DNA from: Dyella subtropica
GTDB lineage: Bacteria; Pseudomonadota; Gammaproteobacteria; Xanthomonadales; Rhodanobacteraceae
Length of the DNA stretch: 64,000 bases
Assembly (NCBI RefSeq): GCF_026283965.1
Contig: NZ_JAPDPD010000017.1
Location: forward strand, 62,001 to 126,000
Direction: 5' to 3'
Shown here: piece by piece, positions 1 to 64,000 of the stretch
How positions within the stretch are numbered: position 1 is the stretch's first letter
How the letters are laid out: every line of letters starts with the position of its first letter
Made by a program: the position numbers and the translations under genes
The notes under the pieces: generated by a model
Told to the model about the DNA's origin: nothing
What the model saw: only the letters and a program-made list of their open reading frames with translations
Database searches by the model: none

Positions 1-2
1 GG

Positions 3-170
3 GTATACCTGGGCTACTTCGGCGCCAACAACCACGAATGGCTAGTGATGTGGATACGCCGCGGCCAGAGCAGCCTGTGGGTGCTCGGCGGCATCGTGCT
101 ATTGGCATTACTGGTGTTGTGGTGGCGGCACAGGCGGCGCACCGCCCAGTGCGAGGCTTCGGATTCCTGA
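3..170 (+). CDS. C-terminal fragment of a membrane protein, possibly DedA/VTT family (partial)
   Basis: The open frame enters from the left edge and ends at TGA 168-170, giving 55 residues. A short aromatic stretch (YLGYFGANNHEWL) is followed by one strong hydrophobic helix (about 16 residues ending LLVLWW) and a basic tail (RHRRR), so the C-terminus is probably cytoplasmic. A glycine-rich YLGYF segment followed by a last helix and a basic end is what DedA/SNARE-associated membrane proteins look like, but too little is present to be firm. The polypeptide could be another multi-pass membrane protein. The next gene starts 76 bases downstream. Confidence 0.45.
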   Translation, partial: VYLGYFGANNHEWLVMWIRRGQSSLWVLGGIVLLALLVLWWRHRRRTAQCEASDS

Positions 171-245
171 TCTCGCTACACACCCAGACGGTGTTGCTGC
201 GTGACAGTCTCGAAATCGAACTTGAAGCATAAGCGGAGCGCACCG

Positions 246-707
246 ATGAGCGAACAGATCGTTGTACGGCCGGTAGCCAAAGAAGACTTCACTGCCTGGA
301 AGCCGCTATGGGATGGCTACAACGCGTTCTACGGCAGGAAGGAGCAAACCGCGTTGCCGGAAGAGATCACGCAAACCACCTGGGCGCGCTTCTTCGACGA
401 CAACGAACCGGTGCATGCACTGGTCGCTGAGAGTAACGGCCAACTGCTTGGCCTCGTGCACTTCCTGTTCCATCGAAGCACTACGCAGATCGGCCTCAGC
501 TGCTACCTGCAAGACCTGTTCACCACGGAAGCCGCCCGTGGCAAGGGCATCGCGCGCGCACTGATCAACGCAGTCTACGAGTCCGCAAAACGCGCCGGCT
601 CTCCTCGGGTCTATTGGCAGACCCACGAAACCAACGCCACGGCGATGCAGCTGTACGACAAGGTGGCGGAGAAGTCAGGCTTCATCGTGTATCGCAAGCT
701 GCTCTGA
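246..707 (+). CDS. GNAT family N-acetyltransferase
   Basis: A 153-residue single-domain acetyl-CoA-dependent acetyltransferase. The start at 246 (MSEQIVVRPV) is preferred over an in-frame ATG at 201 because GCGGAG lies just upstream and GNAT proteins begin directly with the first beta strand (IVVRPVAKEDF). The acetyl-CoA pyrophosphate-binding motif A is visible as TTEAARGKGIARALI, preceded by the beta-4 strand CYLQDLFT, and the motif B region follows (VYWQTHETNATAMQLYDKV, ending GFIVYRKLL). The substrate cannot be told from sequence; small GNATs act on amines, amino acids, antibiotics or protein N-termini. It appears to be monocistronic. Confidence 0.88.
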   Translation: MSEQIVVRPVAKEDFTAWKPLWDGYNAFYGRKEQTALPEEITQTTWARFFDDNEPVHALVAESNGQLLGLVHFLFHRSTTQIGLSCYLQDLFTTEAARGKGIARALINAVYESAKRAGSPRVYWQTHETNATAMQLYDKVAEKSGFIVYRKLL

Positions 708-1272
708 TGCGTTGAGCTGCACGTCCACACCGATAAGGCGCCCAAGCGACACAAGAACGTGCGAGCGCATCGCCGGATGAGCCACTTCCCAAAGCTCCTG
801 CAGGGCCCGTGTTATCTGTCCAGCCATCCCATCGACGCGGAGCGCATCGCGCGCACCAACACGGCCTCCCAAGCATTTCGGGCAACGCACCAGCACTAGC
901 CAGCCAAAAGCGCCGACGCCAAACTATGTCTTCATCGTGTACAAGGACGTGACACATTTCATGCGACGCATCACCGCCGCCTTCTTTCTTTGCGTTCGGC
1001 CTACGCTACCGCTCGCTACGCAAATTTCTTCTGCCGACATGCTCGGCACGCCCTTCCTGCAGCTTGATCGGCCCAACATCATGCACGGCTGGATGCTTCC
1101 CGATGGCACTGTGCTCGACCAGGGCAACGCGAGAATCGCAGTGTCACTGAAAGATGGCACAACGAAACAGAATCCGCGGCTGTAGCACCGCTGCCATCTC
1201 AAGGCAAAGCGCAGAGGCTTTGATCGTCATCAACAGCCGCGCTGCCACTCAAAGAACGTAAAGGAATCACGT
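708..1272. other. 565-bp gap without a supported gene
   Basis: Open frames here are short and match no family I recognise. A plus frame from 937 (82 residues; alternative ATG at 961 with a weakly signal-like start MRRITAAFFLCV) and minus frames at about 675-957 exist, one beginning MLVRCPKC. None has a good Shine-Dalgarno sequence. They may be gene remnants. The last 30 bases hold the leader of the downstream serine hydrolase (AAAGAACGTAAAGGAATCACGT before ATG 1273; only AAAGGAAT is Shine-Dalgarno-like). Confidence 0.4.
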
Positions 1273-2442
1273 ATGGGCAAGTCCACCTATTTTGCTTTAT
1301 CCGCCTGGCTCAGCCTTTTCATCGGCCTGCCGATGCAAGCCACGGCCCGAACCGAGCAAGCCCCGCCCACCCTTGGTCGCGCACTCCAGTCCATGCAGGC
1401 CAAGTCCGTACTGCCCGGCTTCTGCGTGGCCGTGGTGGACGCCGGTGGCGTGCGATATGCGCAAGGGTTCGGCTATGCGGATATCGCGCAGAAGCGCCCG
1501 TATACGGCCGATACCGTCCAGCCTGTGGCTTCGATCAGCAAAACCCTGATCGCGGTGTCGCTGATGCAGATGGTGGAGAACGGGTCGCTCGCGCTGGACG
1601 CGGACGTCGATACCGCATTGCCGTTCGCCGTCAGGAATCCAGGCGCGCCCTCGACTCCGATCACGCTTCGTCAATTGGCGACGCACACATCCAGCATCGT
1701 CGATCGCGAACCTTTCTATAGCCAAAGCTATGTCAAAGGCGCCCCCGCTTTCGACATCAAGGCCTCGCTAAAGTCTTACCTCGACCCCAAGGGCGCTAAC
1801 TACGACAAGGCGAATTTCAGCAAGGCTCGCCCTGGTACCACCTACAAGTACAGCCAGTTCGGATCCGCGTTGGCCGCACTGGCTATAGAGACGAAGGCAG
1901 GCACACCCTATCGGCTGTACACGCAAGAGCACATTTTCCGGCCGCTGAACATGGACGCGACGGGTTGGTTCCCAGGCGATGCCCATGGATCGATGGCGAC
2001 GCTTTATGACAAGAGCAAAGCGGCGATCGCGCCTTACGCTTTCCCGGCCTACCCCGGTAGCGGCCTCTATACCTCCTGCAAGGATCTCGGGAAATTTCTT
2101 TCCGCCATGATCCGCGGCTATCAGGGTCAGCCCGGCCTGCTGTCCGCCAGTTCGTTTCGCAGCATGTTCTCGCCGCAATGGTCGAAAGCACAGCGACCCA
2201 AAGGCGTACGTCCTGGTGATGGCCTCGATCAAGCCCTGTTCTGGCAGCGATCGGAACGTGGCGAACTCGGCCATACCGGTGGCGACGCCGGCGTCACCGC
2301 GCAGATGTCGTTCAATCCGATCAGCGGTGCCGGTCGCATCCTGATCACCAACATCAGCGACGGCGACCGTCAGGACGTGGCTCGCGAATTTGCGAACATC
2401 TGGATCACGTTGGGCAAGTACGAGCTGAGTCCGGAATCCTGA
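1273..2442 (+). CDS. Secreted serine hydrolase, beta-lactamase/class C (PBP4*-like) family
   Basis: A 389-residue protein of the class C beta-lactamase/DD-peptidase/esterase fold. The N-terminus is a Sec signal peptide (MGKSTYFALSAWLSLFIGL, AxA-type cleavage near ATA), so it works in the periplasm or outside. The SxxK nucleophile motif is SISK at about residues 95-98, followed by LIAVSLMQMVENGSLALD, typical of the family. The second motif reads YSQ where YxN is usual, and the third is HTGG near residue 335 in place of KTG. An RQLATHTSSI segment corresponds to the usual L-L-x-H-T-S-G. The HTGG form and YSQ suggest an esterase or peptidase rather than a true beta-lactamase. Start ATG 1273 is preceded by AAGGAA. 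Confidence 0.88.
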   Translation: MGKSTYFALSAWLSLFIGLPMQATARTEQAPPTLGRALQSMQAKSVLPGFCVAVVDAGGVRYAQGFGYADIAQKRPYTADTVQPVASISKTLIAVSLMQMVENGSLALDADVDTALPFAVRNPGAPSTPITLRQLATHTSSIVDREPFYSQSYVKGAPAFDIKASLKSYLDPKGANYDKANFSKARPGTTYKYSQFGSALAALAIETKAGTPYRLYTQEHIFRPLNMDATGWFPGDAHGSMATLYDKSKAAIAPYAFPAYPGSGLYTSCKDLGKFLSAMIRGYQGQPGLLSASSFRSMFSPQWSKAQRPKGVRPGDGLDQALFWQRSERGELGHTGGDAGVTAQMSFNPISGAGRILITNISDGDRQDVAREFANIWITLGKYELSPES

Positions 2443-2758
2443 GCGCCTGACGCTCGGCAAACCTGCAGACGCTCCATCAGATGGACAAGGCCACGGAAGT
2501 CACTGCCTTCTCGGGCGCGATTGATTCCATCGCGTTGCCAATGTATGCGCGTGACCATGTGGAGAAGCGCGAAGGCAGCTAGCCTTCTGGCTTCGATCGT
2601 CATTCCAAATCAGAAACACAAAATTCTGGACGATCCCGTGGTGATCCGTGAGGTAACGCAGACGGTTCGTGAGAGCCACTGAAAGCCAACTCACCTGCAA
2701 CACCCATGAACTGTCTACAGCAAAACGGGAGGCCACATGGGCCTCCCGTCTTGATGGC
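2443..2758. other. 316-bp gap between convergent genes
   Basis: No gene is supported. A 33-codon plus-strand frame (ATG 2482 to TAG 2581) could be the tail of a lost gene, but it matches nothing I recognise. The right end holds the terminator hairpin of the minus-strand PHP gene. Confidence 0.4.
2725..2749 (-). terminator. Hairpin terminator of the PHP-domain gene
   Basis: A perfect 10-bp stem (ACGGGAGGCC / GGCCTCCCGT) with a 5-base loop lies 10 bases beyond the stop codon of the minus-strand gene and is followed on that strand by TTTGCTG. The U-tract is short, so termination may be partial. Confidence 0.7.
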
Positions 2759-5746
2759 TTATTGCGCTTTCACACTGACGTCGTCGATCACGAACGAGGT
2801 CTGGTTGGTGGCGTTTTCGGTGCCGTAGAAATTGATCTGGATGGTCTGACCGATATAGGCCGACAGATCGACGGTGTGTTCGACGTAGCCGCTGGCGGCG
2901 TCGAGGTTGGACCAGGTCTGCAGCGTGACGTACTGGCCCGCCGGGTTGATCACCTGCGCGCTGAGCTTGTCGTACGCGGTGGTGGTTGTGGTTTCGGCGG
3001 TGTCGATGTGCATGAAGAAGTCCAGCGTGGCCTTAGTGGCGGTTGCCGGGATGGTGATCTTCTGGCGCACATAGTCCGTATGAGTGGTGCCGTAGCCATC
3101 CAGCCAGGCTTTCCAGCTGCCGGTATGGGCCGGTTCGCTGGCGTCGTTGCTGATCACGCCGGTGGTCTGCGTCCACGGCGGGATGCCGCTCTCAAAGCTA
3201 TTGTTCTGAATCAGCTCGGTACCGCCACCACCCGTACTGTTGGAAACGCTGAAGCTCACCGTGCTGCTGGTGCCCACGTTATTCGCTGGGTCGTAGGCCT
3301 TGGCGATCAGGCTGTGCGTGCCATTGGCTAGCTTGGTGGAATCCAGCGACATCTGGTACGGCGCCGCAGTCACGGTGCCGCTCAGCGCGCTGTCAACGTA
3401 GAACTCCACCTTGGTGATGCCGGTGGGGTCGGTCGCGTTCGCCGACAGCGTGATGGTGCCGGAGGTGCCGCTTTCCGACGCGCTCACCGTCGGGGTGCCG
3501 CCTGTGGTGTTGGAGATGTTGAAGCTCACCGCGCTGCTGGTGCCAACGTTATTCGCCGGGTCATAAGCCTTGGCGATCAGCGTGTGGCTGCCATTGCTCA
3601 GCGTGGTGGAGTCCAGCGTGGTCTGGTACGGCGAAGCGGTGAGTGTCGACTTGAGTACGTTGTCGACGTAGAACTCCACCTTGGTGATGCCGGTGGGGTC
3701 GGTCGCGTTCGCCGACAGCGTGATGGTGCCGGAGGTGCCGGTTTCCGACGCGCTCACCGTCGGCGTACCGCCTGTGGTGTTGGAGATATTGAAGCTCACC
3801 GCGCTGCTGGTGCCGACGTTATTCGCCGGGTCATAAGCCTTGGCGATCAGCGTGTGGCTCCCGTTGCTCAGCGTGGTGGAGTCCAGCGGGGTCTGGTACG
3901 GCGAAGCGGTGAGCGTCGACTTGAGTACGTTGTCGACGTAGAACTCCACCTTGGTGATGCCGGTGGGATCAGTGGCGTTGGCCGACAACGTGATGCTGCC
4001 GGACGTACCGCTCTCCGACGCACTGACCGACGGCGGGTTGCCGCCACCAGGACCTTCGGTGACCCACACCGGCGCGGACCACAGCTGATTGCCGTCTTCC
4101 TGCGTGATCTTGGCGTAATAGAAGTGATCGCCATTGGCCGGGGTGATGGTGGTGGTGGCGGTTTGCGAGGTTTCCGTCACCGTGCCGTTGCTGCCCGGCA
4201 CGCCTTCGAATACCTGCACGCGTTGCGCGGTGTGGCCTGCGCTGCTGGCGTAGTTCACCGTAAGGGTCAGCGCGCCGCTGTTGTTGAAGCGCTGGCCCAT
4301 CAGGTTGCCGTTGGCGGTGAGCACGATCTGGCCGGTCTTGTCCTCGGTGGCGAACACGCGGCGCGCGCGCAGTGCATCGAGGAAGCTGCTCAGGCTCAGC
4401 GCGGTGCCGTTGGGGATCAGCACACCGGTGCGGTTGGTGTAGCTGGCGCCCCAGTTGGCGCAGTGGTTGTCCTGGTCGGAGGTGGGCGCCACGTGATAGC
4501 CGCGTTCGAGCAGGATGTTGTAGGCCGGCTCGTAGCTGGTGCGGCTGGTCTCGGTCTCGGTGGTGTTGCTGGAGAACGCCGAACTGTTGAGCACTTCAGC
4601 CAGCGCCATCACTTGATCGCCATCGGCGGTGTAGGCGAGATCGGTACCGCCGACATTGAACTGGCCACTGCTGGCAGGATGATTGAACTGGCCGACCCAG
4701 CCGTTGGTGTTCATCAGCGTGTAGAGCGTGCCGTAATCGCTCTTGGCGGTGAAGATGTCGCCAATCAACTGACCCGAACTGTTGTACTCCCACTCGAGCA
4801 AGCTGGGCGTGTTGAAGATGTTGAGGTGACCGCCATTGCTGATCACACCCCACTCCAGGCCGTAGACGGCGAGGAAGTTGCTATGCGCACTGTTGAACGT
4901 GCTGGCCGCCTGCAACCCTGACTGGTACAGGTTGTGCGCGGTGGCCGGGTTGGCCGAGGGGTTGGTGCCGGTCGAGCCGTCGTACATGTGGTTGTGCTCG
5001 GACGTCATCAGGATGTCCAAGCCTTCGTTCAAGGCGTACTGGTAGGCATCCGCCGGGCCGTAGGCACCGCTCTGCGGGTTCTGTGCACCGACACACGTGG
5101 AGAGCACACCACCGCCGTCGCTGTGGTTGGTCTGGCTGTGCAGGTTGCCGTAGAAGATGGTGTACGGCAGGCCGCCGACCGGTACCGACTGGTTGAGCAC
5201 GGCGCCCGTCGTTTTGCTGGTGTGATGCAGTGCGGTGAAGCTAGGCATATGCGGCGCGGCCACGGTGCCGAACTTCACGTCGTACAGTTGCTCTTCGATC
5301 GCCTGCGGCGCACGGGTGCGTGCCAGCTGCAGTGCGTTCTGTGCGAGGCCGGTGCCGATGCGTGCGGCCACGTCGTTGTCCACCGCGATGGCGCGCATGC
5401 GCACGGTGTAGTAGCCGGCGGCCAGCGATTGGCCGGTACGGTCACGGCCATCCCATGCGATGTTGGCCTGCGCGCGACCCGCATTGATCGCGCCCTGGCC
5501 CTGCCAGCTGCGCAATACGGCGCCGCTGCGGTTCAGAACATCGACCTGCCACGCCACCGGCGTGCCCGGTCCGGCGCCCGGATAAGAGAACTGCAAGGTG
5601 ATAGGACGTGCAGCGGCTGCATTGAACGGCACATGCAGCGCAGCTTCGAATTCCTCGTGATCCGGCATGGTCCCCGCCATAACCGGAGCAAATACGAATA
5701 CACCCGCAGCCATCAGGCTGCCGGCAACTATCGTCTTCAACTCCAT
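2759..5746 (-). CDS. Secreted PHP-domain (CehA/McbA-like) metallohydrolase with three Ig-like repeats
   Basis: A 995-residue exported protein. It has a signal peptide (MELKTIVAGSLMAAGVFVF, AGT/M cleavage region), an N-terminal beta-rich domain (residues about 45-125, a FlgD-Ig-like WQVDVLNRSG...WDGRD pattern), then a PHP-like metallophosphoesterase domain (about 190-490). PHP motifs are seen as YGNLHSQTNHSDGGG, TSEHNHMYDG, GLEWGVISNGGHLN, GQFNHPAS and SDQDNHCANWG. The first motif reads H203-S-Q205 where PHP enzymes normally have HxH. Residues about 569-838 are three near-identical Ig-like repeats, and the end (about 845-995) looks like a carbohydrate-binding beta-sandwich (NNSFESG...WTQTTG to VIDDVSVKAQ). 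Likely role: extracellular phosphodiester or phosphoester hydrolysis at a polymer surface; the substrate is unknown. It stands alone, with its own terminator. Confidence 0.8.
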   Translation of the reverse strand: MELKTIVAGSLMAAGVFVFAPVMAGTMPDHEEFEAALHVPFNAAAARPITLQFSYPGAGPGTPVAWQVDVLNRSGAVLRSWQGQGAINAGRAQANIAWDGRDRTGQSLAAGYYTVRMRAIAVDNDVAARIGTGLAQNALQLARTRAPQAIEEQLYDVKFGTVAAPHMPSFTALHHTSKTTGAVLNQSVPVGGLPYTIFYGNLHSQTNHSDGGGVLSTCVGAQNPQSGAYGPADAYQYALNEGLDILMTSEHNHMYDGSTGTNPSANPATAHNLYQSGLQAASTFNSAHSNFLAVYGLEWGVISNGGHLNIFNTPSLLEWEYNSSGQLIGDIFTAKSDYGTLYTLMNTNGWVGQFNHPASSGQFNVGGTDLAYTADGDQVMALAEVLNSSAFSSNTTETETSRTSYEPAYNILLERGYHVAPTSDQDNHCANWGASYTNRTGVLIPNGTALSLSSFLDALRARRVFATEDKTGQIVLTANGNLMGQRFNNSGALTLTVNYASSAGHTAQRVQVFEGVPGSNGTVTETSQTATTTITPANGDHFYYAKITQEDGNQLWSAPVWVTEGPGGGNPPSVSASESGTSGSITLSANATDPTGITKVEFYVDNVLKSTLTASPYQTPLDSTTLSNGSHTLIAKAYDPANNVGTSSAVSFNISNTTGGTPTVSASETGTSGTITLSANATDPTGITKVEFYVDNVLKSTLTASPYQTTLDSTTLSNGSHTLIAKAYDPANNVGTSSAVSFNISNTTGGTPTVSASESGTSGTITLSANATDPTGITKVEFYVDSALSGTVTAAPYQMSLDSTKLANGTHSLIAKAYDPANNVGTSSTVSFSVSNSTGGGGTELIQNNSFESGIPPWTQTTGVISNDASEPAHTGSWKAWLDGYGTTHTDYVRQKITIPATATKATLDFFMHIDTAETTTTTAYDKLSAQVINPAGQYVTLQTWSNLDAASGYVEHTVDLSAYIGQTIQINFYGTENATNQTSFVIDDVSVKAQ
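3232..4041 (-). repeat. Three tandem 270-bp repeats encoding Ig-like domains
   Basis: The segment GAAGCTCACC recurs at 3251, 3521 and 3791, an exact 270-base (90-codon) period. The second and third copies differ by only a few bases and the first is more diverged. Each copy encodes one beta-sandwich domain (ITLSANATDPTGITKVEFYV core). In-frame copy-number change by recombination is expected. Confidence 0.9.
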
Positions 5747-6283
5747 TGATGTATCCCCACTTTAAGTTGTGGACTCCCCGGGGACCATCATGCAGACCGA
5801 GTTGACAACGAGATGTCGACGCGCGTCCTTGCGCGTGACAGCGCACACACTTTTGAACACGGTGATCGCGTTGACTCTTTCTTCATCGTCGATGTCGTAG
5901 GGGCCGCATCATCGCGGCGCCACCCATCACCGCCCAATGCCTGGAACAACGCAGCCGTGTCGGCGTACCGACGAGCGCGTTTTTGCGCGTGCGATCGGCG
6001 CCTGCTGTCTCGTCACTAGCATGTTGAGCATCGCAACCTGACGGATGTCGCCAAGCGCAAGCTATCGCTTCGCGATGTCGAAACTGTGCCATCGGCGCGC
6101 TGTGTCGCTGCCAGCGCAGTGGCATCCAGCTGGATCGCATGCAACACATCGGCCATGTTCTGTGCCGCGGTGATCACCGTGCTCCGATACGTTGCGACGC
6201 GACGCTGTACCTCATGCAGATCAAGCCATCCATGCCTTTGGACACATGGTGTTGGCCGTTGCACGCCCACTAGGCTCCGCTGG
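5747..6283. other. 537-bp region upstream of the M3-like gene, largely a decayed gene fragment
   Basis: It separates the divergent PHP and M3-like genes. About 300 bases in the middle are a degenerate copy of the 3' end of the efflux outer-membrane gene located at 8385-9866 (separate entry). The remaining flanks (5747-5902 and 6201-6283) presumably carry the promoters of both neighbours, but I cannot place them with confidence. Confidence 0.6.
5903..6200 (-). pseudogene. Decayed 3' fragment of an RND efflux outer-membrane factor gene
   Basis: The bases here align clearly with 8404-8709 in the intact OMF gene (for example the shared GCCTGGAACAACGCAGCCGT, GTTGAGCATCGCAACCTG and CAGCGCAGTGGCATCCAGCT). 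On the minus strand it still encodes YRSTVITAAQNMADVLHAIQ, nearly identical to the intact protein. Small deletions (about 10 bases near 6088, others near 5970) break the frame, and no 5' part of the gene remains. It is a remnant in direct orientation relative to the intact copy, so the M3-like gene sits between two direct repeats of about 300 bp. Confidence 0.88.
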
Positions 6284-8365
6284 ATGAAGACGAAGCCATG
6301 GCTTGGCGCGGCCTTCGCGCTGCTTGTTGCCGTCGGCGTGCAGGCGGCCCCTTCCACCGACCCGCTGCACGGCTGGAGCGGCGGTGACAGCGCCAGTCTG
6401 GATGCGTGGGTGCATGCCCGGATGGACGGCATCAAGGTGCAGCTCGCGAAGCTGCATGCCGTGCAGGGCCAGCGCACGATCGACAACACGCTGGTGCCTT
6501 ATGACGAGGCGCTCAATCAGCTCGGCCTGGCCTTTGGGCAGGCGCATATGCTGAACGCCCTGGGCGCCGACAAGGCCCTGCGCGATAAAGGGCAGGAACT
6601 GCAGCAAGCCCTCTCGGCGGCTGATACGGATATCACCCTCGACGTCGCCACCTACGATGCATTGCGGGCCCTATCGGAATCGGATGCGGGCAAAGCTGCC
6701 GACCCCGCGACCCGCCATTATCTGGATCGCAGCCTGCTCGAGTTCCGGCTGGCTGGCGTCGATCGCGATGCCGCCACCCGCGAACGCATCAGGCAACTGC
6801 GCGACCGGATCGCTGCGCTGGAGCTGAGCTTCAGCCGCAACGTGCAGGAGGACAAACGCCTGCTGAGCGTGACTCCGGACCAGCTGGCAGGCATGCCCAG
6901 CGACTTTATGGCCCGGCACAAACCGGATGCCAGTGGCCGCATCACCCTCTCCACCGACCAGCCCGATGTCACGCCCATAGCGAAGTTCGCCAGTAACGCG
7001 CAGCTACGCAAAGACCTGGCCACGGCGTATCTCAACCGGGGCTGGCCGGCCAACGACAAGGTACTGCGCGAGTTGCTGCAGGCGCGCGAAGAGCTGGCCC
7101 ATCTGCTGAAGTTCGATACGTACGCCGACCTGGCCATGGCGGATCAGATGATCGGCGGCAAGGCCGAAGCCAAGCAGTTTCTCGATCAACTGCAAGCGGC
7201 AGCCGGTCCCGCGGCTGACCGCGAAGCAAGGCTGCTACGCGACTTCGTGCATGGCAAACAAGCGGACACCAGCATCAGCCGCGCCGACTTCAACTACTGG
7301 CAGGAACAGTATCGCAAGGCCACGTACGACTTCGATGCGCAGACGGTGCGTCCGTACTTCCCGTTCAACGCCGTGCAGGCAGGCGTGCTCGACACCGCGG
7401 CGCGCATCTTCCATGTCAGCTTCCGCCCGGTGAGCGATGCCGTGGTGTGGCACCCTGCCGTGACCGTCTTCGATGTACTGGATGACGAAAGAAAGATCGG
7501 CCGCATCTATCTCGACATGCATCCGCGTGACGGCAAGAACCAGGGATGCTCCGCCTGGGCGCTGGTACCGGGCATCGGCGGCCGGCAGATGCCGGAGGGA
7601 GTCGTGGTCTGCAATTTTGCCGGCGGCCATCCGGACGACCACGAACTGAACGACCCCGGGTTGATGGACTACAGCGACGTGGTCACGTTCTTCCATGACT
7701 TCGGCCTGCAGATGCAGCACATCCTCGGCAGCCAGACGCGGTGGTCCGCGCAATCGGCATTCAACGTCGAGCGCGACTTCATCCAGGCGCCGCCGCAGAT
7801 GCTGGAGGAGTTCCTACGCATACCCTCCGTGCTGCAAGGCTTCGCCAGGCACTACAAAACCGGCGAAGTGCTACCGCTGGCCACCATCCAGGCCATGAAT
7901 CGCTCGACGGCCTACGGGCGCGGGTCATGGCTGCAACAACAAATGGTCTCCGCCACCTACGCGTTGCAGATGCACGACCTGCCGGCGCAGGAGATCGATT
8001 TCGGCAAGGTCTGGATGGACGACGAGAAGCGCTTCGCGCCGTACGACAGCCTGGCCGACGCGCATCCCTATGCGAGTTTCACCCATCTGACCGGCTATAC
8101 CTCCAACTACTACACCTATCTGCTGGACAAGGTCATCGCCGTGGACTTCTTCCGGCAGTTTGACACCCGCCATCCCTTCGACAGCCGAGCCGCCATGCGC
8201 TACCGGCAAACCGTCATCGCACCCGGCGCAACGAGACCCGCGGCCGAGCTGGTGAAGCACTTCCTTGGCCGCCCACAGGACATGAAGTCGCTGGCGTCCT
8301 GGATCAACGAGGAGTTCACCGACCCGCCCTCGACGGCGCAGGAGCAGAAGGTGCCCCGCTCTTAG
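6284..8365 (+). CDS. M3-family (oligopeptidase) homolog with a degenerate active site
   Basis: A 693-residue homolog of thimet oligopeptidase/oligopeptidase A with a signal peptide (MKTKPWLGAAFALLVAVGV, cleavage near QAA), so periplasmic. The start at 6284 is chosen because upstream codons lie in the decayed OMF fragment. The fold markers of the family are present, including the C-terminal substrate-binding segment HLTGYTSNYYTY. The catalytic HEFGH reads HDFGL (residues 471-475): the general-base Glu is Asp and the second zinc His is Leu. The third zinc ligand, Glu of the FVEAPSQ motif, is Gln 501 (DFIQAPPQ). Only the first zinc His survives. The frame is open end to end, so this looks like a maintained pseudo-enzyme, perhaps a peptide-binding protein. 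Sequencing error cannot explain three separate substitutions. Confidence 0.88.
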   Translation: MKTKPWLGAAFALLVAVGVQAAPSTDPLHGWSGGDSASLDAWVHARMDGIKVQLAKLHAVQGQRTIDNTLVPYDEALNQLGLAFGQAHMLNALGADKALRDKGQELQQALSAADTDITLDVATYDALRALSESDAGKAADPATRHYLDRSLLEFRLAGVDRDAATRERIRQLRDRIAALELSFSRNVQEDKRLLSVTPDQLAGMPSDFMARHKPDASGRITLSTDQPDVTPIAKFASNAQLRKDLATAYLNRGWPANDKVLRELLQAREELAHLLKFDTYADLAMADQMIGGKAEAKQFLDQLQAAAGPAADREARLLRDFVHGKQADTSISRADFNYWQEQYRKATYDFDAQTVRPYFPFNAVQAGVLDTAARIFHVSFRPVSDAVVWHPAVTVFDVLDDERKIGRIYLDMHPRDGKNQGCSAWALVPGIGGRQMPEGVVVCNFAGGHPDDHELNDPGLMDYSDVVTFFHDFGLQMQHILGSQTRWSAQSAFNVERDFIQAPPQMLEEFLRIPSVLQGFARHYKTGEVLPLATIQAMNRSTAYGRGSWLQQQMVSATYALQMHDLPAQEIDFGKVWMDDEKRFAPYDSLADAHPYASFTHLTGYTSNYYTYLLDKVIAVDFFRQFDTRHPFDSRAAMRYRQTVIAPGATRPAAELVKHFLGRPQDMKSLASWINEEFTDPPSTAQEQKVPRS

Positions 8366-8384
8366 AGCCAGGCACCCTCTACAT

Positions 8385-9866
8385 TCACTTGGCCTTCGAC
8401 ACCGCCGCGTCATCGCGGTGCCACCAGCCACCACCCAAGGCCTGGAACAACGCAGCCGTGTCGGAGTATCGCCCGGCGCGCGCTTGCGCGAGCGCCATCA
8501 GCGCCTGCTGCCTCGTCACCAGTGCGTTGAGCATCGCAACCTGGCTGACATCGCCAAGCGCAAGCTGTCGCTGCGCGACGTCGAAGCTATGCTGCGCAGC
8601 GCTGTCGGCGCGCTGCGTCGCTGCCAGCGCAGTGGCATCCAGCTGGATCGCGTGCAACACATCGGCCACGTTCTGTGCCGCGGCGATCACCGTGCTCCGA
8701 TACGTTGCGATGCTCTGCTGGTAAGCGGCTTCGGCTGCCCGCTGCTTGTGCTTGAGGTTGCCGCCGTCGAATAGCGGCTGTGTTACCGAGCCGCCGATAT
8801 TCCAGAAGCCGCTGCCGCCGTGGAACAGCTCGCTGGCCTTGGTCGATGCGCTACCGAGCGTGGCATTGATCTGCACGTTGGGCAGTCGATTGGCAATGGC
8901 CACGCCGACCTGCGCACTGGCTGCATGCAACTGCGCATCAGCAGCACGCACGTCGGGCCGCTGATTGACCAGCGACGCAGGCAGGCTCACCGGCAATTCC
9001 TCCGGCAGCTGCAATCCATCCAGCTCGAACTTCGCATCGATCTGGTCGTCAGGCATGCGTCCCGTCAACGCTGCCAGCAGGTCGCGTTGCTGCGACAGCT
9101 GCTTCTGCAAAGGTGGCAATGCGGCGCGGCTCTGTTCCAGTGCCGCCACTTGCGCGGCGACGTCGAGATCCGATGCCTGGCCCAACGCATGTTGTCGCTG
9201 GAACGAGTCGACAATGCTCTGCTGGCTGGCGACGATCTGTTCCTGTGCCGCGATCTGTGCGCGCAGCGACGCCTCCTGAATCGCCGCATTGACCACGTTC
9301 GAGGTCAGCGTGAGGTAGGTCGCTTCCAGTTCAAAACGCTGCGCATCGGCCTGTGCCATCAGCGACTCCACCTGGCGACGGTTGCCGCCCCACAGGTCGG
9401 GCGTGTAGCTGACCGACACCTGCGCGGTAGTGAGGCTGTACATGCTTTCGCCGGAAGCCGCGGGGCTGGCCAGGTCCTTGGCGATCTTCTGCCGCGTCGG
9501 ATTGAGGCCGGTCGTCACCACTGGAAAGTAGGCGCCGCGCTGGGCGTAGACGTTTTCCCACGCCGCACGCAAGCCGGCCTTTGCCGCGGTGAGGTCGGCG
9601 TTGTGCTTGAGCGCGTCGTCGATCAGCGCATTGAGCGCTTCGGAGTGAAACAACGTCCACCACTGGCCCGGGATATCCATGCCCTCGACCAAGCGCTGAG
9701 CATTGCCGCCGCCGACCGGCGCCGTATCGGTCGCCGCAGGTAGCGGAGTCGGTGTGTAGCCCTTGGCCTGAGGCGTGTCGGGACGCTTGTAATCGGGGCC
9801 GACGACACACCCACCCAACGCGATAGTCATCGCGCAGGCGAGCAGATTCATGGTGATTGCACGCAT
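8385..9866 (-). CDS. NodT/CusC-type outer-membrane efflux lipoprotein (OMF)
   Basis: A 493-residue TolC-like channel protein and the third gene of an MFP-RND-OMF operon. The N-terminus has a lipobox (IALGGC, Cys about residue 20), then VGPDYKRPDTP, the hallmark opening of NodT-family lipoproteins. Two OEP repeats follow with long alpha-helical hairpins (LTAAKAGLRAAWENVYAQRG; SQQSIVDSFQRQHALGQASD; VADVLHAIQLDATALAATQR). It forms the outer-membrane exit duct for the RND pump. It starts 2 bases after the RND stop. A second, broken copy of its 3' end lies at 5903-6200. A downstream ATG (MNLLACAMTIALGG) is an equally good start. Confidence 0.93.
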   Translation of the reverse strand: MRAITMNLLACAMTIALGGCVVGPDYKRPDTPQAKGYTPTPLPAATDTAPVGGGNAQRLVEGMDIPGQWWTLFHSEALNALIDDALKHNADLTAAKAGLRAAWENVYAQRGAYFPVVTTGLNPTRQKIAKDLASPAASGESMYSLTTAQVSVSYTPDLWGGNRRQVESLMAQADAQRFELEATYLTLTSNVVNAAIQEASLRAQIAAQEQIVASQQSIVDSFQRQHALGQASDLDVAAQVAALEQSRAALPPLQKQLSQQRDLLAALTGRMPDDQIDAKFELDGLQLPEELPVSLPASLVNQRPDVRAADAQLHAASAQVGVAIANRLPNVQINATLGSASTKASELFHGGSGFWNIGGSVTQPLFDGGNLKHKQRAAEAAYQQSIATYRSTVIAAAQNVADVLHAIQLDATALAATQRADSAAQHSFDVAQRQLALGDVSQVAMLNALVTRQQALMALAQARAGRYSDTAALFQALGGGWWHRDDAAVSKAK

Positions 9867-9868
9867 GG

Positions 9869-12800
9869 TCAGAGCTCCTTCGCCGGATGCGTTTGGCGAT
9901 GGCGGCGCTCGACGAATCGTTCGAGCACGTCATAGAAAGCGGGAAGAATGAACAACGTCAGCAGGGTCGCGATCACCAGGCCGCCGACCACCACGGTCGC
10001 CAGGCCACGCTGCACGTCAGTGCCGATGCCGGTGGCCAGCGCCGCCGGCAACATACCCACGCTCGCGACCGTCGCTGTCATCAGTACCGGGCGGAAGCGC
10101 TCGGTAGCACCGAGCAGTACGGCATCGCGCACACCGTTGCCTTCCCGCCGCATGCGGTTGAAGTTCGCCACCATGATGATGCCGTTCTGCACGGCCACAC
10201 CGAACAGGGCGATGAAGCCCACCGCCGTGGCGATGTTCAGCGTCTCGCCTTTCACATGCAGCGAGATCAGTCCGCCCAGCGTCGCCAGCGGCACCACGGC
10301 CAGCACCAGCAGGGCCTGGCGCAGGCTGCCGAATTCGGCAAACAGCAACACGGCCATCACGGCCAACACCAATCCCATGACCAGCACCAGGCGCGCCTGC
10401 GCACGCTGCTGGTTCTCGAACTGACCGGCCCATTCCAGGCGGTACTTCTGAGCGTCGAAATGCACGGTCTTGCCGATCTTGTCCTGCGCCTCGGCCAAGT
10501 AGTCGGACAGGGCGCGATCGCGGTTGGTGATGCGGATGGTCAACTGACGATGCCCCTGCTGATGCGCGATGGTGCTTTCGCCGGTCTGCAGGGTGATCTT
10601 GGTCACCATGGCCAGCGGCACGCGCGCGCCAGACGGCGCCGTGAGCACCAGCTTGCCCAGCGCCTCGGGATTGGCAGCCACTTGATGCGGCACGCGGGCG
10701 GTCACGTTGTACATGCGATCTTCGACGTAGGCCTGGGTAATCGCCGAACCGCCCACGCCGGTCTGGATCAAGGTATTGATGTCCGCCACATTGATGCCGT
10801 AGCGCGCGGCGGCGTCGCGATCCACCTTCACCGTCAGCTGCGGAATCGGCGGCTCCTGGAAGATCGAAGCGTCGGCCGTGCCGCGCACGCCGTGCAACGC
10901 GTCGACGATTTCGCCGCCGATGCGCCGCAGCTCCTTGAAGTCGTCGCCGTAGATGCGCAGCACCAGCGGACTGTGCGCACCGCCCACCATGTCGTTCTCG
11001 CCGTCGATGATCGGCTGGCTGATGCCCACGCTGACGCCCGGGATCTGTTGCAGGCGCGCATTGAGGCGGCGCACGAAGTCGGCCTTGGTCTCGCCCGAAG
11101 GCCAGGAGTCGTAGGGCTTGAGGCCCACACCGGATTCAATATGCGACGGCGTCCATGGATCGCTGCCCGTATCGTTGCGGCCGAGCTGGGTGACCACATA
11201 GCTCACCTCTTGGAACTCGCCCACCACGCGCCGGTATTCGCTGGCCATCTCGCTCGCCTTCTCCAACGACAAGCCACTCGGCAGCTGCACCTGCACCCAC
11301 AGCGAACCCTCATCCAGCTCGGGCAGAAACTCGCGACCGATGCTGATGCCCAGCGTCACTACGGCGACCAGTGCCGCAGCAGCGATGCCGTAGGTGATGC
11401 GCGGCCGGCCCAGCAATTTCTCCAACAGGTTTCGGTAGCCCGCCTGCAGCCGCTCCAGCGGCTTGTTGTGGAACATCTGGCGCGGCTTGCGCAGCGCCAG
11501 CCAGGTCAGCGCCGGCACCAGCGTGATGGCGCACAGCAGCGCGCCCAGCAAGGCATAGCCCACGGTATGCGCCATGGGCGAGAACAGCTTGCCTTCGGCA
11601 CGTTCGAACGCCAGCAGCGGCGCGTAGGCCGTGATGATGATCAAGGTGGCGAAGAAGATCGGTCGTGCCACTTGCTTGGTCGCCGAGAGCACGTCCGCCT
11701 CATGCAGATACGCTTGCGGCCGAGCCTCGCGCTTGCGCAAGATCGCCTCGGTGACCACGATCGCGCCGTCCACGATCACGCCGAAGTCGATCGCACCGAG
11801 CGAGAACAGATTCGCCGGCATCTTGGTGAAATGCATCACGATGAACACGGTGACCAGCGCGAACGGAATGGTCACCGCCGCCACCATCGCGCTGCGCGGG
11901 CTGCCCAGGAACAGGATCAGCACGATGACGACCAGGCCCACACCCTCGATCACGGTGTGCGAGACCTTGCTCACCGTGGCCTGCACCAACTCGTCGCGGT
12001 CGATGAAGGGCACGATGCGCGCATCCATCGGCGCCAGCTGCTTGTTCAATTCATCCACTTTGGCGTGGATGCCCTTGAGCACCTGCGAGGGGTTCTCGTA
12101 CTTGAGCAGGTCGACGATGCCCTCGATGGTGTCTGGATTGTTGTCCTTGCCCAGGATGCCTTCGCGGATCTGATGGCCGTATTGAAGCTTGCCGAGATCG
12201 CGCACGCGGATCGGGTTGCCGTTGTGCTGGGTCACCACGATGTCGCCCATGTCCTTGAGCGTGCGCATCAGGCCTTCGCCGCGGATCACATACGACTGCT
12301 CGCCGCGCGTCACGCGACCGCCGCCGGCATTGGTGTTGTTGGCGCTGATGGCGGTGATCACGTCGTTCATGCCCACGCCGAACTGCAACAACTTCTGCGG
12401 ATCCACTTCGAGCTGGAACTCTTTGGTGAAGCCGCCGAAGTTGTCGACGTTGGCCACGCCGGGCACCTGCTGCAGTGCAGGGATCACCTTCCAGCGCTGG
12501 ATCTCCGACAGCTCCATCAGGTTTTTGGTGTCGGAGGCCAGTGTGTAACGGTAGATCTCACCAGCCGGCCCGGAGACCGGGTCCAGCGCGGGTGTCACAC
12601 CCGCTGGCAAGGTCACGCCGGCCAGGCGTTCGGTGACGCGCTGGCGCGACCAGTAATCCTCCGCGCCGTCACGGAAAACCAGGGTGATCAGCGACAGGCC
12701 GAACGTGCTGCTCGAACGCATCGACACCAGACCGGGCGTACCGGCCAGCGCGCGCTCCAGCGGTGTGGTGATCTGTTGCTCGATTTCTTCCGCGGCCAAG

Positions 12801-12964
12801 CCCGGCACTTGAGTGGTGACCTGCGCCGTGACGTCGCTGAGTTCCGGATAGGCCTCCACCGCCAGCTGCGTCCAGGCGTAGTGGCCGTAGATCACCACCA
12901 GAATGGTGACGCCGAACACCAGCGTGCGCTTGTGCAGGCACCACTCGATGATCTTATCAATCAT
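9869..12964 (-). CDS. CzcA-type heavy-metal efflux RND transporter
   Basis: A 1031-residue inner-membrane proton/metal antiporter of the HME-RND group. It has the expected 12-helix, two-large-loop layout: the N-terminal helix after MIDKIIEWCLHKRTLVFG, a periplasmic porter domain beginning AYPELSDVTAQV, the helix 4 proton-relay signature DFGVIVDGAIVVTE, and the second half ending in LFILPAFYDVLERF. The DFG-x3-DGA-x4-E pattern is that of the divalent-cation (Co/Zn/Cd/Ni) subgroup rather than the Cu/Ag subgroup, but the exact metal cannot be fixed from this. The gene overlaps the MFP gene by 8 bases. Confidence 0.93.
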   Translation of the reverse strand: MIDKIIEWCLHKRTLVFGVTILVVIYGHYAWTQLAVEAYPELSDVTAQVTTQVPGLAAEEIEQQITTPLERALAGTPGLVSMRSSSTFGLSLITLVFRDGAEDYWSRQRVTERLAGVTLPAGVTPALDPVSGPAGEIYRYTLASDTKNLMELSEIQRWKVIPALQQVPGVANVDNFGGFTKEFQLEVDPQKLLQFGVGMNDVITAISANNTNAGGGRVTRGEQSYVIRGEGLMRTLKDMGDIVVTQHNGNPIRVRDLGKLQYGHQIREGILGKDNNPDTIEGIVDLLKYENPSQVLKGIHAKVDELNKQLAPMDARIVPFIDRDELVQATVSKVSHTVIEGVGLVVIVLILFLGSPRSAMVAAVTIPFALVTVFIVMHFTKMPANLFSLGAIDFGVIVDGAIVVTEAILRKREARPQAYLHEADVLSATKQVARPIFFATLIIITAYAPLLAFERAEGKLFSPMAHTVGYALLGALLCAITLVPALTWLALRKPRQMFHNKPLERLQAGYRNLLEKLLGRPRITYGIAAAALVAVVTLGISIGREFLPELDEGSLWVQVQLPSGLSLEKASEMASEYRRVVGEFQEVSYVVTQLGRNDTGSDPWTPSHIESGVGLKPYDSWPSGETKADFVRRLNARLQQIPGVSVGISQPIIDGENDMVGGAHSPLVLRIYGDDFKELRRIGGEIVDALHGVRGTADASIFQEPPIPQLTVKVDRDAAARYGINVADINTLIQTGVGGSAITQAYVEDRMYNVTARVPHQVAANPEALGKLVLTAPSGARVPLAMVTKITLQTGESTIAHQQGHRQLTIRITNRDRALSDYLAEAQDKIGKTVHFDAQKYRLEWAGQFENQQRAQARLVLVMGLVLAVMAVLLFAEFGSLRQALLVLAVVPLATLGGLISLHVKGETLNIATAVGFIALFGVAVQNGIIMVANFNRMRREGNGVRDAVLLGATERFRPVLMTATVASVGMLPAALATGIGTDVQRGLATVVVGGLVIATLLTLFILPAFYDVLERFVERRHRQTHPAKEL

Positions 12965-14084
12965 TGATCAGCACTCCGCCCGCCACGACCACGCGGTCAC
13001 CGGACTGCAGGCCCTTGGTGATGCGTCCATCGCCACCTTCGTCCTGGCCCAGCTCGACCGTGCGGCGCGAGAACGCCCACGGCGACACTTCGACGAACAC
13101 GGTGACGCTGTCGTTGTTCATCAGCAGCGCGGACTGCGGCACCAGCAGCGCCTTCGGCTGTGGCACCTGGAAGGTGGCGGTGGCGAACATGTTGGTCTTG
13201 AGCGCGCCGTCGACGTTCGGAATGACGATGCGCGCCTTGACCCGGCGCGAGTCCGCGTCCAGCACGTCGCTTACCGACTGCACCGTGCCGTGGAAGCTGC
13301 GGCCAGGCCAGGCCGGCAGTACCACGTCCGCCGGCTGCCCCGGCGCCACCTGATTGGCTTCGTTCTCGGCGACGTTGGCGGTGACCCAGATGTGGCCCAG
13401 GTTGGTGATGGTCATCAAAGGCGCGTTCGGATCGTTGGCGAACCCGCCGACCGCCGCGGACAACGCGGTGACGCTGCCGTCGGTGGGCGAAACCACCACC
13501 ATGCGATGCGCGCCGCCCTTACCCGGCGCGGAGTCTCCCAACGAGGCCAGGCGGGTGGCGGCACGGTCGTACTCGGCCTGTGCCTGCACCATGACGCTTT
13601 GCGCCGCTTCCAGGTCCTTCTGCGCTGAGCCACCGGCCTGCTTCACGCCTTCCGCGCGATCCAGCGTCTTCTTGGCCAGGGCCAGTGCATCACTCGCCTT
13701 TTGCTTATCGGACATCGCTTGCGCGTAGTCGCCCGAGGCGATCACGGCGAGCACCTGGCCACGAGTCACGCGGTCGCCCAGCCTCACTTTCAGTTCCGCA
13801 ATGCGTCCGGTCAGTGGCGGCAGGATGTTCGCCGTGTAGGCCGGATCGGCCTCCACCATGGCCGGGGCCGACAACGGATGCGCGAGGTCACGCAGCTCCA
13901 CCGGCTGCACTTTCAGGCGCGTGCGCAACGGCGACTTCTCAGGCACGCGCAGCACGCCGTGATCGTCCACCACAGCGGGGGCGGCTGTTTGCTGGCCGTC
14001 ACCGTGCGAGCACGCGCCCAGCAGGACGGGCAGCGCGACAGCGAAGATCAGGCGGGGCGATATTTTTTTTGAGCGGAACAGCAT
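12957..14084 (-). CDS. Efflux RND periplasmic adaptor (CzcB/HlyD-like membrane fusion protein)
   Basis: A 375-residue lipoprotein (lipobox LLGACSHG) that joins the RND pump to the OMF. Start 14084 (MLFRSKKISPRL) is preferred over a longer frame from 14147 because it gives a clean lipoprotein signal and has CAGGGGAAA upstream. A barrel-sandwich hybrid half (TGRIAELKVRLGDRVTRGQV), a coiled-coil hairpin (about 130-205, ALALAKKTLDRAEGV to AEYDRAATRLASLG), the second lipoyl half (VVSPTDGSVTALSAAVGGF) and the beta-barrel are seen in order. No His-rich metal-binding N-terminus is present. It is the first gene of the efflux operon; the 267-bp upstream gap (14085-14351) should hold its promoter, but no operator was recognised. 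Confidence 0.92.
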   Translation of the reverse strand: MLFRSKKISPRLIFAVALPVLLGACSHGDGQQTAAPAVVDDHGVLRVPEKSPLRTRLKVQPVELRDLAHPLSAPAMVEADPAYTANILPPLTGRIAELKVRLGDRVTRGQVLAVIASGDYAQAMSDKQKASDALALAKKTLDRAEGVKQAGGSAQKDLEAAQSVMVQAQAEYDRAATRLASLGDSAPGKGGAHRMVVVSPTDGSVTALSAAVGGFANDPNAPLMTITNLGHIWVTANVAENEANQVAPGQPADVVLPAWPGRSFHGTVQSVSDVLDADSRRVKARIVIPNVDGALKTNMFATATFQVPQPKALLVPQSALLMNNDSVTVFVEVSPWAFSRRTVELGQDEGGDGRITKGLQSGDRVVVAGGVLIND

Positions 14085-14351
14085 GGGGTTTCCCCTGTTG
14101 GCATGAGGCACGTGCAAGCCGGCTGCGATCGCGCGACCACTAGGCAAGCATACGGAGGGGGAAGCGGGCAGCCTGGCTGAGACTGCAAGCGCAACCCGTC
14201 CGCGGTCGAACCGTCACCGGCCGCCGCGTCCGGGCGGGGCTCAGGAGAGCGGCGCGGAGACGACGTTCAGTACGAACGGTGTGTCGGGTTTACATCGCTG
14301 GTTGTAGGGTCTGGGTCCAAGGTCGGCTCTCTCCTCGTTCGATTTGCTTGC

Positions 14352-16013
14352 TCAGACAGCCGCTCGCGGGGTGGCGGATTCGCGCACCAGCCGGCCTTGC
14401 AGCAGGCCGGCACGTTCCAGCGGCAGGTAGGCCAGCGCCGCCAGGTGCGAGTGAATGCGCTTGAGGTCGCGCAGGATGCGCAGGTAGACATCGCCTCCGC
14501 CGCCGCCATCGCGCTGCTCGCGCAGCGCACGGATGTGCCGCTCGGAGGCTTCGCTCTCCAGACGCCACAGCACTTCCTTGCGCGCCACCAATTGTTGTGC
14601 CGCGCGCAGATCGCCGCGCATAAACACGGCGAGGCCCAGCCGCAGGCTCTCCATGACCTGCGCATGCATCGCGGCCAGATCCTGGATGTCGTCGGCCGAG
14701 AAATCCTGGCCGCGCTCCGCCTTCTTGGCGGCGAACTCCATCAGGTTGTTAGCGGTGATGTCGCCGATGTGTTCGATGTTGATCACGAAGGCGAGTATCT
14801 CCTGGCTGCGCTCGCCGTCTTCCTCGTTCAACGCCTCACCACCCAGGTCGGCGAGGTAGCCGCGGATTGCCATACCTAGGCGATCGAGCCAGGGATCCAT
14901 CTTGCTGGTGGCAGCGGCACGTGCGCGATCGTCTTTGCCGAATACCTCCACCAAGCCTTTCAACATGCCCTCGACCATATCGGCCATGCGCATCGACTCG
15001 CGCGCGGCATTGGCCAGCGCCACATTGGCTGAATCCAGCGCGCCCTCGTCGAGATACTGCGGCACGCCCGGATCGTTCGGCTGCGGCGGATCCGGCAGCA
15101 AGCGCACCAGCAGCTGCGCCATGCGCTCGACTGGCACGATGAAAAGCAACGCCAGCCCGAGATTGAACGCGGTGTGGAAGTTCACGGCGATGCGCGCTGG
15201 CGATGCGCCGAGCGGCACCAGCCAGTGCGCCAGCGGGTGCAGCAATGGCAGGCAGACAATGCATCCGAAAGCGCGCGCCAGCAGATTGCCCAGCGGCAGA
15301 CGGCGGGCCACCGGCGTATTGGCTTCCAACAATGCCGGCACGGTACTGCCGAGATTGGCGCCAAGCACGAGCGCCAACGCGCCTGCTGCATCTACCACGC
15401 CTGCGCTGGCCAGCGACGCGATCAGCAGCACCATGGCGACGCTGGAGTGGAAGAGCCAGGTCACCAGCGCCGCCACCAACATAGCCAGAACCGGTTCGCT
15501 AGCTAGGCCCTGCAGCACTGCGCGCAGCGCCTGTGCGTTCTCCATCGACGCCAGCGACACCACCAACAAATGCAGCGACAGCAGCATTAGGCCCAGCCCG
15601 ATCGCCACACGACCGAGATTCTCGTAGCGCGCATCGTCGCTGCGGCGATGAATCGCAAAACCCAGCAGGATCAGCACAGGCGCTACCACGGAGATGTCGA
15701 ACGACATCACCTGCACGATCAGCGTGGTACCGACGTTGGCACCCAGCATCACCGCCAGGCCCGGCGCGAGGCCGAGAAAGCCACTGGCAGCGAACGAGGT
15801 CGCCATCAGGCCGGTGGCGGTGCTGCTCTGCAACAGCGCGGTGAGGCAGATACCGAAAGCGAAGGCTGCCGGCCGATGCCCCAGGTAACGCCCCAGCCAG
15901 CGGCGCAGCGCGCTGCCATAGCCACGCAGCACGCCGCTGGTGACCATATGCGTGCCCCACAGCAGCAGGGCGACGTAGCCGGCAATGTCGAGTAAGGCGA
16001 AGGTGCCTTTCAT
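14352..16013 (-). CDS. Na+/phosphate cotransporter (NptA-like) with C-terminal PhoU-like domain
   Basis: A 553-residue membrane protein with two inverted Na/Pi repeats: LLQSSTATGLMATSF (QSS motif) in the first half and WLFHSSVAMVLLIASL in the second, each followed by a LGANxGTT/S-type segment (MLGANVGTTL, LVLGANLGSTV). After about residue 335 comes a cytoplasmic helical region resembling PhoU (NVALANAARESMRMADMV; INIEHIGDITANNLMEFA). Family members move phosphate with sodium, inward or outward depending on gradients. No pst or phoU genes lie nearby. An inverted-repeat element occupies its upstream region (16051-16288), so its promoter may lie within or be affected by that element. Confidence 0.92.
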   Translation of the reverse strand: MKGTFALLDIAGYVALLLWGTHMVTSGVLRGYGSALRRWLGRYLGHRPAAFAFGICLTALLQSSTATGLMATSFAASGFLGLAPGLAVMLGANVGTTLIVQVMSFDISVVAPVLILLGFAIHRRSDDARYENLGRVAIGLGLMLLSLHLLVVSLASMENAQALRAVLQGLASEPVLAMLVAALVTWLFHSSVAMVLLIASLASAGVVDAAGALALVLGANLGSTVPALLEANTPVARRLPLGNLLARAFGCIVCLPLLHPLAHWLVPLGASPARIAVNFHTAFNLGLALLFIVPVERMAQLLVRLLPDPPQPNDPGVPQYLDEGALDSANVALANAARESMRMADMVEGMLKGLVEVFGKDDRARAAATSKMDPWLDRLGMAIRGYLADLGGEALNEEDGERSQEILAFVINIEHIGDITANNLMEFAAKKAERGQDFSADDIQDLAAMHAQVMESLRLGLAVFMRGDLRAAQQLVARKEVLWRLESEASERHIRALREQRDGGGGGDVYLRILRDLKRIHSHLAALAYLPLERAGLLQGRLVRESATPRAAV

Positions 16014-16050
16014 GTGCCGCTCCTAAAAAAGTGTGCCTATGGCGGCCGCC

Positions 16051-16087
16051 CCTTCTCCCCCGGCTCTATTCACTACGGGGGAGAAGG
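16051..16087. repeat. Hairpin, C-rich palindrome upstream of the Na/Pi transporter
   Basis: An 11-bp perfect stem (CCTTCTCCCCC / GGGGGAGAAGG) around a 15-base loop. It resembles the hairpin at 55134-55172 and belongs to the C-rich intergenic repeat family seen across the window. Confidence 0.7.
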
Positions 16088-16088
16088 T

Positions 16089-16288
16089 GTCGAATCTCAG
16101 CTGGCGCGATGTTCCCCTCCCCCTGCTTGCGACGCAAAGCTAGTCCCGTGGGACAGGGGGAGGCCGGGAGGGGGGGGTGAACACTTGCGAAAACCTCTCC
16201 CGAAACGCTTTCTCAAGTACTCACCCCTCCCCAGCCCTCCCCTGCGAGCGGGGGAGGGAGCACAGAGCTCGCGTAGCTGAGATTCGAC
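16089..16288. repeat. Inverted-repeat-bounded C-rich intergenic element
   Basis: A perfect 14-bp inverted repeat (GTCGAATCTCAGCT at 16089-16102, its complement at 16275-16288) flanks 172 bases rich in CCCCTCCCC/GGGGAGGG tracts that can pair internally. It lies between the 5' end of the Na/Pi gene and the 3' end of mgtA. Similar C-rich blocks occur at 39583-39712 and 54888-55185. Confidence 0.7.
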
Positions 16289-16306
16289 GCCAATCAGAAG
16301 ACAAGA

Positions 16307-18973
16307 TCACAGCCATCGCCCGTAACGGCGGATATAGAACAGTTTCATCAACTGGACCAGCACCACATAGGTCAACACGGTCAGCGCAAGCCAGCCGTAG
16401 AACGCCGTTGGCAGCACCACCATGCCAATCTTCGCGCCAAGGCCCGTGTACGGCACCAGCATGCCGATGATGATGATGGCGGTGGTCAACGCCAGTACCG
16501 GCGCCGCCGCCACGCTCTGCAGGAACGGAATGCGTCGCGTGCGGATCATGTGCACGATCAGCGTCTGCGTGAGCAGGCTCTCGATAAACCAGCCCGACTG
16601 GAACAGCGGCTGATGCTCGCCCGAGTTCGCGCCGAACACGTACCACAGCAGCAGGAACGTGGTGATGTCGAAGATCGAGCTGACCGGACCGATCCACACC
16701 ATGAAGCGGCCGATATCGCTGGCATCCCATTTGCGCGGCTTGCGCAGGTATTCGTCGTCCATGCGGTCGAACGGAATCGACAGCTGCGAGATGTCGTACA
16801 GCAGGTTCAGCACCAGGATCTGCAGCGGCAGCATCGGCAGGAACGGCAGGAACGCGCTCGCCACCAGCACCGAGAACATGTTGCCGAAGTTGGAGCTGGC
16901 GGTCATCTTGATGTACTTGATGATGTTGCCGAAGGTGATGCGCCCTTCGATCACACCCTCTTCCAGCACCATCAAGTTCTTTTCGAGCAGGATGATGTCG
17001 GCGGATTCTTTCGCGATATCCGTCGCGGTATCCACCGAGATGCCCACATCCGCTTCACGCAAGGCCGGCGCGTCGTTGATGCCGTCACCGAGGAAGCCCA
17101 CGGTGTGACCCTGGCGCTGCAGCGACTTCACCACGCGCGCCTTCTGCAGCGGCGACATCTTGGCGAACACGGTGGTGCGCTTGACCAGCTCGTCCAGCTC
17201 GGCGTCGTCCAGCGGCTCGATGTGCTTGCCCTGCGCGGAGTGCTCCACATCCAGGCCAACTTCGCGACAGATCTTGCGCGTCACCGCCTCGTTGTCGCCG
17301 GTGATGACCTTCACATCCACGCCATGATGGTGGAGCGCGGCAATGGCTGTGGCGGCCGAGTCCTTCGGCGGATCGAGGAAGGCCAGGCAGCCGATCGCGA
17401 TCAGCCCGCTCTCGTCCGCCACGCCGTAGGCGCGGCCGGCGGGCGGCTGATGCTTGATGGCTACCACCAGCACGCGCAGGCCGTCTTCGTTGAGGCCACG
17501 CGTCATCGCCTTGATGTCGGCGCGCTGCGCGTCGGTCATCGGCAGGACCTCGTCGCCGGCCTTGGCGTAGTCGCAGATCGACAGCATTTCCTCGACCGCA
17601 CCCTTGCACACCAGCAGCTCGTGGCCGTCGCCGTTGCCCAGCACCACCGACATGCGACGGCGCTGGAAGTCGAACGGAATCTCGTCGACGATGCGGTAGT
17701 GCGCGGCCGTTTCCTCCTGGTCGCGGTGCGTCAGCACGGCCTTGTCCATCAGGTTCTTCAGGCCCGTCTGGAAGCGGCTGTTGAGATAGCCGTACTCCAG
17801 CGCCTCGTCCGATTCCTCGCCGTACAGATCCAGGTGGCGCTCCAGCACGATCTTGTCCAGCGTGAGCGTGCCGGTCTTGTCGGTGCACAGCACGTCCATC
17901 GCGCCGAAGTTCTGGATCGCATTGAGGCGCTTCACCACCACCTTGCGCCTGGACATCGCCAGCGCGCCCTTGGCCAGGTTGGCGGTGACGATCAGCGGCA
18001 GCATTTCCGGCGTAAGGCCCACCGCGACGGAAAGCGCGAACAAAAAGGCCTGCAGCCAGTCGTGCTTGTCCAGGCCGTTGATCAGGAACACGATCGGCAC
18101 CATCACCGCCATGAAGCGGATCAGCAGCCAGCTCACGCTGTTCACGCCGCGGTCGAAGCTGGTCTGCACGCGCTGGCCGACGATGGTGCGCGCCAGCGAA
18201 CCGAGGTAGCTGCGCGAACCGGTCGCCACCACCACCGCGCTGGCCGTGCCGCTGACCACGTTGGTACCCATGTAGCAGACGGTGGGCAAGTCGAGAGGAT
18301 TGTCCAGCGCGCTTTGCGCGGCTTCCTCGGACACCTGCGCAGGCGTCGGCGCGGCCTTCTCCACTGGCAGCGATTCGCCGGTGAGAATCGCCTGGCTGAT
18401 GAACAGGTCCTTCGCGCTGAACAGGCGCAGATCGGCAGGCACCATGTCGCCTGCGGCGAGATGCACGATGTCGCCTGCCACCAGCTCGCCCACCGGCACT
18501 TCGATGCGCTCGCTGTGGCCGTCGGAAGCGCGGCGCGTGACAGTGGCGGTGTTGCGCACCATCGCCTTGAGATTCTCGGCCGCCTTCGACGAGCGGTATT
18601 CCTGCGTGAAGCTCAACAGCACGCTGATGCCCACCATCACCGCGATGATGATCGGCCCGGTCAGGTCGCTGGAATCGGTAAACAACTGCACGCCGGCCAG
18701 CACCAGCAGCACGATGATGAACGGGTTCTTGAATGCACGCAGCAACTGCCGCGACCAGTGCGGCGGCTTCTCATGCGACACCTCGTTGAGGCCGTCACGA
18801 TCGAGGCGCTCGGCGATCTGCTCTTCGTTGAGGCCGGCGGCGCTCGTGTCCAACGCGGCGAACAAGGCCTCGTTGTGGCGGAACGCTTCCATGGCAACAG
18901 ATACGCGTACGGGCGCGGATGCGCTCTTACCGGCCGTCTTGCCTGCGACGGTCTGGGAGGAATGCTTGATCAT
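16307..18973 (-). CDS. mgtA: Magnesium-translocating P-type ATPase
   Basis: An 888-residue P3B-type ATPase importing Mg2+ across the inner membrane. Seen in order: N-terminal cytoplasmic segment, helices M1/M2 (NPFIIVLLVLAGVQLF; IIIAVMVGISVLLSF), actuator loop with TGES, helix pair before the phosphorylation site D365-K-T-G-T, nucleotide-binding domain, hinge GDGINDAP and six C-terminal helices ending VLVQLMKLFYIRRYGRW. Length and the early LFTDSSDLTGP segment match MgtA/MgtB. The start at 18973 has GGAAGCG upstream. It has no adjacent mgtC. A possible 82-residue small ORF lies 166 bases upstream on the same strand. Confidence 0.95.
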   Translation of the reverse strand: MIKHSSQTVAGKTAGKSASAPVRVSVAMEAFRHNEALFAALDTSAAGLNEEQIAERLDRDGLNEVSHEKPPHWSRQLLRAFKNPFIIVLLVLAGVQLFTDSSDLTGPIIIAVMVGISVLLSFTQEYRSSKAAENLKAMVRNTATVTRRASDGHSERIEVPVGELVAGDIVHLAAGDMVPADLRLFSAKDLFISQAILTGESLPVEKAAPTPAQVSEEAAQSALDNPLDLPTVCYMGTNVVSGTASAVVVATGSRSYLGSLARTIVGQRVQTSFDRGVNSVSWLLIRFMAVMVPIVFLINGLDKHDWLQAFLFALSVAVGLTPEMLPLIVTANLAKGALAMSRRKVVVKRLNAIQNFGAMDVLCTDKTGTLTLDKIVLERHLDLYGEESDEALEYGYLNSRFQTGLKNLMDKAVLTHRDQEETAAHYRIVDEIPFDFQRRRMSVVLGNGDGHELLVCKGAVEEMLSICDYAKAGDEVLPMTDAQRADIKAMTRGLNEDGLRVLVVAIKHQPPAGRAYGVADESGLIAIGCLAFLDPPKDSAATAIAALHHHGVDVKVITGDNEAVTRKICREVGLDVEHSAQGKHIEPLDDAELDELVKRTTVFAKMSPLQKARVVKSLQRQGHTVGFLGDGINDAPALREADVGISVDTATDIAKESADIILLEKNLMVLEEGVIEGRITFGNIIKYIKMTASSNFGNMFSVLVASAFLPFLPMLPLQILVLNLLYDISQLSIPFDRMDDEYLRKPRKWDASDIGRFMVWIGPVSSIFDITTFLLLWYVFGANSGEHQPLFQSGWFIESLLTQTLIVHMIRTRRIPFLQSVAAAPVLALTTAIIIIGMLVPYTGLGAKIGMVVLPTAFYGWLALTVLTYVVLVQLMKLFYIRRYGRWL

Positions 18974-19139
18974 GACTCGCTTCCGTGGATTTCGTGGTAT
19001 CTGGGCGGATCAGCGAGTCGGCGGGCCGTTGCCCGCGCATGACGCCGATGCCCGTGCTACGACCGCATGTGCGGCCCGCGCCAGGGAACTGGCGGGGGCC
19101 ATCCTTTACGGAAAGCAGCGCGCTTCATCGTTGATATCT

Positions 19140-19388
19140 TCAACAGTGACTAGATACCAGCTGCAGATGACCGTGCGTTTTCGATGCAGCGTGCTCGTGC
19201 CAACGAGCGACCGGGCGGCCACGGGCCGGGTCGGCATTCCAATGCATGTCGATCACGGCCGGCTGAGCTGGCTGAACCAGCGGCTGCGGCACGGTGATCG
19301 TCCAGGAACGGCGGGAAACGTCACGGCTACCGCCCCATAGGGAACGGCCTGCAGTGCGCAGACGGATAAAATTGCGAAGGAGCTTCAT
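19140..19388 (-). CDS. Small ORF upstream of mgtA, 82 residues, unknown function
   Basis: ATG 19388 is preceded by a textbook Shine-Dalgarno sequence (AGGAG, 7-base spacing), and the frame runs to TGA at 19142-19140. The product begins MKLLRNFIRLRTAG, is basic, has four Trp, and contains a proline-rich middle (TVPQPLVQPAQPAV). It has no obvious membrane helix. It is on the mgtA strand and could be co-transcribed. Proline-rich leader ORFs upstream of mgtA regulate it in enterobacteria, but this ORF is much longer than those leaders, so a regulatory role is only a guess. No family was recognised. Confidence 0.5.
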   Translation of the reverse strand: MKLLRNFIRLRTAGRSLWGGSRDVSRRSWTITVPQPLVQPAQPAVIDMHWNADPARGRPVARWHEHAASKTHGHLQLVSSHC

Positions 19389-19844
19389 AGCCCATCTCCT
19401 CGTCATGGCGCCCACGGCGCCATCGGAGGTGGGCCGGACTTCCCTAGTCGAGGAAAGCGCCAGCCGACCGCAGGCGGTCGCCGCAGACAATCAGCTTGTT
19501 ATGCAATGCCGGCACCCGATGCTCGCGGATGTCGACGTTGCGACTAGGGTAAACGTCCATATGCCTTGGTTTGGTCGGACAGGGATGCCACGGGCGCGAC
19601 GCGCCGGGTGGCGCGCGCATTGTCTTGCTGCACTGCGGGGTTGTCAACCTTCGGAAAGAGAGAATGCGGCCGAAAGTTCATGCGTTCGCCATGAAACCGT
19701 TCGCCCGGCCATCGTCGGTGCCATCGGGCGTTGCGGATCGTGGAAGCGTCCCCGCTTTCGCGGTAGTTTGGCGCCCGATTGTCCAGAGGACTGCCGGCAC
19801 CGCATCTCGATCAAAACGACACGCCACCGCGGAGGAGATAGACC
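19389..19844. other. 456-bp divergent intergenic region
   Basis: It separates the mgtA-strand small ORF from the radical SAM operon. Open frames in it are shadows or too poor to support. The last 20 bases carry the strong ribosome-binding site of the radical SAM gene (GGAGGAG, 8 bases before ATG 19845). Promoters for both sides presumably lie here, but no clear -35/-10 pair was found. Confidence 0.4.
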
Positions 19845-20864
19845 ATGCAAGCTCAGGTCACGGTTACTCGCGAGCGACTCGATTTTATCTGGCTGGAACT
19901 CACCGCACGCTGCAATCTGGAATGCGTCCATTGTTACGCGGACTCCGGACCCAAGCGACCTCTGTCCGAAGGCATGAACCTCGCCGATTGGTTCGACGCG
20001 CTGGATCAAGCTGCTGCGCTTGGCTGCAAGAAGGTGCAGTTCATCGGTGGCGAGCCGACACTCTATCCCGGCTTGCCGGCATTGATCGGACATGCGCGCA
20101 AGCTCGGCTACGAGCATGTTTGCGTCTACACCAACGGCACGCATTTCAGCGAAGACCTGAAAGCGGTTTTTCTCCAGCATCGGGTCAACCTGGCGTTTTC
20201 CGTTTATGGCTCGACCGGCGCGGTGCACGATCAGGTCACGCGCCGCAACGGCAGTTTCGACAAGACCGATCGCGCCTTGCGCTGGGCGGTCGACGCCGGC
20301 CTGCCCGTGCGTGCCAGCATCATCGCAATGAAAGCCAATGCCCACGACGTGCATGAAGCCGAACAGCGGCTGCGCGAAGCCGGCGTCGCCGCCGTACATG
20401 TCGATCGCTTGCGCGGACTCGGACGCGGTTCGCATGAGCGTTCGTCGCAACCGCCATTGAAAGAACTCTGCGGGCGTTGCCGCGACGGGAAGGTTTGCGT
20501 CAGCTCGGATGGGGAGATCTACCCCTGTGTATTCGCGCGCTTCGCCTCGCTCGGACACGTCAGCCGTGGCGGCTTGAGCGCGGCTTTCGGCGGCCAGGCA
20601 TTGCGTGATTTCCGCGACGCCTTGATCGAGGCTCATAGCGCCGCGATACCACGCGCGCTCAATGCATCGATGTGCTCGCCCGAACAACCCGCGCCACCGT
20701 GTACGCCAGAGCGCGATCCTGGACAATGTGGGCCAGAGATCGATCCCGGACCATGCGGACCTGAAATCCCGGCCCCGGACTGCAGCCCGGAAAAGCCCAG
20801 CATTGGCTGCCCACCGGAGCAGACGGCCTACCGCCCCAACCCCTTCATCAGCAAATCGCTCTGA
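19845..20864 (+). CDS. Radical SAM enzyme with SPASM-like domain and a tail of six Cys-x-Pro-Glu repeats
   Basis: A 339-residue protein. The radical SAM cluster motif is C23-x3-C27-x2-C30 (ARCNLECVHCYA), followed by GGEP at 68-71 for SAM binding. A short auxiliary-cluster region has C209, C212, C218 and C228 (SSDGEIYPC), resembling the SPASM/twitch region of peptide-modifying enzymes such as PqqE. The last 63 residues are unusual: six exact 9-residue units, each beginning C-x-P-E, with Cys at 277, 286, 295, 304, 313 and 322. GGAGGAG precedes the start and an amidohydrolase follows after 10 bases. The tail could be a substrate carried in cis, a metal-cluster ligand or a binding arm; which is unknown. 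Cys-Pro-rich tails occur on some actinobacterial radical SAM proteins as I recall them, so horizontal origin is possible. Confidence 0.9.
   Translation: MQAQVTVTRERLDFIWLELTARCNLECVHCYADSGPKRPLSEGMNLADWFDALDQAAALGCKKVQFIGGEPTLYPGLPALIGHARKLGYEHVCVYTNGTHFSEDLKAVFLQHRVNLAFSVYGSTGAVHDQVTRRNGSFDKTDRALRWAVDAGLPVRASIIAMKANAHDVHEAEQRLREAGVAAVHVDRLRGLGRGSHERSSQPPLKELCGRCRDGKVCVSSDGEIYPCVFARFASLGHVSRGGLSAAFGGQALRDFRDALIEAHSAAIPRALNASMCSPEQPAPPCTPERDPGQCGPEIDPGPCGPEIPAPDCSPEKPSIGCPPEQTAYRPNPFISKSL
20673..20834 (+). repeat. Six tandem 27-bp coding repeats (C-x-P-E nonapeptides)
   Basis: Each 27-base unit starts with a TGC/TGT codon and encodes Cys-x-Pro-Glu plus five variable residues, often including Pro. 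The x residues are S, T, G, G, S, P in order. Codons for the invariant Cys, Pro and Glu vary between units (TGC/TGT; CCC/CCA/CCT/CCG; GAA/GAG), so the protein pattern is kept while the DNA has diverged. Confidence 0.92.
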
Positions 20865-20874
20865 AGGACGCGGG

Positions 20875-22032
20875 ATGAAAAGCGGCTTTCGCGTCTTCGA
20901 TGCCGACCTGCATACCATCGAGCCGGACGATCTGTGGTCACGCCATCTCGATGAACGGTACAGGACGCTCGCACCCCGCCCGCGGCCTGCCGCGGGCTCG
21001 CCGCATCCAACGACGAAAGAGCGGCACGAACACTATCGCAAGGCATCCGCGGCGGGTTACGACCCGCCCTCGCACTTGCAGGCGATGGCTATCGAAGGGA
21101 TCGATGTTGCCGTGCTGTTCGGCACCCGCGGGCGGCACGTGCAGATGCATGACGACATCGACCCTTCCTTTGCCGACGCCCTGGCGCGTGCGCACAACGA
21201 CTGGACGCACGACTTCTGCTCCCATGATCCACAGCGGCTCAAGTTCGCTGCGCAAATCGCCTATCACGACGTGGGGCTTGCGGTGAAGGAAGTGAAGCGT
21301 GCCGTGGAACAACTCGGCGCCGTCGCCGTGATCGGCAATCCCAACCCGGTCAACGGCCAGCACATCCACGATCCCTATTTCGAACCGCTGTGGCAGGCCA
21401 TCGAAGACCTCGGCGTACCCGTTTGTTTTCATCCCACCGGCGTATGGACACTGCGCGACGATATCGGGCGCCGTTTTATCGATCACAGCGGCGGACGCTT
21501 GATCGCCGACGCCGCGCGCAATCCGCTCGAACTGATGCTCGCTTTCGCGAGCCTGGTCGCTGGCGGCGTTCTCGAACGGCACCCCGGACTCACATGCGCT
21601 TTTCTCGAAGGCGGCTGCGGCTGGGTGCCCTGGTGGCTATGGCGCCTGGACGATACGTACGAAAAATTTCCGGAGGACCTGGACGTCCCGTTGGCGCTTC
21701 GACCTAGCGACTATTTTCACAGGCAATGCTATGTATCCGCCGATGCCGGCGAGCAATACCTGGCGGAGGTCGTCGCCGCCATCGGCGATACCCGCATCGT
21801 CATGGCCACCGATTACCCTCACCGCGACAGCATGTTTCCAGACGCCGTCAGCACCTTTGTCGCGCGCCAGGATCTGTCCATGCAAACAAAATCCCGCATC
21901 CTGTGGAATAACGGCGCGCGCTTGTATCGCCGAGCCATGGCAGATGCCCAGCCCGCCCCTGTGGATGCTCTGAGCAAATCGACGCAGCCGTCACCGGTAA
22001 ACGGCGCGGACCGTGTTTACGACACCGGCTGA
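20875..22032 (+). CDS. Amidohydrolase family (ACMSD-like, amidohydrolase 2) protein
   Basis: A 385-residue TIM-barrel metal hydrolase/decarboxylase. Start 20875 ([13 protein letters not shown], with AAGGA upstream) lies 10 bases after the radical SAM stop, so the two are almost certainly one operon. Visible metal-site elements: [14 protein letters not shown] at the N-terminus, VCFHPTGV near residue 185, [12 protein letters not shown] near 245, and [15 protein letters not shown] near 310. Family members hydrolyse or decarboxylate small amide/acid substrates; the substrate here is unknown. With its partner it may process a modified peptide or a small metabolite derived from it. The 3' end overlaps the convergent ctaB by 16 bases. 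Confidence 0.88.
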
Positions 22033-22919
22033 AACGACAGCCCCTGTTGCACAACGGGCCCAACCAGCCAATGGTCCACCAGCAAGAAGGCGAACAAGGC
22101 CATCAGATACACGATGGAATAGTTGAATACCTTCATCGCAAACAGTTCGTCGGGTGGGTTGAGCAAGCGCACGGCGTAGTAGAGGAAGCCAGCACCCAAA
22201 ATCGCTGCGCCGCCGAGATAGATCAGGCCGCTGTAGCCGGTCAGCGCAGGCAGCAAAGTCACCAGCACCAGCAGGATCGTGTAGAACAGCACATGCCAGC
22301 GCGTGAACACTACGCCGTGGGTCACGGGCAGCATCGGCACCTGCGCGCGCGAGTAATCGTCGCGGCGGAAGATCGCCAGCGCCCAGAAATGCGGCGGCGT
22401 CCACACGAAGATGATCAAGCACAGCTGCAACGCGAACGGATGCAGGGCTCCAGTGACCGCTGTCCAGCCGAGCACGGGTGGGATCGCGCCTGCGAGACCG
22501 CCGATCACGATGTTCTGCGGTGTCGCACGCTTGAGGTAGGCGGTGTAAATCACGGCGTAGCCGATCAGGCCACCGAAGGTGAGCAGTGCGGTCACCGGGT
22601 TCACCAGAAACACCAGCACCAGCATCGAGACCACGCCAAGCACGAGTGCGAAGGTGAGCACTTGGTTCAGCGAGAGATGTCCGGTGGCGAGCGGCCGATG
22701 GGCGGTGCGGGCCATCAGCTTGTCGATGCGGTGATCGATCAGGTGATTGAACGCCGCGGCCGAGGCGGACGCCAACCAGATGCCCAGCGTGCCGAACACC
22801 AGCGCACGCCACGGCGGTATGCCCGGCACGGCGAGGAACATGCCGATGACGGCGCAGAACACCAGCAGCGCAACGACGCGCGGCTTGGTCAATTCCAGGT
22901 ATTCGTTGAAACGGCTCAT
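22017..22919 (-). CDS. ctaB: Protoheme IX farnesyltransferase (haem O synthase)
   Basis: A 300-residue UbiA-family integral membrane prenyltransferase that adds farnesyl to haem B, making haem O for the aa3 oxidase. Characteristic motifs: [13 protein letters not shown] at the N-terminus, [19 protein letters not shown] (the NxxxDxxxD Mg2+/diphosphate site), [17 protein letters not shown] and the second Asp-rich loop [17 protein letters not shown]. It is the last gene of a surf1-CxxxC-ctaA-ctaB run, overlapping ctaA by 4 bases. It ends convergently inside the amidohydrolase 3' end. Confidence 0.97.
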
Positions 22920-24085
22920 GCGTGTCGTCCCAGGTTCTGGAACATGGCGTCATCCTGCTTGCGTTGCGTACGCGCCAGCGTGGCCAGCAAGACAAACAGC
23001 AGCAGCGCGGCGACACCATTGTGCAGCGTGGCCACCGGCAACGGCAGGCCAAAATGAACATTGCTCACGCCCAGCAGCACTTGGCATATCAGCACCACCA
23101 CGATGGCCACACCGAAGGCGCGCAACCCGCGACGCGAAACCCTATATGCCAGCCACGCGAGATAGCCGAACACCACCAGTGCGCCGATGCGGTGCGCAAT
23201 CTGGATGGCGCTGCGCGCGGCCATGTCGAGCACGCCACCTTCGTAGTTCACGCCGATGCCTCGCCACAACACGAAGCCTTCCTTGAAGTCGGCCGGCGGC
23301 GCCCATTGGCCGAGGCATTGGGGGAAATCAGTGCCGCAGGCGAGCGCGGCGTAGTTGGCGGACGTCCATCCACCCAAAGCGATCTGCGCGATCAGCAGCA
23401 CTACGCCAATCACTACCAGGCGACGCAGCGCGGCGTAGCTGTCGTCGCGGGCACCCACACCGGCGAAGCGCAGCGCGGCATAAGCCAGTAGGGCGAACGT
23501 GGTGATGCCGCCCAATAGGTGTCCCATCACGACGATCGGCTTGAGCAGCAGGGTGACCGTCCACATGCCGAGCATGGCCTGGAAAATGATCACCGCCAGC
23601 GCCAGCACGCTGATGCGCCACGCGCCCGGTCGATTCAGACCTGCGGCGGCGATCAGCGGAAGCCCTATCGCGAAGGCAGACAGCACCGACGACCACAGGT
23701 GCTCGCCGTGCATGTAAAGGCCCACACCTGCCGCCGCGAAGATCGCGCCAAGTATCACGGCATAGCGTGCCCACGGCCGCCGCCAGCTGGCGATCAGCGC
23801 CAACGTCAGCACCAGCACACCAAGCGTGCCGGCGAGGAAGCGATGCACCTGTTCACGCCAGGCCTTGTGTGTTTCGTACGGACGATCCGGGAAGGCTTGG
23901 TTGGCCTGGGCGATTTCATGCTGGTGTTCGGGCCAACTGGCCTTGCCGTAGCAGGTCGGCCAGTCCGGGCAGGACAGACCAGCGTTGGACAGGCGCACGA
24001 AGGCGCCGAACATCACCACGCCGAAGGCAAACACGGCAGCGAGCAAGGCCAGGCCGCGCAGGATTTTCACGGAGCGGGATGACAT
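22916..24085 (-). CDS. ctaA: Haem A synthase (COX15/CtaA family)
   Basis: A 389-residue eight-helix membrane enzyme converting haem O to haem A. Start 24085 ([12 protein letters not shown]) is set by the TGATG overlap with the preceding gene; a longer frame from 24214 would run into it. The first periplasmic loop carries the Cys pair in [11 protein letters not shown], and a second pair is in the central loop ([13 protein letters not shown]). Haem-ligand His residues appear in the helices (VHRFLAG, MGHLLGG, AHRIGAL, LHNGVAA). It acts between CtaB and the oxidase. Confidence 0.95.
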
Positions 24086-24654
24086 CAGCGAATCACCTTC
24101 TGCAGGTCCTTGCGCAGACCGGTCGGATCGAAGCCGGCAGGATACAGGGCAAGTGCGGTGCCGTTGGATTCGACCAGCAGCGCGCTCACGCTGTCCGGCG
24201 AGGTTGGGCGCCATGCAGCGAGCTTGCCGTCGCTGTCGCTGCCGATCTGCCAGTAATTCTTCATGCCGTCGCTGTCGGCGTCAGCCGGCGGCGTGCCGAC
24301 GAAGAGCAGGCGCAGGCGCGGTGCGTTGCGATTGAGCGTGATGCGCGCCGCGGCCATCTTGGTCAGCGTGTCCACGCATTGCCTGCCGCAATCCGGCCCC
24401 GGCAGCGCGATCAGGGTGAGCTGTGGCTCGGTGGCACGCCATGCCCAGACCTGACCGTCGGCCAATGACACGCGCAGCTTCTCGTCTGCGAAGTTACGCT
24501 GCGGCGCGATCGGCTGACCATTGCCCTTGCCGCCCGGCTGCCAGCCGCTGAAGGTCAGTACACCGGCGGCGATGATCGGCGCGGCGAACACGGCCATGAT
24601 CAGGAGGAGTTTCAGGCGGCTGCTGCGTCGTGCCGCGTTGGCTGGCTTGTTCAT
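24085..24654 (-). CDS. Membrane-anchored CxxxC protein of the cytochrome oxidase cluster
   Basis: A 189-residue protein with one N-terminal transmembrane helix (LKLLLIMAVFAAPIIAAGVL) and a periplasmic domain. The segment TLIALPGPDCGRQCVDTL carries C89-x3-C93 in the place where SCO copper chaperones have CxxxC. The domain has no histidine after the motif, so the third copper ligand of SCO proteins is absent. ATGA and TGATG overlaps bind it tightly to surf1 and ctaA. Role inferred from position: thiol/copper handling in oxidase assembly. It is not a confirmed SCO; a thioredoxin-like fold is likely. Confidence 0.75.
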   Translation of the reverse strand: MNKPANAARRSSRLKLLLIMAVFAAPIIAAGVLTFSGWQPGGKGNGQPIAPQRNFADEKLRVSLADGQVWAWRATEPQLTLIALPGPDCGRQCVDTLTKMAAARITLNRNAPRLRLLFVGTPPADADSDGMKNYWQIGSDSDGKLAAWRPTSPDSVSALLVESNGTALALYPAGFDPTGLRKDLQKVIR

Positions 24655-25391
24655 GGCTGGTCCGAGGGTTTCGGTTTGCGCTTGCGGTGCAGGATCAAAA
24701 ACATCACCACCGCCACCACGGCGAAGGTGAACCACTGAAAAGCATAGGCTCGATGTCGCGCGGACGGCATCGATGTGAAATCGGGCGTGTGCTTGCGCAC
24801 ATAGATAGCAGCAGGGTCCGCGTCGAGAGAAAGCACGCGCGGATACAGCGAGATACCGAGATCGCCGGAGACCTGCGCCAGGTCCAGGTAGACCGTGGTC
24901 TTGGGCCAATGCGATTGGCGCGCCAGCGCATCGCCGCCCATTTCGAAACCCACACCCGGCGCCGGCAAGTAGAGGCCTTGCAGCTCGCGCTCACCGCCAG
25001 GTAGCGGCGGCAGCTGCGGCGTCTGGTCCGTGCCGTTGCCCGGCAGGAAACCCAGGTCGACCAACAGCAAACGGCTTTGCCCATGCAGACGGAAAGGTGC
25101 ATAGACCTCCACGCCGCCACGCTGGTCATGCTTGGGGTTGTCGAGCAGGTAGACGCGATCAGTCAGGTATTCGCCCCGCACCTGCACGCGCGGATAGGCG
25201 TTCACAGGTGGTGCTTCGGCCACCGCGGCAAATTCGCGCACCGGAGCCGTGGCCGATGTGGCATAGCGACGCAGAAGTTCTTCTTTTTCGTCGGCGCGAT
25301 GCAGCTGCCACACGCCCAAACGCAGGAACAGCAAGGTTCCGGCCAGCGTCAGCAGCACGGCCCACCAGGCAGGACGCCGCAGCAGACTCAT
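24651..25391 (-). CDS. SURF1-family cytochrome oxidase assembly protein
   Basis: A 246-residue protein with two membrane helices flanking a periplasmic domain. Typical motifs: N-terminal helix followed by LGVWQLHRADEKEELL, RVQVRGEYLTDRVYLLDN, LLVDLGFLP, and the C-terminal RHRAYAFQWFTFAVVAVVMFL. SURF1 helps insert haem A into subunit I. Start 25391 (MSLLRR) was chosen over an upstream ATG at 25406 (MWWLCM) because it gives the common family start. It is the first gene of the surf1-ctaB run and is divergent from the twin-transmembrane gene. Confidence 0.93.
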   Translation of the reverse strand: MSLLRRPAWWAVLLTLAGTLLFLRLGVWQLHRADEKEELLRRYATSATAPVREFAAVAEAPPVNAYPRVQVRGEYLTDRVYLLDNPKHDQRGGVEVYAPFRLHGQSRLLLVDLGFLPGNGTDQTPQLPPLPGGERELQGLYLPAPGVGFEMGGDALARQSHWPKTTVYLDLAQVSGDLGISLYPRVLSLDADPAAIYVRKHTPDFTSMPSARHRAYAFQWFTFAVVAVVMFLILHRKRKPKPSDQP

Positions 25392-25414
25392 GCAGAGCCA
25401 CCACAAGCGACCGC

Positions 25415-25420
25415 TATACT
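25415..25420 (+). promoter_or_regulatory. Candidate -10 box of the twin-transmembrane gene
   Basis: TATACT lies 31 bases upstream of the GTG start at 25451. No convincing -35 is present at the right distance. Confidence 0.3.
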
Positions 25421-25450
25421 GCGGATGTCGTCGTCGTTTGGACCAATCAC

Positions 25451-25666
25451 GTGGAAACCATCTACAAATATGCGCTGGTGATCCTGCTGCTGGTGGTGCT
25501 ATTCAATCTCGGTCAAGCGCTGTATTTCATGATGACCGACAAGGACGGCAGCAAGCGCACGGTATGGGCGTTGACCCGCCGTATCGGGCTTTCGGTGCTA
25601 CTCATCCTGATGGTCGTACTCGGCATCTGGATGGGCTGGCTGCACCCGCACGGCGTGGGTCAGTGA
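25451..25666 (+). CDS. Twin-transmembrane protein (DUF2909-like) of the oxidase locus
   Basis: A 71-residue protein made of two hydrophobic helices (ALVILLLVVLFNLGQALYFM and ISVLL-type segment GLSVLLILMVVLGIWMGWL) joined by a short polar loop (TDKDGSKRTVWALTRR). This matches the small twin-transmembrane proteins found beside cytochrome c oxidase genes. It starts with GTG. It is the only plus-strand gene in the haem A/oxidase block and is followed by a paired repeat and a strong terminator. Confidence 0.85.
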   Translation: METIYKYALVILLLVVLFNLGQALYFMMTDKDGSKRTVWALTRRIGLSVLLILMVVLGIWMGWLHPHGVGQ

Positions 25667-25722
25667 TTGTACCGTCCCGGTGCCGCCTGCGCTTTGCATG
25701 CGACACCTCGTGCGAGGTACCG

Positions 25723-25795
25723 GTAGGAGCGCACCCTGTACGCGAAAAACCTACGAAGCGATGACCTTGGGTTCGCGCACAGGGTGCGCTCCTAC
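25723..25795. repeat. REP-type palindrome pair (GTAGGAGCGCACCCTGT family)
   Basis: A perfect 17-bp inverted repeat at 25723-25739 and 25779-25795 (near-perfect over 24 bp) with 39 bases between. It is an intergenic REP/BIME-like element. Relatives lie at 49366-49394 and 57467-57490. Confidence 0.85.
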
Positions 25796-25802
25796 AGAGA
25801 CA

Positions 25803-25833
25803 AAAAAGCCCGCCGTGTTTGGCGGGCTTTTTG
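25803..25833. terminator. Bidirectional rho-independent terminator
   Basis: The stem AGCCCGCC / GGCGGGCT is flanked by an A-run on the left and a T-run on the right, so it can terminate both the twin-transmembrane gene (plus) and coxC (minus). Confidence 0.9.
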
Positions 25834-25854
25834 TTGTGAACGCCAGCGGCGTTC

Positions 25855-26742
25855 TCAAAGAATGTAGACGAACATGAACAGGCCCAGCCACACCACGTCC
25901 ACGAAGTGCCAGTACCAGGCCACCGCTTCGAAACCAAAGTGGTGATCCTTGGTGAAGTGACCCTTGGCGCAGCGCAGCCAGATGATCGCCAGCATGATCG
26001 TGCCCAACGTCACATGCATGCCGTGGAAGCCGGTGAGCATGAAGAAGGTCGAACCGTAGACGCCGCTCTGCAGGGTCAGGTTGAGCTCCTTGTAGGCCTC
26101 GATGTACTCGTGCGCCTGGAAGTACAGGAAGCTGGCGCCCAGCAGCACGGTCAGGCCGAGGAACACCAGGATCTTGCCACGATGGCCAGCCTTCAGCGCA
26201 TGGTGCGCGATGGTCACGGTGATGCTCGAGCTGAGCAGGATCAGCGTATTCAGTAGCGGCAGGCCCCAGGCCGCCACGGTCTGGAAGTCGCCGCCAACCT
26301 TGCCCGGGCCGCCGCCACCGTTAGCGCCCCAGGCCGCGGCGTAGTCGCTCCACAGGAACTGGTGGGTCAGCACGCCATGGCCGTCGCCGCCCAGCCACGG
26401 CACCGAGAACATGCGGGCATAGAACAGCGCGCCGAAGAAGGCCGCGAAGAACATCACCTCGGAGAAGATGAACCACATCATGCCCATGCGGAACGAGGTG
26501 TCTACCTGGTGGTTGTAGCTACCGGCGAGCGACTCGCGGATCACCGAGCGGAACCAGCCGAAGAACATCAGCAAGATGCCGACGAAACCGACCGTCAGCA
26601 CGGTCTTGCCAAAGCCGGCCTCACCGGGCTGTGCGTTCAGCCAATGCGCGGCACCGAACACGGTGACGAACATGACGACCGCGGCCACGATCGGCCAATG
26701 GCTCTTGGACGGAACGAAATAAGCGCCTTGCTGCTGACCCAT
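25855..26742 (-). CDS. ctaE: Cytochrome c oxidase subunit III
   Basis: A 295-residue seven-helix subunit of the aa3 oxidase. It has the expected WPIVAAVVMFVTVFGAAHWL first helix region, the NHQVDTSFRMGMMWFIFSEVMFF segment with the conserved Glu, HALKAGHRGKILVFLGLTVLLG, QAHEYIEAY, and the end GFEAVAWYWHFVDVVWLGLF (conserved WHFVDVVW). It is the last gene of the DUF2244-coxB-coxA-small ORF-coxC operon. Confidence 0.97.
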   Translation of the reverse strand: MGQQQGAYFVPSKSHWPIVAAVVMFVTVFGAAHWLNAQPGEAGFGKTVLTVGFVGILLMFFGWFRSVIRESLAGSYNHQVDTSFRMGMMWFIFSEVMFFAAFFGALFYARMFSVPWLGGDGHGVLTHQFLWSDYAAAWGANGGGGPGKVGGDFQTVAAWGLPLLNTLILLSSSITVTIAHHALKAGHRGKILVFLGLTVLLGASFLYFQAHEYIEAYKELNLTLQSGVYGSTFFMLTGFHGMHVTLGTIMLAIIWLRCAKGHFTKDHHFGFEAVAWYWHFVDVVWLGLFMFVYIL

Positions 26743-26818
26743 GGTGAGATTCCCGTGGATTTTCTCTTGTTACTTCCACCCCGCCGAATTGCGCGGGGAA
26801 ATGCAAAACCTGACTGCC

Positions 26819-26950
26819 TTACTTGACCTTCAACATCTGCAGGATCGAGAGCAGGAAGATCGCTGCTGCGATCACGGCCACCACCAGCGCGGTCCGCTTC
26901 GCGCTCTTTCGGCGCGCTTCGTTGCTCGAATCCGTGTCTTGCTGAGTCAT
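26819..26950 (-). CDS. Small membrane peptide of the oxidase operon (43 residues)
   Basis: ATG 26950 to TAA 26821-26819. The product starts MTQQDTDSSNEARRKSAKR, then has one hydrophobic helix (TALVVAVIAAAIFLLSILQM) and ends LKVK. A hydrophilic basic N-terminus plus one helix is the layout of the small cytochrome oxidase assembly proteins found between subunits I and III in related bacteria. It occupies the place where ctaG (Cox11) sits in many proteobacteria. Too short for confident family assignment, but position and layout are convincing. Confidence 0.75.
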   Translation of the reverse strand: MTQQDTDSSNEARRKSAKRTALVVAVIAAAIFLLSILQMLKVK

Positions 26951-26967
26951 CTGAACGCAGTTTCCAA

Positions 26968-26995
26968 TCACCTCAGCCGCAAGCGGCCGAGGTGA
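26968..26995 (-). other. Intercistronic hairpin between coxA and the small ORF
   Basis: A 13-bp stem with one mismatch (TCACCTCAGCCGC / GCGGCCGAGGTGA) and a minimal loop lies just beyond the coxA stop. No U-tract follows, so it is more likely an mRNA stability or processing structure, or a weak attenuator, than a full terminator. Confidence 0.55.
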
Positions 26996-27004
26996 CCTTA
27001 TCTA

Positions 27005-28621
<1,617 letters not shown>

Positions 28622-28674
28622 GGCCTTGCACCTCTACCTAATGCGAAAAACGTGGAACTGCGTGAGCAGCCGGA

Positions 28675-29625
28675 TCAACCCTTGGGGGTCTGTGCGGGAG
28701 CAACCTGTGCCGTGGCTGGCGCGGCAGCCGTGGAAGCGGCGGCCGGAGCCGGCGTCGCCGACTGCTGCTTCGAAGCCAGCCACTGCTCGAATTCGGCCTT
28801 CGGCACGGCTTTCACCACGATCGGCATGAAGCCATGGTCCTGGCCGCACAGCTCGGCACACTGGCCGCGATACACGCCTGGCTCTTTGATGTTGGTCCAA
28901 GCCGCGTTGACGATGCCCGGGATGGCGTCCATCTTCCAGCCCAGCGCCGGCACCCACCAGGAGTGAATGACGTCACCCGCGGTGATCACGAAGCGGATCT
29001 TGGTATCGATGGGAACGACCAGCGGCTCGTCCACATTGATCAGATAGGTGTTGTAGCCGTCGACCTTGACCGCATTCGGGTCCAGGCCCGACTTCAGCTG
29101 GCGGGTCTCGTCGCTCTCTCGATCGAGCTTGGACATGAAACCGACCTTGTCGATCGCCTTGCCCTGGTAGTCGACGTAGTCGTAGCGCCACTTCCACTGG
29201 TAGCCGGTGACCTTGACGGTCATCTGCGCATTGGTGGTGTCGGAGAAGGTCTTCAGACCGCCGGTGGCCAGGTAGGCCAGCACGATCAGGATGATCACCG
29301 GGATGGTGGTCCACACGATCTCCAGCGTGGTGTTGTGCGACCACTTCTCGGCCACGGCGCCGCGCGACTTGCGGAAGCGGAACATGGCGATGAACATCGC
29401 ACCGAACACCAGGATGCCGATGACGACGCAGACACCTAGCGCAACGTTGTTCAGGAAATACGGCACGTTTGAATACGTGGTCACGCCGCGCGGCATGTTC
29501 AGCTGTCCGGGTTCGGGGTTCGCCTGAACCACGCTGCCGAACAACGCGAAGGCGGCCAACGCCAACGCTGTGACTGCTCGCTTGATGCCGCCGGGCCTGA
29601 TGCTGCCAGATGTCATGTCTTGCAC
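28675..29625 (-). CDS. ctaC: Cytochrome c oxidase subunit II
   Basis: A 316-residue subunit with a signal peptide (ending SVVQANPE), two membrane helices (about residues 58-78 and 101-122) and a periplasmic cupredoxin domain. CuA ligands are visible: the His of VIHSWWVPALG and the CAELCGQDHGFM block (two Cys, Glu carbonyl, His, Met). The aromatic electron-entry patch YQWKWRYDY is intact. After about residue 285 comes an Ala/Pro/Thr-rich tail (PAPAAASTAAAPATAQ); there is no fused cytochrome c domain. ATG 29616 is an alternative start. It lies 11 bases after the DUF2244 gene. Confidence 0.97.
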   Translation of the reverse strand: MQDMTSGSIRPGGIKRAVTALALAAFALFGSVVQANPEPGQLNMPRGVTTYSNVPYFLNNVALGVCVVIGILVFGAMFIAMFRFRKSRGAVAEKWSHNTTLEIVWTTIPVIILIVLAYLATGGLKTFSDTTNAQMTVKVTGYQWKWRYDYVDYQGKAIDKVGFMSKLDRESDETRQLKSGLDPNAVKVDGYNTYLINVDEPLVVPIDTKIRFVITAGDVIHSWWVPALGWKMDAIPGIVNAAWTNIKEPGVYRGQCAELCGQDHGFMPIVVKAVPKAEFEQWLASKQQSATPAPAAASTAAAPATAQVAPAQTPKG

Positions 29626-29636
29626 CTTTGTTGAAC

Positions 29637-30122
29637 CTACCTGCGCGGCTGGCGGTTGATATCGTCCAGCAACACCATGAGTTTCCTCGACAGCTCGGCG
29701 CGTTCCTCATCGGCGAGAAAAACCCCGATTTCCAGCTCGCGCCCATGCGACGTCAGCAGCAGACGACGGTGCCCCGCCCCATCCTTCAACTGCACCCGCA
29801 CCCAGTAGCACTGGAAACGCGTACAGCGCCGGCCTGGCAGGGATTGCACCTCCAGCGACGACATGTCGAGGGTGATGCGCTCGCTGCGGTCGCCAGCCCG
29901 CCAGGCCACGCCCAGGGCGAGAGCCACCGCGGAGGACTCGACCAGGGCGAACAGCGGAGCGAAGACATTCCCCTGCCACGCGCCCAGTCCGGCCGTCGTC
30001 AGCGCCAAAGCCGCCAATAACCCGATCAATCGACGCAGGTCGCGTCGGCTGAGTGCGCGATTGGGCTTGAGCCACATCGTCGCGCACGGCAGGCCGGCGT
30101 CAGCTGGTCGAAGCACGATCAT
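29637..30122 (-). CDS. DUF2244 domain membrane protein
   Basis: A 161-residue protein matching DUF2244: KPNRALSRRDLRRLIGLLA, two adjacent membrane helices, the PLFALVESSAVALALG segment, and a cytoplasmic beta-rich half (ITLDMSSLEVQS, YWVRVQLKD, LLTSHGRELEIGVFLADEERAELSR). Function is unknown, but the gene is commonly found next to coxB as here (11-base gap), so it probably heads the oxidase operon. Start 30122 (MIVLRP) is preferred; ATG 30077 (MWLKPNR) is possible. Confidence 0.85.
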   Translation of the reverse strand: MIVLRPADAGLPCATMWLKPNRALSRRDLRRLIGLLAALALTTAGLGAWQGNVFAPLFALVESSAVALALGVAWRAGDRSERITLDMSSLEVQSLPGRRCTRFQCYWVRVQLKDGAGHRRLLLTSHGRELEIGVFLADEERAELSRKLMVLLDDINRQPRR

Positions 30123-30268
30123 GGGAACACCGGCGTGCCTGGAACCCGCGAATGATAGGCCGCGCTGACCGAACGGGCAAGAATGTCGCAGGCGCTTGAC
30201 CTTGCCATGAGCTTGCAATATCCCCACACGGCGCGCGCATACGGATGCGTGTGCTCTTAGCGAGCGCG

Positions 30269-30274
30269 TACAAT
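30269..30274 (+). promoter_or_regulatory. Candidate -10 box of putA
   Basis: TACAAT lies 39 bases before the GTG chosen as the putA start. If it is a real -10, transcription begins near 30281 and the in-frame ATG at 30245 cannot be the start. No good -35 is seen. Confidence 0.3.
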
Positions 30275-30313
30275 CCCGGACTTCCTGCGCTTCCCTACTC
30301 TATTGACAGCCTT

Positions 30314-33300
30314 GTGACCCAGCCCATTCTCAGCCCCGAACTTCCCACCGGCGCCGAGCCGGCCCGTGCGCGCATCACTGCCGCCTGGCTGCGCGACGAG
30401 ACCGAAGCGGTCAATGACCTGCTCACCCAGGCCACCCTGCCACCGGTCGAACGCGAAAAGGTGATCGACCTCGCCGCTGATCTGGTGACCCGGGTGCGCG
30501 TGCGCGCCAAGGATCAGAGCGCCGTCGAGTCCTTCATGCGGCAGTACGACCTTTCCAGCGAGGAAGGCGTGCTGCTGATGTGCGTGGCCGAAGCGCTGCT
30601 GCGCATTCCAGATTCGGCCACGGCCGACAAGCTGATCCGCGACAAGCTCGGCGATGCGAACTGGAAGAAGCACCTGGGCCAAAGCGAGTCGCTGTTCGTC
30701 AACGCCTCCACCTGGGGCCTGATGCTGACGGGCCATCTGGTCAACCTGGCCGAAGACACGCGCCACGACTTCACCGGCGCCCTCAAGCGCCTGGTCGGCC
30801 GCGCCGGCGAACCGGCGATCCGTCTGGCCGTACGCCAGGCCATGCGCATCATGGGTCACCAGTTCGTCATGGGCCGCACCATCGGCGAAGCGCTGGATCG
30901 CTGCGCGCAGAAGGAATACGCGATGTATCGCTATTCCTACGACATGCTCGGCGAGTCCGCGCTGACCAGCCAGACGGCCGAGCGCTATCAGCAGGACTAT
31001 CGCAATGCGATCGCCGCCATCGGTGCGCGCGGCCCGTTCGCGAATCACACCGACGCGCCGTCGATCTCGGTGAAGCTTTCCGCGCTGCATCCGCGCTATG
31101 AAGTCGCCAACCGCGAACGCGCACGCCGCGACCTCACCGCGAAGCTGCTGGAACTGTCGCAGCTGGCGATGAAGCACGGCATTGCGCTGTCGGTCGATGC
31201 GGAGGAAGCCGATCGCCTCGAGCTGTCGCTGGACATCATGGGCGAGGTGTTCGCACATCCGTCACTGCAAGGCTGGAACGGCCTGGGCATCGTGGTGCAG
31301 GCCTACTCCAAGCGCACACCGTTCGTCATCGACTGGCTGATCGAAACCGCGCGCGCGGCCAACCGCCGCTGGTACGTGCGCCTGGTGAAGGGCGCGTACT
31401 GGGACGCCGAGGTCAAGCGCGCGCAGGAAAACGGCCTGCCCGGCTACCCGGTGTATACGCGCAAGCCCAATACCGATGTGTCGTACCTGGCTTGCGCGCG
31501 CAAGCTGTTCGACGCCGGCATCGAACTGATCTACCCGCAGTTCGCCACGCACAACGCGCACACCATCGCGGCCGTGCATCACGCCGCCAGGGGTCGCACC
31601 TACGAATACCAGCGCCTGCACGGCATGGGCACCGATCTGTACGCCGAAGTGATCGGCAAGGATCGCCTCAACGTGCCCTGCCGCGTCTACGCGCCGGTGG
31701 GCAGCCATGAAGACCTGTTGCCTTACCTGGTGCGCCGCCTGCTCGAGAACGGCGCCAACACCAGCTTCGTCAACCGCGTGGTGGACGAGAGCGTGCCGGT
31801 GCGCGAACTGGTCGCCGACCCGTGCGAAACGGTACGCGCCTTCGCCTCCATCCCCCATCCGCGCATCCCGCTGCCGGTCAATCTCTACGGTGACCACTCT
31901 GCGCTTGCGCAGAATGCAAATTTTGTATCCAGGAAGAATTCCATGGGCATCAACTTCGCCAACGACAACGAACTGAAGGCCCTCGCCGAGGCCATTAACA
32001 CCCAGTCCGGTCCGTGGACCGCGGCACCGCTGGTGCCGGGCGCGAGCAGCACCGGCGCGACCGTGCAGGTGACCAACCCCGCCGACCGCCGCCAGGCCAT
32101 CGGAAGCTACATCACCGCCGACAGCGCCACGGTGGAGAAGGCGCTGGCCAACGCCGTCGCCGCCCACCACCACTGGGATCGCCTGCCGGCCGCCAGCCGC
32201 GCCGCCATCCTGGAGCACGCCGCCGAGCAGCTCGAAGCGCGCCGCGGCGAGTTCATCGCGCTGTGCGTACGTGAAGCCGGCAAGAGCCTGCCCGACGCCA
32301 TCGCCGAAATCCGCGAAGCGGCTGACTTCCTGCGCTACTACGCCGCCATGGCGCGCCGCTTGTTCGGCCAGCCCGAGCAGTTGCCTGGCCCCACCGGCGA
32401 GAGCAACCAGCTCTTCCTCAATGGTCGTGGCGTATTCGTCTGCATCAGCCCGTGGAACTTCCCGCTGGCAATCTTCCTCGGCCAGGTCAGCGCCGCACTC
32501 GCCGCCGGCAACGCCGTGATCGCCAAGCCGGCCGAGCAGACCAGCCTGATCGGCTATGCCGCAGTGAAGCTGCTGCAGGAAGCTGGCGTGCCGGCCGACG
32601 TGCTGCAATACCTGCCCGGTGACGGCGCCACCGTCGGTGCTGCCTTGACTCGCGATCCGCGCGTGGCTGGTGTGGCCTTCACCGGCTCCACCGAAACCGC
32701 CTGGGCGATCAACCGCGCCCTGGCTGCACGCAATGCGCCGATCGCCGCGCTGATCGCCGAGACCGGCGGCCAGAACGCGATGATCGCCGACTCCTCCGCC
32801 CTGCCCGAGCAGATCGTCAAGGACGTGATTTCCTCCGCGTTCCAGTCGGCCGGCCAGCGCTGCTCCGCCGCGCGCGTGTTGTTCGTACAGGAAGACATCG
32901 CCGACAAGGTCAGCACCATGCTGACCGGCGCGATGGCCGAATTGAAGGTGGGCGACCCGGCCCTGCTCTCCACCGACGTGGGCCCGGTGATCGACGAGGA
33001 TGCGAAGAAAATCCTGGTCGACCACGCCGCGCGCATGGACAAAGAAGCAAAGAAGATCGGCGAAGTCGCACTCGACCCGGCCATCACCGGCAACGGCACC
33101 TTCTTTGCACCGCGCGCCTATGAAATTCCCTCGCTATCCACGCTCACTCGCGAAGTGTTCGGCCCGGTGCTGCACTTGATCCGCTGGAAGGGCAGCGAGC
33201 TGGACAAGGTGGTCGACGCGATCAACGCCACCGGCTACGGCCTCACCCTGGGCATCCACAGCCGCATCGACGACACCGTGGAGTTCATCCAGAGCCGCGC

Positions 33301-33502
33301 ACGCGTCGGCAACTGCTACGTCAACCGCAACCAGATCGGTGCCGTGGTCGGCGTGCAGCCGTTCGGCGGCGAAGGCCTCTCCGGCACCGGCCCCAAGGCC
33401 GGTGGCCCGCACTATTTGCTGCGTTTTGCTGGCGAGCGCACGCTCACCATCAACACCACGGCGGCGGGTGGTAATGCGTCGTTGCTGACGATCGGCGAGT
33501 AA
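30314..33502 (+). CDS. putA: Bifunctional proline dehydrogenase / P5C dehydrogenase
   Basis: A 1062-residue enzyme oxidising proline to glutamate. The N-terminal half is the FAD-binding PRODH barrel (KLSALHPRYEVANRERARRD; VRLVKGAYWDAEVKRAQ; NTDVSYLACARKLF), and the C-terminal half is an aldehyde dehydrogenase (SPWNFPLAIFLGQ; AETGGQNAMI; catalytic Cys850 in SAGQRCSAARV; GPKAGGPHYLLRF). It lacks the N-terminal ribbon-helix-helix domain of trifunctional PutA and most of the C-terminal extension, so it should not repress its own gene. GTG 30314 (VTQPILSPELP) is preferred; a frame from ATG 30245 would start inside the probable promoter. A terminator follows. It is divergent from the oxidase operon. 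Confidence 0.95.
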   Translation: MTQPILSPELPTGAEPARARITAAWLRDETEAVNDLLTQATLPPVEREKVIDLAADLVTRVRVRAKDQSAVESFMRQYDLSSEEGVLLMCVAEALLRIPDSATADKLIRDKLGDANWKKHLGQSESLFVNASTWGLMLTGHLVNLAEDTRHDFTGALKRLVGRAGEPAIRLAVRQAMRIMGHQFVMGRTIGEALDRCAQKEYAMYRYSYDMLGESALTSQTAERYQQDYRNAIAAIGARGPFANHTDAPSISVKLSALHPRYEVANRERARRDLTAKLLELSQLAMKHGIALSVDAEEADRLELSLDIMGEVFAHPSLQGWNGLGIVVQAYSKRTPFVIDWLIETARAANRRWYVRLVKGAYWDAEVKRAQENGLPGYPVYTRKPNTDVSYLACARKLFDAGIELIYPQFATHNAHTIAAVHHAARGRTYEYQRLHGMGTDLYAEVIGKDRLNVPCRVYAPVGSHEDLLPYLVRRLLENGANTSFVNRVVDESVPVRELVADPCETVRAFASIPHPRIPLPVNLYGDHSALAQNANFVSRKNSMGINFANDNELKALAEAINTQSGPWTAAPLVPGASSTGATVQVTNPADRRQAIGSYITADSATVEKALANAVAAHHHWDRLPAASRAAILEHAAEQLEARRGEFIALCVREAGKSLPDAIAEIREAADFLRYYAAMARRLFGQPEQLPGPTGESNQLFLNGRGVFVCISPWNFPLAIFLGQVSAALAAGNAVIAKPAEQTSLIGYAAVKLLQEAGVPADVLQYLPGDGATVGAALTRDPRVAGVAFTGSTETAWAINRALAARNAPIAALIAETGGQNAMIADSSALPEQIVKDVISSAFQSAGQRCSAARVLFVQEDIADKVSTMLTGAMAELKVGDPALLSTDVGPVIDEDAKKILVDHAARMDKEAKKIGEVALDPAITGNGTFFAPRAYEIPSLSTLTREVFGPVLHLIRWKGSELDKVVDAINATGYGLTLGIHSRIDDTVEFIQSRARVGNCYVNRNQIGAVVGVQPFGGEGLSGTGPKAGGPHYLLRFAGERTLTINTTAAGGNASLLTIGE

Positions 33503-33517
33503 GCGCACGCGAAGAAA

Positions 33518-33546
33518 GCCCCGCGCGGTTCGCGCGGGGCTTTTTT
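33518..33546 (+). terminator. Rho-independent terminator of putA
   Basis: A 10-bp GC stem (GCCCCGCGCG / CGCGCGGGGC) with a 3-base loop is followed by six T. Confidence 0.93.
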
Positions 33547-33627
33547 GTGTCTTCACGGCCAAGCAGCACCGTGCCCTGCAGGGCGACGTGCTTTACCATC
33601 GAGAACCGTCACTGCTGCGAGGGATCT

Positions 33628-34533
33628 GTGCTTACAAGATTTATGCGACTTCGACGCTGGACGCAGGACCGCCTGCAGGAGCGTTTTGGACTCGACCTCA
33701 CACGCACAGGCTTCTATTCGCCGATCGTTGACCGGGTCGAAGTGAAGCAGCGCACAGCGGCCATCTGGTCGGCCGAGCGCCAGTCCCCGGAGCACATGCC
33801 GGGCTTGGATTTCCGCCCCGAACATCAGGCCAGATTGCTGGCCGGAGAGGTGGGCCATGCGATGGCGGCCTGCCAATTCGACCGCAATCCTCCGGCGGCG
33901 GGCGCACCGCCGCGCTTCTTCACCGAAAACGGTCAGTTCGGTGATTTGGATGCACGGATGCTTGTCGGGATGCTGGAAGCGTTCCGACCCAAGCGAGTCA
34001 TTGAGGTGGGCTCAGGCTTCTCGACGATGGTGATGAGCCAGGTCGTAAGCGAGAAGTTTGCCGGTCAAATGCAGGTCACTGCGATCGAGCCGTTTCCGCG
34101 CCCCTTCCTTGGCGCACTACCTCACGTGAGGCTAATTCAAAGCAAGGTACAAGACGTCGACCTGCAGGTGTTCGCCGCACTGGAGAGTGGCGACGTGTTG
34201 TTTGTCGACTCATCCCACGTGAGCAAGACTGGGTCCGACGTCAATCATCTGTTCTTCGAGGTGCTGCCATTCCTGCGCGCTGGCGTGCTCATTCACGTCC
34301 ATGATATTTGGCTGCCTATGGAGTACCCGCAAGATTGGGTGCTGACCGAAGGCAGGAGCTGGAACGAGCAGTATCTTCTGCGCGCATTGCTCACGGGGTC
34401 CACGATGTACCAGGTCGAGCTCGCTGGGATGTACCTGCATCATTTCTTGCGCCCGGCGCTGGACAAAGCTCTTGGAGCGTCTGCCGCGCGAGTCGGCGCT
34501 GGCTCAAGCTTCTGGTTCCGCAAGGTCACTTGA
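33628..34533 (+). CDS. Class I SAM-dependent methyltransferase
   Basis: A 301-residue methyltransferase. The Rossmann motif I is VIEVGSGFSTMVMS (about residue 128), followed by the second strand VTAIEPFPRP, the acidic LFVDSSHV (motif around residue 192) and the HVHDIWLPMEYP loop. This layout is that of the Methyltransf_24-type enzymes that modify small molecules or glycans. The start is uncertain: GTG 33628 has GAGGGA nearby, ATG 33643 is possible, and the frame extends upstream into the terminator. The substrate is unknown, and neighbours give no hint. The coding sequence is less GC-rich than its surroundings in places. Confidence 0.82.
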   Translation: MLTRFMRLRRWTQDRLQERFGLDLTRTGFYSPIVDRVEVKQRTAAIWSAERQSPEHMPGLDFRPEHQARLLAGEVGHAMAACQFDRNPPAAGAPPRFFTENGQFGDLDARMLVGMLEAFRPKRVIEVGSGFSTMVMSQVVSEKFAGQMQVTAIEPFPRPFLGALPHVRLIQSKVQDVDLQVFAALESGDVLFVDSSHVSKTGSDVNHLFFEVLPFLRAGVLIHVHDIWLPMEYPQDWVLTEGRSWNEQYLLRALLTGSTMYQVELAGMYLHHFLRPALDKALGASAARVGAGSSFWFRKVT

Positions 34534-34633
34534 ACGTTGCCAGGGACGGCGTGCTGCCGGCCTCGTTTGGCCGAATCGCTCCAACGGTGGGTGCGGCAGC
34601 TGTCGCTTAGTGGTCTTCGCGTTATGGGGGAGC

Positions 34634-34654
34634 GTGTCGCAAGGGCTTACCCCC
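34634..34654. repeat. Solo copy of a C-rich intergenic repeat arm
   Basis: GTGTCGCAAGGGCTTACCCC is identical to the left arm of the paired element at 39583-39712. It lies between the convergent methyltransferase and acid phosphatase genes. No matching right arm is seen here. Confidence 0.75.
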
Positions 34655-34672
34655 CAGCGCGAATCACTCACC

Positions 34673-35485
34673 TCAATACGGCGCATCCACAATCAACGCA
34701 TGCTCCGCCGCGCACTGCGCCCCAGGCAACGACACATCCGACGCACGCAAAGCATCAAGCTCCTTCCGTGCCGCCGCCATATCTGCCTCGAACGCCGGCT
34801 CCGCATGCAACCTCGCCACGATGGCCGAACCATTGATCTGGCCCGCCTGGATCGCGCTGAGGTTGTGGGCACCGCACACCACACGACTATCCGCAAATGA
34901 GCGTGCGCGCAGCAGCACTTCATTGGCGCGGTCAGGCGCCAGTTCGGACAGAATCAGACCCACGGTCCAACCCCAGGTGGAATGGCCCGAGGGGTAATCG
35001 AAACTACGCGCCAGCTTTTCCTTCGATTGGCATACCGCACCCTCATCGATAAGAAACGGACGCTGGCGATGATTGGCCTTCTTGGCGGGCTCGGTGATGC
35101 TCACGCCATCGGCATCGACTTTCTTGAGCATGGCGGTGAGACGCGACAGGCGTGAGGCGTCGAGCGATGCACCCATCGCGCAGCTGAAGTCCCGCAACAT
35201 GTCCGGCACCTCCAGATTCACGTCGCTGGTCGCCAGCGTCCAGCGTGGCGTGCCTTCCAGCTTGCGAGTAGCTCGAAACACCTGGCGATCCGCCTCGTAA
35301 CGCGCCGACCCCGGCTGGGGTGCAGGCGCCAGCACCTCGGCCATGTGCAGCGCGATCGGTTCGGCCAGATAGCCCTTGCTCTCGGTGGTCGCAGCCATGG
35401 GCGTTTGCGTTTGTGGCGCCGTCGCACAACCCGCAAGCGCGAGTGCGAACACCAGGCTCGACAGCTTGAAGATGGTCCTGCCCAT
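34673..35485 (-). CDS. Class A acid phosphatase (PAP2/PhoN family), lipoprotein
   Basis: A 270-residue exported phosphatase with a lipobox (LALAGCATA). The three-part signature of class A bacterial acid phosphatases is traceable: KKANHRQRP, Y-P165-S-G-H168, and S200-R-V-V-C-G-A-H207. The last motif normally continues HxxxD, the Asp orienting the nucleophilic His; here it is HNLSA, with Ala 211 in that place. Activity may be reduced or the partner residue different. The gene probably hydrolyses phosphomonoesters in the periplasm or at the outer membrane. It stands alone, facing the methyltransferase. Confidence 0.88.
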   Translation of the reverse strand: MGRTIFKLSSLVFALALAGCATAPQTQTPMAATTESKGYLAEPIALHMAEVLAPAPQPGSARYEADRQVFRATRKLEGTPRWTLATSDVNLEVPDMLRDFSCAMGASLDASRLSRLTAMLKKVDADGVSITEPAKKANHRQRPFLIDEGAVCQSKEKLARSFDYPSGHSTWGWTVGLILSELAPDRANEVLLRARSFADSRVVCGAHNLSAIQAGQINGSAIVARLHAEPAFEADMAAARKELDALRASDVSLPGAQCAAEHALIVDAPY

Positions 35486-35682
35486 GGGTTCGCCTCGGTA
35501 TTGGAAAGGGCTATATCAACAGCCGCCCGGAAGTCGCACAAGATGCCAAACGGCAACGGCCCCAATCTTGATCAGAGGGTCCCAGGTTTGTGCATCGCGC
35601 AAACGAGTGCGCGGCGTGCGTGCTATAGAGACAGCTTTACTGCCGGCCGTTGCCGGCACCCTGCGCTGGAGCAACAGGAACG

Positions 35683-36768
35683 ATGGCACGCCCCGCCGCC
35701 CTGGTCGGCCTCCCTCATGTCGCGACTCACCCGTTGGCCTCGGACGATCCGCGCTACACGGCGGCCGAGTTTCCGTCGAACAAATTGTTGTACCTGATGC
35801 AGATGGCGGATGCGCTGGGCGTGGACACCCGGTCGTGGTTCGCCGGATTGGCGCTTTCGCGGACACAGATCGCCGACCCTTCGCTGCGTGTGTCCTACCG
35901 CCAGGCCAGTACCTTCGTGCGGCGCGCGCTGCAGGCGCTGAACGTGCCCGACGCCGGCCTGCGCATCGGCCGCGAGGGCACCATCGGCGGCTTCGGCCTG
36001 CTCGGCCTCGCCATGATGACATCGCGCACCCTGGGCGAGGCGATGATGGCCGGCGTCGCGCACCACAAAATCTGCGGCTGCCTGCTCGAACTGAATTTCG
36101 AGGTGGTCAGCGAGCGCGAAGTGGCCCTGGTCGCATGGCCGCGCTTTGGCGATACCGAATTGCTGCCGTTCTTCTGCGAAGAACTATTCGCCAGCTGCCT
36201 GATGATTGCGCGCGAACTGGTCGGCCCCGAGCTGCGGCCGGTGCGCGTCGAATTTGGTTATCCGCGCCCGAGCTATGCCAAGGAGCACGAGAAGCTGTTC
36301 GACTGCGAAGTGCGCTTCGGCACCGCGCAGAACCGCCTGCTGATCGATACCCAGTGGCTGGCGCGCCCGCTGCCCGGCCACAACCCGCTGACCGCTCGTC
36401 AGGCACTGGCACTGTGCGCGCAGCAAATGACCCCGGATGGCGGCGAGCCGCACCAGGAAATCGTCGCGGCGGTGGAACGCCTGCTTCGCAGTCAATTGCG
36501 CGACCAGCCCAAATTGCAGGACGTGGCCCGCACGCTCAACCTCAGCGAACGCTCATTGCGCCGCAAGCTGGCCGAGAGCGGTCGCATCTTCCGCGAAATC
36601 CACGACCGTGTCCGCGCCGAGCGCGCCCTGGAATTGCTGCAGGCCGGCGCCCTGAGCGTGGCGGAGATCGGCAGCGAGCTGGGCTTCAGCGATCCGCGTG
36701 AATTTCGACGTGCGTTCAAACGCTGGACCGGCATGCCGCCGCAGGCCGCAAGACGGGCGGCGGCGTAA
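35683..36768 (+). CDS. AraC-family transcriptional regulator (OruR/arabinose-binding type)
   Basis: A 361-residue regulator. Start 35683 (MARPAALVG, with CAGGAACG upstream) is preferred over ATG 35650. The N-terminal ligand-binding region (about 30-240) is of the type found in OruR/ArgR-like AraC proteins (GTIGGFGLLGLAMMTSRTLGEAM). The C-terminal double helix-turn-helix is clear: LQDVARTLNLSERSLRRKLAESG and LSVAEIGSELGFSDPREFRRAFKRWTG. It sits 142 bases upstream of the beta-helix/dihaem cytochrome/TonB/ALDH genes on the same strand and is the natural candidate regulator of that cluster. Confidence 0.92.
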   Translation: MARPAALVGLPHVATHPLASDDPRYTAAEFPSNKLLYLMQMADALGVDTRSWFAGLALSRTQIADPSLRVSYRQASTFVRRALQALNVPDAGLRIGREGTIGGFGLLGLAMMTSRTLGEAMMAGVAHHKICGCLLELNFEVVSEREVALVAWPRFGDTELLPFFCEELFASCLMIARELVGPELRPVRVEFGYPRPSYAKEHEKLFDCEVRFGTAQNRLLIDTQWLARPLPGHNPLTARQALALCAQQMTPDGGEPHQEIVAAVERLLRSQLRDQPKLQDVARTLNLSERSLRRKLAESGRIFREIHDRVRAERALELLQAGALSVAEIGSELGFSDPREFRRAFKRWTGMPPQAARRAAA

Positions 36769-36910
36769 ACGCATCGAATCTGGCCGATTTGCCCCCCGGC
36801 ACTTGGCCGTTTTGCCCTCCCCCATCGCGCCGCATTGCGCAACAGTGGCCTACAGACGGCGCCCGACACGGCGCTTTGATGTTCTCGGTTCCTGGGGAGG
36901 TTCACCGAAC

Positions 36911-38149
36911 ATGCGCAAGTTAGTACTCACCGTCGCGCTCGGCGCAGCGCTTGCCGGTTGCGGCGGTCACGATCAACCGGTCGCGCAGAGCGAAGCCGAC
37001 AGTGCCTTCCAGGCCAAGCTGCAACAGCAGTTGCTGGACGCCAAACCCGGCAGCGTCATCGAGATTCCCGCCGGCCACTACGCGCTTAAGCGCGGCCTGA
37101 GCCTGCGCGCCGACGGCGTCACCATCCGCGGCGCCGGCAAGGACAAGACCGTGCTGTCGTTCAAGGGCCAGGTAGTAGGGCCGGAAGGCCTGCTGGTGAA
37201 CGCCAGCGACTTCACCATCGAGAACCTCGCGCTGGAAGACACCAAGGGCGACGCGCTCAAGATCAACCAGGGCAAGAACATCACCATCCGCGGCGTACGC
37301 GTGGAATGGACCGGCGGCCCCAAGACCACCAACGGCGCTTACGGCCTGTATCCGGTGAAGACCGAGAACGTGCTGATCGAGGACTCGGTGGTGATTGGCG
37401 CCTCCGACGCCGGCATCTACGTGGGCCAGTCGCGCAACATCATCGTGCGCCGCAATCGCGCCGAGCAGAACGTGGCCGGCATCGAGATCGAGAACTCGAT
37501 CAACGCCGACGTGTACGAGAACACCGCCACCCGCAACACCGGCGGCATCCTGGTGTTCAACATGCCGAACCTGTCGCAGGCGGGCAAGGCAACGCGCGCG
37601 TTCAAGAATCAGGTGATCGACAACAACCTCGGCAACTTCGCCGCCAAGGGTGCAGCGGTGGCCAGCGTGCCGGCCGGCTCGGGCGTGGTGGTGAACTCCA
37701 ACGACCAAGTGGAGATCTTCGACAACGACATCGTCAATCACCAGACGGCGAACGTGATCATCTCCAGCTATTTCTCCACCAACTACTACAACACCAAGGG
37801 TGTGGCGGCGGATTACAACCCGTATCCGAAGGGCATCTTCGTCTACGGCAATCGCCTCAAGGGCGGCGGCGACTCGCCCGATGGCGTCGACTTCAAGATG
37901 TTGAAGACCGCCGTCTACGGCCTCACCGGCCACTTCCCGGACGTACTGTGGGATGGCTACGCCGACACCAAGACGCTGGTCGATGGCCTGCCGCCGGCCA
38001 ATGACCGCATCTGCATCCAGGACGTCAGCGGTGTACTGAGTGCGGATGGTCCGAACGGCTACAAGAACCCCAGCACCGATACCAAGCCCTTCGAGTGCAC
38101 GCTGCCGAAGCTGCCCGCCGTCGTGCTTGAGCCGGCACCAAAAGCATGA
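36911..38149 (+). CDS. Parallel beta-helix repeat lipoprotein
   Basis: A 412-residue protein with a lipobox (GAALAGCGG, Cys17). The body is a right-handed parallel beta-helix of the carbohydrate-binding/sugar-hydrolysing type: repeated turns such as GVTIRGAGKDKTVLSF, NASDFTIENLALEDT, KNITIRGVRVEWTGG, RNIIVRRNRAEQNVAGIEI and DQVEIFDNDIVNHQTANVI. This is the family that accompanies SO2930-type dihaem cytochromes, which is what follows here. No catalytic Asp cluster of pectate lyases was recognised. Likely an outer-membrane or periplasmic partner of the cytochrome; exact role unknown. The stop lies one base before a palindromic element. Confidence 0.88.
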   Translation: MRKLVLTVALGAALAGCGGHDQPVAQSEADSAFQAKLQQQLLDAKPGSVIEIPAGHYALKRGLSLRADGVTIRGAGKDKTVLSFKGQVVGPEGLLVNASDFTIENLALEDTKGDALKINQGKNITIRGVRVEWTGGPKTTNGAYGLYPVKTENVLIEDSVVIGASDAGIYVGQSRNIIVRRNRAEQNVAGIEIENSINADVYENTATRNTGGILVFNMPNLSQAGKATRAFKNQVIDNNLGNFAAKGAAVASVPAGSGVVVNSNDQVEIFDNDIVNHQTANVIISSYFSTNYYNTKGVAADYNPYPKGIFVYGNRLKGGGDSPDGVDFKMLKTAVYGLTGHFPDVLWDGYADTKTLVDGLPPANDRICIQDVSGVLSADGPNGYKNPSTDTKPFECTLPKLPAVVLEPAPKA

Positions 38150-38150
38150 G

Positions 38151-38414
38151 TGCCTGCTCCATGCCTTTGCGTGGCCCGCACCGGGATCTGTTTGCGCGCA
38201 GGGCAAGGAAGAACGAGGGCGTGTACGTCCGTACACAACCGAGTGATGACGCCGCCATGCGGGCAAACAGACCCGGCCCGCAGGGTTGCTCCTTTGTGGG
38301 CGCCAGGCGGCGACGCGCGGCTTGGTTTGACGGCCAGTCAAACACTGCGCCACGCCCCACCACCTGGCGCCCACAAAGGAGCAACGCGAGCTACGCAAAG
38401 GCATGGAGCAGGCA
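38151..38414. repeat. 264-bp palindromic element with 22-bp perfect terminal inverted repeats
   Basis: The terminal arms are at 38151-38172 and 38393-38414 (TGCCTGCTCCATGCCTTTGC start; exact complement at the right). A second perfect 23-bp inverted repeat lies inside at 38285-38307 and 38363-38385 (GTTGCTCCTTTGTGGGCGCC start), and GTGTAC-GTCC-GTACAC at 38221-38236 is a third palindrome. It begins 1 base after the beta-helix stop and ends 3 bases before the cytochrome ATG. It is MITE- or REP-mosaic-like; no transposase is encoded. Confidence 0.9.
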
Positions 38415-38417
38415 CTA

Positions 38418-39578
38418 ATGCGCGTATCGATGTCGATGAAGTTCTGGATGCGCGCATTCGCGCTGACCGCCCTGCTTTGCCTCACCGCCTGCCACCGGGA
38501 GATAGACCCGGTGGCTTTCCATCCGGAAGGACGGCCACCGAAGCTCAGCGACTGGCACGTGGTGGAAGTGCGCGACGGCAAGCTCATGCTCAACCAGGGA
38601 GTGATGCCGTACGACCTCAACACGCCGCTGTTCACCGATTACGCGCACAAGCTGCGCACGATCTGGATGCCGAAGGGCGTGTCGGTGAAGTACGACCCGA
38701 CCAACACCTTCGACTTCCCGGTCGGCACGGTGCTAAGCAAAACTTTCTATTACCCGAAAGCCGCTGACGGCAAAACGGGCGATGTCGCGCGCACCTATGA
38801 CAGCTCGCACGACTTCGCCGGCGAAGGCCTGGATCTTTCGCACGTGCATCTGATCGAAACGCGCGTCCTGGTGCATCGCGCAGATGGCTGGGCGGCAATG
38901 CCCTACGTGTGGAACGACGCGCAGACTGAGGCGGACCTTGCGCGCACCGGTGCCGTGTTGCCGCTGACATTGGTCGCTGCCGACAACTCACGCGAAGACT
39001 TCAACTACGTCGTGCCCGACGAAAGCCAGTGCGCCAGCTGCCATGCGCAGGACTGGGTGACACGCAAGATTCACCCGATCGGCCCGAAGGCGCGCCATCT
39101 CAATCGCGATTATCACTACGCCAGCGGCGACGAAAATCAGCTCGAACATCTGATGAAGGTGGGCTACCTCACCGGCGCGCCGGCACCCGCACAAGCACCA
39201 CGCAACGCGAACTGGGCGGATGAGCACGCCTCGCTCGACGCACGCGCACGCGCCTATCTCGACATCAACTGCGGGCATTGCCACAACCCGAAGGGCGCGG
39301 CCAACACCACTTCGTTGACGCTGGATGCGAGTGCACCGGAAGACCGCCACCTGGGCGTCTGCAAACCACCCGTAGCGGCCGGCCGCGGCACCGGCGATCA
39401 CATGTTCGACATCGTGCCCGGCAAGCCGGACGACTCGATCCTGTCGTATCGCATGGCTTCGGCCGACCCCGGCGAAATGATGCCGGAGATCGGACGCAGC
39501 ACGGTGCATCGCGAAGGCGTGGCATTGATCAAGGCATGGATCGCGGCGCAGCCGGGGAGCTGCGTCACGGTGCATTGA
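38418..39578 (+). CDS. SO2930-family dihaem c-type cytochrome lipoprotein
   Basis: A 386-residue exported protein with a lipobox (LCLTAC, Cys25). Two haem-binding CxxCH motifs: CASCH at residues 205-209 and CGHCH at 285-289. The N-terminal half (PLFTDYAHKLRTIWMPKGVSV; FPVGTVLSKTFYYP) is the conserved domain of this family, and the end LIKAWIAAQPGSC is typical. It presumably carries electrons from oxidation of a periplasmic substrate in partnership with the beta-helix protein. Its Shine-Dalgarno (GGAG at 38405-38408) lies in the right arm of the palindromic element. Confidence 0.92.
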   Translation: MRVSMSMKFWMRAFALTALLCLTACHREIDPVAFHPEGRPPKLSDWHVVEVRDGKLMLNQGVMPYDLNTPLFTDYAHKLRTIWMPKGVSVKYDPTNTFDFPVGTVLSKTFYYPKAADGKTGDVARTYDSSHDFAGEGLDLSHVHLIETRVLVHRADGWAAMPYVWNDAQTEADLARTGAVLPLTLVAADNSREDFNYVVPDESQCASCHAQDWVTRKIHPIGPKARHLNRDYHYASGDENQLEHLMKVGYLTGAPAPAQAPRNANWADEHASLDARARAYLDINCGHCHNPKGAANTTSLTLDASAPEDRHLGVCKPPVAAGRGTGDHMFDIVPGKPDDSILSYRMASADPGEMMPEIGRSTVHREGVALIKAWIAAQPGSCVTVH

Positions 39579-39582
39579 GAGG

Positions 39583-39712
39583 GTGTCGCAAGGGCTTACC
39601 CCCTCCCAGCCTCCCCCTGCAAGCAAGGGGAGGAGCTAAAGGCTCGCGACACCCTGCTCCCTCCCTTGCTTGCAGGGGAGGGTTGGGGAGGGGTAGGCCC
39701 TTGCGACAACAC
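39583..39712. repeat. Paired C-rich intergenic repeat (REP/BIME-like)
   Basis: The left arm GTGTCGCAAGGGCTTACCCC (39583-39602) pairs with the right arm at 39690-39712 (GGGGTAGGCCCTTGCGACA plus four bases). Between them CCCCCTGCAAGCAAGGGG and CCCTTGCTTGCAGGGG form further hairpins. The left arm recurs exactly at 34634. It starts 5 bases after the cytochrome stop and could attenuate or stabilise the message ahead of the TonB receptor gene. Confidence 0.85.
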
Positions 39713-39805
39713 TCCCCGCTTCATTGCTTCACTGCTTCATCCATCCAACAAAAACGCACGGCAGCCGCCACACCGCGGCTTCACTACCGAGGGGAGAAAC
39801 CGGTG

Positions 39806-42265
39806 ATGACCATCCGTCCACGTCCGCTGACCATCAGCCTTCGCCAGATACTGGGCGGTACTGCGCTCATGCTCTGCAGCATCCATCCCGCGTTTGCCGA
39901 CGATCCGTCGCCGCAGGACAACAAGCCCGCAGACCAGGGCAACGCCGACCCGGCCAAGGCCAAGCTACTCGGCAACATCACCGTCACCGCGCAGAGTCGC
40001 AGCCAGGAAATGCAGTCGGTGCCGATCCCGCTGCAGATCATCACTTCCAAGCAGGTGGACACGCTGGCAGCGACCGACCTGAGCAAGATGGATATCTTCG
40101 TCCCCGGTCTGGTGATCAGCGCCACCCAGCCGACCCAACCGAACTACCAACTGCGCGGCATTTCCACCAGCGACTTCGGCATTGGCACGGAGCCCGCTGT
40201 GGGCGTGTATGTGGATGGCGTCTACGCCGCCCGCTCCGGCGGTGCGCTGCTCGCCTTCAATGACATCCAGCGCATCGAGGTGCTAAAGGGTCCACAGGGC
40301 ACGCTGTTTGGGCGCAACGCGGCGGCCGGCGCGATCTCCATCGTCACCAACGAGCCCAGCGATCGTTTCGAAGCCAAGGGGCGCGTGCGTATCGGCAACT
40401 ATGGCAAACGCTATGCCGACGCGCTGATCAATCTGCCGATCAACCAGGACATGGCGCTGCGTTTCAGCGTGCTCGACAACCAGAGCGACGGCTGGATCAA
40501 GGATGCCGCCACCGGCAAGCGTTATGGCGAAGACAACGACTGGGGTACGCGCGCAGTGTTCCGCTGGAACATCACCTCCGACACCCGCATGTTGCTGTCG
40601 TGGGATCACGAGAAGCTCAACCAGCCGCCGCACCCGGCGATCGGCCTGATTCCGCTGTCGAACGACACCAACCAGCGCCCACCGTTTCCCGCAAACCCGG
40701 CCACGTATCTCAACCCGCTGCATGCGCCGCTATATAACGATGCCGTCGGCGCACGCGAGTCGCGCACTTTCGATGGCGTCACGCTGTCGCTGGATCATTC
40801 TTTCGGCTGGGGCAGCCTGGTCTCCACTACCGCGTGGCGCGGCTTCGATACGTTCAATCGTGGCGATTACGACGGCACCAATCACATCGTCACGTATCTC
40901 GATACCACGAACATCGAGCACAACAACAGCTGGTATCAGGAATTCAAATTGTCGGGCAACACCGGCATCGCCGACTGGGTCGGCGGCGTGAGCTACTACC
41001 AGGAGCAAGCGCGCCAGACCAGCCAGACCAACCTCTATACCGACAGCCTCGACACGCTGGCGCAAAACGTCATGCACGTGGGCACACCACTCACTGATAT
41101 CAGCAATGCATTGGCAGGCATGGGCTTGCCGTACACGCTGCTCGGCGATCCCTGGCACGAAGCCATCAGCAATGACGGCAAGTTCAAGGCCTATGCGGCG
41201 TTCGGCGACGTGATCTGGCATATCGACGACCGCCTCAACATCACCACTGGCATTCGATACACGCGCGACCAGAAAACCTTCTCCTGGTACAACATGCCGC
41301 GCAGCGCGCCACAGTTCGACGCCACTGTGCAGGCACTGAACCAGGCCGGCATCACCGGCATGCTGCCGCCCGACGCGCAGATGGCATTGGCCGCCTTCAG
41401 CAACAACATCATCTTCACCGATGCGATCGGCGTGCCGGTGAAGTTCAAGAACACCTGGAACAACCTCAGTCCGCGTGTGGTGGTGGATTACAAGTTCACC
41501 CCCGACGTGATGGGCTATGCCTCGGTGACCAAGGGCTACAAGGCCGGTGGCTTCAACAGCGTGCAGGTGGGTTCGCGCTTCGCGCCGGAGAAGGTGATCA
41601 ACTACGAGGCCGGCGTGAAGAGCGTTTTCCCGGAACAGAACCTGCTGCTCAACACCTCGGTGTACTACTACCGCTACGACAACAAACAGTCGCTCACCCT
41701 CGATCCCAACAGCGCCGGCTCCGGCGTGCCGCGCTACCTGGTCAACAGCACCAACCAGGAAGCCAAGGGCCTGGAGTTGGAAGCGCAGTGGCAACCGGTG
41801 ACCGACCTGCGATTCAATTTCACAGGCGCTTACATCGACGCCACCTACCGTAAGGCCGTCGCGGATTCCGGCGCCAACCTAACCGGGCAGCCCACCGGCG
41901 AACCGCGCTTCTCCTACGCCACGGGCGTCTCCTACACCCTACGCAACGTGGTCAACGGTTCGCTGGAATTCGATCTGAGCTACGCCTATCGCGGCCCTGG
42001 CCGCTGCAACAACGACTCGCGACTGCAGGGCACCTGCGTGATCAGCCCCAACTTCAAAGTCGGCGAAAGCCAGCAGCGCACCGATGCACGAGTGGACTGG
42101 CATTCGGCCGGCGATCGCTGGGGCGTGGCCTTGTATGCAAGCAACCTGTTCAATAATCGCTATGTGACGGGCGTGGACAACATCAGCACCACCGTGTTCG
42201 GTACGCCCTACGCCAACATCACGCCGCCGCGCATGTGGGGCGTGGAACTCCGCGCCAAATTCTGA
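39806..42265 (+). CDS. TonB-dependent outer-membrane receptor
   Basis: An 819-residue receptor. It has a signal peptide (LGGTALMLCSIHPAFAD), then a low-complexity linker, then the plug domain (ITVTAQSRSQEMQSVPIPLQ; FNDIQRIEVLKGPQGTLFGRNAAAGAISIVT) and a 22-strand barrel ending in GVELRAKF with terminal Phe. GGGGAGAAAC precedes ATG 39806 (GTG 39803 also in frame). It belongs to the broad group without an obvious siderophore signature; the neighbouring cytochrome and aldehyde dehydrogenase suggest import of an organic substrate rather than iron. It overlaps the ALDH gene by one base. Confidence 0.94.
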   Translation: MTIRPRPLTISLRQILGGTALMLCSIHPAFADDPSPQDNKPADQGNADPAKAKLLGNITVTAQSRSQEMQSVPIPLQIITSKQVDTLAATDLSKMDIFVPGLVISATQPTQPNYQLRGISTSDFGIGTEPAVGVYVDGVYAARSGGALLAFNDIQRIEVLKGPQGTLFGRNAAAGAISIVTNEPSDRFEAKGRVRIGNYGKRYADALINLPINQDMALRFSVLDNQSDGWIKDAATGKRYGEDNDWGTRAVFRWNITSDTRMLLSWDHEKLNQPPHPAIGLIPLSNDTNQRPPFPANPATYLNPLHAPLYNDAVGARESRTFDGVTLSLDHSFGWGSLVSTTAWRGFDTFNRGDYDGTNHIVTYLDTTNIEHNNSWYQEFKLSGNTGIADWVGGVSYYQEQARQTSQTNLYTDSLDTLAQNVMHVGTPLTDISNALAGMGLPYTLLGDPWHEAISNDGKFKAYAAFGDVIWHIDDRLNITTGIRYTRDQKTFSWYNMPRSAPQFDATVQALNQAGITGMLPPDAQMALAAFSNNIIFTDAIGVPVKFKNTWNNLSPRVVVDYKFTPDVMGYASVTKGYKAGGFNSVQVGSRFAPEKVINYEAGVKSVFPEQNLLLNTSVYYYRYDNKQSLTLDPNSAGSGVPRYLVNSTNQEAKGLELEAQWQPVTDLRFNFTGAYIDATYRKAVADSGANLTGQPTGEPRFSYATGVSYTLRNVVNGSLEFDLSYAYRGPGRCNNDSRLQGTCVISPNFKVGESQQRTDARVDWHSAGDRWGVALYASNLFNNRYVTGVDNISTTVFGTPYANITPPRMWGVELRAKF

Positions 42266-43680
42266 TGACGATGAACCATACCGACTCGCTGACCAGCCAA
42301 CTCCTGCGGATGCGCGAAGCCCATGCGCGCGAGCCCATGCCTGCGTGGTCCACTCGCGCGACACGACTGCGCGCGCTGCAGGCCCTGATCAACGAACACC
42401 GAAGCGATATCGCCAACGCCATCAACGACGATTTCGGCGGCCGGCCCGCGGAAGAAACCGATTTGCTGGAAGTGTTTCCCAGCCTGTCGACGCTACGCCA
42501 CACGCTGCGCCACGGCCGTCGCTGGATGAAACCGCGACGCCACCTCCCTGGCCTGCTGTTCCTGCCCGCGCGCAACGAAGTGCGCCCGCAGCCGCTGGGC
42601 GTTGTCGGTGTGATCGTGCCCTGGAACTACCCGCTCTACCTCGCCATCGGCCCGATGATCGACGCACTCGCCGCCGGCAACCGCGTGATGGTGAAGATGA
42701 GCGAGTTCACGCCGAACTTCTCCGCCCTGTTCGCCAACCTGGTCGAGCGCTATTTCCAACCGGACGAAGTGCATGTGGTGAATGGCGACGCCAGCGTGGC
42801 GCAAGCCTTTTCCGCCCTACCGTTCGACCATCTGCTGTTCACCGGATCCACCGCGGTGGGCCGCCACGTGATGCGCTCGGCTTCGGCCAACCTCACGCCG
42901 GTGACACTGGAACTGGGCGGCAAGTCGCCTGCGATCCTCGGCCCCGGCGCGCGGTTCGATCACGCCGTGGAGCGCATCCTGGTCGGCAAACTGTTCAACG
43001 CCGGCCAGACCTGCATCGCCCCGGACTACGTACTGCTGCCGCGCGCACGTATGCCCGAATTCGTCGCCACCGCACGCAACGTGGCATCGCGTCTATATCC
43101 CGCTCTGCAGGACAACGCGCAATACGCCAGCATCGTCTCTGACCTCCAGTACCAGCGCCTCGCCAACTTGCGCGACAACGCCCTTCGCGACGGCGCTCGC
43201 GCGGAGCCGCTAGGCGATGTCCGCGATCAACCGACGCGCCGCCGCCTGATGCCCGTGATACTGACCGGCGTCAACGACGACATGACCGTGATGCAGGAAG
43301 AAATCTTCGGCCCACTGCTGCCGCTGGTGCCCTACGACACCCTCGACCAGGCCATCGCCTACGTGGCATCGCATCCCCACCCACTGGCCCTGTACTTGTT
43401 CGAACAAGACCGCGCCACCATCGACAACGTACTGACCCGCACCCTGGCCGGCGGCGTCACGATCAACGACACCCTCTACCACATCGCCCAACACGGCCTG
43501 CCCTTCGGCGGCGTAGGCCCCTCCGGCATGGGCGGCTACCATGGCGAAACCGGCTTCCGCACCTTCTCCCATATGAAACCCGTGTTCCACCAGGCGCGAT
43601 TCAACGGGGCAGGCCTGCTCAACCCGCCGTACGGCGAACGCTTCAAGCGCATGCTCAGCATCATGCTTAAACGGGGTTGA
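42265..43680 (+). CDS. Aldehyde dehydrogenase (coniferyl-aldehyde-dehydrogenase-like)
   Basis: A 471-residue NAD(P)-dependent dehydrogenase. Oxyanion and cofactor motifs VIVPWNYPLYLAIGP, FTGSTAVGRHV, the general base E216 in LELGGKSPAIL and the nucleophile C250 in GQTCIAPDY are all intact. GQTC-IAPDY and the length are typical of the CALDH-like class 3 group that oxidises fatty or aromatic aldehydes. The start overlaps the receptor stop in TGATG, so the two are translationally coupled. It likely oxidises an aldehyde produced from the substrate taken up by this cluster. Confidence 0.93.
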   Translation: MTMNHTDSLTSQLLRMREAHAREPMPAWSTRATRLRALQALINEHRSDIANAINDDFGGRPAEETDLLEVFPSLSTLRHTLRHGRRWMKPRRHLPGLLFLPARNEVRPQPLGVVGVIVPWNYPLYLAIGPMIDALAAGNRVMVKMSEFTPNFSALFANLVERYFQPDEVHVVNGDASVAQAFSALPFDHLLFTGSTAVGRHVMRSASANLTPVTLELGGKSPAILGPGARFDHAVERILVGKLFNAGQTCIAPDYVLLPRARMPEFVATARNVASRLYPALQDNAQYASIVSDLQYQRLANLRDNALRDGARAEPLGDVRDQPTRRRLMPVILTGVNDDMTVMQEEIFGPLLPLVPYDTLDQAIAYVASHPHPLALYLFEQDRATIDNVLTRTLAGGVTINDTLYHIAQHGLPFGGVGPSGMGGYHGETGFRTFSHMKPVFHQARFNGAGLLNPPYGERFKRMLSIMLKRG

Positions 43681-43728
43681 GCATCGTTTTTGGTTGTCGC
43701 GTCAACGGGATCGCATGGGCACAAAAAA

Positions 43729-43753
43729 ACCTCCCCGCTTTTGCGGGGAGGTT
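43729..43753. terminator. Bidirectional rho-independent terminator
   Basis: An 11-bp stem (AACCTCCCCGC / GCGGGGAGGTT) with an A-run on the left and a short T-rich stretch on the right serves the ALDH gene (plus) and fadL-type gene (minus). Confidence 0.9.
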
Positions 43754-43787
43754 TCGTTCTTGCCGAAATCCAATCGCGAAACAGCGA

Positions 43788-45224
43788 TCAGAACTTGTAC
43801 TGCGCCGAAATACCAAACAAGTTGCCGTAATCGTCGTAGTTGCCGCTCAACACATCGCCGGTCGGGCTGACCGAGCCATTGAGATGCGCGCTGTTGACGA
43901 AGATGTGCGCATACGAGGCGTTGATCTCGAAGTGCTCACTGGCCTTGTAGCCGATACCCACCGAAGCGGTCTGGCGGGTCGAATCGGGCACGCGCGGATC
44001 GCGGTTGCTGGCGCGGGTCGGCGTGGTATCGATGGCGAGGCCGCCACGCAAGGTGATCTTGTCGTTGAGGTAGTAGTCACCACCCACGGCGATATACCAC
44101 GTGTTGCGCCAGTTGAACGGCTCAACCGTCTGCGGCTGCGCCGGGTTGTCGTATTTCACAACCAACTGCTTCAGCACATCCCACTTGGTCCAGGACACGT
44201 CCATGCCGAGGCCGAACTTCTCTTCCTGGTGCCAGTAGCTGGCGGTGGCGGAGGCCGGCGTGGTCAACGCGGCGGTGCCGCCGGTGTGCTGGAACGGCAC
44301 GGCGCCGCCCAACAAGGCGCTGACCTGCGGGCTACCCAACAAGGCCTGCACATTGGTCGGAACAATGTAGTTCGCATTGCCCTGGATCGTGTGCGAGATC
44401 TTGGAGTGGTAGTTCAGCGCCAGCTTGTCGTTCGGCGTCAGCTTCCAGTAGGCACCGAGCTGCCAGCCGTAGGCCCAGTCGTTGCCCTTGATGCTGGCAT
44501 AACCGTCCGAACCGGGCGGTACGATGATGCCGATCTGCTGGGCCAGCGCCTGCGCCTGGACCGGGGTGATCGCACCGGCCATGGCGGCCTGCTGCACCAC
44601 GCCCAGGCCAACGGCGTTGAAGTTGATCGCGCTGGTCAGGGTCGCGTTGGTGCGCTGCGCGATCGCGCTGGCGCCCAGGGCGAACGTGTCCGTGACGTCA
44701 TACGAGGCCGACAGGGTGGCATCGAACGACTCAAGCTTGGTGTGGATGGCGTTGTAGCGGCCCACCCAGTTCTTGTCGTAGTCGGTCTTGAGGCCGAACG
44801 GCACTGAAATGCCGCCGCCGATATGCCAGCGATCGGCCACCTGGGTGGCGAAGAACACCGAGGGAACCGGCAGCGTGGTGCCAGCATCGCCGCCATTGCC
44901 GCCACTGATCGGGCGACCCAGGGCGTCATGCGCGGAACCGGTGAATTTGGCGCCAAAGTTGATCGCCGTGAGATCTGCCTGGAAGTAGGTGCCCTTGAGG
45001 TCACTCATCGCGGCAGGGTTGTTCACCGCCACCGAGGCGTCGCCACCGGCCGTTGCCGAGCCGGCGTAGCCGCGGCCCATGCTCTTGACGCTGTCTTCTT
45101 TCAGCTGGAAGGCACTGGCTTCGGCGCGCTGCGGTGCGGTCAGGGCGCCGACGACGGCCAGGCTCAGCGCGGCGAACGCGAGCGGACGCGCCGCGCGCGA
45201 AAAGGAACGGAAAGACTTCTGCAT
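43788..45224 (-). CDS. FadL-family outer-membrane hydrophobic-compound transporter
   Basis: A 478-residue barrel protein. Start 45224 (MQKSFRSFSRAARPL) is chosen because a signal peptide (FAALSLAVVGALTAPQRAEA) follows directly; the longer frame from 45308 adds nothing conserved. The mature N-terminus SAFQLKEDSVKSMGRGYAGS is the FadL hatch signature, followed by SVAVNNPAAMSDL. The C-terminus ends in QYKF. FadL proteins admit long-chain fatty acids or aromatic hydrocarbons. It faces the TonB/ALDH operon, and a shared lipid or hydrocarbon substrate is a reasonable inference. Confidence 0.93.
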   Translation of the reverse strand: MQKSFRSFSRAARPLAFAALSLAVVGALTAPQRAEASAFQLKEDSVKSMGRGYAGSATAGGDASVAVNNPAAMSDLKGTYFQADLTAINFGAKFTGSAHDALGRPISGGNGGDAGTTLPVPSVFFATQVADRWHIGGGISVPFGLKTDYDKNWVGRYNAIHTKLESFDATLSASYDVTDTFALGASAIAQRTNATLTSAINFNAVGLGVVQQAAMAGAITPVQAQALAQQIGIIVPPGSDGYASIKGNDWAYGWQLGAYWKLTPNDKLALNYHSKISHTIQGNANYIVPTNVQALLGSPQVSALLGGAVPFQHTGGTAALTTPASATASYWHQEEKFGLGMDVSWTKWDVLKQLVVKYDNPAQPQTVEPFNWRNTWYIAVGGDYYLNDKITLRGGLAIDTTPTRASNRDPRVPDSTRQTASVGIGYKASEHFEINASYAHIFVNSAHLNGSVSPTGDVLSGNYDDYGNLFGISAQYKF

Positions 45225-45531
45225 CGGATAGCTCCTGCTTATCGTTGGTCCAACTCGGGTCACAGTAAGGGGCTGACCGGCAAGAAAATTCATACGCGCG
45301 TTTGACATCCCCGGCCGGCACTGTGCCGGCTAGGGAAAGGGCTTGCAAGTGCGGTTGCAGCAAACCATGTGGTGGATGGACACCATTGCACGCCGTTCGC
45401 CATCGAATGCCGGGAGATCACGTCTTCATGCGTTGACCGCGGCGCCCTGGGCGCGGACTATGGCGGTCTGCCGTATGCGCTGATGCACGTGCGCCTTCTT
45501 CACACGCTCCACCAGTCGCCGGGTGTCCTCC
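45225..45531. other. 307-bp divergent intergenic region
   Basis: It contains the promoters of the FadL-type and YcgL genes. A small GC palindrome (GCGCCCTGGGCGC near 45446) is visible. No gene is supported, and no operator was recognised. Confidence 0.4.
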
Positions 45532-45825
45532 ATGCATTGTTTTGTCTACATCAGCCTGCGCAAGGCCGGCACCTATCTCTGGCTGGCCCGCCGTGATGAT
45601 TTCAGTGTGCTGCCTGAATCCCTGGCGCTGATGCTGGGCGACCTTCGTTTCGTGCTTGAAGTGGAGTTGCACCCCGAACGCCGCCTGCCGCAGGAAGACG
45701 TCCACATCGTGCTCGAACATTTAGTTACCCAGGGCTGGCACCTGCAATTGCCGCCGTCGGAGACGCTGGCCACGGCCAACCATCCCGCTTACAAGAATGC
45801 ACCGCACGACAGCCAAGACGGCTGA
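45532..45825 (+). CDS. YcgL domain protein
   Basis: A 97-residue protein of the YcgL family: MHCFVYISLRKAGTYLWLAR, DDFSVLPESLALMLGDLRFV, LHPERRLPQEDVHIVLEHLV and GWHLQLPPSE match the family end to end. Function is not established. The start 45532 follows family length; ATG 45523 is in frame three codons earlier. It lies 72 bases upstream of the ankyrin gene; co-transcription is possible. Confidence 0.9.
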   Translation: MHCFVYISLRKAGTYLWLARRDDFSVLPESLALMLGDLRFVLEVELHPERRLPQEDVHIVLEHLVTQGWHLQLPPSETLATANHPAYKNAPHDSQDG

Positions 45826-45897
45826 GCTGCCTCGCCTCCGGCGGTGTTAACACCGGATTACCTTCTGTCGTTCTAACGATTCCTATACTCCGCGCCC

Positions 45898-48800
45898 ATG
45901 TCCTATTCGAAAACGCGCCGCCCGCCGCCCTTCCTGCAGGCCCTGCTCTGGTTCGTACCCGGCCTGCTCGCCGTGGCCATCGCCGCGCTGAGCGCGCATC
46001 CGCTGTCGCTTATCCCGCTGCTGCTGGCCAATACACTGACCATGGCGGCGGTGTGCCACGCGATCGGCTTCGATCCGGAGCCGCGTTTTGGACGGACGGT
46101 GTTACGGCGCGGTGCCGCGCATCTGGTGATGTTCACCGGCTATGTGGTGCTGGTGTTCCTGCTGGTCGCGTGGCCGACGCTGAAACTCAACCAGGAACAC
46201 AGCCTGAGCGCGGCGCTGATGCTGGCCGCAGCGCTGGTGGTGGCGCTGGCCGCGTTGTGGCGGATGTGGCCGGCGTTTGGCCTGGTCTACGTGTGGGACG
46301 ACGCTTATCCGCCGCAAAGTGACGGCTCGTGGATCTTCACCGCCACCGCGCGCAGCATCGCTTTCGGGCGCCATCTTTCTCGCGAAGAGCGGTTCTTCAC
46401 CCACTACCTGCCCGCCGCAATCGCGCTGCTGGTACTCGCCTTCACGGCGATCGTGCTGTCCGGTCTGTACGGCGTGTTGCCGTCGGAACTGCGCGTGACC
46501 GCTTTGGTCATTTACGGCGTCGTGCTGCTGCCGCTGGGCTGCCTGGTGATCGCCAATCGCACGCTGCGCGCCCTGCTGTGCGAAGGTCGTCGCCCACTGC
46601 GCCAGCCCTCGGCCGGCGTCGAGGAAGCGCGCCCTGTTCCCGCGCCCAAACCCGCACCGCCGGTGTTGAACGAACAGGAGCGCACCGCCGGTACGCCCGA
46701 GCAGGCACAGGCCCTGCTCGCCGCCACACGCGACGGCGACATCGAGCGTGCACTGGCCCTGGTTGAAGCCGGCGCCGATCCGAATACGGCCCCACCCTCG
46801 AGCGATCGTGACCAGCGCCCCGTGCTGATGCTCGCGGCGCTCTTGCCCGATATGCGCCTGCTGCGCGCGCTGATCGCCAAAGGTGCCGACGTCAATCGCG
46901 CCAGTGGTGGATTCACTCCATTGCTGGCCGCCACTCGCGACAGTTGGCACGGCCGCTCCGACGCCGTGATGACCCTGCTCGCCAACGGCGCCAGCGCGCT
47001 GGCCGCCGATGCCGAAGGAAACACCGCACTGCACGGTGCGGTGCTCAGTGGCGAACCCATGGTGGCGGCGATGCTGCTGGATGCTGGCGCGCCAGTGAAT
47101 GCGCTCAACCGCAGCCGCGTGAGTCCGCTCACGGCCGCCTGCCGCGCGGCCAACTGGCCGCTGGTGAAGTTCCTGCTGGAACGCGGCGCCAAACCTACCC
47201 CGCCCGATGGCGAACCGGCCCTGGTCGCCGCGGCCGGCATCGCCGACGACGACGTGGAAGGCGTGCGCATGTTGCTCAAGCATCGCGCCGCCGTGAACGC
47301 CGTTGACGCACGCCATCGCAGCGCATTGATGGAGGCCGCCGCCGAAGGCCACGAACAGATCGCCCGCGCGCTACGCGGCGCCGGTGCCGACGTGTTGCTG
47401 GCCGACCATCGCGGCAGCACCGCACTGATGGAGGCCGCGCGGGCCGGTGCCGTCGGCATCGTGCAGTTGCTGGCCGAAGCGCAGCCCGATGCGCGCGTGC
47501 GCGACCGTCACGGCCGCGACGCACTCACGCTGGCCTGCCAGTCGCCGCATGCGCACGCGGAAACCGTGCGTGCGCTGATCGCTCTCGGCGCCGAACCCAA
47601 GGCGGTCGGCAGCGATGGCCGCAGCGCGCTCGACCATGCGGCCGCCGCAGGCCGTTGGGATCTGGTCACCCTGCTCGATCCCGAAACGCCACTGCCCACC
47701 AATCTGCACTTCGACGAAGTCATCACCGAAGGCGCCGACACACCGGCCCATCTACTCGATGCGCTGCGTTTCGGTCACTGGGCGGTGGTGTCCACCTTTA
47801 CCCAGCGCGTGAAGGACTGGCCGCAGTCGCAACTGGCCCAGCTCTATCTCGACCTGGCCGGCCCAGGCCTGGGTGGCGCCCGCCGCTGGCTGCTCGATCA
47901 CGCGCTTTCGCCGGAGGCGCGCTTGCAGCCGCAGCTGGTCGACGACGCCGAAGTCGTTGAAGGCGCGGAACACGCGCTGCCGCCGCTGGGTCGTCGCCTG
48001 TTCGACGCACTGCTGCTGCAACTGCCTGCATCCTGCGAAGCCATCGACGATCTGCTCGCCGCTGGCGCCAGCCCAGCCGGTGCCGGCCTGCTGGCCCAGG
48101 TGCTATTGCGCCTCGACGACAGCGCTGCGAGCTCCGCCTTGGCCTTGGGCCTGCTGGAGCGTGGCGCCGATCCGTTCGGCACGGATGCGCGCGAGCGCAC
48201 GCCGGTGCATCTCGCCGCTGCGCAGGGACAGCTGCCTGTACTGCAAGCCCTGCTGGCACGCGGTTGCGATCCGAACACTCGCGACATTCAGAGCCGCACA
48301 CCGCTGTTCGCCGCTTTGGAGCATGGCGAAAAGGCCTTGCCACTGGTGCGCGTGCTGGTAGCGCATGGCGCCGATGCGGAAGCCACCGATGCCAGCGGTG
48401 AGACACCACTGGGCCTGGCGTTCGATCACGACGCGGTCGAGCGCTGGCTCGACTGGGGTGATTGGGTGCGGCCCCGCCGCCCCTTGCGCGCCGACGACCT
48501 GCCCGCCGCCGCTGCCGTCGGCGCGATGGCCGCCGTAGAGCGTCTGCTCGAACTCGGTTATGCCGTGAACACCCAGGATCGCCAAGGCGCCAGCGCCCTG
48601 CTGCATGCCTGCGGTGCGGGACACCGCGAGATCGCCGCTCGCCTGCTCGACGCCGGCGCCGACACTGCGTTGGCCGCGGCTAACGGCATGACGCCGCTGG
48701 CCGCCGCCGTGGGCGCGCGCCGCGACACGCTCGTCAGCCTGCTGCTGGAGCATGGCGTTGCCGCCGATCAACGCCTGCCCGGCGACGCCACCGTATTGAT

Positions 48801-49365
48801 GGTGGCTGCTGCCATGGGCTACCCGGAGATCGTCGAGCAACTGCTGGATGCCGGCGCCGACATCAACGCCGTCGACGCGCGCGGACATAGCGCGCTGCAT
48901 GCTGCCGCGCAGTTTGGCTTCGAACACAACGACAGCCTGCGCGCGCGTCGTCTGTTCGACGCACTGCTCAAGCGCCAAGCCGACGTCAATCGTGCCGACG
49001 CTGAGGGCAAGACGCCGCTGCTGCTGTTGCTCGGCGCACATCTGCGTCCGGGTAGCGACTGCGATGCGACGCATATCGGCGCGTTGGTACCGGTGCTGCT
49101 GGATGCCGGCGCGCAGCTGGAGCACGCCGACCAGCGCGGCGTCACCGCCCTGCACGCCTGCGCGATGCACGCCTTGCTGCCACCGGCACGTGTGCTGCTC
49201 GCACGTGGCGCCAATCGCTCAGCGATCGATGCCTTCGGCCGCTCAGCGGCAGACGTCGCGCGCCAACTCGGCTTCGTCGATATCGCGCACGAACTGGCCG
49301 CGCGCAGCGGCGCCATGCCCAGCGTGCGCCAGACCCTGCGCCAGCCGGCCCAACCCGCCGATTGA
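45898..49365 (+). CDS. Large membrane-anchored ankyrin-repeat protein
   Basis: A 1155-residue protein. The first 240 residues hold about six membrane helices (FLQALLWFVPGLLAVAIAAL; LVMFTGYVVLVFLLVAWP; LMLAAALVVALAALW; AAIALLVLAFTAIVLSGLYG; VTALVIYGVVLLPLGCLVI). A Pro-rich linker leads to some two dozen ankyrin repeats from about residue 270 to the end (ALLAATRDGDIERALALVEAGADPN; GNTALHGAVLSGEPMVAAMLLDAGA; GHSALHAAAQFGF). Two stretches (about 590-680 and 835-860) depart from the repeat pattern. The repeats probably face the cytoplasm and bind partners at the membrane. No partner gene is recognisable. The stop directly abuts a REP hairpin. Confidence 0.92.
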   Translation: MSYSKTRRPPPFLQALLWFVPGLLAVAIAALSAHPLSLIPLLLANTLTMAAVCHAIGFDPEPRFGRTVLRRGAAHLVMFTGYVVLVFLLVAWPTLKLNQEHSLSAALMLAAALVVALAALWRMWPAFGLVYVWDDAYPPQSDGSWIFTATARSIAFGRHLSREERFFTHYLPAAIALLVLAFTAIVLSGLYGVLPSELRVTALVIYGVVLLPLGCLVIANRTLRALLCEGRRPLRQPSAGVEEARPVPAPKPAPPVLNEQERTAGTPEQAQALLAATRDGDIERALALVEAGADPNTAPPSSDRDQRPVLMLAALLPDMRLLRALIAKGADVNRASGGFTPLLAATRDSWHGRSDAVMTLLANGASALAADAEGNTALHGAVLSGEPMVAAMLLDAGAPVNALNRSRVSPLTAACRAANWPLVKFLLERGAKPTPPDGEPALVAAAGIADDDVEGVRMLLKHRAAVNAVDARHRSALMEAAAEGHEQIARALRGAGADVLLADHRGSTALMEAARAGAVGIVQLLAEAQPDARVRDRHGRDALTLACQSPHAHAETVRALIALGAEPKAVGSDGRSALDHAAAAGRWDLVTLLDPETPLPTNLHFDEVITEGADTPAHLLDALRFGHWAVVSTFTQRVKDWPQSQLAQLYLDLAGPGLGGARRWLLDHALSPEARLQPQLVDDAEVVEGAEHALPPLGRRLFDALLLQLPASCEAIDDLLAAGASPAGAGLLAQVLLRLDDSAASSALALGLLERGADPFGTDARERTPVHLAAAQGQLPVLQALLARGCDPNTRDIQSRTPLFAALEHGEKALPLVRVLVAHGADAEATDASGETPLGLAFDHDAVERWLDWGDWVRPRRPLRADDLPAAAAVGAMAAVERLLELGYAVNTQDRQGASALLHACGAGHREIAARLLDAGADTALAAANGMTPLAAAVGARRDTLVSLLLEHGVAADQRLPGDATVLMVAAAMGYPEIVEQLLDAGADINAVDARGHSALHAAAQFGFEHNDSLRARRLFDALLKRQADVNRADAEGKTPLLLLLGAHLRPGSDCDATHIGALVPVLLDAGAQLEHADQRGVTALHACAMHALLPPARVLLARGANRSAIDAFGRSAADVARQLGFVDIAHELAARSGAMPSVRQTLRQPAQPAD

Positions 49366-49394
49366 TGTAGGAGCGCACAGGGTGCGCTCCTACA
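49366..49394. terminator. REP-type hairpin between convergent genes, possible bidirectional terminator
   Basis: A perfect 12-bp stem (GTAGGAGCGCAC / GTGCGCTCCTAC) with a 3-base loop. The ankyrin stop ends at 49365, right before it, and the stop codon of the minus-strand glycosyltransferase (49390-49392) lies inside its right arm. Same family as 25723-25795. Confidence 0.7.
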
Positions 49395-50469
49395 TGGCCT
49401 TCGCGGCAACTTTTGCGTTTTGCTGCGATAGGCGCCACCACACTTGCGCCACCGCATCCATGTCGATCTGATCGACGCGGCTGATCTCCGGCAAACCACC
49501 CAGCACGGCGACAGGGCTGCCAGACGCACTGCGCGGCACCCAGGTGCAAGGCCAGCGATTGCCGAACAGCACCACCAGCGGGCAACCCACGGCGGCGGCC
49601 AGATGCGCCGGACCGGTATCCACCGAGACCATGCTGTGGGCTACTTCCATCAGAGCGCGCAGGTGGCCCAGCGGCAGGCCACCGCGTGGAGAAACCACAT
49701 GGGGATGATTCGCGGCCGCGCGTATCGTCTCCATGTATCCCGCCTCGGCCGGCGACCCGCACAACACTACCCGCGCCTCCGGCTGCCATTGCAGGATGGC
49801 ACGCGCCAGCCCCGCCCAGCGCTCCACCGGCCATGACTTTTCGTCGTCATTGGCGGCGCGCACGCCGTTCCAGCGCATGGTGCGTTTGTTCGCCGGCTGC
49901 AGCAGCACCAGCGGATGCCCGCCGATGCCTTGCTCGCGTAACCAGACCTGCAGATCCGCCCGCTCGTTCGCGGTGGGGAGGAGCCGTGGCGATAATGGCT
50001 GCGCAGCCGGGAGCGTCGGAGTATCAGCGAAGGCCGACGGCGTCTGGTCGGCAAAGCGCAGCAGCCAATCCACCCAATGCTCGCCCTCTTGCATCGGGAT
50101 GTCCTCGATGAACACGCAGTGCTCCAACGGCACGCGCGCCAGCGCAAGCATGGGACGCACCTTGGTGCGGGTGCGTACATCGGGCTCGCAGATATAGAAC
50201 GGCGCGGTGCGCATCTGGCGCAGCGCCAGCGCGACACGCAAGCGCTGCGGATTGAACCAGAGCGATCCGCGCTGACTCTGGAAATTCAGCACTTCAGCCA
50301 CGTCATCATTGCCTTCGTACAGCACACGCGACCAATCGCCGATCGCCACCAGGCGGCAGGGTGCGCCATAGCGCAGGTGCAGCTTGTGCAGCAGCGGCTG
50401 CAACATCACCGTGTCGCCGACACGGCCAAAACGAATCACTACCGGAGACTGGACTGCAGACGTAACCAT
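49390..50469 (-). CDS. Glycosyltransferase family 9 (heptosyltransferase-like)
   Basis: A 359-residue GT-B-fold enzyme. Start 50469 (MVTSAVQSPVVIRFGRVGDTVMLQ) gives the classic N-terminal R-x-G-D-x-x-x-x-x-P-type motif (RFGRVGDTVMLQPLL). The C-terminal donor-binding half has VVLCGSPAEAGYM and HSMVSVDTGPAHLAAAVG-type residues followed by CPLVVLFG, both diagnostic of GT9. Members transfer heptose to the LPS inner core, but the neighbours here are not LPS genes, so the acceptor is uncertain. The last codons and stop come from a REP hairpin. Confidence 0.88.
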   Translation of the reverse strand: MVTSAVQSPVVIRFGRVGDTVMLQPLLHKLHLRYGAPCRLVAIGDWSRVLYEGNDDVAEVLNFQSQRGSLWFNPQRLRVALALRQMRTAPFYICEPDVRTRTKVRPMLALARVPLEHCVFIEDIPMQEGEHWVDWLLRFADQTPSAFADTPTLPAAQPLSPRLLPTANERADLQVWLREQGIGGHPLVLLQPANKRTMRWNGVRAANDDEKSWPVERWAGLARAILQWQPEARVVLCGSPAEAGYMETIRAAANHPHVVSPRGGLPLGHLRALMEVAHSMVSVDTGPAHLAAAVGCPLVVLFGNRWPCTWVPRSASGSPVAVLGGLPEISRVDQIDMDAVAQVWWRLSQQNAKVAAKAM

Positions 50470-50629
50470 GAACCACACACGCGCACATCGGGACCTGCCC
50501 GATCCGGAAGCGGCCCGCCCCCCGGCGGCACGGCTTCCCGGTATCGCCATCATTCCATGGTCAGTGTCGAAATGAGTTACGAATCCGGTGCCATTGGCGC
50601 CGCAAGTTCTTAAAACCGACTACGGACTC

Positions 50630-52468
50630 TCAGCTCTGATCCTGCAAAGGCCCCAGCGAGACCTGCTCGCGCTCCTGCTTGGCGACAGGGTCGTCATCCG
50701 CGTCGAACAAATGCATCAGGTCGTCGAGTGCTTCCTTCGAGGTCTGCACCAGACGGGTCTCGTCGTCGTACACCAGGTATTGCGCCTTCAGCAACTTGAT
50801 GTCGTGCTGGCGGAAGCGCTCGACACGATCCGCCGCCAGCTCGCCGGACAGGCCCAGCGCCTCCAGCGTCTTGCGCGTCATCTTGAGGCTGGAATGGAAG
50901 GTCTCGCGTACGGGCTCTTCCACGCCCAGGTCCATCAGACGGAACGCGTGCTGGCGATTGCGCGCACGCGCGATGATTTTGAGGTGCGGATACTGGCGGC
51001 GTACCAACCGTGCGATGCGCAGATTCGCCTCCGGGTCGTCCGTGGCCAGCACGAACACCTCGGCCTGGTGCGCCTGCGCGGCGCGCAGCAAGTCCGGCCG
51101 CGCTGGATCGCCGAAGAACAGCGAGGTGTTATTGAAACGGCGCACCGTCTCCATCTGCTCCACCGACGACTCCAGCGCCACGAAGGGGATGCGCTGCGCG
51201 CGCAGCACGCGGCCGACGATCTGTCCCACGCGGCCGAAGCCCGCAATGATCACGCGCGGCGCATCGGTTTCGATGGTGTCGTACTCACGCGTGGGCTTCT
51301 TCGCCTTCACGTCGATCAGCTTGGCGACCAGCGCGACCACCAGCGGCGTCACTGCCATCGACAACGTGATGGCGAGCACGATCAGGCCTTGCAGCGATTC
51401 GGCGATCAAGCGCTGCTCCGCCGCCTGCTTCAACACCACGAAGGCGAATTCGCCGCCGCAGGCCAGCAGCACCACCATGCGCAAGGTGTCGGCGTTGTTG
51501 AGCGCGCCGACGATGCGCCCCAACGGCCACAGCAGCAGCGCCTTCACCAACAACACAGCGAGCGTCAGGCCGAGCACCAGCAACGGCTGATGCAACAGCA
51601 GCGACAGATCCATCGACATGCCGACGCTGACGAAGAACAGCCCGAGCAGCAAGCCTTTGAACGGCTCGATATGCGACTCCAGCTCGTGCCGGTATTCTGA
51701 ATCGGCCAGCAGCACGCCCGCGAGGAAGGCGCCCAGCGTCGACGACACACCGACCTCTTCCATCAACCAGGCCGTGCCCAGCACCACCAACAACGCGGTG
51801 GCCGTGGAGACTTCCTGCGCCTTGGCGCGCGCCACAAAGCGGAACACCGGACGCAACAGATAACGTCCGCCTACCACCACCGCCACGATCGCACCGACGG
51901 TTTGCAAGATAGCTCGCGGGTCCAACCCGTGCGGTGAGGCGGTACTGGCCAGTAGCGGTACCGCCGCGATCAGCGGGATGGCCGCGAGATCCTGAAACAA
52001 CAAGATGGCGAAGGTCTGACGTCCATAAGCCGAACCGGCCTCCTTGCGCTCGGCCAGGATCTGCAAGCCAAACGCGGTGGACGACAGCGCCAGGCTGCCG
52101 CCGACCATGACTGCGGCATGGGCGGTGAGACCGAACAGGTAATAGCAAGCCATGCCGATCACCAGGCCGCACGACAGCACCTGCAATACGCCGGCACCGA
52201 ACACCGAACGCCGCATCACCCATAGACGCTGCGGCGACAGCTCCAGGCCGATCACGAACAGCATCAGCACCACGCCAAACTCGGAGATGGTCGACACGCC
52301 GGCCGTATCGCTGACCAGTCCCAGCGCCTGCGGGCCGACCGCCATGCCGGCCAGCAGAAAACCCAGCACCGCGCCCAGGCGGAACCGCTTGGTCAGCGGC
52401 ACGACGATAACCGTCGCCAGCAGAAACACCAGCGCGGTGTTGAGGAAGGAATGGCTTTCCACGTGCAC
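50630..52468 (-). CDS. CPA2-family K+/H+ antiporter (KefB/KefC-like) with RCK domain
   Basis: A 612-residue protein. Residues 1-385 are a 12-13-helix cation/proton exchanger (GFLLAGMAVGPQALGLV; LMLFVIGLELSPQRLW; the LLFQDLAAIPLIAAVPLL helix with the key QD pair). Residues about 405-530 are an RCK/TrkA-N Rossmann domain (VIIAGFGRVGQIVGRVLRAQ; FGDPARPDLLRAA). In KefB/C this domain binds glutathione adducts or NADH and gates potassium efflux during electrophile stress. No kefF/kefG ancillary gene is adjacent. Confidence 0.93.
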   Translation of the reverse strand: MHVESHSFLNTALVFLLATVIVVPLTKRFRLGAVLGFLLAGMAVGPQALGLVSDTAGVSTISEFGVVLMLFVIGLELSPQRLWVMRRSVFGAGVLQVLSCGLVIGMACYYLFGLTAHAAVMVGGSLALSSTAFGLQILAERKEAGSAYGRQTFAILLFQDLAAIPLIAAVPLLASTASPHGLDPRAILQTVGAIVAVVVGGRYLLRPVFRFVARAKAQEVSTATALLVVLGTAWLMEEVGVSSTLGAFLAGVLLADSEYRHELESHIEPFKGLLLGLFFVSVGMSMDLSLLLHQPLLVLGLTLAVLLVKALLLWPLGRIVGALNNADTLRMVVLLACGGEFAFVVLKQAAEQRLIAESLQGLIVLAITLSMAVTPLVVALVAKLIDVKAKKPTREYDTIETDAPRVIIAGFGRVGQIVGRVLRAQRIPFVALESSVEQMETVRRFNNTSLFFGDPARPDLLRAAQAHQAEVFVLATDDPEANLRIARLVRRQYPHLKIIARARNRQHAFRLMDLGVEEPVRETFHSSLKMTRKTLEALGLSGELAADRVERFRQHDIKLLKAQYLVYDDETRLVQTSKEALDDLMHLFDADDDPVAKQEREQVSLGPLQDQS

Positions 52469-52578
52469 GCCCGACAGCGAAGGATTGGCCCGATTATTCC
52501 ACGCTGCTCTTCATTGCGAACGCCACATGCTCAAGAACGGCGCCAACATCAGGGTCGAGACGAGCGCTCTGGCGACAT

Positions 52579-53472
52579 TCAAGCGCGCCACGGAAAACCT
52601 TCAAGGCGCTGGCGCAGTATGTCTTCGAGTCGCGCAATCGCTGGTGCCGATTCCTTCTCCGCGCGATGCAAGTTCAAGCCTAGCAGCGGCATCTCAGGAA
52701 GCCCCGCCTCTCGCGCGTCCAACCCCCGCACTGTGCCAGGCAAACCCACACGAGTGCGCAGGGCCACGCCAAGTCCCGCCGCCACCGCGGCCCAGATACC
52801 CGCGAGGCTCGCGCTGGTGAAGGCGATGCGCCACGGAATGCCGGCGCGATCGAGCGCCGTGGTCGCGGCCGTGCGCATCAGGCAGGGCGCATCCAGCGAC
52901 ACCAGCGGCAAGGGCTCATCACCATCGCGTGACCAGCCAAGCTCGCCAACGCCCGAGCCGATCCAGCACATCGGCACCTCGCCGATGCGTTCGACATGAG
53001 GCGTGACGATGCCGGCATCCCACGCCAATGCGAGATCGAGCCGGCCTGTGGTCACCCGATCGAGTAATTCCGAATTGCGTGCAATGCGCGCCTCGATGCG
53101 CACCTTGGGATGTGCCCGCGCGAAGCGGCCGAGCACATCCGGCAACAACGATTCGCCGAAATCCTCTTGCAAGCCCAGGCGAATCCAGCCCTCCAGCGCC
53201 ACACCGTGGATCGCCGCGGCGGCTTCGTCGTTGAGTTCAAGCAGACGGCGCGCATAGGCCAGCATGGTTTCGCCGGCCTCGGTCAGCGCCATGCCGCGCC
53301 CGTGCCGCCGTAGGATCTCCGTGCCGGCCTGATCCTCCAGCTTCTTCAGCTGCGCGCTGACGGCCGAAGTCGAGCGCCCCAGACGATCGGCCGCCTTGGC
53401 AAAGCTACCCAGCTCGACACCCAGCGAGAAGCTGCGCAGCACATCCAGATCGAAGTTCACCCGTCGCGTCAT
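52579..53472 (-). CDS. LysR-family transcriptional regulator
   Basis: A 297-residue regulator. Start 53472 (MTRRVNFDLDVLRSF) is set by the usual LysR N-terminus; the longer frame runs into the divergent gene. The winged helix-turn-helix is SFAKAADRLGRSTSAVSAQLKKLED followed by GTEILRRHGRGMALTEAGE. The effector-binding domain (about 90-295) has the normal two-lobed pattern (IRLGLQEDFGESLLPDVLGRF). It is divergent from the CMD-DUF4865-tautomerase genes, the expected arrangement for a regulator of that operon. The gap of 102 bases contains a dyad that may be its operator. Confidence 0.93.
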   Translation of the reverse strand: MTRRVNFDLDVLRSFSLGVELGSFAKAADRLGRSTSAVSAQLKKLEDQAGTEILRRHGRGMALTEAGETMLAYARRLLELNDEAAAAIHGVALEGWIRLGLQEDFGESLLPDVLGRFARAHPKVRIEARIARNSELLDRVTTGRLDLALAWDAGIVTPHVERIGEVPMCWIGSGVGELGWSRDGDEPLPLVSLDAPCLMRTAATTALDRAGIPWRIAFTSASLAGIWAAVAAGLGVALRTRVGLPGTVRGLDAREAGLPEMPLLGLNLHRAEKESAPAIARLEDILRQRLEGFPWRA

Positions 53473-53496
53473 GACCGTTCCAAATTTGTGGATTGT

Positions 53497-53510
53497 GAAT
53501 TCCGCAATTC
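53497..53510. promoter_or_regulatory. Candidate LysR operator dyad
   Basis: GAATT-CCGC-AATTC is a perfect 5-bp dyad in the 102-bp divergent gap, 25 bases from the LysR start. AT-rich interrupted dyads in this position are typical LysR recognition sites. Not tested. Confidence 0.45.
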
Positions 53511-53574
53511 CTGATTTTCCGGACGACAGTGTCGCGCTACTGTGAGCAACGTCAACCGCACTCATGGAACCCCG

Positions 53575-53898
53575 ATGCCGACCTCCACCAGCCCCGGCCA
53601 GCAAGCATTCGGCGACATCGCCCCGAAATTCGCCCAGCTCACCGACGAGGTGTTGTTCGGCGATATCTGGCAACGCCCCGGGCTAGCCCCGCGCGAACGC
53701 AGCATCGCCACGGTGGCGGCGCTGATCGCACTGAACCGCACCGAGCAGCTGCCGTTTCACCTCAAGCGCGCCCAGGACAACGGCGTCAGCCGCGACGAAC
53801 TGGCGGAACTGATCACGCATCTGGCCTTCTATGCCGGCTGGCCGGTGGCAGCCTCCGCCATCACTGCGCTGCGCGCGCTCGATACCGCGAAAGAGTGA
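53575..53898 (+). CDS. Carboxymuconolactone decarboxylase (AhpD-like) family protein
   Basis: A 107-residue all-alpha protein. The family core is clear: FGDIAPKFAQLTDEVLFGDIW, RPGLAPRERSIATVAALIALNR, LPFHLKRAQDNGVSRDELAELITHLAFYAGWP. The CxxC of peroxidase-type AhpD proteins is absent (ALNRTEQLPFH lies in its place), favouring the decarboxylase-like subgroup. Start 53575 (MPTSTSPGQQ) is preferred over ATG-less upstream extension; the ribosome site is weak. First gene of a three-gene operon. Confidence 0.92.
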   Translation: MPTSTSPGQQAFGDIAPKFAQLTDEVLFGDIWQRPGLAPRERSIATVAALIALNRTEQLPFHLKRAQDNGVSRDELAELITHLAFYAGWPVAASAITALRALDTAKE

Positions 53899-53903
53899 CC
53901 GCC

Positions 53904-54494
53904 ATGCTCGCCATGCAATACAGCTTCGTGCTGCCTGCCGATTACGACATGGCCATCATCCGCCAGCGCATCACCGAGAAAGGCCACCTGCTCGACCACT
54001 TCCCCGGGCTGCGCTTCAAGGCCTACCTTAGCGCCGACCGGCGCGGCGCCCGGCTGCCCACCCGGCACAACCTGTATGCGCCGTTCTACCTGTGGAACCA
54101 CGGCGACGGCATGAACGCCTTTCTCGGCAGCAGCAGCTTTGCCGGCGTCACCCAAGCTTTTGGCTGGCCCGAAGTGAAGCTGTGGTCGGTGTGGCATGCC
54201 GATGTTTCCCCCGAAGCCCCCAACGCCATCTGCGCATCGCGCGACATCACCACCATCCCGCCCTACACCGATCTCGACGCACTGCGCCAGCAGGAAAGCG
54301 ATGCCGCACAGAAAGACATGGCCGTCGGCGCCCTCGCCGCCGTGAGCGCTTACGACCCCACCCACTGGACCCTGGTCCGGTTTCGTCTATGGGGCGAGCT
54401 ACGCCCCGAACGGATACGCGAAGACCGCCAACTCTACGAAGTCGGCCACGTCTCCATGCCCCAGCAAGCGCAAGCTACCCACACCTCACCCTAG
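53904..54494 (+). CDS. DUF4865 family protein
   Basis: A 196-residue protein starting MLAMQYSFVLPADYDMAIIRQRI, 5 bases after the CMD stop. Family features: FPGLRFKAYLSADR, NLYAPFYLWNHGDGMNAFLG, FGWPEVKLWSVWHADVS. It resembles ferredoxin-like dimeric alpha/beta barrels (antibiotic-monooxygenase-like fold), but no catalytic role is known. The combination with CMD and tautomerase genes recurs in other proteobacteria, which suggests a shared pathway, probably of ring-derived or keto-acid intermediates. Confidence 0.85.
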   Translation: MLAMQYSFVLPADYDMAIIRQRITEKGHLLDHFPGLRFKAYLSADRRGARLPTRHNLYAPFYLWNHGDGMNAFLGSSSFAGVTQAFGWPEVKLWSVWHADVSPEAPNAICASRDITTIPPYTDLDALRQQESDAAQKDMAVGALAAVSAYDPTHWTLVRFRLWGELRPERIREDRQLYEVGHVSMPQQAQATHTSP

Positions 54495-54506
54495 GAACCC
54501 CACCCC

Positions 54507-54887
54507 ATGCCACTCGTACGCATCGCCCTGCGCCGCGGCAAACCTGCACCCTACCTAGCCGCCCTGCGCAACGGCATCTACCTCGCCATGCGCGAAACCT
54601 TCAACGTCCCCGAAAACGACCGCTTCATCCTCGTCAGCCAACACGACCCCGATGAATTCGACTACGACCCCGGCTACCTCGGCATCGCACGCAGCGACGA
54701 CCTGGTGATCGTGCAGATTGCCTGCAACAACACACGAACCGTGGAGCAAAAGCAGGCGCTCTATAAGCGCATGGCGGAAGTGCTGGCAGAAGATCCGGGA
54801 CTGCGGCCAGAAGATTTGTTCATCAACCTGCTGGAGACGGCTAAAGAGAACTGGTCGTTCGGCAATGGGATAGCGCAATACGCGTAA
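54507..54887 (+). CDS. Tautomerase family protein
   Basis: A 126-residue member of the 4-oxalocrotonate tautomerase/MIF superfamily. After removal of the start Met the N-terminal residue is Pro (MPLVRIALRRGKP), the catalytic base in this superfamily. The second half repeats the beta-alpha-beta unit (DLVIVQIACNNTRTVEQKQALYKRMAEVLAEDPGLRPEDLFINLLE). It lies 12 bases after the DUF4865 gene. A cis-3-chloroacrylic-acid-dehalogenase-like or tautomerase activity is possible; the substrate is unknown. Confidence 0.92.
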   Translation: MPLVRIALRRGKPAPYLAALRNGIYLAMRETFNVPENDRFILVSQHDPDEFDYDPGYLGIARSDDLVIVQIACNNTRTVEQKQALYKRMAEVLAEDPGLRPEDLFINLLETAKENWSFGNGIAQYA

Positions 54888-55185
54888 ACACCGACGGGCA
54901 ACGCCATCGCAAGTACTTACCCAGCCCTCCCCTGCGAGTCCCACGGGGACTCCCTTCGGTCGCAGGGAGGAGCAAAGCAAGGCGATACGAAGCGAGCCCG
55001 TAACTAGCCCCCTGTGGAGCGGTGAGGGCTGGCATGCAGACGCGACAATCGCGCGAAAACGCCATTGGACCCCGGCCTGCGCCGGGGGTGACGAAGTAGT
55101 GGCGGTATCACGAGCACCCGCCCCTCACCCCAACCCTCTCCCCCCTGCTCTTATTTCACTTGGGGGAGAGGGAGTAGAAGCGTGC
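54888..55185. repeat. 298-bp intergenic region of stacked palindromes
   Basis: Between the convergent tautomerase and hemB genes. Nested hairpins: CTCCCCTGCGA / TCGCAGGGAGG enclosing GTCCC-ACG-GGGAC (about 54927-54976), CCCCGGC-CTGC-GCCGGGG (about 55072-55088), and the stem at 55134-55172. C-rich blocks resemble those at 16089-16288 and 39583-39712. No gene is supported. Confidence 0.65.
55134..55172. terminator. Hairpin at the 3' end of hemB, probable terminator
   Basis: An 11-bp stem (CCCTCTCCCCC / GGGGGAGAGGG) lies 13 bases beyond the hemB stop on the minus strand. There is no clear U-tract, so efficiency is uncertain. Confidence 0.5.
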
Positions 55186-56241
<1,056 letters not shown>

Positions 56242-56432
56242 TCAGTCACTTTGCCGCGCTTCGCTGGGTTTCTCCAAGCGCTTTGGCCTGTACCATGGGG
56301 TTCCGCCACGCAGAAGCGCACGCCCAAGGCGACGGCGAAACTCTATACCAGGGTCATCGAGGGCGACGGCGCGGTGCTGGACGACGGAGTCCCCGCCCGG
56401 CACGCTCGCGTGACCCGTTGCCAGGATTGTTC

Positions 56433-57458
56433 ATGAGATCTACCTCCAGCGCTGCCACGACCCTGCTTGCCGATCTTGGCGGCACCAATGTCCGCTTTGC
56501 TCTCGCCGATCCGTCGCTCGCTTCGCCATTGCTGCTGGACAGCGTGAAGCGCTACCGGGTCAGCAATTTTCCTTCCATGGCGGACACCATCCGTCAATAT
56601 TTCGCCGATACCGGCCTGTCGGCCTCGCGGGCGGTGATTGCCGCTGCCGGCCGCATCGTCGATGGCGAAACCGTGAAGGTCACCAACAATCCGTGGCTGG
56701 TCTCGGCGCACGGATTGCAGGCCGAGCTGGGTCTTGAGTCGGTTCGCCTGGTCAACGACTTCGCCGCGCAAGGCATGGCGGTTCCGCTGCTGCGCCACGA
56801 GCAACTGACGGCGGTTGGCCCGCAGGCGCTGCCGAAGATCGGCGATCACCATTCGCAAACCTTCGTAGTGATGGGCCCCGGCACAGGCCTCGGCGTCGCC
56901 GGCCTGCTGCTGCGTAACGGCCAGTGGACCGTGCTGGAAACCGAGGGCGGCCACGCCGGTTTCGCCGCGCACACCGCCGAAGACGTGGAGATCCTGCATC
57001 GCCTCAACGCGCGCTTCGGCCGCGTCTCCAACGAGCGCATGATCTGCGGCAACGGCCTGGTGAACCTCTACCTTGCCCTGGCCGACATCGAAGGCCTGCC
57101 GGCGGAGGAATTCACGCCCGAAGACATCACCTCGCGTGCCATCGAGGGCAGCGACAAGCTCTGCGTGCGCACGGTGGAAACGCTGGCCGGCATCTTCGGC
57201 AGCGTGGCGGGCGATCTCGTGCTCAGCCTCGGCGGCTGGGACGGCGTATTCCTCACCGGCGGTGTGCTACCCATCCTGCTGCCCTGGCTGCAGCACGGCG
57301 GTTTCCGCGAGCGCTTCGAGGCCAAGGGCCGTTTCAAAGACACCATGCAGCAAGTGCCCACCGTCGCCGTGACGCATCCGGAACCGGGTCTGCTCGGTGC
57401 TGCGGCATTCGCCGTACTGGAGAGCGGCCACTCGCTGCTGCCGCCCGCCAAAGGCTGA
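56433..57458 (+). CDS. glk: Glucokinase (ROK-unrelated, bacterial Glk type)
   Basis: A 341-residue hexokinase-fold enzyme phosphorylating glucose with ATP. Start 56433 (MRSTSSAATTLLADLGGTN) is preferred over a longer frame from 56283, whose first 50 residues are non-conserved. Phosphate-1 motif LLADLGGTNVRFAL, NNPWLVSAHGL, the LVNDFAAQGMAVPLL catalytic Asp region, VMGPGTGLGVAGLL and ETEGGHAGFAAH (sugar-contacting residues) are all present, ending PEPGLLGAAAFA. This is the proteobacterial Glk family. The 254-bp gap to hemB holds both promoters. Confidence 0.95.
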   Translation: MRSTSSAATTLLADLGGTNVRFALADPSLASPLLLDSVKRYRVSNFPSMADTIRQYFADTGLSASRAVIAAAGRIVDGETVKVTNNPWLVSAHGLQAELGLESVRLVNDFAAQGMAVPLLRHEQLTAVGPQALPKIGDHHSQTFVVMGPGTGLGVAGLLLRNGQWTVLETEGGHAGFAAHTAEDVEILHRLNARFGRVSNERMICGNGLVNLYLALADIEGLPAEEFTPEDITSRAIEGSDKLCVRTVETLAGIFGSVAGDLVLSLGGWDGVFLTGGVLPILLPWLQHGGFRERFEAKGRFKDTMQQVPTVAVTHPEPGLLGAAAFAVLESGHSLLPPAKG

Positions 57459-57466
57459 AGCATCCC

Positions 57467-57490
57467 CGTAGGAGCCCACCCTGTGGGCGA
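57467..57490. repeat. Partial REP-type repeat
   Basis: GTAGGAGCCCACCCTGTGGG plus four bases, containing a hairpin GCCCAC-CCT-GTGGGC (57473-57487). It is a variant of the 25723 family between convergent glk and hrpB, 8 bases after the glk stop. Confidence 0.7.
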
Positions 57491-57498
57491 GCCCTGCG

Positions 57499-60021
57499 TC
57501 ACGTCCCGCGCGGCTTGGCCCGATGCGTGGGCGTGGCGCTCCACGGATCGTCCGGCCACGGATGGCGTGGGTAACGCCCTTTCAGTTCCTTCTTCACTTC
57601 GGGATACGTGCGTTCCCAGAAGCCCTTCAGATCCTGCGTCACCTGGATCGGCCGACCGGCCGGCGATAGCAGGTGCAACGTCACAGGAATACGTCCGCCA
57701 CCCACGCGCGGCGTGTCGGCCAGGCCGAACAGTTCCTGCAACTTCAATGCAAGCACCGGCGGTTCACCGGCGACGTATTCGATGCGGCGGGTCATGCCGC
57801 TGGGCACGGTGAGGCTTTCCGGGGCTTGCGCATCGAGCGTGCGGCGCTGCTCGTAGTCGAAGAGCGCGGCGAGTGCCTGCGATAGCTCTTCCGCACTCAA
57901 CGCATCCAGTCGGCGTTTGCCATTGAGGTAAGGCCCGAGCCACGACTCCAGCGTGTCGAGCAAGGCATCATCGGCGATATCGGGCAAGCCGAGTTCGGGC
58001 ATCCACACACGCAACGCCTGCATGCGCGCGCGCAGACGGCGAGCGTTCTCGCTCCAGGGCAACACATCCAAGCCCTTCGCGCGGATCGCAGCCAATAGCG
58101 CGGGCAACGCATCTTCCGGCTGCACTGGCACGCTGCGGCGCGACAGCACGATGGCGGCGTAGCGCTGTTCCTCGAAGGCTTCCACCGCGTTCCGTTCGTC
58201 ATTCCAGCGCAGCACGCGTTCGCGCCGGAACTGCGTGGCGTAGTCGCGCTCCAGCACACGCGGATCGAGCGGCGCGGCTGCGAGGATCAGGCTGTCGCGC
58301 GCTTCGAATCGCAAATCCAGCGCGACTAGCCACGGTTCGCCGTGCAGTGCCGTGTTTTCATGCAGGCGCGCACCACGGCCGTTCGCCAGCGTGTAGCGCA
58401 ACGGATTGTTGTCGTCGCGGCGCGCCACGCGATCGGGAAAGGCATGCAGCAACAGATCGCCCACAGCGTGACTGTCCGGCACGCCGCTGGCCGCCGTGCG
58501 GATATCCAGCCGGCGCCGCCAACCCTTGCTGGCTTGTTCAATAGCCGCCAGCGCGCCCGCATCGGCGCCGCCGCGTGCGCCCGCCGTGCGGCGATCGCGC
58601 CACGCATGCAGGGCGGTAACGCGTGCGCGAAAATCATCACTGCGCGCCTGTTCGCCACGCAGTGGCGAACGTGCCTCCATCAAAGCAAGCAGATCAGCCA
58701 CCAGCGCATGCAGTTCGGCGGGTGCGCGCATCGCCGCCGCACCGAGGCGCGGCGTAGCGCCGAGTTCGAGCATGCGACGGCCCAGCATCGTGATGCGTCC
58801 ACTGGCATCGAGCGCGCCCAGCGTCGCCAGCAACTCGCGCGCCTGCGCCAGCGCGCCGGACGGCGGTGCATCCAGCCATGGCAATCCCGCACTGCTGGTC
58901 GCCGTCACGCCCCAGGCCGCCAGTTCCAGCGCCAAACCGGAAAGCTCAGCCTGCGCGATCTCGGCAGTGCGCGCCGGATCGAGCCGTTTGCTTTGCGGCC
59001 ACAATCGATACGCCGTACCTTCCGCCACACGACCAGCGCGGCCGGTGCGCTGATCGGCCGAAGCCTGCGAGATGGTCACCGTTTCCAGGCGAGTGAAACC
59101 GGAGTTGGGATCGAAGCGCGGCTCGCGCGCAAGACCGCTGTCCACCACCGAGCGGATACCCGGCAACGTGACGCTGGATTCGGCGACATTGGTCGCGAGC
59201 ACGATGCGCCGCATGCCAGGCTCGGCTGGACTCAGCGCGGATTGCTGCTCGGCCAGCGACAGCTCACCATGCAGCTCGACCACTTCCACATCGTCACGCT
59301 GCAGCGTCTGCGCCAGTACTGCATCGGCACGCGCAATCTCGCGTCTGCCCGGCAGAAACGCCAACACGTCGCCGTCGTTTTCCTCCAGCGCCTGCCGCGC
59401 GATACGCGCCAGATGATGCTCGACGCTTTCCTGCGTGCGTGCCGGCGGATATTCGATGCGCACCGGAAAACTGCGGCCCGGACTGCTGATGCGTGGTGCA
59501 TCCAGCCACTGTGCAATGCGTTCGCCATCCAGCGTCGCCGACATCACCACGATGCGCAGCTCCGGCCGCAGCGTCGCCTGCACATCCAGCGCCAGCGCCG
59601 CGCCAAGATCGCCCGCAAGATGCCGCTCGTGGAATTCGTCGAACAGGATCGCGCCGATACCCGTTAACTCCGGATCGTCCTGAATCAGCCGCGTAAGAAT
59701 GCCTTCGGTAACCACCTCGACACGGGTCGCCGCACTCACCTTCGACTCGAAGCGAATGCGATAGCCGACCGTCTGCCCAACCTCTTCACCCAGCTGGCGC
59801 GACATGAACTGCGCCGCCGCGCGCGCCGCGATGCGGCGTGGTTCCAGCATCAGAATCTTGTTGCCCTCAAGCCATGCCTGACCGAGCAAAGCGAGCGGTA
59901 CCTGAGTGGTCTTACCAGCGCCGGGAGGTGCCTCGAGCACAAGCCGCATTTGCGCAGCAAGCGAAGCGCAGATGTCAGGCAGGAGTGGCGTTATGGGAAA
60001 GGCGGGTGCGGAAACATTCAT
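57499..60021 (-). CDS. hrpB: ATP-dependent helicase HrpB
   Basis: An 840-residue DEAH-type RNA helicase. Walker A is EAPPGAGKTTQVPLALL, motif II is DEFHERH, motif III SATLDGERI, motif V/VI regions VVDSGLAREPRFD and QRTGRAGRV. The HrpB-specific C-terminal half (about 460-840) is present with the usual length and ends LKGRYPRHPWPDDPWSATP, the family's characteristic tail. Its biological substrate in most bacteria is unclear. It is convergent with glk, and unrelated to the type III secretion hrpB regulators. Confidence 0.95.
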   Translation of the reverse strand: MNVSAPAFPITPLLPDICASLAAQMRLVLEAPPGAGKTTQVPLALLGQAWLEGNKILMLEPRRIAARAAAQFMSRQLGEEVGQTVGYRIRFESKVSAATRVEVVTEGILTRLIQDDPELTGIGAILFDEFHERHLAGDLGAALALDVQATLRPELRIVVMSATLDGERIAQWLDAPRISSPGRSFPVRIEYPPARTQESVEHHLARIARQALEENDGDVLAFLPGRREIARADAVLAQTLQRDDVEVVELHGELSLAEQQSALSPAEPGMRRIVLATNVAESSVTLPGIRSVVDSGLAREPRFDPNSGFTRLETVTISQASADQRTGRAGRVAEGTAYRLWPQSKRLDPARTAEIAQAELSGLALELAAWGVTATSSAGLPWLDAPPSGALAQARELLATLGALDASGRITMLGRRMLELGATPRLGAAAMRAPAELHALVADLLALMEARSPLRGEQARSDDFRARVTALHAWRDRRTAGARGGADAGALAAIEQASKGWRRRLDIRTAASGVPDSHAVGDLLLHAFPDRVARRDDNNPLRYTLANGRGARLHENTALHGEPWLVALDLRFEARDSLILAAAPLDPRVLERDYATQFRRERVLRWNDERNAVEAFEEQRYAAIVLSRRSVPVQPEDALPALLAAIRAKGLDVLPWSENARRLRARMQALRVWMPELGLPDIADDALLDTLESWLGPYLNGKRRLDALSAEELSQALAALFDYEQRRTLDAQAPESLTVPSGMTRRIEYVAGEPPVLALKLQELFGLADTPRVGGGRIPVTLHLLSPAGRPIQVTQDLKGFWERTYPEVKKELKGRYPRHPWPDDPWSATPTHRAKPRGT

Positions 60022-60080
60022 CGCACCGATGATAACGGGCCCGATTCAGAACAAACGGATTCAGGACCAACGATCGAAAC

Positions 60081-60126
60081 GATGTCACGCCCGCCCTCCT
60101 CGATAAAGAGGCCGGGCGCGACATCG
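60081..60126 (-). terminator. Imperfect hairpin at the end of the type II secretion operon
   Basis: The arms GATGTCACGCCCG and CGGGCGCGACATC pair with one mismatch across a 20-base loop, 3 bases after the gspD stop. The following TCGTTTCG is only weakly U-rich. Confidence 0.55.
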
Positions 60127-60129
60127 AAG

Positions 60130-62505
60130 TTATTGGATTGGCGTTGTGGCGGCTTTCGATGTTTTGATCGGCGCTGCTGCCGGCATCTCGCGCAGTGGCG
60201 CCAGCGACTCGAACTTCTGTTGGTATTCGTCCGTGATCTGCCTGGCCTGCTCACTGCTGGTGATCACCTTCGGTGTGATCAATACGACCAACTCAGTGCG
60301 CTTGCGGCTACGCGTGGTGTTGCCAAACAGGCGGCCAAGCACAGGAATTCGATTGAGTCCGGGGATGCCGTCGTCAGTCGTCCCTTCATTCTGTTGGATC
60401 AAGCCGCCCAGCAATACCGTCTGGCCACTCTGCACCGCAATCTGCGTACCCATCTCGCGATTGGAGATGGTGTAGTTACCCTGCGAATTGGCCGTAGAGC
60501 TGGGAGTGCTGACCTGCTGATCGATGGTCATGTAGACCAAGCCACCCGGATTGACGCGCGGCTGTACCTTGAGAATGACACCCGTGTTGAGATAGGTAAC
60601 CTGATTCAGCGTGTTGTTGGTGCCACCCGACTGGAGCAGGCTGGTCTGATTGACCGGAATCTGGTCACCCACCTGGATGCTCGCCACCTGGTTATTCAGC
60701 ACGACCAGCGAGGGGGCAGACAGCGTCTTGGTGTTGCCGTTGGATTCCAGCGCACGCACGGCAACCTGCATATTGCTGTTCATAAAGGAATAGAAGAACG
60801 GCTCACCCCTGAAGGTATTGCCGCCTTCACCTAGACCAATTTGGCGATGACGATAGGGTTGCCCGGGCACGATGTTGCCGTTCGCATCCTTCGTGCTCCC
60901 CGTCAGGCCTTCGAGGTACCACTGCACACCGAACTGGAACTCGCCGGTGAGCGCGACTTCCAGAATGCGCGTCTCGATCTGCACCTGCAGCGGCGTATTG
61001 TCCAGCCGCTTGATGGCCGTCTCGATCTCGGCCCACTGCGAAGGCCGCGCACGTACCAACAACTGGTTGTTGGTGTCCACCGAGCCGATGTGAACACTGC
61101 CGTCTTCGGAAACATACTGCTGGCCACCTTGCTCGCCACCCGCATTGCCCTGGCTCGAGCCGAAGGAACCGCCGCCATAGGCGCCACCGCCGAGACCACC
61201 GCTCTTGCCGCTGCCGCCGCCGGTGTTGCCGAATCCACTGCCGCTCCCTAGACCCGTATTGCTGCCACCCAAGCCGCCGGCCGTATTACCCAGACCTGTA
61301 CCGGTGGTGGTGCTACCAAAGCTCCCCGCCGTACTACCCATGCCACTAGCTGAACCACTGGCGTTGTCGGCACTGCCCAGCGTGCCGGAACTTAGACCAG
61401 GCCCCACCTTGGCGCCGGCGCTTCCGCCACCGCCGCCGCTGGCGTAGATCTGCCCCAGGTATTGCGCCAGGTCCGATGCCTTGATGTTGCGCACGTCATA
61501 CACGAACAACTGCGGTTCGTTGCCGCCGCCGCGGTCGATCTTTTCGATCCACTTGCCCACTTCCTGCAGATAGCTGGGCTGGGTACTGATGACCACCAGC
61601 GCATTGGTGCGCTCGATGGGAATGAAGCGGAACATGCCCGCCAGCGGCGTATCGCCCTTGGCGCCGAACATGCCATCCAGCTTGGGCATCAGCTCGCCCA
61701 CGGTGGCGCGCTGCAGGTTGAACACGCCTACGGACATGCCGTGCAGCCAGTCCACGTCGAACGTGCTGACGGTGCGTTGGTAGTTGGCCAGTTCCTGCGG
61801 CGTGCCGGAGAGCACGATCAGATTGCGCGACGGGTCCACCAGCAGCACGGAGTCCGCGCGAGCGAACGGCTTGATCAGCTTCTGCATCTCATTGGCCGAG
61901 ATGTAGCGCAGCGGGAACAGCCGCGCCTGCATGCCGGCCTGCGGCGCAGCGGCGCCCAGGCTGGGCGACAGATTGCCGGCGACGGCGTCCTTGGCTGGCA
62001 ACACCACGTAGCCGCCATTACGTTTCACCAGCGCATTGCCGGTCCACGAGAGCAAGGTTTCCAGAATCGGGATGGCCTGACTGGAATCCACCGGCTCGGA
62101 GGTGGAGAAGGAAATGTTGCCTTGTACGCCCGGCACGATGGTGTAGTTCTGCTTGAGCAAGTCGCCAAGGATGGCCTTCACCACCGCCTGCACCGGCTGG
62201 TTCTCGAAATTGAAGGTGACGGCGCCGTCGCCGCTGGCCGGCGTGCGCGGCGTCGCCAGCGCCGAGGGATGAATGAAGGTGCCGCTTCCTGGGTTGATCT
62301 GCGGCTCGGCCGCGGCACTCGGCGCCTCGTTGATGCCTGTATTGAGCGGCAGCTGCTGCGGCGCGGGCTTTTCGGTGCCGGCCATCGCTTCGCGCTGCAG
62401 CGCGCCGTCATCCTTGGGCTGCGGCATCGTGGCGCAACCGGCCATCCATACGGCCAAGGCGAGAGTGCCAAAGCGACACGTTGGCTTAATGAGGTTGCGG
62501 GACAT
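60130..62505 (-). CDS. gspD: Type II secretion system secretin
   Basis: A 791-residue outer-membrane channel protein. It is a lipoprotein (VWMAGCATM). N0-N3 domains are seen in order (VTFNFENQPVQAVVKAILGDL; ARLFPLRYISANEMQKLI; GVFNLQRATVGELMPKLDG; LFVYDVRNIKASDLAQYLGQIY), then a long Gly/Ser-rich insert (about residues 355-470), the last N-domain half with ATSS-like DTNNQLLVRARPSQWAEIE, and the secretin core (VPVLGRLFG, RTELVVLITPKVI). It is the last gene after gspL, gspM and gspN, the Xanthomonas xps order. It forms the exit pore for exoenzymes such as the secreted hydrolases in this window. Confidence 0.96.
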   Translation of the reverse strand: MSRNLIKPTCRFGTLALAVWMAGCATMPQPKDDGALQREAMAGTEKPAPQQLPLNTGINEAPSAAAEPQINPGSGTFIHPSALATPRTPASGDGAVTFNFENQPVQAVVKAILGDLLKQNYTIVPGVQGNISFSTSEPVDSSQAIPILETLLSWTGNALVKRNGGYVVLPAKDAVAGNLSPSLGAAAPQAGMQARLFPLRYISANEMQKLIKPFARADSVLLVDPSRNLIVLSGTPQELANYQRTVSTFDVDWLHGMSVGVFNLQRATVGELMPKLDGMFGAKGDTPLAGMFRFIPIERTNALVVISTQPSYLQEVGKWIEKIDRGGGNEPQLFVYDVRNIKASDLAQYLGQIYASGGGGGSAGAKVGPGLSSGTLGSADNASGSASGMGSTAGSFGSTTTGTGLGNTAGGLGGSNTGLGSGSGFGNTGGGSGKSGGLGGGAYGGGSFGSSQGNAGGEQGGQQYVSEDGSVHIGSVDTNNQLLVRARPSQWAEIETAIKRLDNTPLQVQIETRILEVALTGEFQFGVQWYLEGLTGSTKDANGNIVPGQPYRHRQIGLGEGGNTFRGEPFFYSFMNSNMQVAVRALESNGNTKTLSAPSLVVLNNQVASIQVGDQIPVNQTSLLQSGGTNNTLNQVTYLNTGVILKVQPRVNPGGLVYMTIDQQVSTPSSTANSQGNYTISNREMGTQIAVQSGQTVLLGGLIQQNEGTTDDGIPGLNRIPVLGRLFGNTTRSRKRTELVVLITPKVITSSEQARQITDEYQQKFESLAPLREMPAAAPIKTSKAATTPIQ

Positions 62506-62508
62506 GGG

Positions 62509-63288
62509 TCAATGAACTCCTTCGGGGGTGCCGGCAGCCTGCTCGGCGCGACGCTTCTGGATGGCGGATCTGAGTTGGCGGAGGCGCTCGGCCTGTGGGC
62601 CGCTTTCGTCCTGCTGTGGACGTGGCGCGTTGCTGTCCGCGTTAGGCGGCGGCGCAGCTGCGCTGGCAGGATTGAGAGGCATGCGCGGGGGATTGCTGCT
62701 GGCCGGCCCCACGCGCTGCATCGCGCCAGCGGGTACCACGACGGGTCCGGGTATGGCGGCGCCACCCGGATTCGGCGCCTGCGCCTGTGCTTCGTTCTTG
62801 GGCATGTCGATCGGCGCGCCGGCGGGCAACTCCAGTTCGGTACGGCCGCTGGAGGATTCGAACACAGCCGAACGCGATTTCAGTTCGACCAGCTTCCAGC
62901 TGCCGTCGGGCAAGCTGTCGCCTTCGCGCACACGCACGTCGTTGCCACCGCTGCGGGTATGCAGCAAGGCCATGTGTAGTGCGGGCGTGAGAATGATGCC
63001 GGTCAGCTGCATCTCGCCCAGGCTGGCACCGCCCTTGGCCGAACGCATGGCCGGCTTCCGATCGGGGTTGAACACGGGCTGTTGCCACACCGTCGCGAAC
63101 TGCGCTATCGGGACCGGCACCGGCAGGCTGCTGCTGGCACGCGTATCAGGAAGCGGTGGTGTGGGGCGCGGTGGATTCCAGTGGACGCCGCGGCCGATGC
63201 CGCCCAGCAGCAGGACCAGCAGCAAGGCGAGCGCGATCGCCACACCAGCCAGCAGGGGTGTCAGGCGACGCTGCGTAGCGGCGTTCAC
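62509..63288 (-). CDS. gspN: Type II secretion system protein N
   Basis: A 259-residue inner-membrane protein with a single N-terminal helix (LTPLLAGVAIALALLLVLLLGG) and a periplasmic domain. The GTG start at 63288 is fixed by the GTGA overlap with gspM. The homology-region-like segment LGEMQLTGIILTPALHMALLHTR-x-GGNDVRVREGD resembles the HR domain of GspC/GspN proteins. The C-terminal 90 residues are Pro/Ala-rich and end in a charged helix (ERLRQLRSAIQKRR). In the xps locus this protein bridges GspM and the secretin. It ends 3 bases before the gspD start. Confidence 0.85.
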   Translation of the reverse strand: MNAATQRRLTPLLAGVAIALALLLVLLLGGIGRGVHWNPPRPTPPLPDTRASSSLPVPVPIAQFATVWQQPVFNPDRKPAMRSAKGGASLGEMQLTGIILTPALHMALLHTRSGGNDVRVREGDSLPDGSWKLVELKSRSAVFESSSGRTELELPAGAPIDMPKNEAQAQAPNPGGAAIPGPVVVPAGAMQRVGPASSNPPRMPLNPASAAAPPPNADSNAPRPQQDESGPQAERLRQLRSAIQKRRAEQAAGTPEGVH

Positions 63289-63926
63289 AAGACATCTCCC
63301 GCAGGTGCCGGCGCGAGTCCTGGGGCACCCGGACGCGCCTGGCGCACATAGCCGCTGAGCGTGAACTGCACTTCCAGCGGCGGAGCGCTGGCCTGCTGCG
63401 CGGCGACCGGATTGCGATAAATGCTGAGATCGTCGACGAACAGATAGGGCGTGCCCTGCTCCAGGTCGTGCAGCACGGCGGCGAGCGGCTGCATGTCGCA
63501 GCGCAAGCTGATGCTCACGGCCACTTTGCGATAGGGCTCGCCGTCCGCGGTGGGTGGATTGGGTACGGGCATTTTCTGGCTGACTTCGCAATTGCCGCCA
63601 TCAGGATGCGCCGCGACCACGTCGACCACGTGCTGCATCAAACCCGCACCGGCCGCGTTCGGGTCGTCTTCGGAGAGGAAGGCGCTGTTTGCTGCCTGGC
63701 CCTGCCCCAGCGCGGCAATACGCTTCTGCAGCTCGGGCTTCTCCGCGATGGCGGAAGCAAACCGGGCCTGCGTATCGCGCAGATCGGCCATCTGCGCGTG
63801 GACGTTCAACAGCGGCGACACAAACCACCAGTGCAACAGGAGGAAATAAGCGATCACCAGCGCCAGCAGCAGCAACAGGATAGCCGCGATGCGGGATTCG
63901 CGCGGTTTGAGCGCGGCCAGCTTCAT
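63285..63926 (-). CDS. gspM: Type II secretion system protein M
   Basis: A 213-residue protein with an N-terminal cytoplasmic basic stretch, one membrane helix (IAAILLLLLALVIAYFLLL) and a periplasmic ferredoxin-like domain preceded by a short coiled coil (MADLRDTQARFASAIAEKPELQKRIAAL). The YRKVAVSISLRCDMQPLAAVLHDLE segment matches the GspM type b family. It partners GspL in the inner-membrane platform. Start and stop both overlap neighbours (ATGA with gspL, GTGA with gspN). Confidence 0.92.
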   Translation of the reverse strand: MKLAALKPRESRIAAILLLLLALVIAYFLLLHWWFVSPLLNVHAQMADLRDTQARFASAIAEKPELQKRIAALGQGQAANSAFLSEDDPNAAGAGLMQHVVDVVAAHPDGGNCEVSQKMPVPNPPTADGEPYRKVAVSISLRCDMQPLAAVLHDLEQGTPYLFVDDLSIYRNPVAAQQASAPPLEVQFTLSGYVRQARPGAPGLAPAPAGDVL

Positions 63927-64000
63927 GGCTTGCCTCCACTGCTGCTCGGCGGGGCGGGCGCAGCCGCGGCCTTGGCGGCGGCCGGCTTGCGCATTTGCGC
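63923..64000 (-). CDS. gspL: Type II secretion system protein L, C-terminal end (partial)
   Basis: The frame enters from the right edge and ends TGA 63925-63923 inside an ATGA overlap with gspM. Only 25 residues are visible, an Ala/Pro/Lys-rich tail (KPAAAKAAAAPAPPSSSGG). Identity as gspL is inferred from the conserved L-M-N-D gene order, not from the residues themselves. Confidence 0.6.
   Translation of the reverse strand, partial: AQMRKPAAAKAAAAPAPPSSSGGKP

Follow-up and report, generated by a model that had tools for sequence, protein, structure and literature searches.

The radical SAM gene and its neighborhood

The window, which is the whole stretch of 64,000 nucleotides of the Dyella subtropica genome that was analyzed, contains on its forward strand (19845..20864) an open reading frame for a radical SAM protein of 339 amino acids with a C-terminal tail of Cys-x-Pro (CxP) units. 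The radical SAM domain (residues 18-171; 19896..20357, forward strand; Pfam PF04055, 76.5 bits) contains the CxxxCxxC motif as C23xxxC27xxC30. The short SPASM/twitch-like motif C209xxC212x5C218x9C228 (20469..20528, forward strand) is matched by Pfam PF13186 above the cut-off but weakly (24.4 bits versus 21.5). A full SPASM domain is defined by a seven-Cys motif; before its tail the window protein has only C209, C212, C218 (which is unconserved) and C228, and the domain is better described as twitch-like. The only Pfam families found in the protein are Radical_SAM, SPASM and Fer4_12, and the same scan found no alpha-N-methyltransferase domain. A linker that is variable in sequence according to a pN/pS comparison (20529..20672, forward strand) connects the SPASM motif to six C-x-P-E nonapeptide units (20673..20834, forward strand), the proposed substrate tail, for which the AlphaFold pLDDT is about 46-52.

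An amidohydrolase of 385 amino acids (Amidohydro_2 by Pfam; 20875..22032, forward strand) is encoded from 10 nt past the stop codon of the radical SAM gene, and its closest sequence in the PDB is PtmU3 (E 1.8e-32). The two genes are located between a putative mgtA (a P-type ATPase by Pfam) and a putative cyoE (identified by eye), and two Dyella genomes carry the pair at this site as well. A segment of approximately 2.4 kb that includes both genes (19649..22028) has no match at the site in five of five congeners, where the flanking sequences are 105 to 524 nt apart, and outside the site these congeners have no near homolog either (best E about 4e-12, with none in G004). As judged from these alignments, the pair may be either a two-gene insertion or a remnant, loss and transfer being indistinguishable. 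No peptidase or peptide exporter was recognized by eye among the neighboring ORFs of the window. At 3238-4035 the window also contains a 270-bp unit in three tandem copies with 89% matches.

The nonapeptide repeats of the window protein

The initial annotation of this DNA had described six C-x-P-E repeats of strict periodicity, and recounting bears this out: the last 63 residues open with six nonapeptides that start at Cys 277, 286, 295, 304, 313 and 322, exactly nine residues apart. When the letters of the tail were shuffled 200,000 times, two or more CxPE were obtained in 0.9% of shuffles and three or more in 0.02%. The annotation had also argued from differences in codon usage that the pattern is not due to recent duplication of DNA. 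The codons at the invariant positions do vary between units (TGC/TGT for Cys; CCC/CCA/CCT/CCG for Pro; GAA/GAG for Glu), but the second part of that argument does not stand as made: units 2 and 3 are identical at 21 of 27 nucleotides, and both Dyella relatives lack one of the units present in the window around this position, so that one unit is probably the product of a fairly recent duplication. The number of units, when compared across homologs as the annotation had recommended, does vary, from five to nine among the six members of the CxPE clade, as in multi-core precursors. A period of nine residues prevails in the window protein and in eight of 80 relatives (L027-L034). The nine-residue period and the Glu are local traits; C-x-P is the family-wide rule.

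A family of CxP-tailed radical SAM proteins

Among 99 genomes, including that of the window, 81 have some match to the radical SAM protein, but a near full-length match was found only in the window and in the two Dyella (71 and 73% identity). A scan of genome contigs gave 362 relatives, of which the best 80 were taken; the counts that follow are over 80 members, with the window protein added and L057 set aside as a broken ORF, the tail of which is in another frame. A SPASM motif of the kind seen in the window protein was found in 80 of 81 proteins, L057 being the exception, and the short motif of many Actinobacteria has three Cys only. After the SPASM motif, 488 of 519 Cys residues are in the context C-x-P, and 74 of the 80 members have at least three CxP, so the possibility raised by the initial annotation that homologs without repeats are the rule was decided in the opposite sense. 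The six members with fewer than three CxP have none (L036, L043, L053) or two (L094, L098 and L045, the last of these at a contig end). By contrast, the last 110 residues of 19 other radical SAM proteins used as a control contain 79 Cys but only nine CxP, and none of the 19 has three. CxP is retained in members from several phyla, in tails with 0 to 14 Cys at spacings mostly of three to nine residues (4 in 106 cases, 9 in 71, 6 in 71, 3 in 52, 5 in 49 and 7 in 39, plus others). An acidic residue follows the tail Cys at position +3 in 125 of 519 cases, so that a single type of bond from Cys to a carboxylate cannot explain the whole family, and this candidate was rejected.

A search for separate CxP peptides near the tailed enzymes gave none that was convincing; on inspection by eye the other candidates are mostly out-of-frame, antisense or contig-edge ORFs, and the Cys-rich ORF of the window overlaps the amidohydrolase gene out of frame. 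Adjoining Cys-rich ORFs occur at tailed loci at the background frequency (23/98 versus 105/452). Two of the tail-less members have neighbors of possible interest. An ORF with 13 Cys (L053, 161-532) precedes one of them and may encode either a substrate distinct from the enzyme or a protein of zinc-ribbon type; the other, from a Micrarchaeota MAG (L036, 2800-3950), is followed by a possible ORF for a peptide of 58 amino acids, by an ATP-grasp peptide-maturase-like gene that scores below the cut-off and by a methyltransferase gene. Two distant tailed members adjoin genes of possible tail-cleaving enzymes, namely a subtilase by Pfam (L044, 3640-5769) and an astacin-like metalloprotease (L071, 3844-4917).

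Selection on the tail

The pN/pS values of core, linker and tail are, respectively, 0.34, 0.53 and 0.09 in 20 Streptomyces-type members, 0.17, 0.22 and 0.15 in seven Lentzea, and 0.32, 0.61 and 0.37 in the six-member CxPE clade, all to be read with the caveats of partly saturated synonymous sites and an uncertain repeat alignment. In the Streptomyces-type proteins the tail evolves more slowly than the other segments and contains CGPCGPCVPSVGHCDP at near-fixed spacing (C-x2-C-x2-C); in the CxPE clade, to which the window protein belongs, the constraint on the tail is similar to that on the core and no stronger.

Predicted structure

In the AlphaFold models of the window protein and of one Streptomyces homolog the core is predicted with confidence and the tail is disordered, and docking of the tail with AlphaFold was accordingly set aside. 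Among the 50 PDB matches listed by Foldseek for the window model, the best is SkfB (E 6.4e-18), followed by BlsE, SuiB, anSME, EpeE and the sactipeptide maturase 5why; SkfB is also the top match by sequence. The best fold matches include SkfB, SuiB, EpeE and the 5why/5wgg maturase (CteB), and none of these four is known to have a CxP tail. BlsE, MoaA and viperin, which are enzymes of small molecules, are likewise among the 50 matches listed. Peptide-acting enzymes lead the fold matches, but the fold is not decisive by itself. In a comparison with NCBIfam maturase models, 60 families match at E 0.01 or better, and none of the 25 listed reaches its cut-off.

Partner genes

A homolog of the amidohydrolase (57-80% identity by tblastn) is encoded within 40 nt downstream in six of 80 loci (L027, L028, L029, L030, L031 and L033), and no such homolog was found within 40 nt downstream in the other two loci with a nine-residue period (L032 and L034). 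At L032, from position 7079 onwards, an ORF that is ferredoxin-like by its Cys residues directly follows a member with approximately ten tail Cys. The neighbors in Actinobacteria, each identified by a Pfam scan of one representative, are an AAA ATPase (18 loci), an APH-type phosphotransferase (20 loci) and an orphan ORF of 115 amino acids near 20 Streptomyces-type loci. The neighboring ATPase matches many defense ATPases, as AAA ATPases do; an anti-phage role was considered and set aside, the radical SAM proteins matching only viperin models and over part of their length.

Plasmid homologs were sampled as 21 of the 25 listed, among 338 plasmid records with matches. In 15 of these 21, two unannotated ones included, a methyltransferase gene is directly downstream, and in six it is not (L021-L024, L026 and L129); a gene annotated as a cytochrome P450 is located shortly before the homolog on the Amycolatopsis japonica plasmid (L026, 4675-5871). 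All eight plasmid methyltransferases that were scanned match TIGR04188, the 'ATP-grasp peptide maturase system methyltransferase' model, over nearly its full length (E 8e-70 to 8e-79), with scores of 236-266 bits that are under the family cut-off of 380. No ATP-grasp peptide maturase is annotated at the loci of the plasmid subclade, where some genes are annotated as 'ATP-binding protein'. No relative of the plasmid methyltransferase was found beside any of the 80 genome loci (E 1e-5), and thus the pairing marks one subclade only. The dipeptides D-S or D-T occur in the tails of 15 of 15 methyltransferase-paired members versus 11 of 83 others, a comparison that leaves out four rows with at most one CxP, ignores shared descent and rests on 13 distinct tails, several of them close kin. 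Peptide-aspartyl methyltransferases (PAMTs) are described as acting mostly on aspartates of cyclized peptides (PMC11285071); such a preference would be compatible with ring formation by the radical SAM enzyme.

A related clade with separate Cys-rich peptides

A phylum-wide sample of 398 genomes contains 38, that of the window among them, with a match of E no higher than 1e-25. Nine of these matches (L139-L147) have no CxP tail and have approximately 90 extra residues at the N-terminus, in which no Pfam match, to PqqD/RRE or otherwise, was found at E 0.1 (three proteins scanned); most of the nine keep later SPASM Cys, which are missing in most tailed members by sequence comparison. A tree from a quick search, with some long branches, separates a single group of 29 members of the window family and eight rows of the related clade from 12 other radical SAM proteins (SH-aLRT 96). 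The related clade is placed either as a sister of the tailed family or inside it, and fusion and fission are therefore indistinguishable.

None of the 22 loci of the related clade encodes an enzyme with a CxP tail. An upstream ORF with at least four Cys was flagged in 20 of the 22 loci, or 19 without that of L154, which looks spurious by eye; at the two loci that gave none (L160 and L165) the contigs end too soon upstream. From these ORFs, 17 peptides were extracted by the leader pattern RRxLL...YxPP, with those of L158 and L159 falling outside the pattern. All 17 peptides contain at least two CxP, and together they contain 178 core Cys with 40 CxP, versus 13.4 expected by shuffling, although CxP accounts for a minority of their Cys, unlike in the tails. 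No NCBIfam match was found for the eight peptides of the clade that were scanned. The gene order at L149 is peptide, radical SAM protein, PqqD (by Pfam) and HprK-related kinase (below the cut-off), and L148, L150 and L151 resemble it, with similar small ORFs at the position of PqqD. The 22 loci (L148-L169) have the appearance of a RiPP-like operon type, in which Cys-rich peptides with a twin-arginine-like RRxLL...YxPP leader accompany a radical SAM enzyme, and the four of them that were read (L148-L151) add PqqD-like and kinase-like genes.

Interpretation and alternatives

The window protein is probably, though not by a wide measure, a radical SAM enzyme of peptide maturation that carries its own CxP substrate in the same chain. 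By analogy with its superfamily, the N-terminal domain would bind SAM at a [4Fe-4S] cluster and generate a radical; the flexible linker would allow the C-terminal repeats to reach the active site, and the enzyme would then modify its own Cys-x-Pro units one after another. The modification would most likely be formation of a thioether at Cys, for which a nearby Glu is one possible acceptor in the CxPE tails. A partner enzyme may then tailor the tail: the amidohydrolase in the window, an enzyme resembling peptide-aspartyl methyltransferases on many Streptomyces plasmids, and other enzymes elsewhere. Because CxP is found both as a conserved tail and in the leader-bearing peptides of the related clade, a substrate role for the tail is the simplest account.

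The initial annotation had offered three ideas for the tail, namely a substrate carried in cis, a scaffold for Fe-S clusters and a metal-binding arm. Selection on the tail, the separate CxP peptides and the peptide-methyltransferase-like partners of one subclade favor the first, and the other two retain a smaller but appreciable share of probability. If the CxP Cys instead serve as ligands of at least one auxiliary Fe-S cluster, or of another metal, required for action on an unrelated substrate, which is unlikely but has to be taken seriously, then the absence from most tailed members of the late SPASM Cys, close to where the tail begins, could be made good by tail Cys acting as cluster ligands. 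The three-Cys SPASM motif of many Actinobacteria points the same way, a near-invariant Streptomyces tail with CGPCGPCVPSVGHCDP at near-fixed spacing would also suit a structural ligand, and the ferredoxin-like ORF of L032 would fit redox work equally well. On the other hand, Cys that vary so widely in number and in spacing are ill suited to a fixed cluster site, CxP is present also in peptides that are separate from the enzyme, and the D-S/T tails with their methyltransferase partners would be left unexplained.

It is also conceivable, with a distinctly lower probability, that the tail is modified but no peptide is released, and that it stays on as a prosthetic group or redox arm for the enzyme or its partner. 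The amidohydrolase, as the sole linked gene between the putative mgtA and cyoE, is compatible with such an arrangement, as is the strong selection on Streptomyces-type tails, but in the related clade the peptides have genes of their own and a twin-arginine-like leader, and the product in that clade is thus likely to be independent. That the tail is only a low-complexity extension for docking or solubility is very improbable: its disorder in both AlphaFold models would be expected of such an extension, but a tail pN/pS below that of the catalytic core in the 20 Streptomyces-type members and the retention of CxP across several phyla would not.

With respect to known systems, the preferred reading of a maturase fused to its own substrate is closest in design to the borosins (OphMA; types I-III), described as self-modifying enzymes fused to a C-terminal core peptide (PMC8429565, PMC11285071). 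Like the borosins as they are described there, the window protein would combine a peptide-modifying enzyme with its own C-terminal core, the tail being fused and conserved and its self-modification putative; the borosin enzyme is an N-methyltransferase, whereas the window protein has a radical SAM/SPASM domain and a tail rich in Cys and Pro. The ranthipeptide maturase PapB, which is reported to tolerate Cys-Xn-Asp with n of 0-6 (PMC9413430), is comparable as a radical SAM enzyme whose targets are repeated Cys...Asp/Glu units, but its substrate PapA is described there as separate and with a leader, whereas the CxPE units of the window are inside the enzyme and the acidic residue at +3 is not family-wide. 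The methyltransferases of TIGR04188 and the PAMTs are related to the present family by the near full-length match of the partners in one Streptomyces plasmid subclade, which are nevertheless below the family cut-off. The operons of the related clade (L148-L151) share a related radical SAM core and the occurrence of CxP in Cys-rich peptides, and differ in having a leader-bearing peptide encoded by its own gene, a PqqD-like gene, an N-terminal extension of approximately 90 amino acids and later SPASM Cys. By analogy of its mode of working, the window protein may be called a fused RiPP maturase, with no named RiPP class assigned. No earlier description of a CxP-tailed radical SAM family was found among the titles and abstract openings listed from the open-access literature, subscription papers and preprints being outside the scope of the search.

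A wider proposal, to which slightly less than even confidence is attached, is that the window protein belongs to a widespread family of radical SAM proteins that modify multi-unit CxP substrates in their own chain, that fusion or fission connects this family to the lineage whose CxP precursors are separate, and that the tailoring partners differ from clade to clade; in the window the tail, once modified, might remain on the enzyme as a prosthetic group of its own making. If the tail is a substrate, the family would be a radical SAM counterpart to the borosins, in which enzyme and substrate are one chain and the number of repeats is free to vary, and separate Cys-rich peptides would be tied to the same enzyme lineage as the CxP tails. 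Genome mining for short precursor genes would miss such fused substrates. With no leader recognition required, the chemistry would be easy to test and to apply to new sequences.
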